From an uncultured Elusimicrobia bacterium (GTDB lineage Bacteria; Elusimicrobiota; Elusimicrobia; UBA1565; UBA9628): DNA of 54,749 bases. The stretch spans positions 1-54,749 of the forward strand of contig CAIRTQ010000102.1 in assembly GCA_903881545.1 (NCBI GenBank). Direction: 5' to 3'. Made by a program: the position numbers and the translations under genes. This document shows positions 1 through 54,749 of the stretch, in pieces (positions within the stretch are counted from its first letter, which is position 1; the number at the start of each line of letters is the position of its first letter). Below the pieces are notes generated by a model, which was given only the letters and a program-made list of their open reading frames with translations, searched no databases and was not told where the DNA came from.

Positions 1-4
1 GCCG

Positions 5-415
5 ATGGCGGCGCCAGCGGCACCTCAGGCAGCAAGCTCCTCCCCTGCCGGAGGCCTGGACTTGATCGCCCCATTTCACGATGGCACAACAGTGCCTGCA
101 GCCCAGACGGTGTCTGAGCTGCAGGGCAAAGCCGAGGCGGTCCAGCGCGCGACCGCCGACATGCTCGGGCCGGTCATGGGCCTGCTCAACGATCCGGCTC
201 TTACCAAGAAACTGCCCCCGGAGCAGGCCAAGAGCATGGCCGCGTTGGCCGGCATGATGAAGGACATGCAGGCCGCCATGGCCGGCGGCAAGAATCTTTC
301 TCCCCAAGAGCGGGACGCCATGAGGATCCGCCTGCAGACCATAATGCCCCAGCTCATGAAGCAGATGCCGGCGCCGGCGCAACCGACAGAGGGGAACCCC
401 GGGCAACAGCCATGA
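5..415 (+). CDS. hypothetical protein, probably the 3' part of a gene entering from the left
   Basis: I do not recognise this protein. The frame is open to the window edge, so the ATG at 5 may be internal and the N-terminus may lie outside. The visible 136 residues are rich in Ala, Pro, Gln and Met, with low-complexity Pro/Ala at both ends and a Met-rich amphipathic middle (about residues 35-120) that looks helical. No catalytic motif or membrane segment is visible. Its TGA overlaps the ATG of the next gene in an ATGA arrangement, so it is probably co-transcribed and translationally coupled with the QueD/PTPS-like gene. It could be the tail of a secreted or periplasmic protein; nothing decides this. 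Confidence 0.55.
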   Translation: MAAPAAPQAASSSPAGGLDLIAPFHDGTTVPAAQTVSELQGKAEAVQRATADMLGPVMGLLNDPALTKKLPPEQAKSMAALAGMMKDMQAAMAGGKNLSPQERDAMRIRLQTIMPQLMKQMPAPAQPTEGNPGQQP

Positions 416-846
416 CCAAGAAGCCTGCGCGCGGCGCCGCCGCGCATTCGATCACTCGCGTCATCCATTTCTGCTACGGCCACCGCATACTCGGGCATCG
501 CGGCAAATGCCGCCATCTCCACGGACACAACGGCGTCATCGAGGTCACCCTGCGGCGCCCCAAGCTCGATAGGCTGGGCATGGTCATGGATTTCGAGCGG
601 ATAAAGACCCTGGTGGAAAAATGGGTGCGGACCACCCTGGATCACAAGATGCTGCTCCACTGCCGGGATCCCCTAGCGCCGGTCCTGCGCGCCGAGGGCG
701 AGCCCGTGGTGACGCTGCGCGGCAACCCCACGGCCGAGAACATCGCCCGCCTGGTCTATGCCCGAGCCCGGGCCAGCAAACTGCCAGTCCTTTGCGTGCG
801 GCTCTGGGAGAGCCGCGACTCGGTTGCGCAATATCCCGGCGCCTAG
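412..846 (+). CDS. 6-pyruvoyl-tetrahydropterin synthase / QueD family protein
   Basis: This 144-residue protein has the length and motifs of the 6-pyruvoyltetrahydropterin synthase / 6-carboxytetrahydropterin synthase family, zinc enzymes that act on dihydroneopterin triphosphate for queuosine or pterin synthesis. The zinc histidines are H24 in CYGHRI and H37/H39 in CRHLHGHN, where C33 is the expected catalytic cysteine. LDHK (76-79) supplies the conserved Asp/His, NPTAEN (105-110) is the usual helix start, and E133 in LWES is the pterin-anchoring Glu. All key residues are present, so it should be active. It overlaps the upstream gene by four bases and lies 7 bases before the thioredoxin reductase gene. 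Whether it serves queuosine (queD) or another pterin cannot be told, as no other que gene is in view. Confidence 0.85.
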   Translation: MTKKPARGAAAHSITRVIHFCYGHRILGHRGKCRHLHGHNGVIEVTLRRPKLDRLGMVMDFERIKTLVEKWVRTTLDHKMLLHCRDPLAPVLRAEGEPVVTLRGNPTAENIARLVYARARASKLPVLCVRLWESRDSVAQYPGA

Positions 847-853
847 GCACCCT

Positions 854-1780
854 ATGGCCGACACTGAAAAACTGCTCATCCTAGGTTCCGGCCCGGCCGC
901 CTTGACGGCGGCCATCTACGCGGCCCGCGCCGACCTCAACCCCTTGGTCTTCGCCGGAGTGTCCATGGGCGGACAGCTCATGATCACCTCCGATGTGGAG
1001 AACTTCCCGGGATTCGCCGAGCCGATCCCCGGGCCCGAGCTCATGGACCGCATGCGCCGGCAATGCGATCGGCTGGGCGTGCGGATCGTCGCGGAATACG
1101 CGGCCAAGGCGGAGCTCTCCAAGCCGCCTTTTCGATTGGAGACCACCGAAAGCACCGCGGCCTCGGCCCAGGCGCTCATCGTGGCCACGGGCGCCCAGGC
1201 GCGGCTCCTGGGCCTAGAGTCGGAATCAAAGCTCATGGGCCACGGCGTCTCCGCCTGCGCGACCTGCGACGGATTCTTCTTCAAGGGCAAGGAGGTAGCC
1301 GTGGTGGGCGGCGGCGACACCGCGATCGAGGAGGCGACATTCCTGACCAAGTTCGCCAGCCACGTCACCTTGATCCACCGCCGCGACCAGCTGCGCGCCT
1401 CCGCCGCCATGATCGAACGGGCTCGGCGCGACCCGAAGATATCCTACATCTGGAATCATGTGGTCGCCGATGTCCTGGGGCAAGACTCAGTGACCGGACT
1501 CAGCCTCAGGCACGCTCAGACCGGGCAGGCCCGCGAATTTCCCTGCCAGGGCCTCTTCGTGGCCATCGGCCACTCTCCCGCCACGGCCTTTCTCGCCGGG
1601 CAGCTGCGGCTGGATGCCAACGGCTTCATCGCGACCGACGGCCGCACCCGCACTTCCGTGCCCGGAGTCTTTGCCGCCGGAGATGTCATGGATTCCCGCT
1701 ACCGCCAGGCCATCACCGCCGCCGGGACCGGCTGCATGGCGGCCTTGGAAGCCGCGAGATACCTCTCCGGCCATGCTTAG
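854..1780 (+). CDS. trxB: thioredoxin reductase (NAD(P)H-dependent, FAD flavoprotein)
   Basis: A 308-residue class II flavoprotein disulfide reductase that passes electrons from NAD(P)H through FAD to thioredoxin. The FAD dinucleotide motif GSGPAALTAA is at residues 11-20, the redox-active pair is C135/C138 in SACATCDG, the NAD(P)H-binding GGGDTA follows, and the second FAD motif, GVFAAGDV, is near the C-terminus. Length matches bacterial TrxB. An in-frame start exists at 758, but that lies inside the previous gene and adds residues without homology; the ATG at 854 begins directly with the FAD fold. It overlaps lipA by 8 bases, placing it in one operon with the lipoate genes. Confidence 0.93.
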   Translation: MADTEKLLILGSGPAALTAAIYAARADLNPLVFAGVSMGGQLMITSDVENFPGFAEPIPGPELMDRMRRQCDRLGVRIVAEYAAKAELSKPPFRLETTESTAASAQALIVATGAQARLLGLESESKLMGHGVSACATCDGFFFKGKEVAVVGGGDTAIEEATFLTKFASHVTLIHRRDQLRASAAMIERARRDPKISYIWNHVVADVLGQDSVTGLSLRHAQTGQAREFPCQGLFVAIGHSPATAFLAGQLRLDANGFIATDGRTRTSVPGVFAAGDVMDSRYRQAITAAGTGCMAALEAARYLSGHA

Positions 1781-2660
1781 CGCAAGCCCGCGCCGATCAT
1801 TGCCTCCTTGGCTGAAGGCCGCCCTTCCAGCCGGCGCCAATGCCGCGCGCATCCGCCAGATCTGCGCCGAACGCGGCTTGACCACGGTGTGCGCCGGCGC
1901 TCGCTGTCCCAACCTCGGCGAATGCTGGGGCGCGGGCACCGCGACCTTCATGCTCCTGGGCGGCCAGTGCACCCGCGCCTGCCGGTTCTGCGCGGTCGCC
2001 AGCTCGGCCCGCCCACCGGCGCCCCCGGCAGGCGAGCCAGGAGTATTGGCCCGGACCCTGGCGGAGTTGGCGCTACGCTATGTCGTCCTCACCACAGTCT
2101 GCCGCGACGACCTGCCAGACCAGGGCGCGGCCCATGTCGCGGCCTGCGTCAAGGCGATCAAGCATGATTGTCCCGGCGTCAAGGTGGAACTGCTCCTGCA
2201 GGACTTCCGCGGCGACGAAGGCGCCTTGCGCACGGTGCAAGAATCTGCGCCCGACGTGCTCGGCCATAATGTCGAGACCGTGGAGCGCCTCTCGCCGCTG
2301 GCGCGCGACCCCCGCTGCGGCTACCGCCTTTCCCTGGCCGTGCTCGCGACCCTGCGCCGGCTGGCGCCGCGCACCCCGCTGAAGTCCTCGCTCATGCTCG
2401 GCTTGGGTGAGACCGAGGCAGAGGTGCTGGCCAGCCTGAGCGACCTCAAGGCGACCGGCGTCGACATCGTCACCATCGGCCAGTACCTCAGGCCGAGCGC
2501 CGGCAACCGACATCTGCCCGTGGCGCGCTTCGTGCCGCCGGAAGAATTCGGCCAGTGGGCCGAAAGGGCCAGAGAGCTGGGGTTCCGGCACGCTTCCTGC
2601 GGCCCCTTGGTGCGCAGTTCGTATCACGCGGCCGAGGCTTTCGCGGCCGCGCAACTTTAG
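1773..2660 (+). CDS. lipA: lipoyl synthase
   Basis: This 295-residue radical-SAM enzyme inserts two sulfurs into octanoyl-lipoyl domains. The auxiliary 4Fe-4S motif CX4CX5C is seen in CAGARCPNLGEC, the radical-SAM motif CX3CX2C in CTRACRFC, and the C-terminal RSSYHA, whose Ser ligates the auxiliary cluster, is intact. GTATFM and the LGLGE and GQYLRPS segments also match LipA. The N-terminus is short compared with E. coli LipA. The ATG at 1773 fits best; a longer in-frame start at 1614 would lie deep inside trxB. One oddity: the usual VDRDDL motif reads VCRDDL, an Asp to Cys change. It is followed 12 bases later by the dihydrolipoamide dehydrogenase gene. Confidence 0.93.
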   Translation: MLSASPRRSLPPWLKAALPAGANAARIRQICAERGLTTVCAGARCPNLGECWGAGTATFMLLGGQCTRACRFCAVASSARPPAPPAGEPGVLARTLAELALRYVVLTTVCRDDLPDQGAAHVAACVKAIKHDCPGVKVELLLQDFRGDEGALRTVQESAPDVLGHNVETVERLSPLARDPRCGYRLSLAVLATLRRLAPRTPLKSSLMLGLGETEAEVLASLSDLKATGVDIVTIGQYLRPSAGNRHLPVARFVPPEEFGQWAERARELGFRHASCGPLVRSSYHAAEAFAAAQL

Positions 2661-2672
2661 GAGACACCATTC

Positions 2673-4079
2673 ATGGCGCTATCTACCGAAGTCCTCGTGA
2701 TCGGCGGCGGGCCCGGGGGCTATGTCGCCGCTCTCAAGCTGGGCAAGCTTGGCAAAAAGACCTTGCTGGTCGAAAAGGACCGGCTCGGCGGGGTCTGCCT
2801 CAACAGCGGCTGCATCCCGTCGAAAGCCATGCTCCACCTGGCCGGCCAGCTGCACAAGGCGCGCAAGTCCAAGGCCCAGGGCGTGGAAGCGCCGGACCTT
2901 CGGCTCAACCTGCCCATGGCCATGACCTGGAAGGACGCCATGGTGCAGGGCTTAAGCCGCGGCATCGCGACCCTGGCCAAGGGCAACGCGGTCACGACTT
3001 TGGCGGGCGCGGCGCGGCTGACCGGCGCGCACGAAGCCGAGGTGGCGACGCCGGAAGGCCCGCAGACCGTTTCTTTTGAGCAGGCCGTCATCGCGGCCGG
3101 CTCGCGGCCGCTCGCCCTGCCGGGCTTCGATTTCGACGGCGTCCGTGTGCTCAGTTCCACCGACGCGCTGGCCCTGCGCGAGGTCCCGCCCAGGCTGCTG
3201 ATCATCGGCGGCGGAATCATCGGCCTGGAGCTGGGCACGATCTTCGCCAAGCTAGGTTCCGCGGTCACCATCGTGGAGTTCCTGCCCGAGGTGCTCACCG
3301 GAATCGAGCCCGACCTGGTAGCGCCGGTGCTGCGCAACCTGAAGAGGCTGGGCGTCGAAGTCATGGTCAGCTCCCGGGCCAAAAAATTCGCGACCGAAGG
3401 CGACGGGCTCGCGGTCACGGTGGAGACCCCGGCCGGGGAGAAGACCGTGGCGGCGGACAAGATACTGCTAAGCGTGGGCCGCTCGGTCGCCAGCAAGGAG
3501 CTGGGCCTGGAGGCCGCGGGCATCGCCTGCGACTCCAAGGGCCACATCCTGGTCAACGAGCGCTATCAGACCAAGGCCCCGAACATCTACGCGGTAGGCG
3601 ATGTGATCGGGCCGCCGTACCTGGCGCACAAGGCGTCGCGCGAAGCCGTGCTCGCGGCCCTGCATATCGCGGGCCGTCCGGCCGAGGCGCGCGGGGCCAT
3701 CCCTTCCGCCATCTTCACGGACCCGGAGATTGCTTCGGTCGGAGAGACCGCGGCCCAGGCCATGGCGCGCGGCGCCGAGGTGCTGGTGGGCCGGTTCCCT
3801 TTCATGGCCCTGGGCCGGGCCCAGGCCATGCGGGAGACGGACGGTTTCGTGCGGATTGTGGCGGACAAAAACTCGCGCAAAATCCTGGGCGGCGCCATCG
3901 TAGGGCCCGAAGCGTCGGATCTCATCGGCGAGCTGTGCCTGGCTGTGAAGGTAGGAGCGACGGTTGAGGACCTGGGCTCGACCGTGCATCCTCATCCGTC
4001 CTTGGGCGAAGCGATCGCCGAAGCGGCGGAGGCCTGCCTGGGCCAAGCCCTGCACATCCTGACCCCGGGAAGGACCTAA
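2673..4079 (+). CDS. lpdA: dihydrolipoamide dehydrogenase (E3)
   Basis: A 468-residue FAD-dependent pyridine nucleotide-disulfide oxidoreductase that reoxidises dihydrolipoyl groups of 2-oxoacid dehydrogenases or the glycine cleavage system. GGGPGGYVAA (11-20) binds FAD, the active-site disulfide is C42/C47 in GGVCLNSGCIPSK, and GGGIIGLELG is the NAD site. The C-terminal HPHPSLGEA holds the catalytic His-Glu pair. Length is typical. An AGGAGA-like ribosome site precedes the ATG. It sits between lipA and the lipB homologue, so the operon joins lipoate attachment to the enzyme that uses it. No E1, E2 or GcvH gene is visible, so the partner complex is elsewhere. Confidence 0.93.
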   Translation: MALSTEVLVIGGGPGGYVAALKLGKLGKKTLLVEKDRLGGVCLNSGCIPSKAMLHLAGQLHKARKSKAQGVEAPDLRLNLPMAMTWKDAMVQGLSRGIATLAKGNAVTTLAGAARLTGAHEAEVATPEGPQTVSFEQAVIAAGSRPLALPGFDFDGVRVLSSTDALALREVPPRLLIIGGGIIGLELGTIFAKLGSAVTIVEFLPEVLTGIEPDLVAPVLRNLKRLGVEVMVSSRAKKFATEGDGLAVTVETPAGEKTVAADKILLSVGRSVASKELGLEAAGIACDSKGHILVNERYQTKAPNIYAVGDVIGPPYLAHKASREAVLAALHIAGRPAEARGAIPSAIFTDPEIASVGETAAQAMARGAEVLVGRFPFMALGRAQAMRETDGFVRIVADKNSRKILGGAIVGPEASDLIGELCLAVKVGATVEDLGSTVHPHPSLGEAIAEAAEACLGQALHILTPGRT

Positions 4080-4086
4080 GGCCTTC

Positions 4087-4680
4087 ATGCTGGTCAGGCA
4101 CCTCGGATTAAAGCCGTACGCCGAGGTCATGGCCTTGCAGTCCGAGATTGTGCAACGGCGCGCCGCCCGGCAAGCCCCGGACACCTTGCTCCTGGCCCAG
4201 CATCCTTCCCTGTACACGCGCGGCGCAGCCAGCCGCCGGCGGCCGGCATGTCGACTGCCCTATCCTTTACGCACGGTGAATCGGGAGGGGGGACTGTTCT
4301 TCTACGGGCCCGGCCAGCTGGCAGGCTATCCGGTGTTCGACCTGCGCGGCCGCGGGCTGACCCTGGACAGTTATGAACGGTCCCTGGAAGGAGTAATCAT
4401 CGAAGCGCTGCTTGACATCGGAGTCAAGGCGATCCGCCACCGGGGCGAAGCCGGGCTGTGCGCCGCTGGCAAGAGGCTGGTCTTCATCGGCGTGGCGGTA
4501 GAAAACGGCATCTCCAGCCATGGCTTCGCGATCAACGTCGACGGCGATTTGGCGCCTCTGCGCCTCATCACGCCGCAGCGCGGCCTGGAGTGGACCTCTT
4601 TGCAGGAACTCTTGGGCCATCCGCCGGATGAGCTCGCGGTGGCCAGGTCCGTGGCCGAAGCCTTCCTACGGTATTTCTAA
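4087..4680 (+). CDS. lipB: LipB-like octanoyltransferase homologue, catalytic Cys missing
   Basis: This 197-residue protein aligns end to end with LipB, which moves octanoate from acyl-ACP to lipoyl domains. GPGQLAGYP (74-82), GKRLVFIG (128-135), with K129 at the catalytic lysine position, and SSHGFAINV (143-151) are clear. However, the acyl-accepting Cys of the PCG motif is Gln (ITPQ, Q164), and the YHGPGQ motif has Tyr in place of His (FYGPGQ). The only nearby cysteine is C125, four residues before K129. Either the acyl-enzyme Cys has moved, or this is a divergent transferase or ligase of the same fold. The gene starts 7 bases after lpdA and ends the lipoate operon, so a lipoate role remains likely. 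Confidence 0.8.
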   Translation: MLVRHLGLKPYAEVMALQSEIVQRRAARQAPDTLLLAQHPSLYTRGAASRRRPACRLPYPLRTVNREGGLFFYGPGQLAGYPVFDLRGRGLTLDSYERSLEGVIIEALLDIGVKAIRHRGEAGLCAAGKRLVFIGVAVENGISSHGFAINVDGDLAPLRLITPQRGLEWTSLQELLGHPPDELAVARSVAEAFLRYF

Positions 4681-4826
4681 TAAGCCGTTGCCGTTGTTTG
4701 CGGTTGGCACCGCGCCAGCGGCGCCAACCCCGGCGCCGCCCTTTCCTATGCGGCGCCGATTCTATAGAAGGCCGGTACCCATTCAATCCATTCCAACGAT
4801 CAACTTTGGTGGGCCATCGCCGCGGG

Positions 4827-4880
4827 CGCCGACCTTTGGTCGGCGTGGGTTCCGGTGCCGGCCTTCGGCCGGCGCCGGAA
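4827..4880 (+). repeat. pair of adjacent strong hairpins in the lipB-aminotransferase gap
   Basis: Two perfect or near-perfect stem-loops stand side by side. The first is 8 bp (4827-4834 with 4838-4845) around a TTT loop. The second is 14 bp with one G-U-type mismatch (4850-4863 with 4867-4880) around a TTC loop. There is no T-run after either, so they are not classical intrinsic terminators. Further upstream (about 4710-4740) GGCGCC blocks also pair. The layout resembles REP/BIME-type elements or mRNA 3'-end stabilisers. The rest of the 279-base gap has no gene that I can support. Confidence 0.55.
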
Positions 4881-4922
4881 CCGCAGGCAGGACGACAACG
4901 GCGCTATAGGGCACATGTTAGC

Positions 4923-4952
4923 CTGACTATGGTTTTCCATTTCTGCTAGAAT
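4923..4952 (+). promoter_or_regulatory. candidate promoter for the aminotransferase gene, probably leaderless
   Basis: A CTGACT -35-like hexamer at 4923-4928 and a TAGAAT -10-like hexamer at 4947-4952 are 18 bases apart. The ATG at 4960 follows the -10 box by only 7 bases and has no Shine-Dalgarno sequence, so transcription would begin at or near the start codon. Confidence 0.4.
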
Positions 4953-4959
4953 TATCCTC

Positions 4960-6147
4960 ATGAAACTCGCCAACTGGATGTCCCGACTCGGCACGGAAAC
5001 CGCTTTCGAGGTGCTTGCCCGCGCACGCGCCCTTGAAGCCCAAGGACGCAAGATCATCCATCTCCAGATCGGCGAGCCGGATTTCGACACCCCCAAGAAC
5101 ATCCGCGAGAAGGCCAAGACCGCCATAGACGAGGGCTACACCCACTACGGCCCCTCGGCCGGCCTGCCCGACATGCGCGCCGCCATGGCCGAGTACCTCA
5201 ACAAGACCCGCGGCCTGAACTACATCCCCGAGGAAACCATCATCTTCCCGGGCGGCAAGCCCGTCATGTTCTTCACCATCATGGCCCTGTGCAACCCCGG
5301 CGACGAGGTCATCTACCCCAACCCCGGATTCCCCATCTACGAGTCCATGATCAACTTCATAGGCGCCAAGGCCGTGCCCCTGCCGATCCGCGAGGAGAAC
5401 GACTTCAACTTCGACATCAAGGAATTCGAGCGGCTCATCACCCACAAGACCAAGCTCATCATCCTCAACTCCCCGGCCAACCCGACCGGCGGCTTCCTGG
5501 AAAAGGACGACCTAGAGAAGATCGCCAAGATCCTGGCCAAGCACCCTGATGTGGCCGTGCTCTCCGATGAGATCTATTCGCGCATCCTCTACGGCAGCGC
5601 CAAGCACCACTCCATCGCCGAATTCCCCGGCATGAAGGAGCGCACCATCATCCTGGAGGGCTTCTCCAAGACCTACGCCATGACCGGCTGGCGGCTCGGC
5701 TACGCGGCCGGCCCCAAGGACCTCATCACGGCCATGGCGCGCCTGGCCACCAACTGCCACTCCTGCACCGCCTCCTACGCCCAGATCGCGGCCATCGAGG
5801 CCCTGCAAGGACCGCAGGACGACGTGGTGAAGATGGTAGCCGAGTTCAAGCGCCGCCGCGATGTCATCGTGGCCGGCCTCAACAAGCTGCCGGGCTTCAC
5901 CTGCCAGACGCCCAAGGCCGCCTTCTACGTGTTCCCGAACATCAAGAAGCTCGGCCGCCCCGCCAAACAGGTCGCCGACTTCCTGCTCCAGGACGCGGGC
6001 GTGGCCTGCCTCTCGGGCACGGCTTTCGGCGCCTTCGGCGAGGGCTACCTGCGCTTCTCCTACGCCAACTCCGTGGAGAACATCCAGGAAGCCATGAAGA
6101 AGATCGGCGAAGCGCTGCCGCGGCTGGAGCGCATGACCGCAGCCTGA
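4960..6147 (+). CDS. class I/II pyridoxal-phosphate aminotransferase
   Basis: A 395-residue fold-type I aminotransferase of the aspartate/alanine-type group, which exchanges amino groups between amino acids and 2-oxo acids using PLP. LQIGEPDFDTP (36-46) is the N-terminal substrate-binding signature, NSPANPTGG is the conserved Asn-Pro segment, SDEIYSRI carries the PLP-contacting Asp and Tyr, and GFSKTYAMTGWRLGY has the Schiff-base Lys. A C-terminal Arg in YLRFSYA is the carboxylate-binding Arg. The protein is complete. Its stop and the next gene's ATG share one base (6147), so it is coupled with the exporter gene. The exact substrate cannot be read from sequence; aspartate or alanine/valine are the usual ones. 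Confidence 0.88.
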   Translation: MKLANWMSRLGTETAFEVLARARALEAQGRKIIHLQIGEPDFDTPKNIREKAKTAIDEGYTHYGPSAGLPDMRAAMAEYLNKTRGLNYIPEETIIFPGGKPVMFFTIMALCNPGDEVIYPNPGFPIYESMINFIGAKAVPLPIREENDFNFDIKEFERLITHKTKLIILNSPANPTGGFLEKDDLEKIAKILAKHPDVAVLSDEIYSRILYGSAKHHSIAEFPGMKERTIILEGFSKTYAMTGWRLGYAAGPKDLITAMARLATNCHSCTASYAQIAAIEALQGPQDDVVKMVAEFKRRRDVIVAGLNKLPGFTCQTPKAAFYVFPNIKKLGRPAKQVADFLLQDAGVACLSGTAFGAFGEGYLRFSYANSVENIQEAMKKIGEALPRLERMTAA

Positions 6148-7910
6148 TGGAATCGCTCAAGCGGCTTAAGCCGTACCTCACCGAACACAAGACCAGGCTC
6201 CTGCAGGCCTGCCTGGTCATGGTGGCCGTCGCGCTCTTGAACGGCGCCACGGCCTTGGTCCTCAAGCCCGCCATCAACGCCATCTTCGCGCACCAGGGGG
6301 ATTATCGGATGCTCTGGGGCGTGGTGCTGGCCATCCCCGCCATCTTCTTCCTGAAGCTGGTCATCACCTACATCCAGACCTACCTCGTCAACTACATCGG
6401 CCAGCGCATCGCCCAGCGCCTGCGCGAGGAGCTCTTCCGCCACCTCCACGCCCTCTCCCTGGACTTCTTCTGGAGGTCCAAGACCGGCGAGGTACTCTCG
6501 CGCCTGACCAACGACGTCACCAACCTCCAGAACGGCCTGCAGTTCGTGCCCTTATTCCTGGTGCGCGACACGCTCACCGTGCTGGCCTTGCTGGTGGTCA
6601 TGTTTTACATCAACTGGCACTTCGCCTTGATCGCCATCATCGCCATCCCTGTCGCCGGAGGGGTGCTGGGCGTCCTGGGCCGCAAGCTGCGCGCCTCCGG
6701 CCGCAAGGGGCAGGAGGTCATGGGGGAGATCTACCACCGCTTCCAGGAGAGCCTGCAGGGCATGCTGGTGGTCAAAGCCTTCAACTACGAAGCCGAGGCA
6801 ATGGTCAAGTTCCGGGTCGAGAGTGACGCATTCTTCGGCCAGATGATGCGCTACTACCGGGCCACGGCCCTCTCGGGGCCGCTCATGGAGTTTCTGGGCA
6901 GCATCATCATGGCCGCCATCGTCTTGAAGGCGGGCCAGGAGATCTATGCCCAGACGATGACCCCCGGAGATTTCTTCACCTTCCTGGGCTCCTTCTTCAT
7001 GGCCTACGCGCCCATAAAGAACATCGCCCAGACCAACGCCCAGATCCAACTGGCCTTGGCCAGCGCGGACCGCATCTTCGCCATACTCGACGAGAAGCCC
7101 ACCGTCATGGAGCGGCCCGGCGCCGTGCGCTTCACGGGCCTGCGCGAAGGCATCGTGTTCGACGATGTCTCTTTCAAGTACCCCAGCCGGGACCACTGGG
7201 CCCTGCGCCATGTCAGCCTGGAGATCAAAAAAGGCGAGGTCGTGGCCATGGCCGGGTCCAGCGGCTCCGGCAAGACCACCTTGGTCCACCTCCTGCTGCG
7301 CCTCTTCGATCCGACCGAAGGCCGCATCCTCATCGACGGCAAGGACCTGCGCGACTACGCCAGCCAGTCGCTGCGCGCGCAGTTCGGCCTGGTCACCCAG
7401 GACACCATCCTCTTCAACGACAAGCTGGGCGCCAACGTCGCCGTGGGCAGCCCCGGAGCCTCGCTCGATGACATCCGCCGCGCCCTGGAGGTGGCCAACG
7501 CCTCCGAGTTCGTGGCCGACCTGCCCGCGGGCCTCGATACGCCCCTGGGCGACCGCGGACTGCGCCTCTCCGGCGGGCAGCGCCAGCGCATCGCCATCGC
7601 GCGGGCCGTGCTCAAGAACCCCTCGTTCCTCCTTCTCGACGAGGCCACCTCCAACCTCGACGCCGGCAGCGAGAAGAGCGTGCAGGCGGCGCTGGAACGC
7701 ATCTACCCCGGCCGCACGGTCCTCATCGTCGCCCACCGCCTGTCCACCCTCCAGAACGCCCACCGCATCGTGGTCCTGCACCACGGCGAGGTAGCTGAGG
7801 CCGGCACCCACGCCGAGCTTCTGAGCCGAGGGGGGATATACGCCACGCTCTACCGGTTCCAGCAGCTCGAGCCGGGCATCGAGGATGAAGCCGCTCCTAA
7901 AGAGGCTTGA
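6147..7910 (+). CDS. MsbA-type ABC exporter (lipid A/lipid flippase-like)
   Basis: A 587-residue half-size ABC exporter: about six membrane helices in residues 1-310, then a nucleotide-binding domain. The NBD shows Walker A GSSGSGKTT, Q-loop VTQDT, signature LSGGQRQRIAIARA, Walker B LLLDEATSNLD and the His switch in VAHRLST. This architecture matches MsbA, which flips lipid A-core or other lipids across the inner membrane as a homodimer. The next gene, a GT9 glycosyltransferase overlapping it by 26 bases, supports an envelope-lipid role. Drug or peptide exporters share the same layout, so the substrate is inferred from context. Confidence 0.88.
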   Translation: MESLKRLKPYLTEHKTRLLQACLVMVAVALLNGATALVLKPAINAIFAHQGDYRMLWGVVLAIPAIFFLKLVITYIQTYLVNYIGQRIAQRLREELFRHLHALSLDFFWRSKTGEVLSRLTNDVTNLQNGLQFVPLFLVRDTLTVLALLVVMFYINWHFALIAIIAIPVAGGVLGVLGRKLRASGRKGQEVMGEIYHRFQESLQGMLVVKAFNYEAEAMVKFRVESDAFFGQMMRYYRATALSGPLMEFLGSIIMAAIVLKAGQEIYAQTMTPGDFFTFLGSFFMAYAPIKNIAQTNAQIQLALASADRIFAILDEKPTVMERPGAVRFTGLREGIVFDDVSFKYPSRDHWALRHVSLEIKKGEVVAMAGSSGSGKTTLVHLLLRLFDPTEGRILIDGKDLRDYASQSLRAQFGLVTQDTILFNDKLGANVAVGSPGASLDDIRRALEVANASEFVADLPAGLDTPLGDRGLRLSGGQRQRIAIARAVLKNPSFLLLDEATSNLDAGSEKSVQAALERIYPGRTVLIVAHRLSTLQNAHRIVVLHHGEVAEAGTHAELLSRGGIYATLYRFQQLEPGIEDEAAPKEA

Positions 7911-9054
7911 GAGCCGCGGCCGCGACGCTGCGGCCTGCGCCTTGGGCCTGGCCCTGCGTCCGCGCCGGAGCACCCCGGAACTCATCCGGGAGGCCCTCGA
8001 AAGCGGGCGGATAAAGAAGGTCCTCCTGGTCAGGCCCTACCAGGGCCTGGGCGATCTTTTCTGCGCCACGCCGGTCATCAGCAATCTCAAGGCCCAGTTC
8101 CCCGGGCTTGCCATCCATTTCCTGGCGAATACCTTCAACCAAGCCGCGGTACGAGGCAGCCCAGGCCTGGACAAGATCTGGGCTTGGGATGAGCGCGCCG
8201 TCCGCAACCCTCTATCGTGGCTGCGCCTGCGCCGGGATCTGCGGGGGGAAAACTACGACCTAGCCCTGATCCTCTCCGGCAACGCCCTGTCCCTGACGAG
8301 CATATTGCTCGCCCACCTCTCGGGCGCGCGCCTGATCGCCGGCCTGAGCACGCAGGCCTACGGCCGGAATTGGGGGCGCTGGCTCTACAGTTGCGAGATA
8401 CCGCATCGCAATCCGGTCAAGGAGATGGACAAGTTTCTGGGCTTGCTGGAGGGTCTCGGCCTGGCCTGCCCGAGCCGCGAGCCTGTCTACCGGGTCGCGC
8501 AAGAGCACGCCGACTTCGCGCAAAACCGCCTGCGCGAAATCTTTCCTCAGGGCGCCCGCCCCTTGCTCGGCATTTTCATCGGCGGCAAGGTCGACCGGCC
8601 GGAGCGCATCTGGCCGCCGAGCTATTACGCCGAGGCCGCCCGGCGCATCCTGGCGAAGAAGCCCTGCGACCTCATCGTCATCGCGCCGCCCGGCTCCGGC
8701 CGCCTCCGCCATCAGAGGGAAACGACCTTCTGGAAAGACGAGGACGTCCACCTGGCCGAATTCAGAAAGGCCTTCGCGGCCGAGTTCCCGGTGTTCCAGG
8801 ACGCGGACCTCGCACGAGTGGCCGGCATGTTGAGCCGACTCGCTTTGCTGATCTGCCCGGACGGCGGCGTGATGCATCTAGCCGCGGCGCTCAAGGTCCC
8901 GACCTTGGCGCTCTACTTCGGAACGGACCCGGAGGTCTGGAATCCGCCCGTACCCACGGCACATTTTCTACGCGGCCCCGGGCCCGACCCCAAAAACCTG
9001 AATCCCGCCGCCGTGGCCGAAGCCGCGATCCGCCTGCTTGATGAAATCCATTAG
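7885..9054 (+). CDS. glycosyltransferase family 9 (heptosyltransferase-like)
   Basis: A 389-residue GT-B protein of the GT9 (ADP-heptose:LPS heptosyltransferase) family. The N-terminal KVLLVRPYQGLGDLFCATP is the typical first strand and loop of the family, with Gly-Asp contacting the acceptor. The C-terminal half has the IGGKVDRPERIWPPSYYAE and CPDGGVMHLAAALKVPT segments that bind the sugar nucleotide. It overlaps both the exporter gene (26 bases) and the HAD gene (14 bases), so the three are translationally linked. The likely role is adding heptose or a similar sugar to a lipid or surface glycan; the real donor is unknown. Confidence 0.85.
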   Translation: MKPLLKRLESRGRDAAACALGLALRPRRSTPELIREALESGRIKKVLLVRPYQGLGDLFCATPVISNLKAQFPGLAIHFLANTFNQAAVRGSPGLDKIWAWDERAVRNPLSWLRLRRDLRGENYDLALILSGNALSLTSILLAHLSGARLIAGLSTQAYGRNWGRWLYSCEIPHRNPVKEMDKFLGLLEGLGLACPSREPVYRVAQEHADFAQNRLREIFPQGARPLLGIFIGGKVDRPERIWPPSYYAEAARRILAKKPCDLIVIAPPGSGRLRHQRETTFWKDEDVHLAEFRKAFAAEFPVFQDADLARVAGMLSRLALLICPDGGVMHLAAALKVPTLALYFGTDPEVWNPPVPTAHFLRGPGPDPKNLNPAAVAEAAIRLLDEIH

Positions 9055-9727
9055 CAGGAAGGCGCGTCTCGCCGCCGTCATCCTAGACATGGACGGCGTC
9101 ATGGTGGACAGCGAGCACCAGTGGATGCTCAGCGAAGGCCCTTTGCTTCGGGATATGCTGGGACGCTGGGGCATCGCGGACCACCGCAAGGCGGTGGGTT
9201 TAGGCATCCCGGACTTATACGAGCTCCTGGTCCGCGAATACGGCCTGCGGATGGGAAAAGCCGACTTCCTGGCCAGATGCGAGACCATGGCCCAGGACAT
9301 ATACCGCCATAAGGTCAGCCTGGCCCCTGGCCTGAGGCAAGCCATCCGAAGTTGGCGCCGCGCGGGATTGCTTCTGGGCCTAGCTTCTTCCTCGCCGCAA
9401 GCCTGGGTGGATCTGGTCCTGCGCCGCTTCCGGCTAAGCCGCCTGTTCAACGCAGTGGCGACCGGCGACGACACCCCGGGACGGACTAAGCCCGCGCCGG
9501 ACCTCTACCTGCTCGCCGCGCGCCGCCTGCGGACCCGTCCCCAAGCGTGCCTCGCCGTGGAGGATTCGGAGATCGGCGTGCGCGCGGCCAAGGCCGCGGG
9601 CCTGGCCTGCGTGGGGCTGCGCAGCGGATTCAACGACGAGCAGGACCTGTCCCGGGCGGACTGGCCGGAGCGCGGCTTCGCCGGGCTCGGCTACCGCGGC
9701 CTGATCTCGCGGCTCAAGGCCGCCTGA
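9041..9727 (+). CDS. HAD-superfamily hydrolase, beta-phosphoglucomutase-like
   Basis: A 228-residue HAD enzyme with a cap domain. Motif I is LDMDGVMVDSE (15-25) with nucleophile Asp and acid/base Asp, motif II is LASSS, the Lys is in TKPAPDLY, and motif IV is AVEDSEIG. This set is typical of beta-phosphoglucomutase or sugar-phosphatase subfamilies. A TTG three bases upstream (9038) is a possible alternative start. The gene overlaps the GT9 gene by 14 bases, so it may process a sugar phosphate for the same envelope glycan. At its 3' end it overlaps the convergent kinase gene by 37 bases. Confidence 0.82.
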   Translation: MKSISRKARLAAVILDMDGVMVDSEHQWMLSEGPLLRDMLGRWGIADHRKAVGLGIPDLYELLVREYGLRMGKADFLARCETMAQDIYRHKVSLAPGLRQAIRSWRRAGLLLGLASSSPQAWVDLVLRRFRLSRLFNAVATGDDTPGRTKPAPDLYLLAARRLRTRPQACLAVEDSEIGVRAAKAAGLACVGLRSGFNDEQDLSRADWPERGFAGLGYRGLISRLKAA

Positions 9728-11172
9728 GCCTTGACGAAGCTGCCCCAGTCGGCCAGCAAGGACTGAGCCTCCTCGCGCGGCAGCGTCGGCCGGAAGACGC
9801 GCGCGGTCCGGGCTCGGCGCAGATGAGCGGCCCAGGGCGCGCCCGCGCACTGCGCGGCCAAGGAGGCCACGCCCAGCGCGGTCACCTCGGCCTCGCCGCA
9901 GCGCTCGATGTCCACGCCCAAGAGGTCGGCCTGGAACTGCATGAGATATCCCAGCCGCGCCAGCCCGCCCGAGGCCCGCACCGTCCCGGGCTGCAGTCCA
10001 GACCCGCGCAGGGCGGTGACGATGTCCGCCACCAAAAACGCCACGCCTTCGGCGACACCCCGCACCAGGTCCGCGGCGCGGGTCTGCGTGTTCATGCCGA
10101 AGAATGCGGTCTGCGTGAGATAGTCCCAGCGCGGGGCGCCCAATCCGCCGATGGCGGGCAAGGCGAAGACCCGGTGCTTGGAGGCGCGGCAGATCCGGTC
10201 GATGTCCGTGCGCTTTCTCTTGAGCAGACCCAGGTTCTCGCGCAGCCATTCGAAAGAGGCTCCCGCGGCGTGCACGGTGCCCTCCTGTAGGAAGGTCGCG
10301 GGGCCGTCCTGTAGCTTCCAGCCTACGGAAGTCAGCAGGCCCGGCACGCGATGCTGAACCTCGCCCGTGTTATGCAGGAAGAATGCGCCCGTACCGTAAT
10401 TGGCCACCGAGGATCCCGCCGCCATGCCGCCCAGCCCAATGGTCGCGGCCTGCTGGTCCCCCAGGCATGCCAGGATAGGTATCTTCCGTCCGCCGCGGCA
10501 AACAAAGCCCCAATCGCCGGTCGAGGAAAAGATATTAGGCAGGGCCGCGCGGGGCACGCCGAACAAGGACAGCAGGACGGGATCCCAGTCCAGGGTCTTC
10601 AGGCTGAACAGCAGGGTCCGCTGGGCCAAGGACGGGTCCGCGGCGAAGACCTCGCCGCGCGTCAGGCGCCAAACCAAGAATGAGGCCACCGGCGCCGCCA
10701 GGAGGCGCCCTTCCTCGGCCAGCCGGCGGACCGCGGGCTCGTTGTCGAGGAACCACTTGATCTTGGGCGCGCCGTAATAAGGCGTGAGGTAGAGGCCCGT
10801 GCGCTCATGCACCTCTTTCTGCCGGTCCGCCAGAGGGGATACGATGGCCGCGGCGCGGCCGTCCTGCCAGCTCGGGGCCGGCGCGGCAGGCTTGCCGGTC
10901 TTGCGGTCCCAAAAGACCACGGTCGCGCGCTGAGAGGCGATGCCCAGGCCCAGGACCTCGACCGAACGGGGAAGCTGGTCTAAGACCTGGTCCAAGGCGC
11001 GCTCCTGGGTGCGCGCGAGCTCAAGGGCGTTGTGCTCGACCCAGCCGGGCTTGGGATAGGAGGTCTTGACCGCATGCTGGGCCCGGGCCACGACCCGGCC
11101 CCGGTAATCGATGGCCAGCGCCCGGGAGGCGGAACTGCCCTGGTCCAGGGCGATGACCACGCCCTGGTTCAC
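9691..11172 (-). CDS. FGGY-family carbohydrate kinase, glycerol kinase-like
   Basis: A 493-residue kinase of the FGGY/GlpK family. The N-terminal ALDQGSSASRAL binds ATP phosphate, TGLYLTPYYGAPKIKW matches the GlpK substrate region, GDQQAA holds the catalytic Asp, and VANYGTGAF and GVAEGVAF are the family's C-terminal signatures. The glycerol-binding Arg-Glu of GlpK (NQRET) reads SQRAT here, so the Glu is Ala; the substrate may therefore not be glycerol, and I give no gene symbol. Its ATG overlaps the stop of the upstream nuclease gene by four bases, making it the last gene of the sigma-factor operon. It overlaps the convergent HAD gene tail to tail. Confidence 0.82.
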   Translation of the reverse strand: MNQGVVIALDQGSSASRALAIDYRGRVVARAQHAVKTSYPKPGWVEHNALELARTQERALDQVLDQLPRSVEVLGLGIASQRATVVFWDRKTGKPAAPAPSWQDGRAAAIVSPLADRQKEVHERTGLYLTPYYGAPKIKWFLDNEPAVRRLAEEGRLLAAPVASFLVWRLTRGEVFAADPSLAQRTLLFSLKTLDWDPVLLSLFGVPRAALPNIFSSTGDWGFVCRGGRKIPILACLGDQQAATIGLGGMAAGSSVANYGTGAFFLHNTGEVQHRVPGLLTSVGWKLQDGPATFLQEGTVHAAGASFEWLRENLGLLKRKRTDIDRICRASKHRVFALPAIGGLGAPRWDYLTQTAFFGMNTQTRAADLVRGVAEGVAFLVADIVTALRGSGLQPGTVRASGGLARLGYLMQFQADLLGVDIERCGEAEVTALGVASLAAQCAGAPWAAHLRRARTARVFRPTLPREEAQSLLADWGSFVKAQAALSREIRPR

Positions 11173-12293
11173 AGGGGCGTCACCTTGAGGTCAGACGCTT
11201 CGACCGGGGCGCCCAGAGCGCGCAAGGCGGCGCGCAACTCCGCGTCGGCTCCGGCATCGGCCAGGAGCTTCTGAATGAGCGGCGCGGAGGGCGCCAGCAC
11301 GCTCTCGTAAAGTCCCGCCGCCTTGATCAGGTGGATGACCTTCTTCTTGTTGGCCTCGGAGAACTCGATCTTCCCCGCGCCGCAGCGCTGGACTTCAAAA
11401 CGGGCGCCGAAGGCGCGGACATAGCCCTTACGCCGCAGGATGTCGAGCAGGGCGGCCTTCACGCCGGCCGCCTCGCCGTCCAACTCAGCCCGGCGCGCCG
11501 TCAGCTCGCCGAACCTGTCGATGAGAGCGGCGAGCTCGTCGGCGGCCGGCACCACCGCTGAAGCGCTAGAAAACACCGGGCAGTGGGCCTTGAAATCGCA
11601 CCACCGGCAGGAATTCTCGGAAGGCTTGGCCTCGAAGCGCTCCGCGATGATCGCCTCCGCGGTGCGCTTGATGCGCGCGCGCAGTTCCCCGAGCTGCTCC
11701 TGGGAGCGCCGACCCACGGAGTGCTCGTGGTGCGTGGGCAGATGGTAGAAGATCAGGCGCGCGACCTCCGCGCCCAGCAAGGACTCGCAGGCGAGCTGAT
11801 ACATGGTCAGCTGCGCGTCCTGCGCGACGCGCCCCGCGGTCAGGGCCTTGCCGGTCTTGTAATCCACCACGCAGAAGCGCCCGTCCTCCTGGCGGTCGAT
11901 GCGGTCCACCTTGCCGGTGACGGGCACCCCGTCGACGGTGAACCGGAAATCGTACTCCACGCTGTAAGGGATCCGGAGGGCGGCGGCGTGCCGCCGATGA
12001 TAGCCGGCGAGGATGTCCTTGCCCTGCTGGAAATATTCCGCTTCCTGGGCCTGGTCGCGGTAGCCGAGCGTGACCCAGTTCTCCCGGTAGTTCTTGAGCA
12101 GCTCCTCCAAAGACGGAGCGGGCAAGGCCTCGACCTTGTAGAAGAACTCCAGGGCCTTGTGCACGCTCTGGCCGAAGGCGAAAAAATGCTTGGGCTTCTC
12201 AGGGATGCCGTCGACGTACTTCAGCTTGTACTTGAGCGGGCACTCCCCATACATGGAAATAGAGGAATGCGACAAGGGCCGGGGGAGGTTCAT
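11169..12293 (-). CDS. RecB-family (PD-D/E-XK) nuclease with Fe-S cysteines
   Basis: A 374-residue nuclease of the PDDEXK_1 group, related to the AddB C-terminus and Cas4. The active site is D130 in GKVDRID and D144/K146 in VVDYKTGK, followed by QLTMYQLA. C18 in the N-terminal GECPLKYKL and C229, C232, C238 in CRWCDFKAHC form the expected four cysteine ligands of a 4Fe-4S cluster. No helicase domain is attached. The likely role is single-strand DNA cleavage in repair. It is 55 bases downstream of radC and overlaps the kinase gene, so two repair-type genes lie together in an operon headed by an ECF sigma factor. There is no CRISPR array nearby, so I do not call it Cas4. Confidence 0.82.
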   Translation of the reverse strand: MNLPRPLSHSSISMYGECPLKYKLKYVDGIPEKPKHFFAFGQSVHKALEFFYKVEALPAPSLEELLKNYRENWVTLGYRDQAQEAEYFQQGKDILAGYHRRHAAALRIPYSVEYDFRFTVDGVPVTGKVDRIDRQEDGRFCVVDYKTGKALTAGRVAQDAQLTMYQLACESLLGAEVARLIFYHLPTHHEHSVGRRSQEQLGELRARIKRTAEAIIAERFEAKPSENSCRWCDFKAHCPVFSSASAVVPAADELAALIDRFGELTARRAELDGEAAGVKAALLDILRRKGYVRAFGARFEVQRCGAGKIEFSEANKKKVIHLIKAAGLYESVLAPSAPLIQKLLADAGADAELRAALRALGAPVEASDLKVTPL

Positions 12294-12348
12294 GCCTGCG
12301 AGGATATTCTAGCAAACCGACGGGGCCGCGGCGGCCTTCAAAACGCCT

Positions 12349-13065
12349 TCAGGACAGCAGGCCGCGCTCCCGGAAGCTGAAGAAGCCGGTCCCGGCCACG
12401 ATGATATGGTCGAGCAAGGGGACGCCCAGGATCTCGCCGGCGCGGACCAGACGCCGCGTGGCGTCCCGATCATCGGCGGAAGGGTTGCAGTCTCCGGAAG
12501 GATGGTTATGCGCCACGACGACCGCGGCGGCCGAATGCGCCAGGGCGGGGGAAAAGACCTCGCGGGGATGCACCAGGCTGGCCTGGAGGGTGCCGATGGA
12601 GACCGTCTCCCGATGCAGCAGCTGGCTGCGGGCGTTGAGGTAGAACGCCAGAAGATGCTCCTTGCGGCCGGCGCGCACCTCATCGGGGATGGCCTCCAGG
12701 ACCCGCGCCGGGCAATCCAAGACCGGACGGTGGTCAGGCCGCGCGCTGAAGCGCCGGGCCAGTTCGAAGCCCGCCACCAAGGCCGCGGCGCGGCTCGCCC
12801 CGACGCCCTTGACGCGGCTCAACTCGCCGAACGGCGTCGCGCTCAGGCCGCCGGGGAAGCCCTCCAGCAGGGCCGCGGCTAGGTCCATGACGCTGCGGCC
12901 CGCATAGCCGGTGCGCAGGACCAGGGCCAGGAGCTCCTGGTCGCTCAGCGCCTCGGGGCCGGAGCGGGCCAGCTTCTCGCGCGGCCGCTCCACCGGATGC
13001 AGGTCGCGCAGGAATATCCCGGCAGCGGGCGCGGATGCGTAGCACGCCATCCCGGCTTGGTTCAT
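12349..13065 (-). CDS. radC: RadC-family JAB/MPN-domain protein
   Basis: A 238-residue RadC homologue: an N-terminal helix-hairpin-helix region (about 30-105, with SDQELLALVLRTG and VKGVGASRAAAL) and a C-terminal JAB1/MPN metalloprotease-like domain. The metal motif is intact: H186, H188 and D192 in VAHNHPSGD. Despite the name, RadC's role in DNA repair is unproven; the family is widely linked to recombination, competence or mobile elements. Its ATG overlaps the stop of the RseB-like gene, which ties it to the envelope-stress operon. A second Met six codons in is an alternative start. Confidence 0.9.
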   Translation of the reverse strand: MNQAGMACYASAPAAGIFLRDLHPVERPREKLARSGPEALSDQELLALVLRTGYAGRSVMDLAAALLEGFPGGLSATPFGELSRVKGVGASRAAALVAGFELARRFSARPDHRPVLDCPARVLEAIPDEVRAGRKEHLLAFYLNARSQLLHRETVSIGTLQASLVHPREVFSPALAHSAAAVVVAHNHPSGDCNPSADDRDATRRLVRAGEILGVPLLDHIIVAGTGFFSFRERGLLS

Positions 13066-14084
13066 GGCACGGACTCCGCCACGCGCCGCAGGACATCATA
13101 AGAGACGGAGCCGACCAGAATGAAATGCTCGCCCCCGGAGTTCCAGACCAGCACATTGCCCTCGGAGCTTTCGGTGCGGTAGCCCCGGCCCACGGAAAGC
13201 CTGACCTGTGCGCGCGGCGCGCGGCCGAGGTCGAAGCGCATGTGGGGGGGACATTGAAATAAGGAGAGCGCGTCCACGCCGTCCGAGAAGCGGTAATGGA
13301 CCACATTGCGCTGGCCCTTGGGGATAACATCGAGGCTCTCGAACACATAGCCGGAAGGCAGCCAAGCCGGCAACCTGGGCTCGATGCCGGAAGCGGCCTT
13401 GGTCTCGTCGAGCGCCAGGTAATCCGGCGCGCCGCGCCTGACCACCGTGCTGCCGGCAGGCGGCGAGAAATGGAACAGCTCCGGGTCCGGCGCCGCCCCC
13501 AGTTGCAGGCGGTCGTAGACCGCGGAGCCGGCCCAGGTCCCATCCTGGCGGAAGGTCTCGCCGCGCAGGACGATGAAGCTCTGGCGGTCCACCCAGAATC
13601 GCCTGGCCAAAGCCGCTCCAGAACGCCCGCGCAGTTCCAGCAGCCAGGTGGCGCGGCCGGCGACCGGCGCCCCGGTCGCTAGGGACAGTTCGTAATTGAC
13701 GCGGAGGCGGTCGAATTCCTCATCGGGACCGAAGCGCTTGAACAGCGGGTCGGCGGGCTCCCCCTGCCAGATCTTGCACCGCGCCGAGTCGTAGACCCAT
13801 TCGCTGCGGCCGTCCTCGACGATCACCTGCCGGACCTCGCCGGACGGGCCCAGAAGCTCGCGCCGATAAAGGCCGGGAGGGGAGAAGAAAAGCCGCACGC
13901 GCTGGGAACGGGACCCGCCCGCCTTGCCCTCTGGGCGCAGCAAGGCAAGCTCGGCCGAGTAGGCGGCCTTAGGTGGCTCCAGGCTCTGGCGCAGGACTTC
14001 CAGCGCCTCCGGCAGGCGCGCGGGTTGGGCTGCGGCCGAGCCGGACAAAGCGCAGACGCAGAAGAGCAGAAGCCGCTCAATCAT
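13062..14084 (-). CDS. MucB/RseB-like periplasmic regulator of the sigma/anti-sigma pair
   Basis: A 340-residue exported protein with a signal peptide (MIERLLLFCVCALSGSAAA). Its N-terminal two thirds have the lipoprotein-carrier-like beta fold seen in LolA and RseB (alternating strands, YRRELLGPSGEVRQVI, WVYDS), and the C-terminal part (from about residue 235) fits the RseB C-terminal domain. RseB binds the periplasmic part of the anti-sigma factor and tunes its proteolysis in response to lipids or misfolded porins. The position directly after the anti-sigma gene, with overlapping ATG and TGA, supports this. A longer frame to 14132 exists, but the ATG at 14084 starts the signal peptide exactly. 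Identity to RseB looks low, so the assignment rests on fold pattern and context. Confidence 0.65.
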   Translation of the reverse strand: MIERLLLFCVCALSGSAAAQPARLPEALEVLRQSLEPPKAAYSAELALLRPEGKAGGSRSQRVRLFFSPPGLYRRELLGPSGEVRQVIVEDGRSEWVYDSARCKIWQGEPADPLFKRFGPDEEFDRLRVNYELSLATGAPVAGRATWLLELRGRSGAALARRFWVDRQSFIVLRGETFRQDGTWAGSAVYDRLQLGAAPDPELFHFSPPAGSTVVRRGAPDYLALDETKAASGIEPRLPAWLPSGYVFESLDVIPKGQRNVVHYRFSDGVDALSLFQCPPHMRFDLGRAPRAQVRLSVGRGYRTESSEGNVLVWNSGGEHFILVGSVSYDVLRRVAESVP

Positions 14085-14565
14085 GCCCGCCCCCTTCGGC
14101 CAACCGCGGGCCCAGATCGGAGAATATCGCATCCCGGTCGGCCGCCGGCATGGTGAGCCGGTAGCGGCTGTGCGCGGCCAGGACTTCGTCCAGGGAGATC
14201 TCCCGGCTCCCCGCGCTCGAAAACCGGCTAAAAAACAGCAGGCCCGCCGCCGCGGCGCAGGCCGAGGCCAAGCCGAAGCCGGCGGCCAGCCGCCAAGAGA
14301 GGCGTAGAGACTCCATCCAATCCGGCAGCGCCTTCCGGGTACGGCCCGCGGCCGCGGCCTGCCGCATCAGCTCGTCCCGCAGGTCCTGGGGCAGGGCGGG
14401 CCGGGGTTGAGCGCGCACCGAGGCCTTGAGCGCAAACAACCAGCGCAGCTCCTTGGCGCAAGCCGGGCAGGCCTCCAAATGCGTTTTGAGCCTAGCCTCC
14501 GGCTCGCCGGTCAACTGCCCGGCGGCATAAGGCTCCAGCCACTCCTTCATCCGGTCACAATCCAT
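14077..14565 (-). CDS. membrane anti-sigma factor with zinc-finger (HC2) domain
   Basis: A 162-residue protein with an N-terminal zinc-binding anti-sigma domain, where HLEACPAC gives the H-x3-C-x2-C motif (about residues 29-36). A single membrane segment follows at about residues 92-112 (LAAGFGLASACAAAAGLLFF), then a short periplasmic tail. This is the layout of ZAS-type anti-sigma factors that hold an ECF sigma factor at the membrane. It overlaps the sigma gene by 11 bases and the RseB-like gene by 8. The periplasmic tail would be the contact for the RseB-like protein and for regulated proteolysis. Confidence 0.85.
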   Translation of the reverse strand: MDCDRMKEWLEPYAAGQLTGEPEARLKTHLEACPACAKELRWLFALKASVRAQPRPALPQDLRDELMRQAAAAGRTRKALPDWMESLRLSWRLAAGFGLASACAAAAGLLFFSRFSSAGSREISLDEVLAAHSRYRLTMPAADRDAIFSDLGPRLAEGGGHD

Positions 14566-15121
14566 GCGCGGCCACCTCCCCGTCCGTCTCCAGCACCGCC
14601 TGCTTGAGCGCCGCGCGCGCGCGGCTGACGCGGGAACGGACCGTGCCTACCGGACAGTCCAGGACCCGCGAGATGCGCTCGTAGCTGAGCCCTTCCACGT
14701 CGCAAAGAGTCAAGATCGCCTTTTGCTCCACCTTGAGGCCCGCGAAGGCCTGGCCGACTTCCGCGACCATGCTTTCCCGGCAGAGGCGATCCAGCACGCC
14801 GTCCTCGCGAGGGTCCGCGATGTTCTCCGCGAGGCTGCCGCCGGCCTCGCGGTCCGGCGACAGGGGCGCGTCCAGGGAGACGCCGCGGCGCCGCTCGTAG
14901 CGCTTGACGCTGTCCAGAAACACGTTCCTCAGGATGGTCAGGTACCATGACTCCAGCCCCTGGGACTCGTCGTAGCTCTCCCAGTTGCGGAAGACGCGGA
15001 CGAAGGATTCCTGCACGAGCTCCTTGGCGTCTTCCGCGCTGCCGCAGAGACCGTAGGCAAAATGGTAGCCGCGCTCCGAGAACTCGGCCACAAACCGCTC
15101 CAGCTTCTCCTGGCTTGCCAC
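14555..15121 (-). CDS. ECF RNA polymerase sigma factor
   Basis: A 188-residue sigma-70 family group 4 factor. Region 2 (about 10-75) includes DAKELVQESFVRVFRNW and the promoter-melting segment, and region 4 (about 125-180) has the helix-turn-helix YERISRVLDCPVGTVRSRVSRAR. Regions 1 and 3 are absent, as in ECF factors. Translation starts at GTG 15121, with an AAAGGGG ribosome site just upstream. It leads a minus-strand operon with its anti-sigma factor, an RseB-like sensor, radC, a nuclease and an FGGY kinase. The setting resembles the RpoE/RseA/RseB envelope-stress circuit. Confidence 0.92.
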   Translation of the reverse strand: MASQEKLERFVAEFSERGYHFAYGLCGSAEDAKELVQESFVRVFRNWESYDESQGLESWYLTILRNVFLDSVKRYERRRGVSLDAPLSPDREAGGSLAENIADPREDGVLDRLCRESMVAEVGQAFAGLKVEQKAILTLCDVEGLSYERISRVLDCPVGTVRSRVSRARAALKQAVLETDGEVAAHGL

Positions 15122-15136
15122 GGTGCCCCTTTATCA

Positions 15137-15164
15137 GCATACGAGCCAGGGTCGAAAAGGTTCC
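15137..15164 (-). promoter_or_regulatory. candidate autoregulated ECF promoter of the sigma operon
   Basis: Reading the minus strand, GGAACC (15164-15159) followed by TTTT resembles the sigma-E-type -35 element (GGAACTT). A GTATGC block (15142-15137) lies 16 bases downstream at the -10 position. The sigma gene's GTG is 16 bases further on. This would make the sigma factor drive its own operon; the match is by eye only. Confidence 0.35.
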
Positions 15165-15230
15165 AGGGCCTTCGGACCCTGGGGCACAAAGGCCCTAGGG
15201 GCACGTAACAATCCGTTAACAGAATATCAA

Positions 15231-15258
15231 TTGCGCTGTAACAGATCACGCGCATACT
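15231..15258 (+). promoter_or_regulatory. candidate promoter of the soluble histidine kinase gene
   Basis: TTGCGC (15231-15236) and CATACT (15253-15258) are 16 bases apart and the GTG start follows after 6 bases without a Shine-Dalgarno sequence. It is divergent from the sigma operon promoter. GTAACA repeats at about 15205 and 15238 lie beside it and could be a binding site. Confidence 0.35.
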
Positions 15259-15264
15259 CAAAGC

Positions 15265-16134
15265 GTGAACGCCAAGGCCCCAGCCGCTCCGCAATGGGAA
15301 GACCTGGCCGAGCAACAGGCCCCGGCCGCTGATTGCGAACAGATCCAGGCTTCCTACCTTACCCACGAACTCCGCGCGCCGGTCACCGCCATCCGCCTCG
15401 GCCTGGAGATGCTGGAGGAGGCCGCCCAGGACAAGCTGGGGGGCACGGAACGGCAGCTGCTGGCCGGAGCCATAAAGAACACCTCGCGACTCTCGGAGCT
15501 CATCAACGACATCATGGATTACTCGAAGATCGTGGCGGGCAAGATGACCGTCGCCCAGGAGCCCTGCGAGGCGCGGGCCTTGGTCAACGAAGCCGTCGAC
15601 GAGATGCAGCCTTTGGCCCTGGCCAAGGGCGTCAAGCTGGTCAAGCAGGTCGAGGAGGGGCTGCCCCGGGTCGCGGCCGAGGCGCGCCGGGTGGTGCAGG
15701 TCCTCACCAACCTGTTGAGCAACGCCGTCAAGTTCACTCCCGCGCGGGGCGCGGTCACGGTCTCGGTCAAATCCGCCCGCAACGAGCATGCCGGCACCTT
15801 GGTCTTCCGGGTCAAGGACACGGGCTGCGGCATCGCGGCCGCGGACCTGGAGAAGGTCTTCGACATGTTCGCGCAGTGCGCGCCGAGCGAGGCGCGGCAG
15901 TCCTGCGGCACCGGACTGGGGCTCGCCTTGGCCCGGGCCATGGTCGAGCTGCACGGCGGGCGCATCTGGGCCGAGAGCTGGAGGGGCATGGGCGCGAGCT
16001 TCTACTTCACCATCCCCATCGCGACAGAGGACATGGTGCGCAAGATCGAGGCCTACCCCCAGCCCGTGCAATACCACGGCCTGTTCGTCGATATCATGCG
16101 CCGAGTCAACGCCGTCCTGGCCATGTTCGTCTGA
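15265..16134 (+). CDS. soluble sensor histidine kinase without a sensor domain
   Basis: A 289-residue cytoplasmic histidine kinase: a HisKA dimerisation domain with the phospho-acceptor His in SYLTHELRAPVTA (about residue 34) and a HATPase_c domain with N box NLLSNAVKF, G1 box DTGCGI and G2 box GTGLGLALA. No transmembrane, PAS or HAMP segment precedes HisKA; only about 25 residues lie upstream. About 40 residues after the ATPase domain look helical and are of unknown role. No response regulator is adjacent, so it is an orphan. The start is GTG at 15265. It may take its input through a partner protein, possibly linked to the divergent ECF sigma system. Confidence 0.85.
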   Translation: MNAKAPAAPQWEDLAEQQAPAADCEQIQASYLTHELRAPVTAIRLGLEMLEEAAQDKLGGTERQLLAGAIKNTSRLSELINDIMDYSKIVAGKMTVAQEPCEARALVNEAVDEMQPLALAKGVKLVKQVEEGLPRVAAEARRVVQVLTNLLSNAVKFTPARGAVTVSVKSARNEHAGTLVFRVKDTGCGIAAADLEKVFDMFAQCAPSEARQSCGTGLGLALARAMVELHGGRIWAESWRGMGASFYFTIPIATEDMVRKIEAYPQPVQYHGLFVDIMRRVNAVLAMFV

Positions 16135-17251
16135 CGGGGCCGGGCCGACCGTCCGCCGCAAAACTACTTGCCGAGGCCGGAAACGTCAAACTTTGGCGGG
16201 CCTGGCGGACGGCGTCTCGCAATTTACGCGCCAGGACGTTGCTGGGCGGCAAGTCGGTCATGTACTGCGCGACCCGGATGCCGCTTTTGTCGAGCTGAAG
16301 AAGCTCGACCACCTCGCTTTCCCGGCCAGCGCAAAGAATGAGGCCTATGGGCGGCTTCTCACCCGGCGCGGCTTCATGCTTTTTCAACCAGCGCAGATAG
16401 AACTCCATCTGGCCTTTGAATTCGGGCTTGAAATCTTCCAATTTTAATTCGATGGCCACCAGGCGCCGCAATCGGCGCTGGTAGAACAATAGGTCAAGGT
16501 AATAGTCCTTGGTTCCGACCTGTATGCGCTTCTGGCGGGCTACGAAAGCGAAACCGGCGCCGAGCTCCAGGAGGAAGTCCTGCATCTCCCGCAGGATGGC
16601 GGCTTCGAGGTCTTTCTCCTGGAAGGCGCCTTTGAGGCCGAGGAAGTCCAGGAAGTATGGGTCGCGGAAAACGAGGTCGGGTGTGAGCATATCTTCCTCG
16701 CGGAGCTTCTTGAGTTCCAGCGCCGCCAACTCGGCGGGCTTGCGTGAGAGAGCCGTGCGCTCGAACAGCATGCCGCCGATCTTCTTTTGCAGCGTGCGCA
16801 CGCTCCAGTGCTCCAGACGGCACATCTCTATATAAAACTCGCGCTGGAGGGGGTCATTGAGCGAGATAATTTCGCGGAGGTGAGACCAGCTCAATTGTGT
16901 CCACAGTGTGGACACCATCTCGGAATTGGGAAAAACTTCGGCGAATCGCACCATACGAAAGAGACTACGATGTCCGAATCCTGAGCCGTATTCCCGAACC
17001 AATCGCGCGCTCAGTGTGCGCACAATCTTCTCCCCATATCTGGCCCGTCGTGACTTGAGGATTTCTATCCGGATACGGACCCCGATCTGCCAATAGAGCA
17101 TAACCAACCCGACGTTGACGGCCCGGGCGACTTGGCCGCGGGCGGATCCGATGAGGCAGCGGATGTCACCCAGCAGGCTGTGCATGCGGGTGGTGGGCGC
17201 AAGCGCGGTGGTAGGCGGCTTGGGCAGCGGGGGAGTATCCATGATACCCAT
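16106..17251 (-). CDS. YhcG/DUF1016-family PD-(D/E)XK nuclease-domain protein
   Basis: A 381-residue protein with the two-part YhcG architecture. The N-terminal helical DUF1016 domain (about 25-190) contains MLYWQIGVRI and QLSWSHLREIISL. The C-terminal PDDEXK nuclease domain (about 215-350) has DPYFLDFLGL, DYYLDLLFYQRRLRRLVAIELK (catalytic Asp and E-x-K) and GQMEFYLRWL. Family members are often found as orphans near defence or mobile genes, and their function is not settled. The ATG at 17251 was chosen because the longer frame to 17401 adds unrelated residues. The 3' end overlaps the kinase gene by 29 bases tail to tail. Confidence 0.85.
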   Translation of the reverse strand: MGIMDTPPLPKPPTTALAPTTRMHSLLGDIRCLIGSARGQVARAVNVGLVMLYWQIGVRIRIEILKSRRARYGEKIVRTLSARLVREYGSGFGHRSLFRMVRFAEVFPNSEMVSTLWTQLSWSHLREIISLNDPLQREFYIEMCRLEHWSVRTLQKKIGGMLFERTALSRKPAELAALELKKLREEDMLTPDLVFRDPYFLDFLGLKGAFQEKDLEAAILREMQDFLLELGAGFAFVARQKRIQVGTKDYYLDLLFYQRRLRRLVAIELKLEDFKPEFKGQMEFYLRWLKKHEAAPGEKPPIGLILCAGRESEVVELLQLDKSGIRVAQYMTDLPPSNVLARKLRDAVRQARQSLTFPASASSFAADGRPGPVRRTWPGRR

Positions 17252-17368
17252 ACGACTTGGGCGTGAAAGAGTTCCATCAAGCGGCAGAGGTGCCGACCCA
17301 AGACGCGCAGAAAGCTCTGGGGAAGTGGGCTTAACAACTCCGCAACACAGACTTGGTGGAATATACTC

Positions 17369-17596
17369 ATGCCTATATTCCAACTGGAGCGCCGCTACCA
17401 TGACATCTGGGTCGTCCTGGACCGCGCTTATCAGGTCATCGATTCGGGCGACTGCCTAGCCCTGCTGCGGCGCAAGCACGGAGCCCAGTCCCGGCGCACC
17501 TTCTGCCTGCTGTCAGGGTCGAACCAGGAAACCGCGGCGCCCGCCGCCCCCGCGCCATGGTCTCTGCGGGAGCTGTTGGGTTACGGCCCAGCTTGA
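17369..17596 (+). CDS. possible small hypothetical protein (75 aa)
   Basis: This is the only candidate gene in the 406-base gap between the YhcG-type gene and the AI-2E-type permease. The 75-residue product begins with an amphipathic stretch (RRYHDIWVVLDRAYQVIDSG) and ends in a Pro/Ala-rich tail. It matches no family I know. A GGTGGA block lies about 9 bases before the ATG. Coding potential is plausible but unproven, and the remaining gap on either side (17252-17368, 17597-17657) shows nothing clear. Confidence 0.35.
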   Translation: MPIFQLERRYHDIWVVLDRAYQVIDSGDCLALLRRKHGAQSRRTFCLLSGSNQETAAPAAPAPWSLRELLGYGPA

Positions 17597-17657
17597 TATA
17601 GGACCTGCAAGACTTTCCGGAAGGGCTGACGCGGTCAAAATTGCTATCCTTGGACTC

Positions 17658-18623
17658 ATGACGAGGGCGAAGAAAGCCTCCTACCTTCTGGTGCCGGTGA
17701 TCTTGGGGCTGACGGTGTGGCTACACCTGGGCCCGGTCATCTTGGCCGGACTATTCTCCTACATGGTCCTGGATGTGACCTACCGTTTCTTTCAGCGGCG
17801 CCTGAGCCGCGCACTCTCGCTGTGGCTGGCGCTGGCGGCCTTCCTGCTGGCCGCGACCGCGCTGTCCTGGATGCTCGTGCGGTTTGTCCGCCAGACCATC
17901 CACACCTTGCCCCAGATTGCGGCCACCGCGATCCCTCGGCTCGTCGTGCTCTCCGATTCCCACGGCATCAATCTGCCCTTTGATAACGTCGACGAACTGC
18001 ACGAGATGGTCATCCATGCCATCAGGGGCAACGCCGAGGCCATCACCAAGACCAGCGGCGCGCTGACCACGGATATCTTCCACGTGCTCATCATCATGCT
18101 CGTCGCCATGCTGGCCTTCTTCAGCCGGCAGCAGCCGGTGGAATACGGGCCGAACCTCTTCGACACCCTGCGCCGGGAGCTGGGCGCGCGGACGCAGACC
18201 TTCCTACAGGGATTCGAGAAGGTCTTCGGCGCCCAGCTGGCCATCTCCGCGGCCTACGCGGTGCTGACCTTTCTCTTCCTCTGGACTATGGGCTACTCCC
18301 ATGTAATCTTCCTGACCTTGGCGAGCTTCCTCTTCGGCGTCCTCCCGATCATCGGCAATCTCATCAGCAACATCATCATCGTGGCCTCGGGGCTGGCCAT
18401 GACCACGCGCCACGCGCTCTTCGCCCTGGGCTTCCTTGTCCTCATCCACAAAAGCGGCTATCTGGTCTACGGCCGGGTCCTGGGCACCAGCTTGAAGGTC
18501 CCGATGTGGCAGACGCTTCTGGCCATCCTCTTGGGCGAGGCCGCCCTGGGAGTGCCGGGTATGCTCTTGGCACCGGCCATGCTGCACTATATAAAGGAAG
18601 AATTGCGCGCCATCGCGGATTAG
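17658..18623 (+). CDS. AI-2E family (UPF0118/TqsA-PerM type) membrane permease
   Basis: A 321-residue membrane protein with the AI-2E transporter family pattern. Paired helices lie at the N-terminus (about 8-32 and 50-78), then a soluble loop (85-145), then the C-terminal block of helices with the conserved PIIGNLISN and GVPGMLLAPA segments. Family members include the autoinducer-2 exporter TqsA and Na+/H+ antiporter-like proteins, so the substrate is open. No neighbouring quorum-sensing gene is present. A TATCCT box sits 7 bases before the ATG, so the transcript may be nearly leaderless. Confidence 0.85.
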   Translation: MTRAKKASYLLVPVILGLTVWLHLGPVILAGLFSYMVLDVTYRFFQRRLSRALSLWLALAAFLLAATALSWMLVRFVRQTIHTLPQIAATAIPRLVVLSDSHGINLPFDNVDELHEMVIHAIRGNAEAITKTSGALTTDIFHVLIIMLVAMLAFFSRQQPVEYGPNLFDTLRRELGARTQTFLQGFEKVFGAQLAISAAYAVLTFLFLWTMGYSHVIFLTLASFLFGVLPIIGNLISNIIIVASGLAMTTRHALFALGFLVLIHKSGYLVYGRVLGTSLKVPMWQTLLAILLGEAALGVPGMLLAPAMLHYIKEELRAIAD

Positions 18624-18633
18624 CCGGGACTGC

Positions 18634-19269
18634 CTACCTGATGATGATGAACTTGCCCTGCTTCTTGGGCGCTCCGGGCTGAATATAAGTGAAGATGTAA
18701 ACCCCGCTAGCCAGGGCACCGCTCTGGCCGCCGGCGATGCAGGTCGGCGTGTTGGTCTGTCCGGTCAGAGGGCTCCAGGCGCAGGTGTTGCCGGAGTCGT
18801 CCTTGGTAAGGGTCTGCACCAGCCGGCCGTTGATTGAGAATATCTTGATGGTGACCTGCGCCGGCAGGTCGGTGAAGGTGACAAGGGTGTGGCCCTTGTT
18901 GGAATTGGGCATAAAAGGGTTGGGGTAGGCGTGCGCTGCGGCGAGGTTTGTGGCGGCGGCGCTATTCGTGGCCAGCACGCCGGGCCATAATTGGTAGCCG
19001 CCTCCGGTCATCATGTTCACGCTGTGGCCGCCGACGGCGCTGTAGTTGTGCCTTTGCCCGCCTCCCGAGATCGGCCCGACCGAGGGGCAGACTCCGCCTG
19101 AAAGGATGTTGAAGATGTCTATGGAACAGGGGGCGGAGGCACTGCAGATCGGAGGGATTGTGAGGCTCTCAATTCCAGTGGCGTAGACCGAGCGCACGGC
19201 CGAGAAAATTGCGGCTAGCATCACAATGGCAAGTATGATGACAAGCTGAATTCGAGGCACCTTGCGCAT
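18634..19269 (-). CDS. secreted protein with C-terminal sorting-type (FlgD-Ig/T9SS-like) tail
   Basis: A 211-residue exported protein. An N-terminal hydrophobic segment (about 8-27) serves as signal peptide or anchor. Residues 40-110 are Gly/Ser-rich with several cysteines and no known fold. The last 100 residues match the pattern of C-terminal sorting or FlgD-Ig domains: AYPNPFMP, then VTIKIFSINGRLVQTL, then SGVYIFTY and a final KQGKFIIIR. In Bacteroidetes such tails direct type IX secretion; similar tails occur in other phyla without proof of the route. A PorV-like gene lies 2 kb upstream on the same strand, which fits a shared export pathway. It has a GGAG ribosome site. Confidence 0.7.
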   Translation of the reverse strand: MRKVPRIQLVIILAIVMLAAIFSAVRSVYATGIESLTIPPICSASAPCSIDIFNILSGGVCPSVGPISGGGQRHNYSAVGGHSVNMMTGGGYQLWPGVLATNSAAATNLAAAHAYPNPFMPNSNKGHTLVTFTDLPAQVTIKIFSINGRLVQTLTKDDSGNTCAWSPLTGQTNTPTCIAGGQSGALASGVYIFTYIQPGAPKKQGKFIIIR

Positions 19270-19335
19270 AGCTATCTCCGAATTACTCCCGGTATATACA
19301 TCGCGCTGTATTTCTCAATCATCACATCTTGCGCC

Positions 19336-21399
19336 TTACTGTCCGAAGCACACATAAAAGTACGTTTGGCTCGCGGTAAGCCCTGATGTCGTGAGAGCCG
19401 TAGTGGTTATGATATAGAAGGGGCCACTGCTAGGTCCTGAAACAATGCAAAACGGTGCTGCCGCATACGCCTGCCCGAATGTAATAGTACAAGCAGTTCC
19501 GCTCGCGCCAGTTATGAAGGTACCGCGCGCATCGTTGCTACCTGTGCCTAGGCTCGGCCCTGTTCCGCAGGATGACAATACCGGCGTTGCACCAGCATTG
19601 CCCATGTCCACATGTCCCTTGTTATCTATAACAAATGTGTCTGCGCTGCTCATCTGCAACTGGATAAGCTTACCTGAACCAGTATTATTGGCGAGTATCG
19701 TACTGCTCGCTCCACCATTCGACAAAGCCAAAGAAGTCAGAGTGCCGACGCCGGTCACACCGGCATAGGAACCGGAAATATTGGCCGAAGGAACAGTGCC
19801 GGCCAATTTGGTGGCGTCGAGCAGGCCGGCCGCGGTCGTTATCCGATTGCCCTTCACGTTGATCTGGCCGGCGCTCAAATACACGTCGGTCGAAAAGGTG
19901 ACCTGATTGCCGTAGGTCTGCCACGCGCTCCAAGTGTTCGTCGAGGCCAACAGAGCGGAGCCTGAGCCGCCGCCGCCCGCGGACACCCAGGCCGGGGCAG
20001 AGCCCGCGCCGTTGGCTTGAAGAACATAGCCGGCCGCGCCGGTGCCGATGGTGCCCAGAACGCCGATGGCGGAGAAATATGGCACGCCGTTGGCAGCCGA
20101 AAGGTGGAGGTCGGCGCCGGTGCCGCCGTACTGCGAGCCAATGATGTTAGCGGTCCAGGCCCCGGCGGTCAGCGCACCCACACCCAGAATGTTGGGGAAC
20201 GAGCCGCTGGCCAACTGCGAATTGGTGATCCCGACCAAGGAGGCCAGGGGCACGGTGTTCGTTAGTTTAGCAGCGTCCAGCAAGCCGCCTGCGGTGGTCA
20301 GGCGATTACCCTTTACATTAATCTGCCCGGCGCTCAAATACACGTCGGACGAGATGGCGACCTGATTGTTGAAACTCTGCCAAGCGGTCCAGGTGTTGGT
20401 GGAGCTGAGGATAGCGCTGCCCACGGAGCCGGCCGAAACCCAGGTCGGGGCCGAGCCGGCGCCGTTGGCTTGCAGGACGTAGCCTGACGCGCCGGTACCC
20501 ACGGAACCCATGACGCCTGTGGCTGAGAAATAAGGCATGCCGTTGGCGGCCTGGGTATGCAGGTCCGCGCCGGTGCCGCCGTTGGTAGGGGACACGATGC
20601 CGCTGAGCTGCGTGGCGTCGAGCAGGCCGGCCACAGTCGTAATCCGATTGCCCAGTACATTAATCTGCCCAGCGCTGAAGTACACATCGGTCGAGATGGT
20701 GAGTTGATTGCCATAGGTCTGCGCGGCGGTCCAGGTATTGACGGCTCCAAACCGGGCATACTTGCTCACCAAAGTCGCGCCGGCCTCGCGCAGATTCCCG
20801 GCCGCGTTGATGTCGCCGGCCTGGACATCCAGCGGGTAACCCGGCGTCTGCGTCCCGATGCCCACCTTCCCCGTCGCGGAGGAAACATACAAGAAGGTCT
20901 GCGCCGGCGTCGGGGCGGAACTGCCGCCGACGACGAACCCGCCGCTGGACACGTCGATGGTCCCTTCCAGCGACCTAGCAACGAGCGCATAGGGCACCGC
21001 GTTCAACTGCTCACGGGGGGACATCTCCGAGATGGTCCCGCCGGTCAGAGGACCGACCTTTACATCCAGCCAGCGGCCTTTACCGCCGCCGTAAAGAGCC
21101 TCGGGAGGCACGGGCAGCTGGACGTTGAAAAGACCGCTATTGACCGCCACTCCACCCGGGACATCATAAGGGCCCCACACGATGTTGCCTGTGGTAAGGG
21201 CGTCATAGATGGTAAAGGTCATGGCCACGGTCCCGTTCTGCGGGTTGCCGTTCTGGTCTAAGCGGCCCTGGTAGTTGATCGCCAAGGGCACGCTGCCCGG
21301 CAAGGCGGTGGTCATCGGGCGGAAGACGGCGGCGCGTCCGGGCCCGGCGAGCACGGCGCACGCCACGATCAAGGCCGGCACGATGTGCAGTCGCTTCAT
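19336..21399 (-). CDS. large secreted modular repeat protein (GGTG-type)
   Basis: A 687-residue exported protein with a signal peptide (first about 23 residues). Residues 40-150 form a domain common in secreted bacterial surface proteins (NYQGRLDQNG, MTFTIYDALT, LNAVPYALVARSLEG). The following region is built of repeats: the block NTWTA-x-Q...SAGQIN-x-x-GNR occurs three times, and the block GGTGADLH...YFSA...GYVLQANGAGSAP occurs twice. The C-terminal 130 residues form a separate domain with two Cys and aromatic strands. The pattern resembles tail-fibre or adhesin stalks. An AGGTGA ribosome site lies before the ATG. It is transcribed after the PorV-like gene, 22 bases away. Confidence 0.72.
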   Translation of the reverse strand: MKRLHIVPALIVACAVLAGPGRAAVFRPMTTALPGSVPLAINYQGRLDQNGNPQNGTVAMTFTIYDALTTGNIVWGPYDVPGGVAVNSGLFNVQLPVPPEALYGGGKGRWLDVKVGPLTGGTISEMSPREQLNAVPYALVARSLEGTIDVSSGGFVVGGSSAPTPAQTFLYVSSATGKVGIGTQTPGYPLDVQAGDINAAGNLREAGATLVSKYARFGAVNTWTAAQTYGNQLTISTDVYFSAGQINVLGNRITTVAGLLDATQLSGIVSPTNGGTGADLHTQAANGMPYFSATGVMGSVGTGASGYVLQANGAGSAPTWVSAGSVGSAILSSTNTWTAWQSFNNQVAISSDVYLSAGQINVKGNRLTTAGGLLDAAKLTNTVPLASLVGITNSQLASGSFPNILGVGALTAGAWTANIIGSQYGGTGADLHLSAANGVPYFSAIGVLGTIGTGAAGYVLQANGAGSAPAWVSAGGGGSGSALLASTNTWSAWQTYGNQVTFSTDVYLSAGQINVKGNRITTAAGLLDATKLAGTVPSANISGSYAGVTGVGTLTSLALSNGGASSTILANNTGSGKLIQLQMSSADTFVIDNKGHVDMGNAGATPVLSSCGTGPSLGTGSNDARGTFITGASGTACTITFGQAYAAAPFCIVSGPSSGPFYIITTTALTTSGLTASQTYFYVCFGQ
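19817..20700 (-). repeat. internal coding repeats of the modular surface protein
   Basis: Three diverged copies of one about 110-base block begin near 19817, 20275 and 20615, and two copies of a second about 130-base block lie near 20000 and 20450. The full unit (block 1 plus block 2) therefore occurs twice with an extra half unit. Copies differ mainly at synonymous positions and in inserted linkers, so the protein repeat is maintained by selection. Confidence 0.65.
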
Positions 21400-21421
21400 A
21401 AGGTCACCTCTGGTCTCCAGC

Positions 21422-22537
21422 TCATGGCTTGACTCCGTCTTCAGGCAAAATCAGGTCCGAAGACTGCGGCGCGCTCGACGGCGCCAAGGCGGGGGCCAGC
21501 GCGGGCGCCTGGCGCAGGGCGTCCTCGTGCGCGGCCGCGCGATAGCGCGCATGCCGCCGGCCGAAGATGTCCAGCCGATCCCGCTCGTAGAGCGGCTCCC
21601 CGAATTTCACCACCATGCTGGCGCGCTGGGTCGTGGCGAAATCGCCGGAATTGGTGAAGGCGTAATCAAAGCCCAGCTCGAAGCCCTTGTGCTCGCCGCG
21701 AAACACATAAATCCCAGCGCCGATCGTGTATCCGGGACCGGCGCCGGCATCGGTCCTGCCGCCCACGCGCAGGGCGAGTATATTCTCGTACCAAAACTCC
21801 GCGCCACCCGCCGCGGCCAGGACGCTCTCGCGCGGCTTGGTCACATCGCAGGCCAATGTGATCCAGTGCCGGTATTCGTCCGGAGAAAAAGGCGTCCACG
21901 AAGCTCCGACGCGCACCATGGTCGGCAGGCTCTCGGTCACGGCCACGTAGCGCAGACCAGGGCCCAGATTGAGGACGGCGCCGCCCACGCGCAGCCGAGG
22001 CAAGGGCTGCCACAGTACGCCCCCGTCTACCGCATAGGTCTCGGCCGTGGTGTTCCAAAGCCGCGAGCTGATGCGCTTGAACGAGCCTCCGAAAGCCAGA
22101 GTATCCGAGAACGGCAGGGCGTAGGTGAGCTGATAGGCCGAATCCATGGCCGAGGCTTGGCCGACGACCTGGTCGTTGGCGTCGTAGGCGTCGAAAGGCT
22201 TCACGAAAAGCATGTTGGCCGAGGCGCCGAAGGTGCCCAGGGCGGAAGGGTAGACATAGCCGGCCCATTCATGATACACGCCCGAGGCGTAGGCGTCGTG
22301 CACGAACCCCATCTCCTGCTGGCGCAGCAGGGCGGGGCCCGCCGGATTGTAGGCCAAAGCGTGCACGTCGTCCGCCAAGCCGGTGAACGCCTCGCTCATG
22401 CCCGCGGGGCGGGCACCGACCGGGATTTCCAGGAACCCCACTCCCGTCGTCCCCGGGGGCGACGCCGCGGCTGGGGGCGACGCTGCGGCCAAGATGCCGG
22501 CCGCCAATAGTGCGATCATCCGCCCGCTGGGTCGCAT
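21422..22537 (-). CDS. PorV/PorQ-family outer-membrane beta-barrel protein
   Basis: A 371-residue exported protein with a signal peptide ending near residue 26. The mature N-terminus GVGFLEIPVGARPAGMSEAFTGLADD and ALAYNPAGPALL is the hallmark of the PorV/PorQ (UPF0164-like) family. It is followed by repeated amphipathic strands with Gly/Tyr-rich turns expected of a FadL-like barrel. In type IX systems PorV recognises C-terminal signals and shuttles cargo to the attachment complex. Here two secreted proteins follow on the same strand, one with a sorting-type tail. A disordered Ala/Pro-rich stretch lies near the C-terminus. A TATAAT box (22551-22546) ends 8 bases before the ATG. Confidence 0.78.
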   Translation of the reverse strand: MRPSGRMIALLAAGILAAASPPAAASPPGTTGVGFLEIPVGARPAGMSEAFTGLADDVHALAYNPAGPALLRQQEMGFVHDAYASGVYHEWAGYVYPSALGTFGASANMLFVKPFDAYDANDQVVGQASAMDSAYQLTYALPFSDTLAFGGSFKRISSRLWNTTAETYAVDGGVLWQPLPRLRVGGAVLNLGPGLRYVAVTESLPTMVRVGASWTPFSPDEYRHWITLACDVTKPRESVLAAAGGAEFWYENILALRVGGRTDAGAGPGYTIGAGIYVFRGEHKGFELGFDYAFTNSGDFATTQRASMVVKFGEPLYERDRLDIFGRRHARYRAAAHEDALRQAPALAPALAPSSAPQSSDLILPEDGVKP

Positions 22538-22596
22538 GGCAACGAATTATACAAACGACGCTTTGCAGGAATATTGCCGAAAATCCGCCGGGGCGG

Positions 22597-25062
22597 CTAC
22601 ACCGCGCCAGCGGCAATTTCCAGCAGCCCGGCCGCCTCGCCGATCTCACTGGCCAAGCGCACCCGCTCCTCGCTCAACGCCGGCAGGCGCTCAAGCAGGG
22701 CGAAAAACCGGTTCTGCGTGCGGAAGCGCCAGCGGGTCAGGCCCATCTCCTTGGCGGCGCGGACTAAGGCCGACAAACGGCGCAGCCAAACCGCGGAGAC
22801 CTCGCGTTCCAGCCCGGCCAGGACCATGGCGAAGCATTTCTCCCAAGCCTTTTCGGCGGAGGTCGAGGCCGGGGCCAAGCCTACGGCCTTGGCCCGGGCC
22901 ATGGCCCCTGAAACTCCGGCCAGGTCATCGTCGGGGCGCTCCAGGAACTCCCGGGCCCAGCGCTGCAGCGAAGCGTCGAGCACGGCGTCGGCCTGGCCGC
23001 GCAGTCCCACGGGCAGCTCCAGCCCCAACTGCGCGTACTGCTCGAGCAAGGACAGGCACTCGCCCAGACTCAAGGGGGGGGAGGCCTCCCAAACCGCCCG
23101 GCTCTTCTCCACGACGCAAGCGAGGATGCGCTCCCGCTCATCCGCCAGAAGGTCGGAAAAACCAAAGGGAGATTTGACGAATATCCCGCCGGCGAGGGCG
23201 GCCAAGTCGCTGGCCACGGCCGGGGTCTGAGCCCGCACCCGGCCGGCCAACCCGTCGAACTGCTCCGGGGGCAGGTCCGCGGGGCGCACGAACACCTTAA
23301 CCGCGCAGTCGGGCAGGGCCGCGGCCAGGAACACCCGAGAAAACGGCGCCGCCGTGAGCCCGCTGCGCAAGGTAATGCGGCCGGCGCAGAGCCTGGCGTC
23401 GGCGGCCTCGCCGCGCGCGGCCTCGCAGGTGAGGGTCTCGAAATGCCCCAGCGACCGGGCCGGCGCCGGCGCGCAGAAAAGCAAGGAGACGGCCGCGTGC
23501 GCCGCGGCCAAGTCCTCGTCCACGCGGCCGACCTTGGCCAGCTCGCGGTACACGATCTCCCCGTCCTTGAACTTGGGATGATTGCCGGGCGCAAGCCTCA
23601 GCCGGTCCAGCAACCCTGCCTCCAGGTCCACGCCCGCGGCCTCGCGCGCCAACTCGACGGCCCGGGCCGCGTACTGCAGGTTCTGCACCGCTTCGATGCC
23701 GGCGATGTCCGAGAAGAACCAGCCGCAGCTTGTATACATCAGCATGGCGTGCCGCTGCATCTCAAGCAGGCGCAGGGCCTTCTGCCTGGCCTCGGGCGCG
23801 TCCGGAACCTTGAGGTGCTCCGCCAGGAAGGCCGCCAAGGTCTCCTCGCGGCGGTCCAGGACGACGGCGATATAGGCGTCGCGGGCCGGCCAGGCGTCCT
23901 GGAAAAGGCGCTCGCCCTCGCTCTCGTAGATCTGGGCCAGATGGTCGCGCAGCCAGTCCAGCGCCTCGCGCATGGGCCGGCGCCAGCCCAGCTGCCGACC
24001 TTCCGCGCCGCAGCCGCAGGCGTCGGTCCAGCGGGCCACGCCGTGGCTGCAGCTCCAGGAGGTGCCCAGGCCGCCCGGGCCGGGCTTGATCTCCGCCTCC
24101 CATTGCGGCGGGTTGCCGGCCAGGAAGAACCCGTAGTTGACCACCTCGATACCGCGGTCAGGGAGCTCGCGGACCAGGAGGCTCGCCAGGCCCATCTCAC
24201 CGAAGTGCTCGTGATGCCCGTAAGACTCGCCGTCAGTGCAGAGGGAGACGATCTGGGGCGCGCCCGGCACGCCGGGTGCGGTTCCCACTGGGGGGGGCGG
24301 GTCGAAGGTGGCGGCGATGCGGTCGGCCCAGGACTTGGCGTCCGCCATGACCTTCTCGAAGGCCACGCCCTGGGACAGGCCCGCGTCATAGAAGAACAAC
24401 GCGATGCTCTTGCTGCCGTCGGAGCCAGGCGCGGACCAGCGGTAGGCGCGGCGCGTGTCCACCGAGCCGCTGGAGACGTCGTCCCACTGCTGGGCGCCGA
24501 GGGACCGGACGCGCAGGGCCTGGCTCGGGGCCAGCAGGACATACTTGAGGCCGTGCTTGATGAGGGCCGCAAGGACCGCGTCGCTGCAGGCGGTCTCGGG
24601 CAGCCACATGGCTTCGGGCTCGCGGCTGAACCGGTGACGGAAATCGGCCAGCCCCCAGCGGATCTGGGTGAGGAGGTCCCGGGGCGAGGCTAAAGTCAGA
24701 ATCATGTGGTTGTAGGCTTGGGCCAGGGCGTTGCCGTGACCGCCGAGGCGCCGGCAGCTGGACTGGTCGGCCGCGATGAGGCGGCGATAGTCGTGCGGGC
24801 AGGCCTTCTCGAACCAGGAGAGCAAGGTGGGGCCGAAATTGAAGCTGAGCGATTCGTAATTATCCACGATCCGCGCGATGCGGCCGTCCGCGCCCGCGAG
24901 GATGCGGGCCTGGCCGTTGGGGATATAGCACTCTTTGGCGATGCGGCGGTTCCAGTCGTGCTCGGGCCGGGCCGAGGGCTGGCGCTCCACGGTCTCGGTC
25001 CAGGGGTTCTCGCGGGGGGGCTGGTAGAAATGGCCGTGCACGCAACAGTATCGTTTCAGCAC
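22597..25062 (-). CDS. glycoside hydrolase family 57 protein with DUF3536 domain
   Basis: An 821-residue cytoplasmic protein. The N-terminal GH57-type barrel starts with RYCCVHGHFYQPPRENPW and contains SFNFGPTLLSW, NHMILTLA, MWLPETA (putative nucleophile Glu region) and SLCTDGESYGHH. The C-terminal half (about 400-800) is the DUF3536 domain with MYTSCGWFFSDIAGIE. The family is annotated as alpha-amylase/alpha-mannosidase, but activity is mostly untested. No ATG fits: a frame open to 25515 overlaps the upstream gene, so I chose GTG 25062, which places the conserved HGHFYQPPRE ten residues in. It starts 7 bases after the aminopeptidase stop, so the two are one operon. Confidence 0.85.
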   Translation of the reverse strand: MLKRYCCVHGHFYQPPRENPWTETVERQPSARPEHDWNRRIAKECYIPNGQARILAGADGRIARIVDNYESLSFNFGPTLLSWFEKACPHDYRRLIAADQSSCRRLGGHGNALAQAYNHMILTLASPRDLLTQIRWGLADFRHRFSREPEAMWLPETACSDAVLAALIKHGLKYVLLAPSQALRVRSLGAQQWDDVSSGSVDTRRAYRWSAPGSDGSKSIALFFYDAGLSQGVAFEKVMADAKSWADRIAATFDPPPPVGTAPGVPGAPQIVSLCTDGESYGHHEHFGEMGLASLLVRELPDRGIEVVNYGFFLAGNPPQWEAEIKPGPGGLGTSWSCSHGVARWTDACGCGAEGRQLGWRRPMREALDWLRDHLAQIYESEGERLFQDAWPARDAYIAVVLDRREETLAAFLAEHLKVPDAPEARQKALRLLEMQRHAMLMYTSCGWFFSDIAGIEAVQNLQYAARAVELAREAAGVDLEAGLLDRLRLAPGNHPKFKDGEIVYRELAKVGRVDEDLAAAHAAVSLLFCAPAPARSLGHFETLTCEAARGEAADARLCAGRITLRSGLTAAPFSRVFLAAALPDCAVKVFVRPADLPPEQFDGLAGRVRAQTPAVASDLAALAGGIFVKSPFGFSDLLADERERILACVVEKSRAVWEASPPLSLGECLSLLEQYAQLGLELPVGLRGQADAVLDASLQRWAREFLERPDDDLAGVSGAMARAKAVGLAPASTSAEKAWEKCFAMVLAGLEREVSAVWLRRLSALVRAAKEMGLTRWRFRTQNRFFALLERLPALSEERVRLASEIGEAAGLLEIAAGAV

Positions 25063-25069
25063 GGGGAGA

Positions 25070-26089
25070 TTATATGTTTTCCGCGACCAGGCGCCGCAAG
25101 GCCGCGAAGGGACCGCGGCGGTCGAGGCCCTGGAGCGCGGGCAGGGTCTTCTTCCAATCCCGGCCGTTGCGCTCATGCAGGGCGCGGAACAAATCGAGGT
25201 CATTGGTGTAGAGCCGATGGGCGAGCACGGCCGCGTTGTTGAGCGGTTCGCCAAGGGGCTGGCCGATGCCCTCCAGGCGTTGCCGGCCCCAGGCGAAGAC
25301 CTCCTCCCGGCGGGCCAGCTTCTCCGCCTCGCTCGCGCCGCCGGCGTAGAGGGCGGCGAGCCGGTCGTAGATCTCGCCCATGGCCGCGGAAAACGCCTGC
25401 TCGCGGACGAGCCCCCGCCGGTAGTCCTTGAGCTCGGCCGAATCCGGGCCGAAGCGCTGGGCCAGAAAATCCGCGGCGCCTTCCTCGCCCACGAAAGTCG
25501 CGGCGGACTCGTCAAAATCCACGTCGTCCTTGAACCATATCGTGCCGTGCGTCAGCTCGTGGATGAGCAGTTCGGCTAGTTCGCCGGAAGGGCCGTCGAG
25601 CGCGTTGGACGGCAAAGGGTCCGCGAACCACAGCGGCGTGTGGTAAGCCGCCACCGCGCCCACCCGGGCGTCGAAGCCGCGGCTGACGAAATCCCGCATC
25701 TCCCGCACGGCCCGCGCCTTGAGGAAATAGCCCTTGTAGGGGACCTTGCCGACGAAAGGGAACCACCACTGGTAGGACCGCAGGCTGGTGCGCGGGCAGG
25801 CCTCGACCACATAAGTGACCGCGCCGCGCACGGGCGTGACCGTGGAGTAGTCCCGGGTCTTGCGCAGTCCCATCCGGTCGAAGGCAAACTCGCGCGCCGC
25901 CAGCGCCAGCTGGAGCTTCTCTTTGCTCGGCGCGGGCACGGCGGGGTCACGCAAAACCGCGGCGATGCCGCGGCTGCGCCACAGTAGTCCCGCGTGGCCC
26001 GCGGCCACCTGCGCCACATAGACCGGAGAGCAGGCGCACAGGAAAGCGGCCGCGGCCAGACCCGGCAGGACCCGGACAGCGAGGCTCAT
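25070..26089 (-). CDS. predicted zinc aminopeptidase lipoprotein (DUF2265/PF10023 type)
   Basis: A 339-residue lipoprotein. The lipobox FLCAC gives a lipid-modified Cys near residue 20, followed by YVAQVAAGHAGLLWRS, which is typical of the predicted-aminopeptidase family. The zinc motif is HELTHGTIWF (H-E-x-x-H), with further conserved ESAATFVGEEGA downstream as the likely third ligand region. Aminopeptidase activity is a family prediction only. A minus-strand TATAAT (26119-26114) lies 24 bases before the ATG, with GGAG as ribosome site. The GH57/DUF3536 gene follows directly. The protein probably faces the periplasm. Confidence 0.82.
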   Translation of the reverse strand: MSLAVRVLPGLAAAAFLCACSPVYVAQVAAGHAGLLWRSRGIAAVLRDPAVPAPSKEKLQLALAAREFAFDRMGLRKTRDYSTVTPVRGAVTYVVEACPRTSLRSYQWWFPFVGKVPYKGYFLKARAVREMRDFVSRGFDARVGAVAAYHTPLWFADPLPSNALDGPSGELAELLIHELTHGTIWFKDDVDFDESAATFVGEEGAADFLAQRFGPDSAELKDYRRGLVREQAFSAAMGEIYDRLAALYAGGASEAEKLARREEVFAWGRQRLEGIGQPLGEPLNNAAVLAHRLYTNDLDLFRALHERNGRDWKKTLPALQGLDRRGPFAALRRLVAENI

Positions 26090-26139
26090 TTTTCTCCACC
26101 CGACGACGGCGGCATTATACCAATTGCAACCAAGGCTTA

Positions 26140-26168
26140 TTGAAAATGTAACATCGACTTGTTATGCT
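26140..26168 (+). promoter_or_regulatory. promoter of the Cys-rich secreted protein gene
   Basis: TTGAAA (26140-26145) and TATGCT (26163-26168) are 17 bases apart, a good match to the housekeeping promoter. It is divergent from the aminopeptidase promoter. The gene's ATG at 26197 has GGAGG eight bases upstream. Confidence 0.55.
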
Positions 26169-26196
26169 CCTGCTGAAGCGCAACGGAGGCGTCCGC

Positions 26197-26715
26197 ATGA
26201 ACATGATGAGATTTTTCCTGGGCTTGGGCGTCGCGGCAACGGTCGTCAGGCCCGTCTTGGCCGAGGCTCCAGCCGTTTTACCATCCACGGCGGCCGTCCA
26301 ATCGGCCGCCGCTGTTCCGGCGAAGGCCCCGGTGATCCCGGCCGCGCGTCCCGCCGCCAAGAACCGCGCGCCCCGTCCCCAGCGAAAGGAGCCGACTTTC
26401 AAGCAGGCTCTGAACATCCAGCCGGCTCCAGGCCCTTGGCCGGTCGCGCCTTCCAAGCCGATCCCGCAAGCCCGGCTGGCCGCGCCCGCCCGCCACTCGG
26501 CCTACCAAACGATGGCCTCTTCCTGGACCGTCACGCCCCGCGAAAGCGGCGGCATCTGCCTCGAAGAAATCCAAAAATATTGCCAGACCGCCCAGCGCGG
26601 CAGCCTCAGCGTGGGCGCGTGCCTGGATGGCAACGCGGCCCAGCTCTCTGAATCTTGCCGCGCGGCCCGCGTTCAAGCCCGGGAGAGGATCCGGCAGCTA
26701 AAAACCGGCCATTGA
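26197..26715 (+). CDS. secreted Cys-rich protein with single GLG1-like motif
   Basis: A 172-residue exported protein: signal peptide (MNMMRFFLGLGVAATVVRPVLAEA), a long Ala/Pro/Lys-rich linker (about 25-100), then a compact C-terminal domain. That domain (about 120-172) has four Cys in the order ICLEEIQKYC ... GACLDGN ... LSESC, the spacing of one Cys-rich GLG1/FGFR-type repeat, here as a single unit. Such repeats occur in secreted bacterial proteins of unknown role. A longer in-frame start at 26164 is rejected because GGAGG sits right before 26197 and the signal peptide begins there. The next gene's TTG overlaps its stop. Confidence 0.7.
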   Translation: MNMMRFFLGLGVAATVVRPVLAEAPAVLPSTAAVQSAAAVPAKAPVIPAARPAAKNRAPRPQRKEPTFKQALNIQPAPGPWPVAPSKPIPQARLAAPARHSAYQTMASSWTVTPRESGGICLEEIQKYCQTAQRGSLSVGACLDGNAAQLSESCRAARVQARERIRQLKTGH

Positions 26716-27392
26716 CCCGATTGAGCTCATCCCTGAGGTTGTCTGTCTTCGCGGCCGGGCTCGCGCTGGCCTTTACCTCGGCGGGATGCAGCGGAGGCTG
26801 TGGCCAGCAGCCTGAGCAACAACCGGCCCCAAACGATTCCTCAGGCAGGTCCGCCGCCTCGGGCGGCGGAGGCACAGCCTCCGTAGGTTCCGGCGAATTC
26901 ACCAGCGCGATAAAGAAGGTGGAAGTCCCGGCCCCGGCGGCGCGGCCGCGGGCGGCCCGGAGCCCGGCTTTCACGGGCCCGATCTTCGAAGAGATATCGA
27001 AAGCCTCCTACGAGCGCAAGGTGCTCAGGATCCTTGGTGGCGCCCTCGTGGTCTGTTACACGCCGGACTGCGCGCGCTGGAAAGACATGCTGGCCGCCCT
27101 CAAGGGCGTCTCCCATGACCTCGCGGGCCAGATCGCGGTCTACCGCATCAATGTGGCGCGTCCGGAGCAAGCCCAAGTCCTGCCCACAGGCATGTCCGCA
27201 ACGCCTGCGCCGGGCTTCATCTATTATGAAGGCGGCCAAGCCCTGGCCCAGCGCCAGGGCCTGCCTTTCGACGTCCGAGTGGGCAGGGGGGGAGAACCCC
27301 TAGAGACTTCCGAAGAGTATCAGAAGCGCCTACGCCGCTGGCTGCGTAGCGCGATCGCCATGAAGAACCTCCAGCTGCCGGAACCCAAGTAG
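26712..27392 (+). CDS. thioredoxin-fold lipoprotein with degenerate active site
   Basis: A 226-residue lipoprotein. The signal peptide ends at the lipobox TSAGC (C26), then a Ser/Gly/Pro-rich linker leads to a thioredoxin-like domain (about 95-215). ALVVCYTPDCARW aligns with the usual strand and WCGPC motif. The first active-site Cys is kept (C120), the second is Trp (W123), and there is an extra C115. TPAPGFIYYEGG matches the cis-Pro loop and following strand. It may therefore bind thiols rather than act as a dithiol oxidoreductase. The start is TTG 26712, which overlaps the TGA of the upstream gene (TTGA). It lies directly upstream of the arsenic operon but ends before its promoter. Confidence 0.65.
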   Translation: MTRLSSSLRLSVFAAGLALAFTSAGCSGGCGQQPEQQPAPNDSSGRSAASGGGGTASVGSGEFTSAIKKVEVPAPAARPRAARSPAFTGPIFEEISKASYERKVLRILGGALVVCYTPDCARWKDMLAALKGVSHDLAGQIAVYRINVARPEQAQVLPTGMSATPAPGFIYYEGGQALAQRQGLPFDVRVGRGGEPLETSEEYQKRLRRWLRSAIAMKNLQLPEPK

Positions 27393-27414
27393 CCCTCGCC
27401 CAAAAAGCCGCCGC

Positions 27415-27444
27415 CGGACATATCGCGCTTTAGTTTTATATAAT
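27415..27444 (+). promoter_or_regulatory. promoter of the arsenic operon
   Basis: CGGACA (27415-27420, four of six bases of the -35 consensus) and a perfect TATAAT (27439-27444) are 18 bases apart and 24 bases upstream of the arsR ATG. The hexamers are surrounded by inverted repeats suited to repression by ArsR. Confidence 0.6.
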
Positions 27445-27471
27445 TCGATATATGCCGAACAACGCGATATG
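27419..27471 (+). promoter_or_regulatory. nested inverted repeats, candidate ArsR operator
   Basis: A 9-base inverted repeat CATATCGCG / CGCGATATG brackets the promoter (27419-27427 and 27463-27471); the right arm includes the arsR start codon. Inside it TTCG-N8-CGAA (27444-27459) begins on the last base of the -10 box. Either could be the operator of the ArsR dimer. In ArsR/SmtB regulators, repression is relieved when As(III) binds cysteines. Confidence 0.5.
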
Positions 27472-27861
27472 AGCGACCAAGTCCTCCACGAATTCATGTC
27501 CATTTCAAAAGCGCTGGGCGACACCAGCCGCGTCCGCATCCTGGCGCTCCTGGAAGCCCGGCCTTTGTGCGTCTGCCAAATCACGGAGATCCTCAGCCTG
27601 GCGCCCTCGACCATATCGAAGCACCTGTCCCTCTTGCGGCAGGCCCGCCTCATTGAAACCAACAAGGTGGGACGCTGGATCCACTGCCGGCTCGCGGATG
27701 TGAAAATGAACCACCCCGCGATGGGCGCCCGCAAATGGGTATCCGCTGCGGTCACCGGCTCCAGCCAGCTCAAGAGTGACCGCCAACGATTACGCGACAT
27801 CCTCAAGATGGAACCGGAAGCGATCTGCCGCAGGCAGCTTAAACGCAAGAACCGGCCATGA
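27469..27861 (+). CDS. arsR: ArsR/SmtB-family arsenic-responsive repressor
   Basis: A 130-residue winged-helix repressor. The helix-turn-helix is LAPSTISKHLSLLRQARLI (44-62), followed by the wing (ETNKVGRWIHCRL). The metalloid site C34-x-C36 in PLCVCQIT is the ELCVCDL-type motif of As(III)-sensing ArsR; a third Cys is C73. A basic tail of about 40 residues follows. Its ATG lies inside the right arm of an inverted repeat that also covers the promoter, so autoregulation is likely. It overlaps the permease gene by four bases (ATGA) and leads an eight-gene arsenic operon. Confidence 0.92.
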   Translation: MSDQVLHEFMSISKALGDTSRVRILALLEARPLCVCQITEILSLAPSTISKHLSLLRQARLIETNKVGRWIHCRLADVKMNHPAMGARKWVSAAVTGSSQLKSDRQRLRDILKMEPEAICRRQLKRKNRP

Positions 27862-28937
27862 GCCCTGAAACCGTTGGTCCCGCTCGCTGCGCCTGCGGAC
27901 ACGCGGAAAAAGGGGCCGCCCCGCGTCCGGCGCGAGCATGGCTGCAGGGCAGCGCGATCCTCCTGCTCTGGCTGGCCGCATACCTGAGCTTGGCGCCGCT
28001 GGCTCGCTGGGCCGCCTATCGCCTGCTCCCGCTGGCCCCGCAGACGCATCTGGGCTCGTCCGTGGAGTTCCTCTTGTATGAATTCCCGAAGGTACTCCTG
28101 CTGCTGACGCTGATCGTCTTCATCATGGGGATCATCCGCAGCTTCTTCACCCCGCAGCGCACGCGCAGCATCCTCGCAGGTCAGCGCGAATCGGTCGGCA
28201 ATGTCTTGGCGGCGCTCCTCGGCATAGTCACCCCGTTCTGTTCCTGCTCGGCGGTGCCGCTCTTCATCGGCTTTGTCACGGCGGGAGTCCCGCTGGGCGT
28301 GACCTTCTCCTTCCTCATCTCCGCACCGATGGTAAACGAAGTCGCACTGGTCCTCCTGTTCGGCCTCTTCGGGTGGAAGGTCGCCGCGCTTTACGCCGGG
28401 ACCGGAGTCGCCATAGCCATCGCGGCGGGCTGGACCATCGGCCGCCTGAAGATGGAAGGGCAGGTCGAGGACTGGGTCTACAAGGCGCGCGCCACCGCAG
28501 ACGCTCCGGAAGGATCCCAACAGTGGCCCCAACGCGTCGCGGCCGGCCGTGAAGCTGTCTGCGACATCGTGGGCATGGTTTGGCCGTACATCCTGGCCGG
28601 TATCGCGGTGGGGGCCGGCATCCATGGCTATGTGCCCCAGGATTTCATGGCTGCACTGATGGGCAAGGACGCTTGGTGGTCCGTCCCTGTCGCCGTCGCC
28701 CTAGGCATCCCCATGTACTCCAACGCGGCAGGCATCGTACCCGTGATCCTGGCGCTCATAGAAAAAGGGGCGGCGCTGGGCACCGCCCTCGCCTTCATGA
28801 TGTCCGTCATCGGGCTTTCTCTGCCGGAGGCGATCATCCTGCGCAAGGTTCTAAAACCCAAGCTGATCGCGGTCTTTTTCGGCGTGGTAGGCGCGGGCAT
28901 CCTGGTCGTGGGCTATCTTTTCAACTTCATCTTCTGA
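27858..28937 (+). CDS. arsP: ArsP-type organoarsenical efflux permease (DUF318)
   Basis: A 359-residue inner-membrane permease with about eight or more helices. The family signature TPFCSCSAVPLF (about 128-139) carries the cysteines used for binding trivalent arsenicals, and SAPMVNEVAL and MYSNAAGIVPV are the other conserved loops. ArsP proteins export trivalent methyl- or aromatic arsenicals. A cysteine-bearing N-terminus (ARCACGH) precedes the first helix. Its ATG overlaps arsR. Some members of this wider permease family act on other substrates, but eight ars genes in a row make arsenicals the clear choice. Confidence 0.88.
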   Translation: MSPETVGPARCACGHAEKGAAPRPARAWLQGSAILLLWLAAYLSLAPLARWAAYRLLPLAPQTHLGSSVEFLLYEFPKVLLLLTLIVFIMGIIRSFFTPQRTRSILAGQRESVGNVLAALLGIVTPFCSCSAVPLFIGFVTAGVPLGVTFSFLISAPMVNEVALVLLFGLFGWKVAALYAGTGVAIAIAAGWTIGRLKMEGQVEDWVYKARATADAPEGSQQWPQRVAAGREAVCDIVGMVWPYILAGIAVGAGIHGYVPQDFMAALMGKDAWWSVPVAVALGIPMYSNAAGIVPVILALIEKGAALGTALAFMMSVIGLSLPEAIILRKVLKPKLIAVFFGVVGAGILVVGYLFNFIF

Positions 28938-28962
28938 TGGCGAAATACGCCGGGAAGGGACA

Positions 28963-29475
28963 ATGATTAAAAAGAAACTGTTCACATGGGCACTACTGGC
29001 CTTCGTCGCCATCAGCCTGGCGTTGACGGCATACCGGGCCCTCAGGGAAGAGCGCCAACCCCCGCCGCCCCGGCAGGCTCCGCCAGTAGCCAGCGCTGAT
29101 AGGATACAGGCTCCCACCGCGCCTGCCGCCAAAGAATCGAACCAGATATTGGCCTTCTATTTTCATGGCTTCGCCAGATGCCAGACCTGCAAAAAGCTGG
29201 AAGCCTATACCCAGGAGGCCATCGCCATGGGATTCGGGCCCGCGCTCAAGTCCGGAAGGATCAAGTGGCAGGCCATCAATGTAGAAGAGCTTGAGAACCG
29301 GCACTTTATCTCGGATTTCCAGCTGACCAACAAATCCGTCGTGCTGGCCTACGCCCGGGGCGGAGCGGTAAAGGACTGGAAGAACCTTCCGAAGATATGG
29401 GAGCTGGTAGGAGATAAGGATCAGTTCCTTAAATATGTCCAGGATGAAGTGCGGTCTTATCAAACAATGCTATGA
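28963..29475 (+). CDS. arsF: ArsF-family membrane-anchored thioredoxin-like protein
   Basis: A 170-residue protein with an N-terminal membrane anchor (about 6-24), a Pro-rich linker, and a periplasm-facing thioredoxin-like domain. The C73-x-x-C76 pair lies in FARCQTCKKLE. This is the pattern of the 'nitrophenyl compound nitroreductase subunit ArsF' family, which in arsEFG loci acts with ArsE and ArsG on aromatic arsenicals. The gene overlaps the ArsG-like gene by four bases. The electron route (ArsG membrane helices to ArsF cysteines) is inference from CcdA/DsbD-like systems. Confidence 0.75.
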   Translation: MIKKKLFTWALLAFVAISLALTAYRALREERQPPPPRQAPPVASADRIQAPTAPAAKESNQILAFYFHGFARCQTCKKLEAYTQEAIAMGFGPALKSGRIKWQAINVEELENRHFISDFQLTNKSVVLAYARGGAVKDWKNLPKIWELVGDKDQFLKYVQDEVRSYQTML

Positions 29476-30161
29476 CCGGCTTCGAGATGGCGTCGCTGTC
29501 GGCATTTTGGCTGGGGCTGCTGACTTCGGTGAGCCCCTGCCCCCTGGCGACGAACATCGCCGCCGTGGGCCTCATAAGCCAGGAGGTCACGCGGCCCGCT
29601 AAAGTTCTTGGCGCCGCCGCGGCATACATGGCGGGACGGATGCTCACCTATGCCGCCCTCGCCTTCGTCTTAACGGTAGGCCTCCTCGCCATCCCGGATG
29701 TCTCGTTCTTCTTGGAAAAGCACGCCAACAGCATCCTCGGCCCGGCCCTCATACTGGCCGGGATGCTCATCCTCGACATGGTGAGGCTGCCCCTCCCCGA
29801 TTTCAACAAGAGCACCGTCGCCGGCTTCCTGACCAGGAGGTGCGGGCCGGCAGCCCCTTTCGCCATGGGCGCGATCTTCGCCCTGGCATTCTGCCCGGTT
29901 TCCGGCGCGCTCTACTTCGGCAGCCTCATACCCCTGGCCATCCGATTCAAGTCGCCGCTGGCCCTCCCGCTGGTCTATGCGGCCGGGACCGCGCTGCCCG
30001 CGCTCCTGGCCTCGATCTTGCTGAGCGCCGGGGCCAAATCGTTGGGAGAAACATTAAACCTCATGGCGGCCTTCGAGTCCAAGGCGCGGAAGGCAACCGG
30101 GGTGGTATTCATCGCCGCCGGAATCTATCTTTCGCTCAAGTATGCGTTCAGGATCATCTAG
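29472..30161 (+). CDS. arsG: ArsG-family CcdA/DsbD-like membrane protein
   Basis: A 229-residue protein of about six helices, in the cytochrome-c-biogenesis/DsbD transmembrane family. SVSPCPLATN (about 17-26) and LAFCPVSGALYFG (about 138-150) carry the paired cysteines that move electrons across the membrane in CcdA. In arsEFG operons this member is called the aromatic aminobenzylarsenical efflux permease ArsG. It could instead power reduction on the outer face through the neighbouring ArsF-like protein; sequence alone does not decide. It is tightly coupled to arsF (4-base overlap). Confidence 0.78.
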   Translation: MTGFEMASLSAFWLGLLTSVSPCPLATNIAAVGLISQEVTRPAKVLGAAAAYMAGRMLTYAALAFVLTVGLLAIPDVSFFLEKHANSILGPALILAGMLILDMVRLPLPDFNKSTVAGFLTRRCGPAAPFAMGAIFALAFCPVSGALYFGSLIPLAIRFKSPLALPLVYAAGTALPALLASILLSAGAKSLGETLNLMAAFESKARKATGVVFIAAGIYLSLKYAFRII

Positions 30162-30176
30162 GCGGAGGTGCGCCCC

Positions 30177-30416
30177 ATGAAGATCGAGATATTCGGAACA
30201 GGATGCCCCAAATGCCATACTGCGGAAAAGGTCATCCGGGAAGTGCTGACCGAGATGCGCCAGGATGCGGAGGTCGTAAAGATCACCGACATCCAGCAGA
30301 TAGTCGAGCGCGGGGTCATGTGGACGCCCGCAGTGATGATAGACGGAAGGAAGGTCTGCGAGGGGAAGGTCCCGACCGCCGCGATGGTCAAAGAGTGGCT
30401 GAGCGGTCCAGCATGA
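30177..30416 (+). CDS. arsE: small thioredoxin-family protein, ArsE-like
   Basis: A 79-residue thioredoxin-fold protein of the small MTH895/TM0996 type. The redox pair is C10-x-x-C13 in GTGCPKCHTAEK, and WTPAVMIDG supplies the cis-Pro loop. GGCGGAGG at 30161-30168 positions the ATG at 30177; a GTG at 30168 is less well placed. Its neighbours on each side are the ArsG-like and arsC genes, and it overlaps arsC by four bases. It is likely the cytosolic dithiol donor of the ArsEFG set and could also reduce the thioredoxin-dependent ArsC beside it. Confidence 0.78.
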   Translation: MKIEIFGTGCPKCHTAEKVIREVLTEMRQDAEVVKITDIQQIVERGVMWTPAVMIDGRKVCEGKVPTAAMVKEWLSGPA

Positions 30417-30841
30417 CCCGGATACTATTCCTCTGCACGGGCAACTCCTGCCGAAGCCAGATGGCCGAAGGCTGGGCTCGCCATCTCCACGGGGACAAAT
30501 TCGAGGTCCATTCAGCCGGCATCGCGCCGGTGGGACTCCACCCTCTGGCCGTGCGGGTCATGCAGGAGTCCGGAATCGATATCTCGGGCCAGAAATCAAA
30601 GCCTGTCAGCGCGCTCAAGGACATGGCCTTTGACACTGTCATCACGGTCTGCGACAGCGCCAGGGAAAGCTGTCCGCACTTTCCCGGCAAGACCAAGGTC
30701 CTGCATTTTGACTTCGCGGACCCGGCCGCGGCGAAAGGAAGCGAACAGGAAGTGCTGGCAGTGTTTAGACGGGTGCGCGACGAGATCAGGGATTTCGTCT
30801 CAGGTCTGCCGGAATATCTATCCAACAGGAGGACAGCATGA
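30413..30841 (+). CDS. arsC: thioredoxin-coupled arsenate reductase, LMW-phosphatase type
   Basis: A 142-residue low-molecular-weight phosphotyrosine-phosphatase-fold arsenate reductase that converts As(V) to As(III). The P-loop CTGNSCRS (C8-x5-R14) binds arsenate, and the disulfide relay pair C80 and C87 in [10 protein letters not shown] matches the Cys82/Cys89 type of S. aureus ArsC, so electrons come from thioredoxin. ADPAAAKG is the general-acid loop. All three catalytic cysteines are present. It overlaps both neighbours by four bases, so arsenite made here is handed to the efflux gene that follows. Confidence 0.92.
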
Positions 30842-31902
30842 GCGACGGGGTTGCCGCCAGATTATCTTGGCTTGACAGGTTCCTCACCCTATGGATATTC
30901 CTCGCCATGGCCATCGGCGTGGGAATCGGGCACTTCATCCCGGCATCCACGGCGTTCATCAACCGGTTCCAGGTCGGGACCACCAACATCCCCATAGCCC
31001 TGGGGCTGATACTCATGATGTATCCGCCGCTGGCCACGGTGAAATACGAGGAGATGGGGGATGTTTTCAGCAATCGGAAGGTCCTGGGATTGTCTTTGCT
31101 GCAAAACTGGGTGATCGGCCCCCTCCTCATGTTCCTGCTGGCCATCATATTCCTGCGCGGATACCCGGAATACATGGTCGGTCTCATTATGATCGGCCTG
31201 GCGCGCTGCATCGCCATGGTCATCGTCTGGAACGACCTGGCCAAGGGCGACCGGGAGTACTGCGCCGGGCTGGTCGCCTTCAACAGCGTCTTCCAGGTAC
31301 TCTTCTTCAGCGCCTACGCCTGGGTGTTCATCACCGTGCTGCCGCCGCTCTTTGGACTCAGCGGCAGCGTGGTCAAGATCAGCATGGGGCAGATCGCCCG
31401 CAGTGTGTTCATCTACCTGGGCATCCCGTTTTTGGCGGGGATGGCCACGCGCTTCGCCCTCCTGAAGATCAAGGACAAGGCTTGGTACGAGGCCGTCTTC
31501 ATCCCCAAGATAAGCCCGCTGGCGCTCGTCTCATTGCTGTTCACCATCGTGGTTATGTTCAGCCTGAAGGGCGACCTCATCGTCCGCATCCCCATGGATG
31601 TGGTGCGCATCGCCATCCCGCTGTTTATCTACTTCACGGTCATGTTCCTGGTCAGCTTCTGGCTGGGGCACAAGGCCGGAGCGGACTACGGCAAGACTAC
31701 CACCCTGTCGTTTACGGCCGCGAGCAACAACTTCGAGCTGGCCATCGCCGTGGCGGTCGCGGTCTTCGGGATCAACTCGGGCGCCGCTTTCGCCGCGGTC
31801 ATAGGGCCTTTAGTCGAGGTCCCGGTCATGATCGGCCTGGTGAATGTGGCGCTCTACTTCAAGCGACGGATCCAATGGAGGGCATATGACGAAATCCGAT
31901 AA
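30838..31902 (+). CDS. acr3: ACR3-family arsenite efflux transporter
   Basis: A 354-residue inner-membrane carrier with about ten helices, matching ACR3 in length. [16 protein letters not shown] holds the essential helix-4 Cys (C124), and [14 protein letters not shown] carries the conserved acidic residue of the ninth helix. ACR3 exports As(III) using the proton gradient. It overlaps arsC by four bases. The arsM start region (ATG at 31886) lies inside its last codons. GGAGGG at 31878-31883 is internal and would serve that downstream start. Confidence 0.92.
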
Positions 31903-32669
31903 TTCCAACTAAGACGCACGAGCTGGTCCAGCAGGCTTACGGCGACGTCGCCAAGAAGACCTCTTCCTGCTGCTGCGGGCCGTCCGGCTGCGACTCCGCG
32001 CAGACCGCTACCGAGGGGGACCTTGGGCTCTCCTGCGGAGACCCGGTGACTTTTTCCTGCCTGGAACCGGGCGACATCGTGCTGGACCTCGGCTCGGGCG
32101 CGGGCAAGGATGTGTTTTTAGCCGCCCGGAAGGTCGGGGCCTCGGGCTGGGTCATAGGCGTGGACATGACCGACGAGATGCTCACCCTGGCCCGGCGCAA
32201 CGCCGAGAAGTTCCAGGATTCTACCGGCCTGGACAACGTGGAATTCCGCAAGGGCTGCATCGAAGATCTGCCGCTGGAGGACGCCTCGGTCGCCATCATC
32301 ATCTCCAACTGCGTGATCAACCTGTCCCCGGACAAGGCGCAGGTCTTCCGCGAAGCCTTCCGCGTGCTGCGGCCCGGCGGCAGGATGGTCGTCAGCGACA
32401 TCGTGCTGGACAGGCCGCTGCCCTCAGGTCTGCAGGACCACGCAGGGCTCTACACGGCCTGCATCGCCGGGGCCTTGCCGCGGGCGAAATACCTGGAGGC
32501 GATCCTCCAGGCGGGATTCACCCAGACAAGGATTTTAACGGAGCGGGGCCACCAAGCTGGCCAGGCCCAGGGCGACCCGATCACCAACGAGGTGGCGGAT
32601 AGCCTGGAAGGCGTGGCCGCGAGCATCACCGTCTTCACGGAGAAACCGCCCGCGATGGATGGCGTTTAA
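31886..32669 (+). CDS. arsM: ArsM arsenite S-adenosylmethionine methyltransferase, 5' end apparently frameshifted
   Basis: A SAM-dependent methyltransferase of about 255 residues that methylates As(III). The Rossmann motif [11 protein letters not shown], the Cys-rich N-terminal [10 protein letters not shown] and the As-binding cysteines in [16 protein letters not shown] and YTACIAGAL are all present. The obvious start is ATG 31886 with GGAGGG just upstream, but that frame stops at 31910 after eight codons. The homologous frame begins one base off ([15 protein letters not shown] from about 31914) and has no ATG; its first in-frame stop upstream is at 31887. One surplus base near 31901-31910 would explain this. 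Otherwise ATT 31902 or GTG 32046 must start it, and the latter would remove conserved N-terminal residues. The catalytic domain is intact. Confidence 0.85.
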
Positions 32670-32790
32670 CTCGGCGCCCGAAGGTCCACGTCCTTGGTCT
32701 CGGGGCTCCCCAGCAGGCTCAAGAACGCGATGACCGCGCCCAAGGTCATGGCGCAGGAAGCTGAGATCCACAGTTCCTGGCCGCGGCGGC
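32666..32790 (-). pseudogene. remnant: 3' tail of an MFS transporter gene
   Basis: About 40 codons on the minus strand (GQELW, ISASCAMTLGAVIAFLSL, LGSPETKDVDL, stop) copy the C-terminus of the intact MFS gene at 38283-39620. The DNA match over about 100 bases is near 90% by eye. The copy ends near 32790, where the upstream sequence becomes unrelated. Its stop overlaps the arsM stop tail to tail. It is too short to be a working gene. Because both copies face the same way, they form a direct repeat flanking about 5.5 kb. Confidence 0.75.
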
Positions 32791-32821
32791 TCTTTTCTGG
32801 CGGACCCGGCCGCAGATAGGG

Positions 32822-33954
32822 CTATAAACCAGCCTGATTATTTCGCGGCGATCCGGAGTGAGCCGTCAGGCGCAGAATTTCCGGCTTTATTAAATCGGCC
32901 AAAATGGCATTGCACGCACTTGCCAGATGCACATGGGTGACGAAGCAATCAGCATGGCCGTCAAGAGCGCTGATCCCATCGAGCAAAATAAAATTATTTT
33001 TCGAATAAGAGGCCATCCCGCGCATCAGTTGATAATGAGCATAGGCGATGTTATTGGCAACGCTGGCGCTAAAATTTCTTTGGTTACGAGAAGCCGAGAG
33101 GGCGGCGAAGTAATCGGCATAGCTCTTCCGTCTTGTATCGACGTCCTCCTCGACTATTTTCTGGGTGACCACGATAAATCGGACACCTTGTTTTTTAAAA
33201 CGATCCGCCAGAAACAAAAGGTTGCTTTTAAACTCGGGTTCGAATTGATCGCGAGTGAGAAACACCTGGGGAAGATCGAACAACGACGTCCGTGCGCGGA
33301 GCATTTCCTGATAATTAAAAAAGATGCTCCTAAAAACATCTACAAACAAGAGCGGCGAGCGATAGTCCAATTCCCTGGTTCCGGGACCAACAAAATTCCC
33401 AATATCATTGAGCCCGCCATAGTAAGTGACGATATCGGGATTCAAGGACAGAATCTCCGGCGTCAGCATGTGCCTGAGATGATCCGTGTTGCATTTCGAG
33501 ACGCCTAAATTCAGGACTTCATATTTTGGGTTGCGCGAATCTCCGTTCAACCGGCTTTCCAGAAAATAAGGATAGGTTTCGTCATCCCGGTCAAAAGCCC
33601 CGAAGGTCGACGATTCGCCAAGGCATAGGACCCTTGTGACTCCAGGCTTTTTCTTAAGGTCAAATTCCTTGCCGCGAAACCCCTGGCGATTGATGTGAGC
33701 GAAGTAGGGCCTCAGAGAGGACGATCCATACGATAAAACATATATTTTTTCCTGGGGTTGAAGGAATATTTGCGATATCCCTCCATCCTCAGGTCAGGGG
33801 TAATGCTGGCGAGCGGCCCGAGGCTGTCCAAGGGAATAGCATAAAACAGCAACTGCGGATCGTTGAATCTATAAGCGAAAAAGCCGCGCACCAAGCATTC
33901 AACGGCGACTACGCATAAAATCAGAAGAAGGCCAGTCTTAAGAAAACGAATCAT
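32822..33954 (-). pseudogene. membrane-anchored SGNH/GDSL-like hydrolase gene broken by a frameshift
   Basis: Two frames together give one about 375-residue protein. The first (33954-33712) holds an N-terminal membrane anchor (FLKTGLLLILCVVAV) and ends RMDRPL-stop. The homologous sequence continues one frame over from about 33718: RPYFAHINRQGFRGKEFD, then VLCLGESSTFG (SGNH block I Ser), YYGGLNDIG (block with Gly/Asn) and a late Asp-His region. Restoring one base near 33715-33720 joins them. The TGA is not selenocysteine, because the frame after it is not homologous. The gene is clearly richer in A+T than its neighbours (47% GC in the line at 33001), suggesting transfer. It could be a recent pseudogene or a sequencing error. 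Confidence 0.7.
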
Positions 33955-33961
33955 TTTAATT

Positions 33962-33967
33962 ATTATA
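33962..33967 (-). promoter_or_regulatory. TATAAT box before the SGNH-hydrolase gene
   Basis: A perfect minus-strand TATAAT ends 7 bases before the ATG at 33954. No good -35 is visible and there is no room for a leader. Confidence 0.35.
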
Positions 33968-34021
33968 CTGCTTTCACCTGTTCGTAGGCTGAGGGCCTGC
34001 GACTCCTAGGCGCCCGTCTTC

Positions 34022-36865
34022 TCACGGCCGCCGCTTAAGCTCCTGCTGCATCGCTTCCAGCTCCCGCCCGGCCTCGGCCAGCCTGCCCTGCGCCGTGAAT
34101 TCGCGATAGCGGTCGAGGTGGGCGCGCAGCGAAGCCAGGGCAGATGAGTCGCTAGGCTTCGCCCCAGCGCGCGCCAGGGGGGCAGCTTCGGCGGCCTCAA
34201 CGGCCAAGGATGCCTGCTCATGCGCAGCCGGCGGCCGGGCCAGCCGCTTGATCGCGGTATCAAGATCGTCGGCGTAGACCAGGCGGTTGCCCACGGCGAG
34301 CACGATCTTCTTGAGCTCCGGCATCCTGGCCTGCGTCGCCTGGATATAGATCGGCTCGACATACAGGAAGGTGTTGTCCACCGGGAACACCAAGGTGCTG
34401 CCCCGCACCACGCGGCTGCCCTGCTGGTTCCAGAGCGACAGGTCCTTGCTGATGTCCCGGTCCTGGTCGATGCGGCTCTGCACCTGCAGCGGCCCGTAGA
34501 TCAACTGCTCCTTGGGCAGGCGGTAGAAGACGATCTCGCCGTAGTGGGCGGGATCGCAGCGCGCGGCGATCCAAGCGATCAGGTTGTCCCGGTTGCGGCT
34601 CGTGAAGGGAAGCATCAGGGCGAACTCCGCCTTGGCCTGCCCCGGCAGCGGCAGCATCGCGTAATAAGGCTCGGTGTAGCGCACCGCTTCCTGCGTCACC
34701 ACCTGCTTGGCCACTTCCCACTGGTCCTCTTTATTGTAGAAGACCTGCGGGTCCCGCATGTGGAACGTCCGGTAGGTCTGCGCCTGCGCATTGAAGATCA
34801 GCGCCGGATAGCGGATGTGGCGCAGGAGGTCCTGCGGCATGGCCGAGCGCGGATCGAAAAGGTCGGGGAAAAGCCCCCGGTAGGCGGCCAGGATCGGGTC
34901 GGCTTCATCGAAAACATAGAAATGGACCGTCCCGTTGTAGGCGTCCACCGTCACCTTCACGCTGTTGCGGATGTAGTTGAGCGACTCCTCGCCCACGCCG
35001 ACCGGCTGCGAGTACGGATACTGGTCCGTAGCCGTGTAGCAGTCGAGCATCCAGAACAGCCGCCCCGAGTCGTCGTTGACCAGGTACGGGGCCTGGTCGA
35101 GCCGCAGGAAGGGCGCTAGGCGCTGGACCCGCTCCCGGATCTGCCGGTGCAGCAGAAGCCGGGAGTCCTTGGTCAGGTAGCGCGTCAGGAGCACATTCCA
35201 GTCGTCGCGGGCGATGGCGGCGGCCAGACGCATCCAGGTCGAGCCGATGGGGATGCCCGCCGAGCCCCGGTAGGTGGTGTAGGCGTTGTCGTCGCCCTTC
35301 GGGTAGTCGAACTCCTGCTGGTTGGTGTCCACGAAGACGGCGCGGCCCGCGCCCGGGCCGAAGTAAAGCTCCGGCCGGTTGATCTTGAAGGCCGGCAGCG
35401 CGCTTTGCGGCGGCGCGTCCCTCAAGGCCATCTCCGGGGCGCCCTCCGGCGTCGCGGAATTGACGAGCGCCGCCACGGCGCCGTAGCCGTGCGTGTACTG
35501 CATGTTTAGGTTGACCCAGGTCTGCGCGCTGTCCGGAAAAAGGTCCGTGTGCAGGCTGCGCGCCGCGATGAGCACCTGCCGCATCCGCCCCTTGATCAGG
35601 TAGCGGTCGGTGTCCACCTCGGGGAAGGCGTAATACGGGCGCAGGGCTTGGCGCTGGGTCACATTGTCGCGGAACGGCTCCCAGTCCCAGAGCCGGATGT
35701 TCTCGGCCACATCGGGGTGGCGGGCGAGGTCGAGCGTCTCGGTCGCGCGCGGGGTGAAAGGCTCCTCGCGCGCATTGCCCGCGAGGTTGAAGGCCTCCAG
35801 GGTTGCCTCGATGTGGCGCTCGATATAGGGCCGCTCCAGCGTCAGCTCGTTAGGCTGCACATAGAGCGCGCGCAGCGCCGACTGCAAAAGGCTCGGCACG
35901 ATCAGAAGGGCCAGCACGCCCCCGATCACCGCCGCCCAGGCCCGGCCCGGCAGCGCCTGGACTACGGCATCGGAGATGCCCAGCCCCTCCTCGACTACGA
36001 AGCGCCGGCGCGGGGCGACCAGCATGAGCGCGGCCAGGGCGAGGGCGAGCGCCGCCTGCGCCCAGCACAACGGCAGCCCCAGCCGCGCATCCACATAGTC
36101 CGCGCCGTAAAGGAACTGGTGCTGGGAAAAAAGCAGGCCGTAGCGCGCCAGGAAGGCATTGGCCGCAAGGAGCGTCAGCAGCAGGACGCCGCCCAGGCGC
36201 ACGGTCCCGGAGATCTCCCGCAGGACGGCGGGCGCGGGCGAATGGATCCGCAGGGGCTCGTGCGGCCGCTCCATGAAGGAGAACACGGAGGCGCCCAGCA
36301 GCGAGGTGAGCAGGTGGACCGCCAGGCCCAGGACGCAAAGGCCCGCGGCCCAGCCGAGCAGCATCCGGTAGAAGGGCAGCTGGAAGAAGTAGAAAGCCAG
36401 GTCGCGGTGGAAGATCGGGTCGGAGTAGACTCCGGTGGCCCGGGAACCCCACCAGAGGGCCGTGGTCCAGGGATCGACGACGGCGATGGAGACCAGCAGG
36501 CCCGCGGCCGCGGCCAGCGCCGCGCCGGCCACGGAGAAAAGCCGCGTGCGCGAAAGCGGCGTCGCGCAGCGGCGTCGCGCCTGCCAAAAGATAACCAGGA
36601 AGACCAGCAGGCCGGCCAGGCCGGCCGCGATCTGCGGCAGCCAAGCGATGTTCACGAACCGCCAGAATGTACGGACCTGGCCCAGCTCCTTCCACCAGGC
36701 AAGCTCGAGCAGCAGGCCCGCGGCGCTGCTGAGGATGAATGCGGCGACGACGGCAAGGGCGATGTCCGCGAGCAGGATGCCGCCGGGCAGGTGGCCCCGG
36801 CTCTTCGCGACTGCGGCGCAGTGGAGGACGACGAGGGCCAGCGTAAAGACGAGGATGACGCTCAC
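34022..36865 (-). CDS. UPF0182 (COG1615) large membrane protein
   Basis: A 947-residue protein of the UPF0182 family, function unknown. The N-terminal third has about seven membrane helices (between residues 1 and 330, including WWKELGQVRTFW typical of the family). The rest is a large, presumably external domain with the conserved YVQPNELTLERPYIERHIEATL, YTHGYGAVAALVN, RGSAGIPIGS and DQYPYSQPVG segments. The start is GTG 36865. Length agrees with cyanobacterial and actinobacterial members. It stands alone, with small gaps to the SGNH gene and the ammonium channel gene. Confidence 0.9.
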   Translation of the reverse strand: MSVILVFTLALVVLHCAAVAKSRGHLPGGILLADIALAVVAAFILSSAAGLLLELAWWKELGQVRTFWRFVNIAWLPQIAAGLAGLLVFLVIFWQARRRCATPLSRTRLFSVAGAALAAAAGLLVSIAVVDPWTTALWWGSRATGVYSDPIFHRDLAFYFFQLPFYRMLLGWAAGLCVLGLAVHLLTSLLGASVFSFMERPHEPLRIHSPAPAVLREISGTVRLGGVLLLTLLAANAFLARYGLLFSQHQFLYGADYVDARLGLPLCWAQAALALALAALMLVAPRRRFVVEEGLGISDAVVQALPGRAWAAVIGGVLALLIVPSLLQSALRALYVQPNELTLERPYIERHIEATLEAFNLAGNAREEPFTPRATETLDLARHPDVAENIRLWDWEPFRDNVTQRQALRPYYAFPEVDTDRYLIKGRMRQVLIAARSLHTDLFPDSAQTWVNLNMQYTHGYGAVAALVNSATPEGAPEMALRDAPPQSALPAFKINRPELYFGPGAGRAVFVDTNQQEFDYPKGDDNAYTTYRGSAGIPIGSTWMRLAAAIARDDWNVLLTRYLTKDSRLLLHRQIRERVQRLAPFLRLDQAPYLVNDDSGRLFWMLDCYTATDQYPYSQPVGVGEESLNYIRNSVKVTVDAYNGTVHFYVFDEADPILAAYRGLFPDLFDPRSAMPQDLLRHIRYPALIFNAQAQTYRTFHMRDPQVFYNKEDQWEVAKQVVTQEAVRYTEPYYAMLPLPGQAKAEFALMLPFTSRNRDNLIAWIAARCDPAHYGEIVFYRLPKEQLIYGPLQVQSRIDQDRDISKDLSLWNQQGSRVVRGSTLVFPVDNTFLYVEPIYIQATQARMPELKKIVLAVGNRLVYADDLDTAIKRLARPPAAHEQASLAVEAAEAAPLARAGAKPSDSSALASLRAHLDRYREFTAQGRLAEAGRELEAMQQELKRRP

Positions 36866-36934
36866 GGCGATGATTCTAACACTAAAGCAGCCCGCCCGCC
36901 CAGAGTGGCCGCCGCAGCCGGACCTGAGCCAGCC

Positions 36935-38119
36935 TCAGCCGACTTCGGCAGATCCGCCTTCGAATTCGTCGGCATCCTCATATACGGCGGCTTTAGACCC
37001 GGTCGCCCGGATGAGGTATCCCGCCGCAGCGCCGCTGAGGAGCGCGAACACCACGGTAAAGGCAATCCCGCTCAGCTGCGCTTTCGCTATGCCGGGCACG
37101 ACGAATGCCGCGATAACGCCACCGAGCAGGCCCGGCATCCCATGCAGATTATGGACGCCGCAGGTATCGACGATCTTCAGCAGGGATTGCATCCTGGGCT
37201 GTATCACCACATAGCCGATCACGCAGAGAGCGCCGGCCGCCAACCCGACGCCAAAAGCGCCCAAGGCGGATACGCGATTGCATGTCGCCCCGATCGCGAC
37301 GCCCCCGGCCAATGCGGCGTTGGCCATGTCGGAAATAGAAACCTTGCCTTTACGCAGGAGCATGCTGGTCGCGCAGGTCATCACCGTCGCGCCGCATAAC
37401 GCGAGGATGGTGTTGATGGCGGTCGTGGGCATCTGTTCGTGCGGCACTACGGCGCTGCAGAAACTCGGCCAGAAAACCCACAGCACCATGGAGCCCAGCA
37501 TGGCAAACCGATCCGATGTGGCGTCGCTGGCGATGGCCTGGCTCCGGCTGGCTTGGCTGGTCAGAGCCAACGCGAGGCCGATCCCGAAATAGGCGCCAAA
37601 AGAATGGATGACGATGGACCCAGCCGCATCCACGAATCCCTTGGTTATCCCCAGTCCGCCGTCCAGGACCAGCCATTCATTGACCATATATCCGGCGACG
37701 GCAAAGGCGCCGACCAGGGCATATTGATAGACCCGCAGACGCCCCAGGACGGCGCCCATGGCGATCAGGGCCGCGGCCGCCGCGAATTCGGCCAACAGGA
37801 GGACGGCGATATTATCCGGAGCAATCGCCTCGATAGAAATCACGCCGGTAGATCGCAAGAACAGATATAACGGCAGACCCGTGGCTACGATGAGGAATGT
37901 CCCGGTCGTGGCGCTATATCCATATTTCTTGACGAAGACCATCAGAAATCCAAAGCCGACCAAGAGCATGGCGAGGATATGTATGGAAAAATTATACTGC
38001 TCCACCTGACGCAGGCTGACCGCCAATGCGTCGACAGCGGCCTCGCCAGACCAGGCGAGCAACGGCGTTACGAATAGGCCCACGGCGGCCACCAGCAGTA
38101 TCACGCCGTTTTTCTTCAT
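36935..38119 (-). CDS. Rh-type (Rhesus) ammonium/ammonia channel
   Basis: A 394-residue channel of the Amt/Rh superfamily with about eleven helices plus a cleavable or N-terminal helix. Several segments follow Rh50/Rh glycoproteins rather than ordinary AmtB: DAAGSIVIHSFGAYFG (164-179), VVPHEQMPTTAINT (224-237), NAALAGGVAIG (267-277) and VDTCGVHNLHGMPG (317-330). The pore twin-His pair is H172 and H323, close to positions known in bacterial Rh50. It should conduct NH3/NH4+, perhaps CO2. The start at 38119 has GAGGAGG nine bases upstream; a longer frame to 38140 does not. No glnK lies beside it, unlike classical amtB. An AT-rich 160-base leader region precedes it. Confidence 0.88.
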   Translation of the reverse strand: MKKNGVILLVAAVGLFVTPLLAWSGEAAVDALAVSLRQVEQYNFSIHILAMLLVGFGFLMVFVKKYGYSATTGTFLIVATGLPLYLFLRSTGVISIEAIAPDNIAVLLLAEFAAAAALIAMGAVLGRLRVYQYALVGAFAVAGYMVNEWLVLDGGLGITKGFVDAAGSIVIHSFGAYFGIGLALALTSQASRSQAIASDATSDRFAMLGSMVLWVFWPSFCSAVVPHEQMPTTAINTILALCGATVMTCATSMLLRKGKVSISDMANAALAGGVAIGATCNRVSALGAFGVGLAAGALCVIGYVVIQPRMQSLLKIVDTCGVHNLHGMPGLLGGVIAAFVVPGIAKAQLSGIAFTVVFALLSGAAAGYLIRATGSKAAVYEDADEFEGGSAEVG

Positions 38120-38282
38120 GGTTTGCGGCCTCCTCGACAAGTTGCAGCGCCAGGGACACAGCCCAATCCAAGGTTTTTAGAATATAAAACTAAGGATATT
38201 CCCTATTGCCAACTTTGCATATTATAAATATTTATTTTGGAGAAGTGGGCTTGGGGCGGCCCGGGAGCCTGCGACGCGGGGA

Positions 38283-39620
38283 TTACAGAGGGGGGGACTT
38301 AAGATCCACATCCTTGGTCTCGGGGCTCCCCAGCAAGCTCAAAAAAGTGATGACCGCGCCCAAAGTCAGGGCGCATGAAGCTGAAAGCCACAGTTCCTGG
38401 CCGCCCTCTATCGCCGTGACGGCCGGCAGACTATGGAGCAGGCCCACCAAAGGGACGATGCAGCCGCCTCCGACCAAGGCGCCCGCGGAATAGCCGAGGC
38501 CGACCCCGCAGGAGCGGGTCCGGGTGGGGAACATCTCGGAAAGATAGGCGGGCACGATGCCCCAGGCCAGCTTGAAGCCAGCGGCCATGACCGCGGCGGC
38601 CAAGGCCAAGCCCAGGCTCCGGGTTGAGGCGGCGTAGATCAGCAATTTGTAGAGCGGCACGCCTAAAAGGGCGACGCCGAGGCAATACCACATGGTCATC
38701 TTGCGCCGCCCCCAGCGGTCCGACAGCCGGCCATAGAGGTTGTAGCCCACAAAGGCGCAGAGCAGGGCGAAGCCGTAGATGAAGGTATAGCGCACCAGGT
38801 CGAATTTCCCGGGGCCCTGCAGGATGGCGGGGAGGAACTGGTAGACCGCGTAGTCGGTCAGGAACAGCCCGGTCATGAAGGCGAAGACCTGCAGGAATGG
38901 CCGCAGGGCCGGCGGCCGCAGAACGGCCAACAGCGGCGGCGCGGCGGCAGGATCGCGGCTCTGGGCCGCGGCAAAGACAGGAGACTCGTCGAGCGACTTC
39001 CTTATGTACAAGGCGAAGGCCACCGGCGCGATGCCGGTGGCGAACATCAGCCTCCAGCCGTAATCCTGCATGGCCTGCTCGCCCATGAGAAGGCTGGCGC
39101 CCAGGACCATGAACGAGGCCGCGGCATAGCCCAGGGGAAAGCCCGACTGGATAAAACCGCCCACGGCGCCGCGGCGCGCGGCCGGCGCGTGCTCGATGGC
39201 GAAGGCGTGGCCCACGGCGTATTCGCCCCCGAAGAAGCAGCCCATGACGACGCGCAGCGCCATGAACAAAGTGAAGGCGGCGGTCAGCCCGATGCGGGCC
39301 GGCGAAGGGACGAAGGCGCAGGCGGCGGAGAGCACGCCGACGCCGGCCATGGTGACGATGAGCAAGGAACGCCGGCCCCAGCGGTCGGCGAGGTGGCCGA
39401 AGAGGAGCGCGCCCAAGGGCCGGGCCGCCGCGGTGGCCGCGTAGAGCATGGCCACCATCAAAAACCGCCCGGCGGAACTGAGGCCGGGAGCGCCGAAAGT
39501 CTTGGCGAGGACCGGAGCCAGGACCACGACCATGGCCATGTCGTAGGCGTCCATGCCAAAGCCAAGGAACTGGGACCACATGGCGCGCCGGCAGGAGGCA
39601 GACATGGCCGGCGGGGACAT
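38283..39620 (-). CDS. MFS transporter, sugar/organic-acid:proton symporter type
   Basis: A 445-residue major facilitator with twelve helices. The loop 2-3 motif GHLADRWGRRSLL and the repeated LSDRWGRRKMT in loop 8-9 are MFS signatures. The N-terminal FGMDAYDMAMVVVLAPVLAKTF resembles the sialate/lactate (SHS, NanT-like) group. The substrate cannot be fixed. I place the start at ATG 39620 (39605 is an alternative); a longer frame to 39782 overlaps the divergent dus gene. The intergenic space to that gene is 46 bases. Its 3' end is duplicated as a fragment next to arsM (32666-32790). Confidence 0.85.
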   Translation of the reverse strand: MSPPAMSASCRRAMWSQFLGFGMDAYDMAMVVVLAPVLAKTFGAPGLSSAGRFLMVAMLYAATAAARPLGALLFGHLADRWGRRSLLIVTMAGVGVLSAACAFVPSPARIGLTAAFTLFMALRVVMGCFFGGEYAVGHAFAIEHAPAARRGAVGGFIQSGFPLGYAAASFMVLGASLLMGEQAMQDYGWRLMFATGIAPVAFALYIRKSLDESPVFAAAQSRDPAAAPPLLAVLRPPALRPFLQVFAFMTGLFLTDYAVYQFLPAILQGPGKFDLVRYTFIYGFALLCAFVGYNLYGRLSDRWGRRKMTMWYCLGVALLGVPLYKLLIYAASTRSLGLALAAAVMAAGFKLAWGIVPAYLSEMFPTRTRSCGVGLGYSAGALVGGGCIVPLVGLLHSLPAVTAIEGGQELWLSASCALTLGAVITFLSLLGSPETKDVDLKSPPL

Positions 39621-39666
39621 TCGAGTATGATAACATAGCGCAACGCGGCCGCTGCCAAAACCCCTC

Positions 39667-40704
39667 GTGGAAACAGACCAGTCATCCTCCCAGACAGATG
39701 ATGCGCCTCGGCTCGCGCCGCTGGTCCTACGCGGCGTGGTGTTCGACCCGCCGCTGTTCTGCGCGCCCATGGCCGCGATCACGCACAGCGCCTTTCGCCG
39801 CCTGCTCGCCGGGTTCGGCGGCTACGGAGCGCTGTTCACGGAGATGCTTTCCTCCCGGATGATCCTGCGCGAGGACCTGGAGCGCTCCCCCTGCCTCAAG
39901 CGCCGCCCCGGCGAGGGCAAGCTCATCTATCAGCTGATGGCCTCAGACACCGTCCGCCTGCCCGAAATCATAGAGCGCCTCTCCCCGCTACGGCCCGACG
40001 GCCTCGACCTCAACGCGGCCTGCGCGGCCTTTCCCGCGGTGCGCCAGGGCTGCGGGTCCGACCTTTTCCACGACGCGCCCCGTCTGCGCGAGGTCCTGCG
40101 CGTGATGCGCCGCAGCTTCGCCGGGCCGCTCACCGTCAAGATCCGCCTAGGTCGTCAGGACGAGGGCTGGCGCGGCCAACTGGAGGAGCGGCTGGACCTG
40201 ATCGCCGGCGAAGGCGCCGACGCCCTGACGGTCCATCCCCGCTTCTTCGAGGAGAAATTCAAGCGCAGCGCCCGCCACGACCTCTACGGCGAGCTGGCCC
40301 AGAAGGCGCGCCTGCCCATCATCGCCAGCGGAGACATCCGCGGCCCGGAAGACCTCCGCGAGCACGCCGCACATCTGGCCCCGGCCGCCGGGGTGATGAT
40401 CGGGCGCATGGCGGCGGCCTGCCCCTGGGTCTTCGCGCGCTGGAAAAACCCCGGCCTGCGCGTGGACCACCTCGCGGTCTGGCGCCAGCTGTGCGACTAT
40501 ATCGCCGAAGATTTCGACGCGGCCAAGGCCCTGGCCAGGCTCAAGGTCATCGCGCCGTATTTCGCGCGCAATTTCCTGTTCGGGCACACCTTCTTCAAGG
40601 CGGCACAGGGCGCGCCCGACCTGGCAACCGCCCGGCGCCGGACGGAGGATTTCCTGGCCGCCGGACCGACCTTGGTCAAAAGCGTCAGCGTCGGCGGGAT
40701 CTAG
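39667..40704 (+). CDS. divergent tRNA-dihydrouridine synthase (Dus) family protein
   Basis: A 345-residue FMN TIM-barrel protein of the Dus family, which reduces uridines in tRNA. APMAAITHSAFRRLL (about 33-47) is the N-terminal flavin site, VKIRLG has the conserved Lys, VHPR and ASGDIRGPEDL are the FMN phosphate-binding parts, and the C-terminal helical domain is present. The catalytic-loop motif NMGCP reads NAACA: the Cys aligns but Gly and Pro are changed, and the usual Lys-Val-x-x-Gly segment is also unusual. It may be a subclass with altered RNA target. The start is GTG 39667. It is convergent with tex. Confidence 0.78.
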   Translation: METDQSSSQTDDAPRLAPLVLRGVVFDPPLFCAPMAAITHSAFRRLLAGFGGYGALFTEMLSSRMILREDLERSPCLKRRPGEGKLIYQLMASDTVRLPEIIERLSPLRPDGLDLNAACAAFPAVRQGCGSDLFHDAPRLREVLRVMRRSFAGPLTVKIRLGRQDEGWRGQLEERLDLIAGEGADALTVHPRFFEEKFKRSARHDLYGELAQKARLPIIASGDIRGPEDLREHAAHLAPAAGVMIGRMAAACPWVFARWKNPGLRVDHLAVWRQLCDYIAEDFDAAKALARLKVIAPYFARNFLFGHTFFKAAQGAPDLATARRRTEDFLAAGPTLVKSVSVGGI

Positions 40705-40714
40705 ACCCCGGCGC

Positions 40715-42997
40715 TCAAGAAGACGCCCGCCGCCGCATCATGTCCTTCAGCGCCTCGGCCATGACGGACAGAGGCTTGGCCTCCTGGCGCGGCGCGCGGT
40801 CCTTCTGGCGCTCCGGCCGGGGCCCGCGTTCGGGAGGAGCGGACCGGCGGCTCTCCCGGGGGCCGATGACCGGCTTGCTCTTGAGAGACAGGGCGATCCT
40901 CTTGCGCTCCGGGTCGATGTCGAGCACCGTGACGATCACCTTCTGGCGAACCTTGACCACGGCGTGGGGGTCCGCGACGAAGCTGTCGGCCAGCTCGCTG
41001 ACATGGACGAGGCCGTCCTGGTGCACGCCGATGTCGACGAAGGCCCCGAAGGCCGCCACATTGGTCACGATCCCCGGCAGCTTCATGCCCGGCTTGACAT
41101 CTTCGAACTTCCGCACATCCGCGAAACTGAAGGCCTCGAAGCGCTCGCGCGGGTCGCGGCCCGGCTTGGCCAGCTCGGCCACGATGTCCTTGAGGGTGGG
41201 CTCGCCGACATCCGCCGAGACATATTTCGAGACAACGATCCGCGACCTCAGGCCGGCGTCGGCCATGAGGTCCTTGACGCTGCAGCCCAGGTCTTCGGCC
41301 ATCTGTTCCACGATCCCGTAGCGCTCCGGATGCACGGCGCTGGAATCCAGGGGGTTCTTGCCTTCCCCGATGCGCAGGAACCCCGCGGACTGCTCAAAGG
41401 CCTTGGGCCCGAGCCGCGGAACCTTCTTTAATGCCGCACGCGAGGCGAAGGCCCCTTGGGCGTCGCGGAACTCCACGATATTCTTGGCCAAGACCGGGCC
41501 GAGCCCCGAGACATAGGTCAACAGCTCCTTGCTGGCCGTGTTGACCTCCACGCCCACGCTGTTGACGCAGCTGATCACCGTGTCGTCCAGGCTCTTCTTG
41601 AGCTCGCCCTGGTCCACATCGTGCTGATACTGCCCAACGCCGATGGACTTGGGATCGATCTTGACCAGCTCGGCCAGAGGGTCCATGAGGCGCCGCCCTA
41701 TGGAGACGGCGCCCCGCACGGTGATGTCCTTGTCCGCGAACTCCTCGCGCGCCACCTCCGACGCGGAGTAGACCGAAGCCCCGCTCTCGTTGACCATGAC
41801 CACCGCCACGCCCTCCAGCTGAAGGCTATTGACGAACGCCTCCGTCTCCCGGCCCGCGGTGCCGTTGCCGATGGCGATGACCTCGGTCGCACGCTCCCGG
41901 CACAGCCGGCGCACGGTGAGCGCGGCCTCCGCCTGCCCGCCGGCTCCGGTGTGCGGATGGATGACATCGTCGCAGAAGAGCTTGCCCTGGCGGTCCAGGC
42001 AGACCAGCTTGCAGCCAGTCCGAAAACCAGGGTCCAGGGCCATGAGGTTCTTATGCCCGAGGGGGGAGGACATGAGTATCTCCCGCAGGTTCCTGGCAAA
42101 GACGAGGATCGCTTCGCGCTCGGCCCGCTTCTTGGTCTCCAGGCGCACTTCCGTTTCCATGGCCGGGGCGAGCAGGCGCTGATAACCGTCGGCCACAGCC
42201 TGGCTGACCTGCGGGGCGCAGGGGCCCCGGCCTTTGACAAAGAGCGGCTCCAGCAAAGCCAGGGCTTCGGCGGCCGCGACCGTGATGCGCATGATGAGGA
42301 AGCCTTCCTTTTCCCCTCGGCGCATGGCGAGTATGCGATGGGAGGGGGCCTTGGCCGCGAGCTCCTTCCAGTCGAAATAGTCCTTGAACTTGACGCCCTC
42401 CGCCTCCTTGCCCGTCAGCACGGTGGAATGGAAGAAGCCTTTGGAGAAGTAGAGACCGCGCAGCAGCACGCGGGCGCCCTCGTCCTCGCTGACCCTCTCG
42501 GCGATGATGTCCCGCGCTCCGGCCAGGGCCGCGTCGGCGTCCTTGACGCCTTTCTCCTCGCTGACGAAGGCCGCCGCCAGCCGGAAAGGGTCATCCTGGC
42601 CCTGGGCGAAGAGCGCGTCGGCCAGCGGCTCAAGTCCCTTTTCCCGGGCGATGGCGGCTTTGGTGCGCCTCTTGGGCCGATAGGGGAGGTAGATGTCTTC
42701 CAGTTGGGACAATGTCTCGGCGGAGGCGACCTTGGCTTTAAGCTCGTCGGTTAGGAGGTTTCTTTCCTCCAGGGACTTGAGGATGGCGGCCCTCCTGGCG
42801 TCGAGTTCCTGGAACTGGGCCAGCCGGTCGCGGACCTGGGTGATGGCCACCTCGTCGAATCCGCCCGTGGCCTCCTTGCGATACCGGGCTATAAAAGGAA
42901 CGGTGGCGTCGGCATCCAGCAGCGCTATCGTGGCCTTGACGCCCTGGGGCCTGAGGGAAAGTTCCGCCGCTATGCGGCCTATGTAGTCACCGGGCAT
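40715..42997 (-). CDS. tex: Tex-family transcription accessory protein
   Basis: A 760-residue Tex protein: N-terminal helical domain with FIARYRKEATGGFDE, a YqgF/RuvC-like domain (about 320-450, DPGFRTGCKLVCLD), a helix-hairpin-helix region (about 490-620, SYVSGLGP type, here TYVSGLGPVLAKNIV), and a C-terminal S1 RNA-binding domain (about 640-715, GIVTNVAAFGAFVDIGVHQDGLVH). An Arg-rich tail follows. Tex binds nucleic acids and interacts with transcription and translation machinery. The start at 42997 has GGAGG just upstream; an ATG at 43009 contains that site within its codons and is less likely. Confidence 0.93.
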   Translation of the reverse strand: MPGDYIGRIAAELSLRPQGVKATIALLDADATVPFIARYRKEATGGFDEVAITQVRDRLAQFQELDARRAAILKSLEERNLLTDELKAKVASAETLSQLEDIYLPYRPKRRTKAAIAREKGLEPLADALFAQGQDDPFRLAAAFVSEEKGVKDADAALAGARDIIAERVSEDEGARVLLRGLYFSKGFFHSTVLTGKEAEGVKFKDYFDWKELAAKAPSHRILAMRRGEKEGFLIMRITVAAAEALALLEPLFVKGRGPCAPQVSQAVADGYQRLLAPAMETEVRLETKKRAEREAILVFARNLREILMSSPLGHKNLMALDPGFRTGCKLVCLDRQGKLFCDDVIHPHTGAGGQAEAALTVRRLCRERATEVIAIGNGTAGRETEAFVNSLQLEGVAVVMVNESGASVYSASEVAREEFADKDITVRGAVSIGRRLMDPLAELVKIDPKSIGVGQYQHDVDQGELKKSLDDTVISCVNSVGVEVNTASKELLTYVSGLGPVLAKNIVEFRDAQGAFASRAALKKVPRLGPKAFEQSAGFLRIGEGKNPLDSSAVHPERYGIVEQMAEDLGCSVKDLMADAGLRSRIVVSKYVSADVGEPTLKDIVAELAKPGRDPRERFEAFSFADVRKFEDVKPGMKLPGIVTNVAAFGAFVDIGVHQDGLVHVSELADSFVADPHAVVKVRQKVIVTVLDIDPERKRIALSLKSKPVIGPRESRRSAPPERGPRPERQKDRAPRQEAKPLSVMAEALKDMMRRRASS

Positions 42998-43134
42998 CGG
43001 ATCCTCCAAGAGTGGCTGGCGGGTGCCCGCCCAGGCCGGGCCCAGGCGGAAAAGACATCATACCAAATGGCCTCCGGCGATATGATATACTGCTCCAGGC
43101 AGTTTCCGAAGCTGAACGATCAGCAGGATCTTGA

Positions 43135-43152
43135 CCCCCGAAAGGGGGTTTT
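43135..43152 (+). terminator. intrinsic terminator-like hairpin in the ABC-F leader
   Basis: A 5-bp all-GC stem (CCCCC 43135-43139, GGGGG 43144-43148) with a stable GAAA loop is followed at once by TTTT (43149-43152). It works only on the plus strand. It lies between the candidate promoter and the ABC-F start, so it is positioned to cause premature termination rather than to end a gene; tex is divergent. Confidence 0.6.
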
Positions 43153-43175
43153 GTATTTCCACACCACACTCCGCC

Positions 43176-44978
43176 ATGGCCATCCTTCTTAGCTGTCAAA
43201 GCCTTTCCAAAAGCTTCGGCCCCCGTCCGCTCTTCGAAAGCCTCACCTTCGGCCTGGCCGAAGGCGAGCGCACCGGCCTCATCGGCCCCAACGGGACCGG
43301 GAAGTCCACCCTGCTCCGGATACTCGCCGGCCTCGACGACCCCGACGGCGGACTGCTGTCCGTGCGGCGCGGCCTGCGCGTGGGCCTGCTGGCCCAGCAG
43401 GACGGCGCCAGCGACGACGCCGGCGCGGGCCGCAGCGTCCGCGAAGAGCTGGCCGGCGCCCTGGAAGGCCTCGGCCTGCCGGACTACGAGGCCGACCAAC
43501 GCATAGAGGCGGGCCTGCTCCAGGCCGGCTTCACGAACCCCGAGCGCCCGGTCGGCGAGCTTTCCGGCGGCTGGCGCAAGCGGCTGAGCATACTCGCCCA
43601 GGTCGCGCGCGAGCCGGACCTCCTGCTCCTCGACGAGCCGACCAACCACCTCGACCTGGAAGGCGTGCTCTGGCTGGAGCGGTTCCTTTCCGGGCTGCGC
43701 TTCTCTTTCCTGGTGGTCACCCACGACCGCCGCTTCCTGGAGCGGGTCACCAACCGGGTCATCGAGCTCGACAAGCGCTACCCGGAAGGCCACTTCAGCA
43801 GCGTCGGCAACTACAGCCGGTTCCTGGAGAACCGCGAGGCCCTCTTCAGCGCCCAGGCGGCGCGCGAGGACTCCGTGCGCAACATCGTGCGCGGCGAGAT
43901 CGCCTGGCTGCGCCGGGGGCCCAAGGCCCGGACCACCAAGCAGCAGGCCCGCATAGACCGGGCCGGAGACCTCATAGGCGAGCTGGCCGAGCTCAAATAC
44001 CGCAACGCCCAGGGGCGGGCCGCTGAAATTGATTTCTCGGCCAGCCAGCGCCGGACCAAGCGCCTCGTAGAGACGGTCGCCGCCGCCAAAAGCCTGGGCG
44101 GCCGCAAGCTCTTCGGCCCGCTGGACCTCACTTTGGGGCCGGGCGACAAGCTCGGCCTGCTGGGCGAAAACGGCAGCGGGAAGACCACCCTGCTCAAGCT
44201 CCTCTGCGGAGAGCTGGCTCCGGATTCAGGCACGGTCCGCCAGGCCGAGGACCTGCGCGTCGTGACCTTCGACCAGCAGCGCGGCCGGCTCGACCTCGAC
44301 CTCAGCCTGCGCGCAGCGCTCTGCCCGATCGGCGACCATGTCGAATACCAGGGCAACCGCATCCATGTGCGCGGCTGGGCGGCGCGGTTCCTCTTCCGGC
44401 AGGAGCAGCTTGAACTGCCGCTGCGCCGGCTCTCCGGCGGCGAGCAGTCCCGGGTACTCATCGCCCGGCTCATGCTCCAGCCCGCCGACCTCCTGCTCCT
44501 CGACGAGCCCACCAACGACCTCGACCTCCGCTCGCTGGAAGTCCTGGAGACCAGCATGCTGGATTTCTCCGGCGCCCTGGTGCTGGTGACCCACGACCGC
44601 TACCTCCTGGACCGGGTCAGCCAGCGCCTGCTGGCCCTCGACGGGCGGGGCGACGCCCATTTCTTCGCCGACCTCTCGCAATGGGAGGCCTGGCGCGAGC
44701 GCCAGCAGGAAGCCGGCCCCGCCGCCGATCCCGCCGCCGCCGCGCCGGCCGCCGCAAACGCCCTGAGCGGCAAGGAGCTCAAGGAGCTCCGGAGCATGGA
44801 GGCCCGCATCCACGAGGCCGAGGCCCGCGCCGAGGCGGTCCGCCTGACGCTGGAAGACCCCGAAGTCGCCACCGACGCCGCCGAACTGCACCGGCGCCAG
44901 GAGAGCCTCGACGCCGCCCGCGCGAAGATTTCCGCGATGTTCGCCCGTTGGGAAGAGCTCGACGCCAAGCGCGGCTGA
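43176..44978 (+). CDS. uup: ABC-F ATPase, Uup type
   Basis: A 600-residue ABC-F protein with two ATPase domains and no membrane segments. The first has GPNGTGKST, LSGGWRKRLSIL and LLLLDEPTNHLD; the second has GENGSGKTT, LSGGEQSRVLIA and LLLLDEPTNDLD. The linker between them carries the charged P-site-tRNA interaction motif region. A C-terminal coiled coil after an Ala/Pro linker (about 535-600, KELRSMEARIHEAEARAEAV) is typical of Uup. ABC-F proteins act on ribosomes; Uup is tied to ribosome rescue or assembly and to transposon excision phenotypes. The ATG has no clear ribosome site. A terminator-like hairpin sits in its leader. Confidence 0.88.
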   Translation: MAILLSCQSLSKSFGPRPLFESLTFGLAEGERTGLIGPNGTGKSTLLRILAGLDDPDGGLLSVRRGLRVGLLAQQDGASDDAGAGRSVREELAGALEGLGLPDYEADQRIEAGLLQAGFTNPERPVGELSGGWRKRLSILAQVAREPDLLLLDEPTNHLDLEGVLWLERFLSGLRFSFLVVTHDRRFLERVTNRVIELDKRYPEGHFSSVGNYSRFLENREALFSAQAAREDSVRNIVRGEIAWLRRGPKARTTKQQARIDRAGDLIGELAELKYRNAQGRAAEIDFSASQRRTKRLVETVAAAKSLGGRKLFGPLDLTLGPGDKLGLLGENGSGKTTLLKLLCGELAPDSGTVRQAEDLRVVTFDQQRGRLDLDLSLRAALCPIGDHVEYQGNRIHVRGWAARFLFRQEQLELPLRRLSGGEQSRVLIARLMLQPADLLLLDEPTNDLDLRSLEVLETSMLDFSGALVLVTHDRYLLDRVSQRLLALDGRGDAHFFADLSQWEAWRERQQEAGPAADPAAAAPAAANALSGKELKELRSMEARIHEAEARAEAVRLTLEDPEVATDAAELHRRQESLDAARAKISAMFARWEELDAKRG

Positions 44979-45016
44979 GAGCGGCGGACTGGTCCAGTCT
45001 ACCGCATACAGTCGAA

Positions 45017-45133
45017 TCAGCCGATAGCCGCTATTCGGACAACCTGCCAGCCGACTTTACGCAGATTCCTATTTGCCCTGCGGATGCGCGACATCAGCAG
45101 CGTGCGCTGCTTTTTGGACAAGAAGTCAGCCAT
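45017..45133 (-). pseudogene. vsr: vsr (very-short-patch repair endonuclease) remnant with internal deletion
   Basis: A 38-codon frame joins the two ends of a Vsr endonuclease. MADFLSKKQRTLLMSRIR is the Vsr N-terminus, and NLRKVGWQVVRI is the C-terminal strand that normally ends the protein. The roughly 90 residues between, with all catalytic Asp and His residues, are missing. The ATG overlaps the stop of the restriction endonuclease gene (TGATG), the arrangement of an intact third gene of this operon. It cannot be active. Vsr normally repairs T:G mismatches from deaminated 5-methylcytosine, which agrees with the C5 methyltransferase two genes upstream. Confidence 0.72.
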
Positions 45134-46131
45134 CAAGCCGTCTGCTTCTGGTGCGGTCCGAGGAACTTGTCGCCGTTGAAGTGAATCATGTGGTCGGGAG
45201 ACTCGGCCAGCCAGACCTCCGTCTCCCAGCTTATCTCGCCGACCCACTTGGCGAAGGTCTTTCGGTCTTGAAAGGCGCTCACAAAAACAATGCCGGCAGT
45301 GCACTTGGCGGCGAGCTGTTCGAGCTGGTAATGCCGGAGGTGCGAAACCGGGTTCGAGGAATGGACCGCCTCGATGAGGAATACCCACTTCCGCTTCGGG
45401 TCGTATGCGACCACGTCGGGCAGGCGGTCATGCGACAGCTCGAAGAAATCCAGCTCCTTGAGCCGGGCCTCTTTGATGAAAACGGTCTTTTGCGAAGCAT
45501 CGCCCAGGTAGAGCACCTCGGCGCCGGGGACGAACCGGGGCAGGAACTCCTCGATGATGGCCTTCTGAATCTGGTTGTGGCTGCCGGCGCTGAGATCGAT
45601 GGAAACGCCATCCGGCAGGACGACGGGCATCTTTTTCAATTCGCGCTTCCGGAGCAGCTTATCGTCCAAGCGGGGATGGACTTCGCAGAACGCCGCCAAG
45701 GCCTTCTTCCAGGCCGGCATGCCGGCCTTGCGGAAAAGGTCCGCGGCCGCCGGATTGACCGCATAACCCCGCGTGCTGTCGTTGGTGGCTGCATTCGGGC
45801 GTCCGGGGCTCCTCAAAACCAAGCCCGAGGCGACCAGGAAATCCAGGTTCTTCCTGCGAACATCGTCATAAGAGCTGTCCTTGATATCCTCGCCATAGTG
45901 CTTGTTCACGAAGGGGATGATCTCGCGGCTGCGCGGACACCAGGAACCGGCGCCTTCCCACACGGCGGTTGCAGACCAAGCGTCCTTGGGTGTCAGCTTG
46001 CAGACGCCGAGCAGGATGCGGGCAAGCCGCCTCTGCATTTCCGGCGTCTTGAGCGAGAGGGGGAAACCGATTGCCTCAAGGATTTGGAGCGCCTCATCGA
46101 CACGAACCTCGGCCGCCGATTTCTTAGGCAT
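45133..46131 (-). CDS. type II restriction endonuclease, BsuBI/PstI family
   Basis: A 332-residue endonuclease of the BsuBI/PstI family (PF06616 type). A winged-helix-like N-terminal part (about 10-130) precedes the catalytic region: YLGDASQKTVFI, ELSHDRLPDVVAYDPKRK and VFLIEAVHSSNPVS, the last matching the family's EAV-T-S-H-G-P segment. Characterised members cut CTGCAG; the site of this one is not known. The ATG at 46131 overlaps the methyltransferase gene by 8 bases, so methylation is made first. It appears complete and is followed by a broken vsr. Confidence 0.85.
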   Translation of the reverse strand: MPKKSAAEVRVDEALQILEAIGFPLSLKTPEMQRRLARILLGVCKLTPKDAWSATAVWEGAGSWCPRSREIIPFVNKHYGEDIKDSSYDDVRRKNLDFLVASGLVLRSPGRPNAATNDSTRGYAVNPAAADLFRKAGMPAWKKALAAFCEVHPRLDDKLLRKRELKKMPVVLPDGVSIDLSAGSHNQIQKAIIEEFLPRFVPGAEVLYLGDASQKTVFIKEARLKELDFFELSHDRLPDVVAYDPKRKWVFLIEAVHSSNPVSHLRHYQLEQLAAKCTAGIVFVSAFQDRKTFAKWVGEISWETEVWLAESPDHMIHFNGDKFLGPHQKQTA

Positions 46132-47161
46132 GTTCCAGCAACGCCAGCTGCCGGCCCGCGCGTCGCGAGACGGCGCGCTCCGAATCGGACAAATCGAGAT
46201 ACCGTGCCACGGCCCGGCCCAGGGCCCACGCCAACAGCGGAGGGACGGCATTGCCGACCTGATTGTACTGGCTACCCTCGGCGCCCTCGAACTCGAACCA
46301 GTCCGGGAAGCTCTGAAGCCGGGCCCCTTCGCGCACCGTCAGGCGGCGGCGACGGCCATCCTCAAGCCGGACCCGCAACATGTCCCCGGTGGCGCCGTTG
46401 AGGTTGCGGCAGGTCACCGTGCGGCTCGACTGGTCAAGATGAAGGTCGCGCGGGCGGGCGCACTTGGAGGCGCGCTCGTACTTGGCCACATAGGTGTCCA
46501 TGCTGGCCGTCAGGAACTTCGGATTCTCCGGGAGCGAGCCGAGCATATCGCCGATCGCGTCACCCGCCGTATAACCGAAGGGCTCCGACTTCGGAAACTC
46601 CCAGCCGCCCTTGTGCGCCACGACGACCAAACGCTCCCGTCGTTGAGGCGTGCCGTAGTGCCCCGCGTTGTGCAGCTTCTCTTCGACATGGTAGCCCAGC
46701 CGCTCCAGCTGAGCGATGATCTTCTCCAGATAGGGCTTGTTGGCGTAGAGCATGCCGCGCACATTCTCGAAAAGCGCAAGCCTCGGCCGGTACCGCGTCA
46801 CGGCGTCGATAAAGACCGGAAACCCGTTGCGGCTGTCCTTCGAGCCTTCCTGGAGCCCGCCCACGCTGAAGGGCTGGCAGGGGGGGCCGCCGATGATGAT
46901 ATCGGGCCCATCGGCGAGATCCTGGCCCGGTTCCAGGAAAACTTGGCGGCATTCGCCGTGAAGGTTCTTGTTATAAGTCCGGCAGGCGTCGGCATCCATC
47001 TCGAAGCCGATGGTCCGGAAACCGGCAACTTCAAAGCCGAGGGCTAGCCCGCCGCAGCCTGCGAAGAGGTCCAGGGCCAGCGGCGCGCCTGCGCGCGGCC
47101 GAGGCCGCGGCAGCACTGCGTTCAGGTACTCGACATACGGCTTCTTGTCAGGTGGATTCAT
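46124..47161 (-). CDS. DNA (cytosine-5-)-methyltransferase
   Basis: A 345-residue C5-methyltransferase with all core motifs in order: I LDLFAGCGGLALGFE, IV GGPPCQPFS (catalytic C95), VI ENVRG (E132), VIII QRRERL, a target-recognition region (about 200-285), IX around LTVREGARLQSFP, and X NQVGNAVPP. It would methylate the C5 of a cytosine in the site cut by the partner endonuclease. I chose ATG 47161; the longer frame to 47455 overlaps the protease gene. A minus-strand TATAAT (47195-47190) lies 28 bases upstream. It heads the operon methyltransferase, endonuclease, vsr remnant. Confidence 0.92.
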   Translation of the reverse strand: MNPPDKKPYVEYLNAVLPRPRPRAGAPLALDLFAGCGGLALGFEVAGFRTIGFEMDADACRTYNKNLHGECRQVFLEPGQDLADGPDIIIGGPPCQPFSVGGLQEGSKDSRNGFPVFIDAVTRYRPRLALFENVRGMLYANKPYLEKIIAQLERLGYHVEEKLHNAGHYGTPQRRERLVVVAHKGGWEFPKSEPFGYTAGDAIGDMLGSLPENPKFLTASMDTYVAKYERASKCARPRDLHLDQSSRTVTCRNLNGATGDMLRVRLEDGRRRRLTVREGARLQSFPDWFEFEGAEGSQYNQVGNAVPPLLAWALGRAVARYLDLSDSERAVSRRAGRQLALLEHA

Positions 47162-47189
47162 CGATCCTGGCGCAGGAAATTGCGGAATG

Positions 47190-47195
47190 ATTATA
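47190..47195 (-). promoter_or_regulatory. -10 box of the restriction-modification operon
   Basis: A perfect minus-strand TATAAT lies in the 76-base gap after the protease stop and 28 bases before the methyltransferase ATG. No convincing -35 is seen, so I infer an own promoter with modest confidence. Confidence 0.4.
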
Positions 47196-47237
47196 CCATT
47201 TGACGCCTGGACTGCCCTGGCGTCTTTCCTGCCCTCC

Positions 47238-48521
47238 CTACTTATTATACGAGGGACCCCTGTGAAAGTTCCAACCGGAGTTCCGCTTGCCTGCGTCCTG
47301 ACCAAGCGCGCGCAGCCTCTGCAAAATCGGCGGGTGGCTGTAGGCGAGCAGGACTTTGAACGGGTGCGGGGTGAGGTTGGAGAGGTTGTCCACGCTGAGC
47401 CTCTTAAGCGCGGCGATGAGGGCTTCCGCGTCCGCGGTGCGCCGGGCAAAGGCATCGGCCGCGAACTCCCAGCGCCGCGACAGGGCGTGCGACGCCACCG
47501 ACAGGCAGAGGGAGATCGGCGCGAACAAAAATCCGAAAAAGAACAGCCCCGCGTAGAGGCGCGGCTGCGGGAGCCCGAAGGCCTGGGCCAGCGGCGCGCT
47601 GCCGATGAAAAACGAGAGCAGGAAAAGCTCGACGCCCGTGATGCCGATATGGAGGACCACGGACTTGGGGATGTGCCTCTGCTTATAGTGTCCCACCTCG
47701 TGCGCCAGGACGGCCAGCAGTTCCGGCACGGTATGCCGGGCGATCAAGGTGTCCAGCAAAACCAGCCGCCGGAACCGGCCGAAGCCGGTGAAGAAGGCGT
47801 TGCTCTTGCCGGAGCGGCGCGAGCCGTCCATGACGGATATGCCGCGCATCGCCAGGCCCTGGGACCGCGCGTAGGCCTCGATGGCGGAGCGCAGTTCGCC
47901 CTCGGCCAAGGGGGGGAACTTGTTGAAGAGGGGCATGATGAGCACGGGCGCGATGGCGCTCAACAAAAGCTGCACGACGGTGACAGCGGCCCAGCAGTAA
48001 AGCCAGGCCGGCGCGCCCATCCGGCCAAAGAACCAAAGGATCGCGGCCAGCATCGGCGCCCCGAGGACCGCGCCCAAAGCCCAGGCCTTCAGGATGTCCA
48101 GGACGAAGGTGCGGGGCGTGGTCTTGTTGAAGCCGTACCTCTCCTCGACCACGAAGGTGCCGTAGGCCGAAAACGGGATGTGCAAAAGGTGCCAGGAGAA
48201 AAGGAACAGCGCCGCAAAGACCAGCCCGGTCCCGATCTCGCCGAAGCCGGCGCTCCGGGCGATGCGGTCGAGCCCGCCGAAGCCGCCCGCAAGGATGAAG
48301 CCGAGCGTCAGGGCGGTCATCAAGGAGCTTACGACGAGGGACAGCCTGGTCGTGTCCCGGAGATAGCTCTGCGACCGGGCGTATTTGGCCGAGTTGTAGG
48401 CGTCCTTGAACTCATCGGGCAGTCCAGTCTGGAGGCCGCGCACGTTGAGCCAGTCGGCCCCGGCGGTGAGGGCGTATTCCGCCAGCAGGACGGCAAGGAC
48501 CAAGACGAGGTAGGGATTCAT
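47238..48521 (-). CDS. Ste24/HtpX-type M48 membrane metalloprotease (CAAX protease 1-like)
   Basis: A 427-residue multi-helix zinc protease of family M48A. HEVGHYKQRH (H-E-x-x-H) is the zinc site and EFAADAFA provides the third ligand (E-x-x-x-D). The N-terminal half has at least four membrane helices with FVVEERYGFNKTTPRTFV, a Ste24p hallmark, and SGKSNAFFTGFG precedes the active site. In bacteria these proteases take part in membrane-protein quality control; a prenylation role is not expected. It begins 19 bases after the cyclic-nucleotide-binding gene, so they are likely co-transcribed. Confidence 0.9.
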   Translation of the reverse strand: MNPYLVLVLAVLLAEYALTAGADWLNVRGLQTGLPDEFKDAYNSAKYARSQSYLRDTTRLSLVVSSLMTALTLGFILAGGFGGLDRIARSAGFGEIGTGLVFAALFLFSWHLLHIPFSAYGTFVVEERYGFNKTTPRTFVLDILKAWALGAVLGAPMLAAILWFFGRMGAPAWLYCWAAVTVVQLLLSAIAPVLIMPLFNKFPPLAEGELRSAIEAYARSQGLAMRGISVMDGSRRSGKSNAFFTGFGRFRRLVLLDTLIARHTVPELLAVLAHEVGHYKQRHIPKSVVLHIGITGVELFLLSFFIGSAPLAQAFGLPQPRLYAGLFFFGFLFAPISLCLSVASHALSRRWEFAADAFARRTADAEALIAALKRLSVDNLSNLTPHPFKVLLAYSHPPILQRLRALGQDAGKRNSGWNFHRGPSYNK

Positions 48522-48540
48522 GGCGAGGCGGCGCAGGCGC

Positions 48541-49011
48541 TCAGTAGCCGCGCTCCTGGCGGATGTGGCACTCGATGAGCTTGGCCCGGACCGCGTCGAA
48601 GCGGGCGGTCAGCGCCGCCGTGAACTTCTGCAGGACCCGGTAGCCGAGCTCGAAGTCCTGCTCGCACTTGCGGCGCAGCGCGCTCGCGTCGAAGACGATG
48701 ACATGGAGGCGGTCAACGGCGCGGGCGTCGAAGGTTGACAGGTAGGGGGGGATGATCCACGACCAGCCCACGATCTCGCCGGGCCCCACGGTCTGGATGG
48801 GCAGCGAGCCGTACTCCGGGGTGAGCAGTTCGAGGCGGACCTCGCCTTTGCGGATGATGAAGAAGCGCTCCGCGCCCTGGCCCTGGCGCAGGATGTACTG
48901 GTCGCGGCCGTAGTGGGCGTCGCTGACGCAATCCTGGAATATCTTCAGGTGCTGCGGCTTGAAGTCCTGGAAGAACTCGTGGCGGGCGACCGTATATTCT
49001 AAAGGTTCCAT
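48541..49011 (-). CDS. cyclic-nucleotide-binding-domain protein
   Basis: A 156-residue protein that is almost entirely one cNMP-binding beta barrel (about 15-130). YILRQGQGAERFFIIRKGEVRL is the first half, and the phosphate-binding cassette region reads VGPGEIVGWSWIIPP. The latter lacks the Arg of the classical RxA motif, so cAMP binding is doubtful. No helix-turn-helix follows, so it is not a CRP-type regulator by itself. GAAGGA precedes the ATG. It is first in a two-gene operon with the Ste24-type protease and may sense redox or lipid state. Confidence 0.82.
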   Translation of the reverse strand: MEPLEYTVARHEFFQDFKPQHLKIFQDCVSDAHYGRDQYILRQGQGAERFFIIRKGEVRLELLTPEYGSLPIQTVGPGEIVGWSWIIPPYLSTFDARAVDRLHVIVFDASALRRKCEQDFELGYRVLQKFTAALTARFDAVRAKLIECHIRQERGY

Positions 49012-49067
49012 AGCATCTTTTTCCTTCGCGCTGGGATAGAGTAAGATATAATACTCAAAGAAACCCC

Positions 49068-49688
49068 ATGCTCCAATACTTCCTGCTGGCCTTCGGCTCG
49101 CTTTTCGCCATCGTAGACCCCTTGGCCGCGCTCCCCGCCTTCCTGGCCATGACCACCCAGGACACGGTCTCGGAGCGCCAGCGCATGGCCTTGGTCGCCT
49201 GCGTGACCGCCGGCCTCGTCCTGGCCGTCTTCGCCGCGATCGGGCCCGCGATCTTCCGTTTCCTGGGCATCACCATGCCCGCCTTCCAGGTCGCCGGAGG
49301 GCTCATCGTGTTGCTGACGGCGCTGGACATGCTGCGCGCCAAACGCTCGCCTCTTAAGGAAACGACGGAAGAGACCGAGGCGGGCATGGGCAAAGCCGAC
49401 ATCGCCATCACGCCGCTGGCCATCCCCATGCTCGCGGGTCCGGGCGCCATCACGACCGCCATCGTCCTGGCGCACAAGGCGCAATCCTGGCCCTTCCACA
49501 TCATCTTCTACGCCAGCATCGCGGCGGTGGCGGCCGCGAGCTATGTCGTCCTCTATGTCGCGGCGCGCGGGTCCAAGCGGCTGAGCCCCATCGCCATGAG
49601 CATCATGTCCCGGCTGATGGGCCTGCTCCTGGCCGCCGTGGGCATCCAGTTCATCCTGACAGCGCTGAAACTGCCCTCCGTCCTGTAG
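49068..49688 (+). CDS. MarC-family inner-membrane protein
   Basis: A 206-residue protein with six predicted helices of the MarC/UPF0056 family. FAIVDPLAALPAFLAMT (about 13-29) and ITPLAIPMLAGPGAITTAIVL are the two family signatures, and AGGLIVLLTALDML is the central helix. The physiological role is unknown; early links to antibiotic resistance were not upheld. TATAAT (49047-49052) lies 15 bases before the ATG and overlaps the region upstream of the divergent cNMP-binding gene. A GC-rich inverted repeat (GGGCCGC / GCGGCCC) directly follows the stop. Confidence 0.88.
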   Translation: MLQYFLLAFGSLFAIVDPLAALPAFLAMTTQDTVSERQRMALVACVTAGLVLAVFAAIGPAIFRFLGITMPAFQVAGGLIVLLTALDMLRAKRSPLKETTEETEAGMGKADIAITPLAIPMLAGPGAITTAIVLAHKAQSWPFHIIFYASIAAVAAASYVVLYVAARGSKRLSPIAMSIMSRLMGLLLAAVGIQFILTALKLPSVL

Positions 49689-49704
49689 GGCCGCGACGCG
49701 GCCC
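49688..49704 (+). terminator. GC-rich hairpin after marC, weak terminator candidate
   Basis: A 7-bp stem (GGGCCGC with GCGGCCC around GAC) lies directly behind the marC stop codon. There is no T-tract, so it may act as an mRNA 3'-end stabiliser or need Rho. Confidence 0.3.
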
Positions 49705-49855
49705 GGCCACCGAGCATCTTGCCGAATCCATTCTACCATAGCGGCTTAAAGGCCTTGTCGCCGGGATTTAAGCAAAACTTAAGCCCGGATTAAACGGAAG
49801 ACAACCGGGGTAGGGCATGATATCAACAGGGATTCAGGGAATTTAGGCTAACTTT

Positions 49856-50266
49856 ATGAAGCAAATAATACTGCTGGTAGACGACGAGGCCCCGGTCCGC
49901 AAGCTCATGGCCCGAGCCCTCGCTGAGATGTCCTGCGAAGTGATGGCCGCCTGCGACGGGGTCGAGGCATTGGAAGTCATCGCCAAGGTCCGCCCGGACC
50001 TCGTGGTGCTCGACGTCAAAATGCCCCGCAAAGACGGGTGGGCCGTCCTGCGCGAACTGCGCAGTCAGGCCGGCACTCGTTCCATCCCGATCATCATGCT
50101 GACCGGCTGCAACGACACGGCCTCCGAGGTCGCAGGGCTGGATATGGGCGCGGACGACTATATCGCCAAGCCTTTCGAACTCAATGATCTGCGGGCTCGC
50201 GTCGCGAGCGTGCTGCGGCGCAGCAGCAACGATCCCCGCCAGTCCCCCGGAGCGACTGGGAGTTAG
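49856..50266 (+). CDS. single-domain response regulator (CheY-like)
   Basis: A 136-residue receiver domain with a short tail. The acidic pair is in LVDDEAP (D9, D10), the phospho-acceptor is the Asp of LVVLDVKMP (about 53), the switch Thr is in IIMLTG, and the Lys is in DDYIAKPFE. No output domain is attached; the last 20 residues are a disordered tail. It may pass phosphate or act by protein contact. The SirB1-like gene follows after 10 bases, so they are probably co-transcribed. Possible partners in view are the soluble kinase at 15265 and the hybrid kinase at 51148. Confidence 0.9.
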   Translation: MKQIILLVDDEAPVRKLMARALAEMSCEVMAACDGVEALEVIAKVRPDLVVLDVKMPRKDGWAVLRELRSQAGTRSIPIIMLTGCNDTASEVAGLDMGADDYIAKPFELNDLRARVASVLRRSSNDPRQSPGATGS

Positions 50267-50276
50267 ACATAATCAG

Positions 50277-51119
50277 ATGAGCCCCGCAGCGCTTGCCGCA
50301 ACCGAACTCCGCAGCTTGGTGTCCCTCTTGGACGACGAGGACCCGGGGAACCTGGACGCCGTCCAGAAACGCATCCTCGAGGTTGGAGCGCCGGCCATCC
50401 CGTTGCTCGAAGAGCTGCGCGAGAACTCCGGCCCGGATCTCGCGTCCCGGGCGGACGCCCTGTCCCGCCGGCTGCGCTTCCACGGCCTAAGGCAAGAATT
50501 CCGCGAGCTGGCCGCCGCCCCGGACCCGGACCTAGAGCAGGGGGCCTGGCTCATCGCCCGGTTCGGCCACCCCGACTTGGACTACGCGGCGTATCACGCG
50601 CGGCTCAACGAGATGGCGCAGCAGGTCCGCCGTGAGCTGCCTCCCGGCTCGGGCACGGAGCCGGCCATGCAGCGCCTCAACCATCTGCTCTTCTCGGTCC
50701 TGGGCTTCCACGGAAACGAGAAGCGCTACTATGACCCGGACAACTCCTACCTGAACCGCGTCATCGACAACCGCCTCGGCATCCCGGTGAGCCTCTCGGT
50801 CCTCTACCTGCTCCTCGCCCGGAGGCTGGGCCTGCCGGCCCTCGGCGTGGCGGTCCCCGGGCATTTCCTGGTGGGGCTGCGCTTGGGCCGGAACGTCTGC
50901 TATCTCGATGCCTACAACGGCGGCAAGCTCATGAACCTGTCCGAGGTCCAGAAGACGGTGGAGTGCGGCGGCCGCGTGTTCCGCCCCGAGCACATGGCCG
51001 CGGCCGGCACGCGCGACATCCTCATCCGGATGCTGCGCAACCTCATCCCCATCTACCGGGAGCAGTCCCAGGCCGACCGCGCCGAGATGCTCTCGTCCTT
51101 GGTCGACATCCTACGCTAG
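50277..51119 (+). CDS. SirB1/transglutaminase-like family protein
   Basis: A 280-residue protein of the SirB1 N-terminal (transglutaminase-like, COG2912) family. The core is LNHLLFSVLGFHGNEKRYYDPDNSYLNRVIDNRLGIP followed by SVLYLLLARRLGLPALGVAVPGHFLVGL and YLDAYNGGKLM. The first N-terminal part (1-90) is helical, HEAT-like. The Cys of true transglutaminases is replaced by Ser in this family, so no such activity is expected. The biochemical role is unknown. The ATG at 50277 was chosen over an in-frame start at 50184 that lies within the response-regulator gene. Confidence 0.83.
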   Translation: MSPAALAATELRSLVSLLDDEDPGNLDAVQKRILEVGAPAIPLLEELRENSGPDLASRADALSRRLRFHGLRQEFRELAAAPDPDLEQGAWLIARFGHPDLDYAAYHARLNEMAQQVRRELPPGSGTEPAMQRLNHLLFSVLGFHGNEKRYYDPDNSYLNRVIDNRLGIPVSLSVLYLLLARRLGLPALGVAVPGHFLVGLRLGRNVCYLDAYNGGKLMNLSEVQKTVECGGRVFRPEHMAAAGTRDILIRMLRNLIPIYREQSQADRAEMLSSLVDILR

Positions 51120-51147
51120 GGCAGCGCCGGCAAGGCGCTCCTGCGCG

Positions 51148-54100
51148 CTAGGCCTTGGCCTGGTCAGCAGGGCCATCAAGCACTTCGCGGATCTTGCTCA
51201 GCAGGATTTGGGGGGAGAAGGGCTTGTAGAGAAAAGCCACGCCGGGCTCCAGGACACCGTGCCGCACGATGGCGCTGTCCGTGTAACCGGACATATAAAG
51301 CGTCCTGCGGGCCATCTTCCTGCGCTCGACCTCTTTGGCCAATTCGCGGCCGTTCATGAGAGGCATCACCACGTCCGTGATCAGCAGGTCCACGGGCTGG
51401 CCGTGCCGCTCCAGCGCTGACAACGCCTCGCCTCCGCTGGCGGCGGTCAAGACCGTGTATCCGTTCGCGGCGAGACCGCGTTCCCCAAGACGGCGGAGGA
51501 TGCCCTCGTCCTCGACCAGCAGGACGGTCTCACGACCTCGGACCGGACTCCCCTTATTCGGATCCTTACCCTCAGCCTGAGCCATGGGTTCTTCCGTCCG
51601 TATCTGCGGGAAATAGACCCGGAAAGTCGAGCCGCTGTCCGGCGCGCTCTCCACCTCGATCTCGCCGCCGCTTTGCTTGATGATCCCGAAAACCATGGAG
51701 AGCCCCAGGCCCGTGCCCTTCCCCTCCTGCTTGGTGGTGTAAAACGGTTCGAAGATGTGCCTCTTGACCTCCTCGGTCATGCCGCACCCCGTATCACGCA
51801 CGCTCAGGCACACCAGAGGCCCGCACTGAAGATCCGGGTGCTCCAAAAAGAACTCATCGTCCAAGGCCGCGAGGCTCGTCTCCAGGGTGATCACGCCACC
51901 ATCCGGCATGGCGTCGCGCGCATTGATCGCCAGGTTCATGACGACCTGCTCTATCTGTCCGGAATCGACCTTGGCCAGGCATGCCGCCGGCGCCAAGTTG
52001 ATGACCAAGCGCATGTCTTCTCCGATGAGACGCCTGATCATCTTGGCTATGCCGTCGACAACGCCGTTGATGTCGACCACCTCGGGCGACAGTATCTGGC
52101 GCCGGCTGAACGCGAGGAGCTGCCGGGTGAGGGCCGCGGCCCGATCCGCGGCGCCGAGGATCTCGGCCACATCCGCCCATCTGGGATCATCGGGGGTCAG
52201 GGCGCCGAGGACGAACTCGCCGTAGCCTTTGATGGCGGTCAGGAGGTTGTTGAAGTCATGCGCCACCCCTCCGGCCAGGCGCCCCACGGACTCCATCCTC
52301 TGGGACTGCGCGAGCTGCGCCTGCAGTCTCTCCCGCTCAGCCGCGGCCTGCTTGCGCTCGGTGATGTCGTGCAAGAAGACGAGGTGAGCGTCCTGGCCTT
52401 GATAATGGATAGGGACCGCAGTGGTCTCGACCGCGATCCTCGACAGGTCCATACGGAGGAAGTGCAGTTCCCTGAGGGGCGCGGGCTTGCCCGTCTCCAG
52501 TTGAAACTGAATGCGCTCCCGGACCAGGTCGCGGTAATCTGGCGCGATCCGATCCACGAATTCCTGGCCGAGCAGATCCTCCTCCCGCAGGACCCCGAAG
52601 AGCCTGCATGCGGCGAGATTGAGGTAGGTGAAGCGGCCCCCGCTTTGCACGAAGATGCCTTCGGGGGACAGCTCCACGAGGCTCCGGAAACGCAACTCGC
52701 TCTCTTGAAGCGCCGCCTCCGCCCGTTTGCGCTCGATGCGGGCGCGCAGGGCCATGATACCGAATGCCAAATCGCCCGCCAGTTCCTCCAGGAGCCGTGT
52801 TCCATCCGGGAGGAAGGCGTTGGGTTCCGTGGAATAGATCGTGAGAGCGCCGAATGTGTTCGCTTTTTCGTCCTTGAGGGGAAGGCCGACGCTGGAGCGG
52901 ATCCCGCTCTGCAAGGCGCTGGCATGCCACGGGGCGGTTGCGGGGTCGGTGGCGAAATCCGGGATGCAGACGGTATTCCCGCTCCGGATGGCGATTCCGC
53001 TGGGGCCGCGCCCCCGGTCCGTGTCAGCCCAGGTGACCCGCAACCGTTCGATAAACCCGTGCTCGTCCCCGGCGCAAGCGGCAGGGCGCACGGTCTTAGC
53101 GGCATCGTTCTCGGCATATCCCACCCAGGCCATGTGGTAGCCCGCATGGTCGCAAACGATGCGGCAGATGTCTTTGAGCAGGGACTGCTCGTCCTCGGCC
53201 CGCACCAGGGCCTCGTTGCATTTGTTGAGGATCCGCAGTTCCCGATTTAAACGGTGCAGCGCAACCTCTGCCTGCTTGCGCTCGGTGACATCCCAGATGA
53301 CGCCGTTGACCCGCACGGGACGACCCGCCTCGTCTTGCTGCAGCCGGCCGCGGGAGCCGAGTTGATGGATGCTCCCATCCGGCCAAACCACCCGGTACTC
53401 GGCCTCATACGGCGCGCCATGCTGCGCGACCGCTAAAGCGACGCGGATCACCGCCCGGTCCTCCGGATGCACGGCGCTGAAGAACTCCTCCGCGGTCCCG
53501 GAGAACCGGCCGAAGTCGAGCCCGAGCAGCCGACAGGCCTGGGCGTCGAAGACCAGCCGGTCCGCCCGGGCATCCGAGTTCCAGACGCCCATGCGCGCGG
53601 CCTGCAGGGCGATGTCGAGCCGTTGCCCGCTCTCGCGCAGGGCCACCTCGCCCTGCTTGCGCTCGGTGGCGTCCCGTATCATGGACCGCAGGAAGGCCTT
53701 GCCGCCCGAATCCACCCGGGTCAGCAGCACATCGGCGACGAACTCCTTGCCGTCGAAACGCTTGTGCGTCCACTCGAAGAGGTGGAAGCCGTTGCGCATG
53801 GCCGTCTCGATCATCTCGCGGGCCTTGTCAACTGACACGCGCCCATCCGGCTGGCGCTCGGGAGAAAGTTCCCAGGCCGCGCGGGAAATGAAATCCGCCT
53901 CGCCCTGGGCCCGATACATGGCGATCGCCGCGGGATTCGCCGACGTGAAGGCCCAGGAAGGCGGCTCCAAGGTCATGAGCGCGTCCCGGGAGGTCTCGAA
54001 AAGGCTCCGGAAACGCAACTCGCTCTCCGTCAGCGCCGTTTCCATCCGCTTGCGCTCGGTTATGTCGCGTTCGATGGAGATTCCCAGGCACATCCCGTCG

Positions 54101-54519
54101 ATCTCCACCATCATCACTTGGACCTCGGCGACGAAGACCGATCCGTCCTTGCGCCTATGCCGCACTTCGAATGCCGCGCCCTCGGCGCCCCGCGCCCAAC
54201 GGTTCCGCTCCGCGGCCAAATCCGCGGAATCCGCCTCCTCGTCCAAAAACGAAATGGGCTGGCCGATGAGTTCGTCGCGCGAGTAGCCGTGTACCCGCAG
54301 GGCCGCGGCGTTGGCATCCCGAATGATTGGGCCCCCGTCCGGCCGCGGTTCGAGCACCAGGATGGAGTCGCGGGCCTGCTCGAAGAGCGCCCGGTACTTC
54401 CGCTCCTCCAGCGCCTTCCGCCCGGCCCCATCCAATCCCCTGCCGAGGCGTCTTTGCCAGAGGCCGCGCAGGAGGACGGGCAGGCGCCGCAGAAAATCTC
54501 CGAGCGTCTTCCTGCTCAT
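51148..54519 (-). CDS. multi-PAS/GAF hybrid sensor histidine kinase
   Basis: An 1123-residue soluble hybrid kinase. In order: short basic N-terminus, three PAS domains (about 40-150, 160-285, 290-420) each ending in a (D/E)xTERK motif, a GAF domain (about 430-600), a fourth PAS (about 605-735), a HisKA domain with the phospho-His in GGVAHDFNNLL, HATPase_c with NLAINARDAM, DTGCGM and GTGLGLSM, and a C-terminal receiver with LVEDE, LLITDVVMP and YKPF. No membrane helix is visible, so it senses cytoplasmic ligands such as redox or small molecules. AAGGAAG lies before the ATG, and a minus-strand TATAAT (54561-54556) is 36 bases upstream. Confidence 0.92.
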   Translation of the reverse strand: MSRKTLGDFLRRLPVLLRGLWQRRLGRGLDGAGRKALEERKYRALFEQARDSILVLEPRPDGGPIIRDANAAALRVHGYSRDELIGQPISFLDEEADSADLAAERNRWARGAEGAAFEVRHRRKDGSVFVAEVQVMMVEIDGMCLGISIERDITERKRMETALTESELRFRSLFETSRDALMTLEPPSWAFTSANPAAIAMYRAQGEADFISRAAWELSPERQPDGRVSVDKAREMIETAMRNGFHLFEWTHKRFDGKEFVADVLLTRVDSGGKAFLRSMIRDATERKQGEVALRESGQRLDIALQAARMGVWNSDARADRLVFDAQACRLLGLDFGRFSGTAEEFFSAVHPEDRAVIRVALAVAQHGAPYEAEYRVVWPDGSIHQLGSRGRLQQDEAGRPVRVNGVIWDVTERKQAEVALHRLNRELRILNKCNEALVRAEDEQSLLKDICRIVCDHAGYHMAWVGYAENDAAKTVRPAACAGDEHGFIERLRVTWADTDRGRGPSGIAIRSGNTVCIPDFATDPATAPWHASALQSGIRSSVGLPLKDEKANTFGALTIYSTEPNAFLPDGTRLLEELAGDLAFGIMALRARIERKRAEAALQESELRFRSLVELSPEGIFVQSGGRFTYLNLAACRLFGVLREEDLLGQEFVDRIAPDYRDLVRERIQFQLETGKPAPLRELHFLRMDLSRIAVETTAVPIHYQGQDAHLVFLHDITERKQAAAERERLQAQLAQSQRMESVGRLAGGVAHDFNNLLTAIKGYGEFVLGALTPDDPRWADVAEILGAADRAAALTRQLLAFSRRQILSPEVVDINGVVDGIAKMIRRLIGEDMRLVINLAPAACLAKVDSGQIEQVVMNLAINARDAMPDGGVITLETSLAALDDEFFLEHPDLQCGPLVCLSVRDTGCGMTEEVKRHIFEPFYTTKQEGKGTGLGLSMVFGIIKQSGGEIEVESAPDSGSTFRVYFPQIRTEEPMAQAEGKDPNKGSPVRGRETVLLVEDEGILRRLGERGLAANGYTVLTAASGGEALSALERHGQPVDLLITDVVMPLMNGRELAKEVERRKMARRTLYMSGYTDSAIVRHGVLEPGVAFLYKPFSPQILLSKIREVLDGPADQAKA
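52680..52704 (+). repeat. 25-base direct repeat inside the hybrid kinase gene (copy 1; copy 2 at 54003-54027)
   Basis: The 25 bases at 52680-52704 are identical to 54003-54027. Both encode the same PAS start (ESELRFRSL) and lie 1.3 kb apart in one orientation. They mark a domain duplication, with recombination able to delete or add PAS units. Confidence 0.75.
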
Positions 54520-54555
54520 CGGATCTTCCTTGGACTTGCCATGGGATTGGCGGGC

Positions 54556-54561
54556 ATTATA
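54556..54561 (-). promoter_or_regulatory. -10 box of the hybrid kinase gene
   Basis: Perfect minus-strand TATAAT 36 bases before the ATG; the -35 region is weak. A second TATAAT on the plus strand at 54609-54614 has no gene behind it in the window. Confidence 0.4.
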
Positions 54562-54643
54562 CTATTACTTTAGCGTCGAGCGCATAAGTACATATAGGCG
54601 CGCGCCCCTATAATAAACTAAAATCATCCCCACTCCTGTCCGG

Positions 54644-54749
54644 TTAAAATTCGAGGCATAGTTGGGGGTCGTGACCTTTGAGGCGTGCCAGCCTGGATTC
54701 GTTTAGACTGAGCAGATCAAAAAGCGAAGCGCGTTCGAGCAGAGTTTCC
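54644..54749 (-). CDS. 3' end of an unidentified gene running in from the right edge
   Basis: The last 34 codons of a minus-strand frame end with TAA at 54646-54644. The visible peptide is helical and Leu-rich (LLERASLFDLLSLNESRL, then RLKGHDPQLCLEF). It is open to the window edge, the stop is followed by an AT-richer gap and the hybrid-kinase promoter, and the codon use is like that of the neighbours. Too little is seen to name it. Confidence 0.45.
   Translation of the reverse strand, partial: ETLLERASLFDLLSLNESRLARLKGHDPQLCLEF

Follow-up and report, generated by a model that had tools for sequence, protein, structure and literature searches.

LIPT1, which is derived from LplA, and LipL both act on lipoyl-GcvH and E2, and the Bacillus-type LipM octanoyltransferase is specific for GcvH. 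The octanoyltransferase LipB carries a catalytic Cys/Lys dyad, Cys169/Lys135 in Escherichia coli and Cys176/Lys142 in Mycobacterium tuberculosis, an RGG loop (R71-G72-G73 in E. coli) and, in the M. tuberculosis enzyme, a pocket lined by Leu47, Thr54, Arg76, Thr81, His83, and His157 (PMC9307952). E. coli LipB with the K135A/C169A substitutions still binds octanoyl-ACP, with a KD of 36 µM (PMC9307952). The catalytic Cys residues of LipB and of LipM are located on different loops of one scaffold, and the amidotransferases LIPT1 and LipL indicate that this scaffold can switch function after a partial loss of its chemistry (PMC7253636). LipB and LipM have been reported to occur together only very rarely among prokaryotes (PMC10332631).

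Here we describe a LipB homologue, named LipB', encoded in a 54,749-nucleotide stretch of DNA (the window; GCA_903881545.1, contig CAIRTQ010000102.1) from an uncultured Elusimicrobia bacterium, whose genome assembly comprises 158 contigs and is 93% complete. LipB' shares its fold, its length and an operon with lipA with the LipBs of E. coli, M. tuberculosis (1W66), and Thermus thermophilus (2QHS), and R66, T44, H145, and the GPGQ and HGFA.N motifs are conserved. Unlike these enzymes, it has no catalytic Cys, and it carries Arg in place of the dyad Lys, REG in place of RGG, Phe in place of the pocket Thr, and Tyr in place of the pocket His. The E. coli K135A/C169A variant lacks the same two catalytic residues but is engineered, with a wild-type RGG loop and pocket. 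LipM belongs to the same superfamily, whereas LipB' is of the LipB lineage, none of its loops bearing a conserved Cys; the likeness to LIPT1 and LipL lies in the scaffold, with no sequence affinity apparent here.

Genomic context of lipB'

The lipB' open reading frame (4087–4680, forward strand, as are all genes of the run) encodes 197 residues, begins 7 bases past lpdA and is the final gene of the run queD-like, trxB, lipA, lpdA, lipB'. The first gene of this conserved stretch (412–846) encodes a QueD-like protein of the 6-pyruvoyl-tetrahydropterin synthase family (PF01242, 104.5 bits). The trxB gene for thioredoxin-disulfide reductase follows (758–1780 as the longest reading frame; TIGR01292, 385.8 bits), and its true start probably lies downstream of position 846. 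The lipoyl synthase gene lipA (1614–2660, start uncertain; TIGR00510, 354 bits) has both cysteine motifs intact, CAGARCPNLGEC and CTRACRFC, as has the dihydrolipoyl dehydrogenase gene lpdA (2673–4079; TIGR01350, 512.9 bits) its redox motif CLNSGC. The sequence-only reading of a LipB homologue beside lipA and lpdA thus holds: the reading frame is real and closes a trxB-lipA-lpdA-lipB' operon. The same order from the QueD-like gene onward is found in four other genomes (G002, G003, G006, and G008, by our numbering). An aminotransferase gene lies directly downstream of lipB', and the gap between the two (4730–4878) contains the GC-rich inverted repeats GAAGGCCGGTACC / GGTGCCGGCCTTC and CCGGCGCCGCCC / GGCCGGCGCCGG.

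In G008, a relative with a canonical LipB, the operon reads trxB-lipA-E1alpha-E1beta-E2-lpdA-lipB, and in twelve family members an E2 gene is located, by position, about 2 kb upstream of lipB. The E1 and E2 genes of pyruvate dehydrogenase (PDH) are missing between lipA and lpdA in the genus studied here, and a true PDH E2 is encoded on another contig in G002, G006, G005, and G001. In the genus g11 (G016 and G022), the PDH operon, lipA, E2, and GcvH are present and lipB was not found, so that a LipM-type protein can apparently serve alone. Two side observations concern E2-like genes: in G004, a fused E1alpha-E1beta protein of 653 residues is encoded ahead of a short E2-like protein whose lipoyl domain is divergent (L175:2808-6700), and G002, G006, G014, and G022 contain divergent E2-like genes that give similar partial matches.

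Active site and predicted fold of LipB'

LipB' matches the Pfam family LplA-B_cat (PF21948) with 81.7 bits and the TIGR00214 lipB model with 80.3 bits, slightly under the cut-off of 83.55. Its AlphaFold model, built with 29 relatives, has a pLDDT of 94.6 and a pTM of 0.91 and superimposes best, among solved structures, on T. thermophilus LipB (2qhs, TM 0.90), followed here by M. tuberculosis LipB (1w66, TM 0.85). The fold is thus intact by prediction, and LipB' is placed within the tree of Elusimicrobiota LipBs, which together with the PF21948 match makes it a member of the LipB fold and sequence family.

The dyad columns were set by phmmer alignments to the solved LipBs 1w66 and 2qht, and the remaining pocket residues were mapped by us from the same alignments. 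Lys142 of M. tuberculosis LipB (Lys135 in E. coli) aligns with R130, and not with the adjacent K129 (4471–4476 for the two codons), which rules out K129 as the retained catalytic Lys that had been proposed; column 130 is Lys throughout the canonical relatives, while column 129 is variable. The catalytic Cys is likewise absent, as had been read from the sequence, although not through replacement by Gln164: the column of Cys176 was lost with its neighbour in a two-residue deletion after P163 (P163-Q164, 4573–4578). By these alignments, both residues of the LipB dyad are gone from the window protein. The RGG loop has become R66-E67-G68 (4282–4290), and the pocket residues Thr81, His83, and Leu47 of the M. 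tuberculosis enzyme correspond to Phe71, Tyr73, and Ala37, respectively (F71 through Y73, 4297–4305); the earlier assignment of Tyr to the His of the YHGPGQ segment is therefore borne out. Thr44, Arg66, and His145 are kept in the pocket. The features expected of a LipB octanoyltransferase, namely the acyl-accepting Cys, the dyad Lys, the RGG loop, and the pocket Thr and His, are thus all lacking in the window LipB', and the missing Lys, together with a genome devoid of the LplB accessory domain (PF10437), also sets it apart from the LplA lipoate ligases.

C125 (4459–4461) had been singled out as the sole Cys close to the active site, correctly so, the only other Cys of the protein being C55. 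It sits five residues ahead of the catalytic-Lys column and is confined to the window species: the column holds Trp in every canonical relative and in three sister copies without catalytic Cys, and Arg in the copy of G003, which is degenerate. A Cys one residue farther on (TGVWC) is common in fully canonical relatives, so a Cys in this region is not diagnostic.

Distribution and selection of lipB' in the genus

The lipB' gene is also found in four other genomes of the genus. The copies of G002, G004, and G006 are each exactly 197 residues long, 68–70% identical to the window copy and 84–86% alike among themselves; that of G003 is a partial copy at a contig edge, with an 8-residue internal gap. 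All five copies form one clade (support 100/100), lack the catalytic Cys and carry Glu at the RGG loop, where all canonical relatives have Gly, and Phe at column 133. Glu67 is accompanied by Thr to Phe71 in all four full-length copies, in which the Ala-Ser pair that follows the catalytic Lys is also changed to Val132-Phe133; the sequence-only reading had listed none of these changes. Other positions are graded within the genus: the catalytic-Lys column is Arg in the window, G002, and G006 (L004 and L006) and Lys in G004 and G003 (L005 and L017), while the pocket-His column keeps His in G002, G004, and G006 (L004-L006) and has Tyr in the window and Gln in G003. A sequencing or assembly error was rejected as the source of the missing Cys, since three other species of the genus share the deletion in separate assemblies and the partial G003 copy also lacks the Cys.

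The LipB' profile matches 54 of the 341 genomes of the phylum. The Thr, His, Lys, and Cys are kept in all 48 Elusimicrobiota LipBs read outside the genus, a count that omits a 49th match, the G046 fragment, whereas none of the five copies within the genus keeps the Cys. At least one genus copy is changed at 16 of 44 near-invariant columns (about a third), and these changes are not significantly clustered in the active site (5/9 versus 11/35, p = 0.17). The gene is missing from G005, a genome of 92% completeness, and was not found in G001 (79% complete), where the absence may be an assembly gap; the retained role is therefore dispensable within the genus. The slot of lipB' in G005, between lpdA and the aminotransferase gene, is filled by a HigBA-like pair, a HigB-type toxin gene and an HTH antitoxin-like gene (L169:2925-3614, reverse strand). 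No lipB was seen in G024, although its lipA/E2 contig apparently stops short of the lipB position, which leaves the absence uncertain. Downstream of lipB', G002 and G004 carry serC-like and serA-like genes (L082 6402-7577; L083 8184-10306), which fits a serine/glycine context.

The dN/dS values among the genus copies of lipB' are 0.14–0.27, compared with 0.10–0.32 among canonical LipBs, and the ratio of LipB to Lpd pairwise distances is 1.34–1.38 when the window species is one of the pair, the canonical median being 1.28–1.33. Ratios between sister copies are noisy (0.65–1.65) because the Lpd histories differ. We observed, in addition, that the lpdA genes of G002 and G004 share 90% identity and are each about 78–79% identical to that of G006, which is discordant with the adjacent lipB' and perhaps due to recombination. 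The stem branch of LipB' is long, at 0.81 changes per site where Lpd has 0.34, and would represent a burst at the loss of catalysis. Judged by substitution rates, purifying selection acts on lipB' as strongly as on an active LipB, and the gene would encode a constrained protein; a plain pseudogene is disfavoured by dN/dS. The earlier argument from the operon that loss of function is unlikely thus stands in so far as some function appears to be kept, most likely one other than octanoyl transfer.

These data bear on whether the gene is instead in slow decay, a functionless remnant that lost its acceptor with PDH and persists because it closes an operon that is expressed. The stepwise erosion, with the Cys gone in five copies, the Lys in three, and the His in two, would fit such a course, as would the internal gap of the G003 copy, the replacement by the HigBA-like pair in G005, the failure to find the gene in G001, and the acceleration on the stem branch. 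Nevertheless, four species retain an intact frame of 197 codons at 68–86% identity with dN/dS no worse than that of active LipB, while free drift since the shared loss of the Cys would have driven this value toward 1, and we regard decay as unlikely, although it is the best placed of the alternatives.

A LipM-type paralogue and the role of LipB'

The genome carries one second member of the PF21948 superfamily, encoded directly behind gcvT-gcvH-gcvP (C50:9579-10271), an arrangement that recurs in the sister genomes and in the wider family. In all 26 genomes examined, the protein has an invariant C139-F140, K155 before LGGALR, and GLYQGS, and several of these relatives carry the gene without lipB. 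Among proteins of solved structure, it is closest to the LplA ligases of Thermoplasma. The LplB accessory domain is absent from the ten genomes checked, the source genome included, which makes the paralogue LipM-like rather than part of a bipartite ligase. It thus matches the LipM layout in its Cys loop, its Lys, its gcvTHP linkage, and the lack of LplB, in a genome that contains lipA; the assignment is based on motif, gene context, and the absent LplB, with the Bacillus subtilis LipM sequence outside the comparison. We take its Cys to be equivalent to Cys150 of B. subtilis LipM, and from its conserved residues and gene context the protein is probably active as an octanoyltransferase.

Of the possible lipoyl acceptors, GcvH alone was found in the source genome. 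No PF00198 E2 was detected in the 93% of it that is covered, and the other Biotin_lipoyl matches read resemble biotin carriers in two cases and an efflux membrane-fusion protein in one, a weak below-cut-off match on C96 being left out; a canonical lipB or an E2 could lie in the missing 7%. LipB and a LipM-like, gcv-linked transferase occur together in most members examined of the Elusimicrobiota family f1, in contrast to the rarity reported for this pair, which suggests that the tasks are divided, LipB serving PDH E2 and LipM serving GcvH.

On balance, we favour LipB' as a conserved pseudo-octanoyltransferase whose fold is kept by selection, lipoylation being carried out by the LipM-type protein and LipA; we hold this to be probable, short of firm. 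LipB' combines the loss of its catalytic residues with a fold under purifying selection, and we infer that it is catalytically inactive and that its role is a non-catalytic one, binding or regulatory. Octanoyl-ACP, or octanoyl-CoA, would be used by the LipM-type transferase (Cys139/Lys155) to form octanoyl-GcvH, which LipA would convert to lipoyl-GcvH, itself re-oxidised by LpdA. The ancestral LipB would have been a member of a lipA-pdhA-pdhB-pdhC-lpdA-lipB operon; departure of the PDH genes from the operon in this genus would have freed it from catalysis, and it would then have changed fast on one branch before being held by selection again. The renewed constraint would probably reflect binding of a pathway partner, acyl-ACP/CoA or apo-GcvH. 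As the E. coli double variant still binds its substrate, a LipB without the dyad could in principle do so, and a binding role for LipB' is plausible. We put forward only tentatively a narrower version, in which LipB' would serve lipoate assembly as a specialised partner without catalysis of its own, binding acyl-ACP or apo-GcvH and adjusting the pathway of LipM, LipA, and GcvH.

A changed reaction appears less probable still than decay. LipB' might catalyse a step that needs no Cys, for instance the transfer of octanoyl or lipoyl moieties between GcvH and another lipoyl domain, by means of R66, T44, and H145. The scaffold is strongly constrained, G002 and G006 possess LipB' along with a PDH E2 elsewhere, and weak or altered chemistry may persist because these three residues remain, two copies keep the Lys and three keep the His. 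One fold is moreover known to host ligase, transferase, and amidotransferase activities, and the assignment of function from sequence only has been termed perilous (PMC7253636). However, the dyad Lys is replaced by R130, F71 probably fills the acyl pocket, E67 alters the RGG loop, and the source genome offers GcvH alone for modification; in addition, G005 has an E2 without LipB', and the g11 genomes manage without LipB.

Finally, that C125 is a relocated, LipM-like catalytic nucleophile, as the sequence-only reading proposed from its position near the catalytic-Lys column, and as the different Cys loops of LipB and LipM might have allowed, is rejected as highly improbable, since it is not conserved among homologues, falls in a LipB Trp column unlike the Cys-Phe loop of the paralogue, has Arg for its partner Lys, and shares its genome with a separate LipM-type gene with intact Cys and Lys behind gcvP, a lipM elsewhere in the genome being what that reading had itself named as counter-evidence.

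To our knowledge, no pseudoenzyme has been known in the lipoyl-transferase superfamily, a family known for enzymes only. Our literature search, in which subscription literature was partly covered, retrieved no described LipB without the dyad and no LipB pseudoenzyme. If our preferred reading of LipB' as a pseudo-octanoyltransferase is true, it is a natural pseudoenzyme that has lost its dyad and yet is selected, and the genus presents a graded series, from a canonical LipB outside it, through copies with the Lys kept and copies with the Lys lost, to a gene replaced. It is also a warning for annotation, as the PF21948 match and the operon context would label lipB' an active octanoyltransferase.
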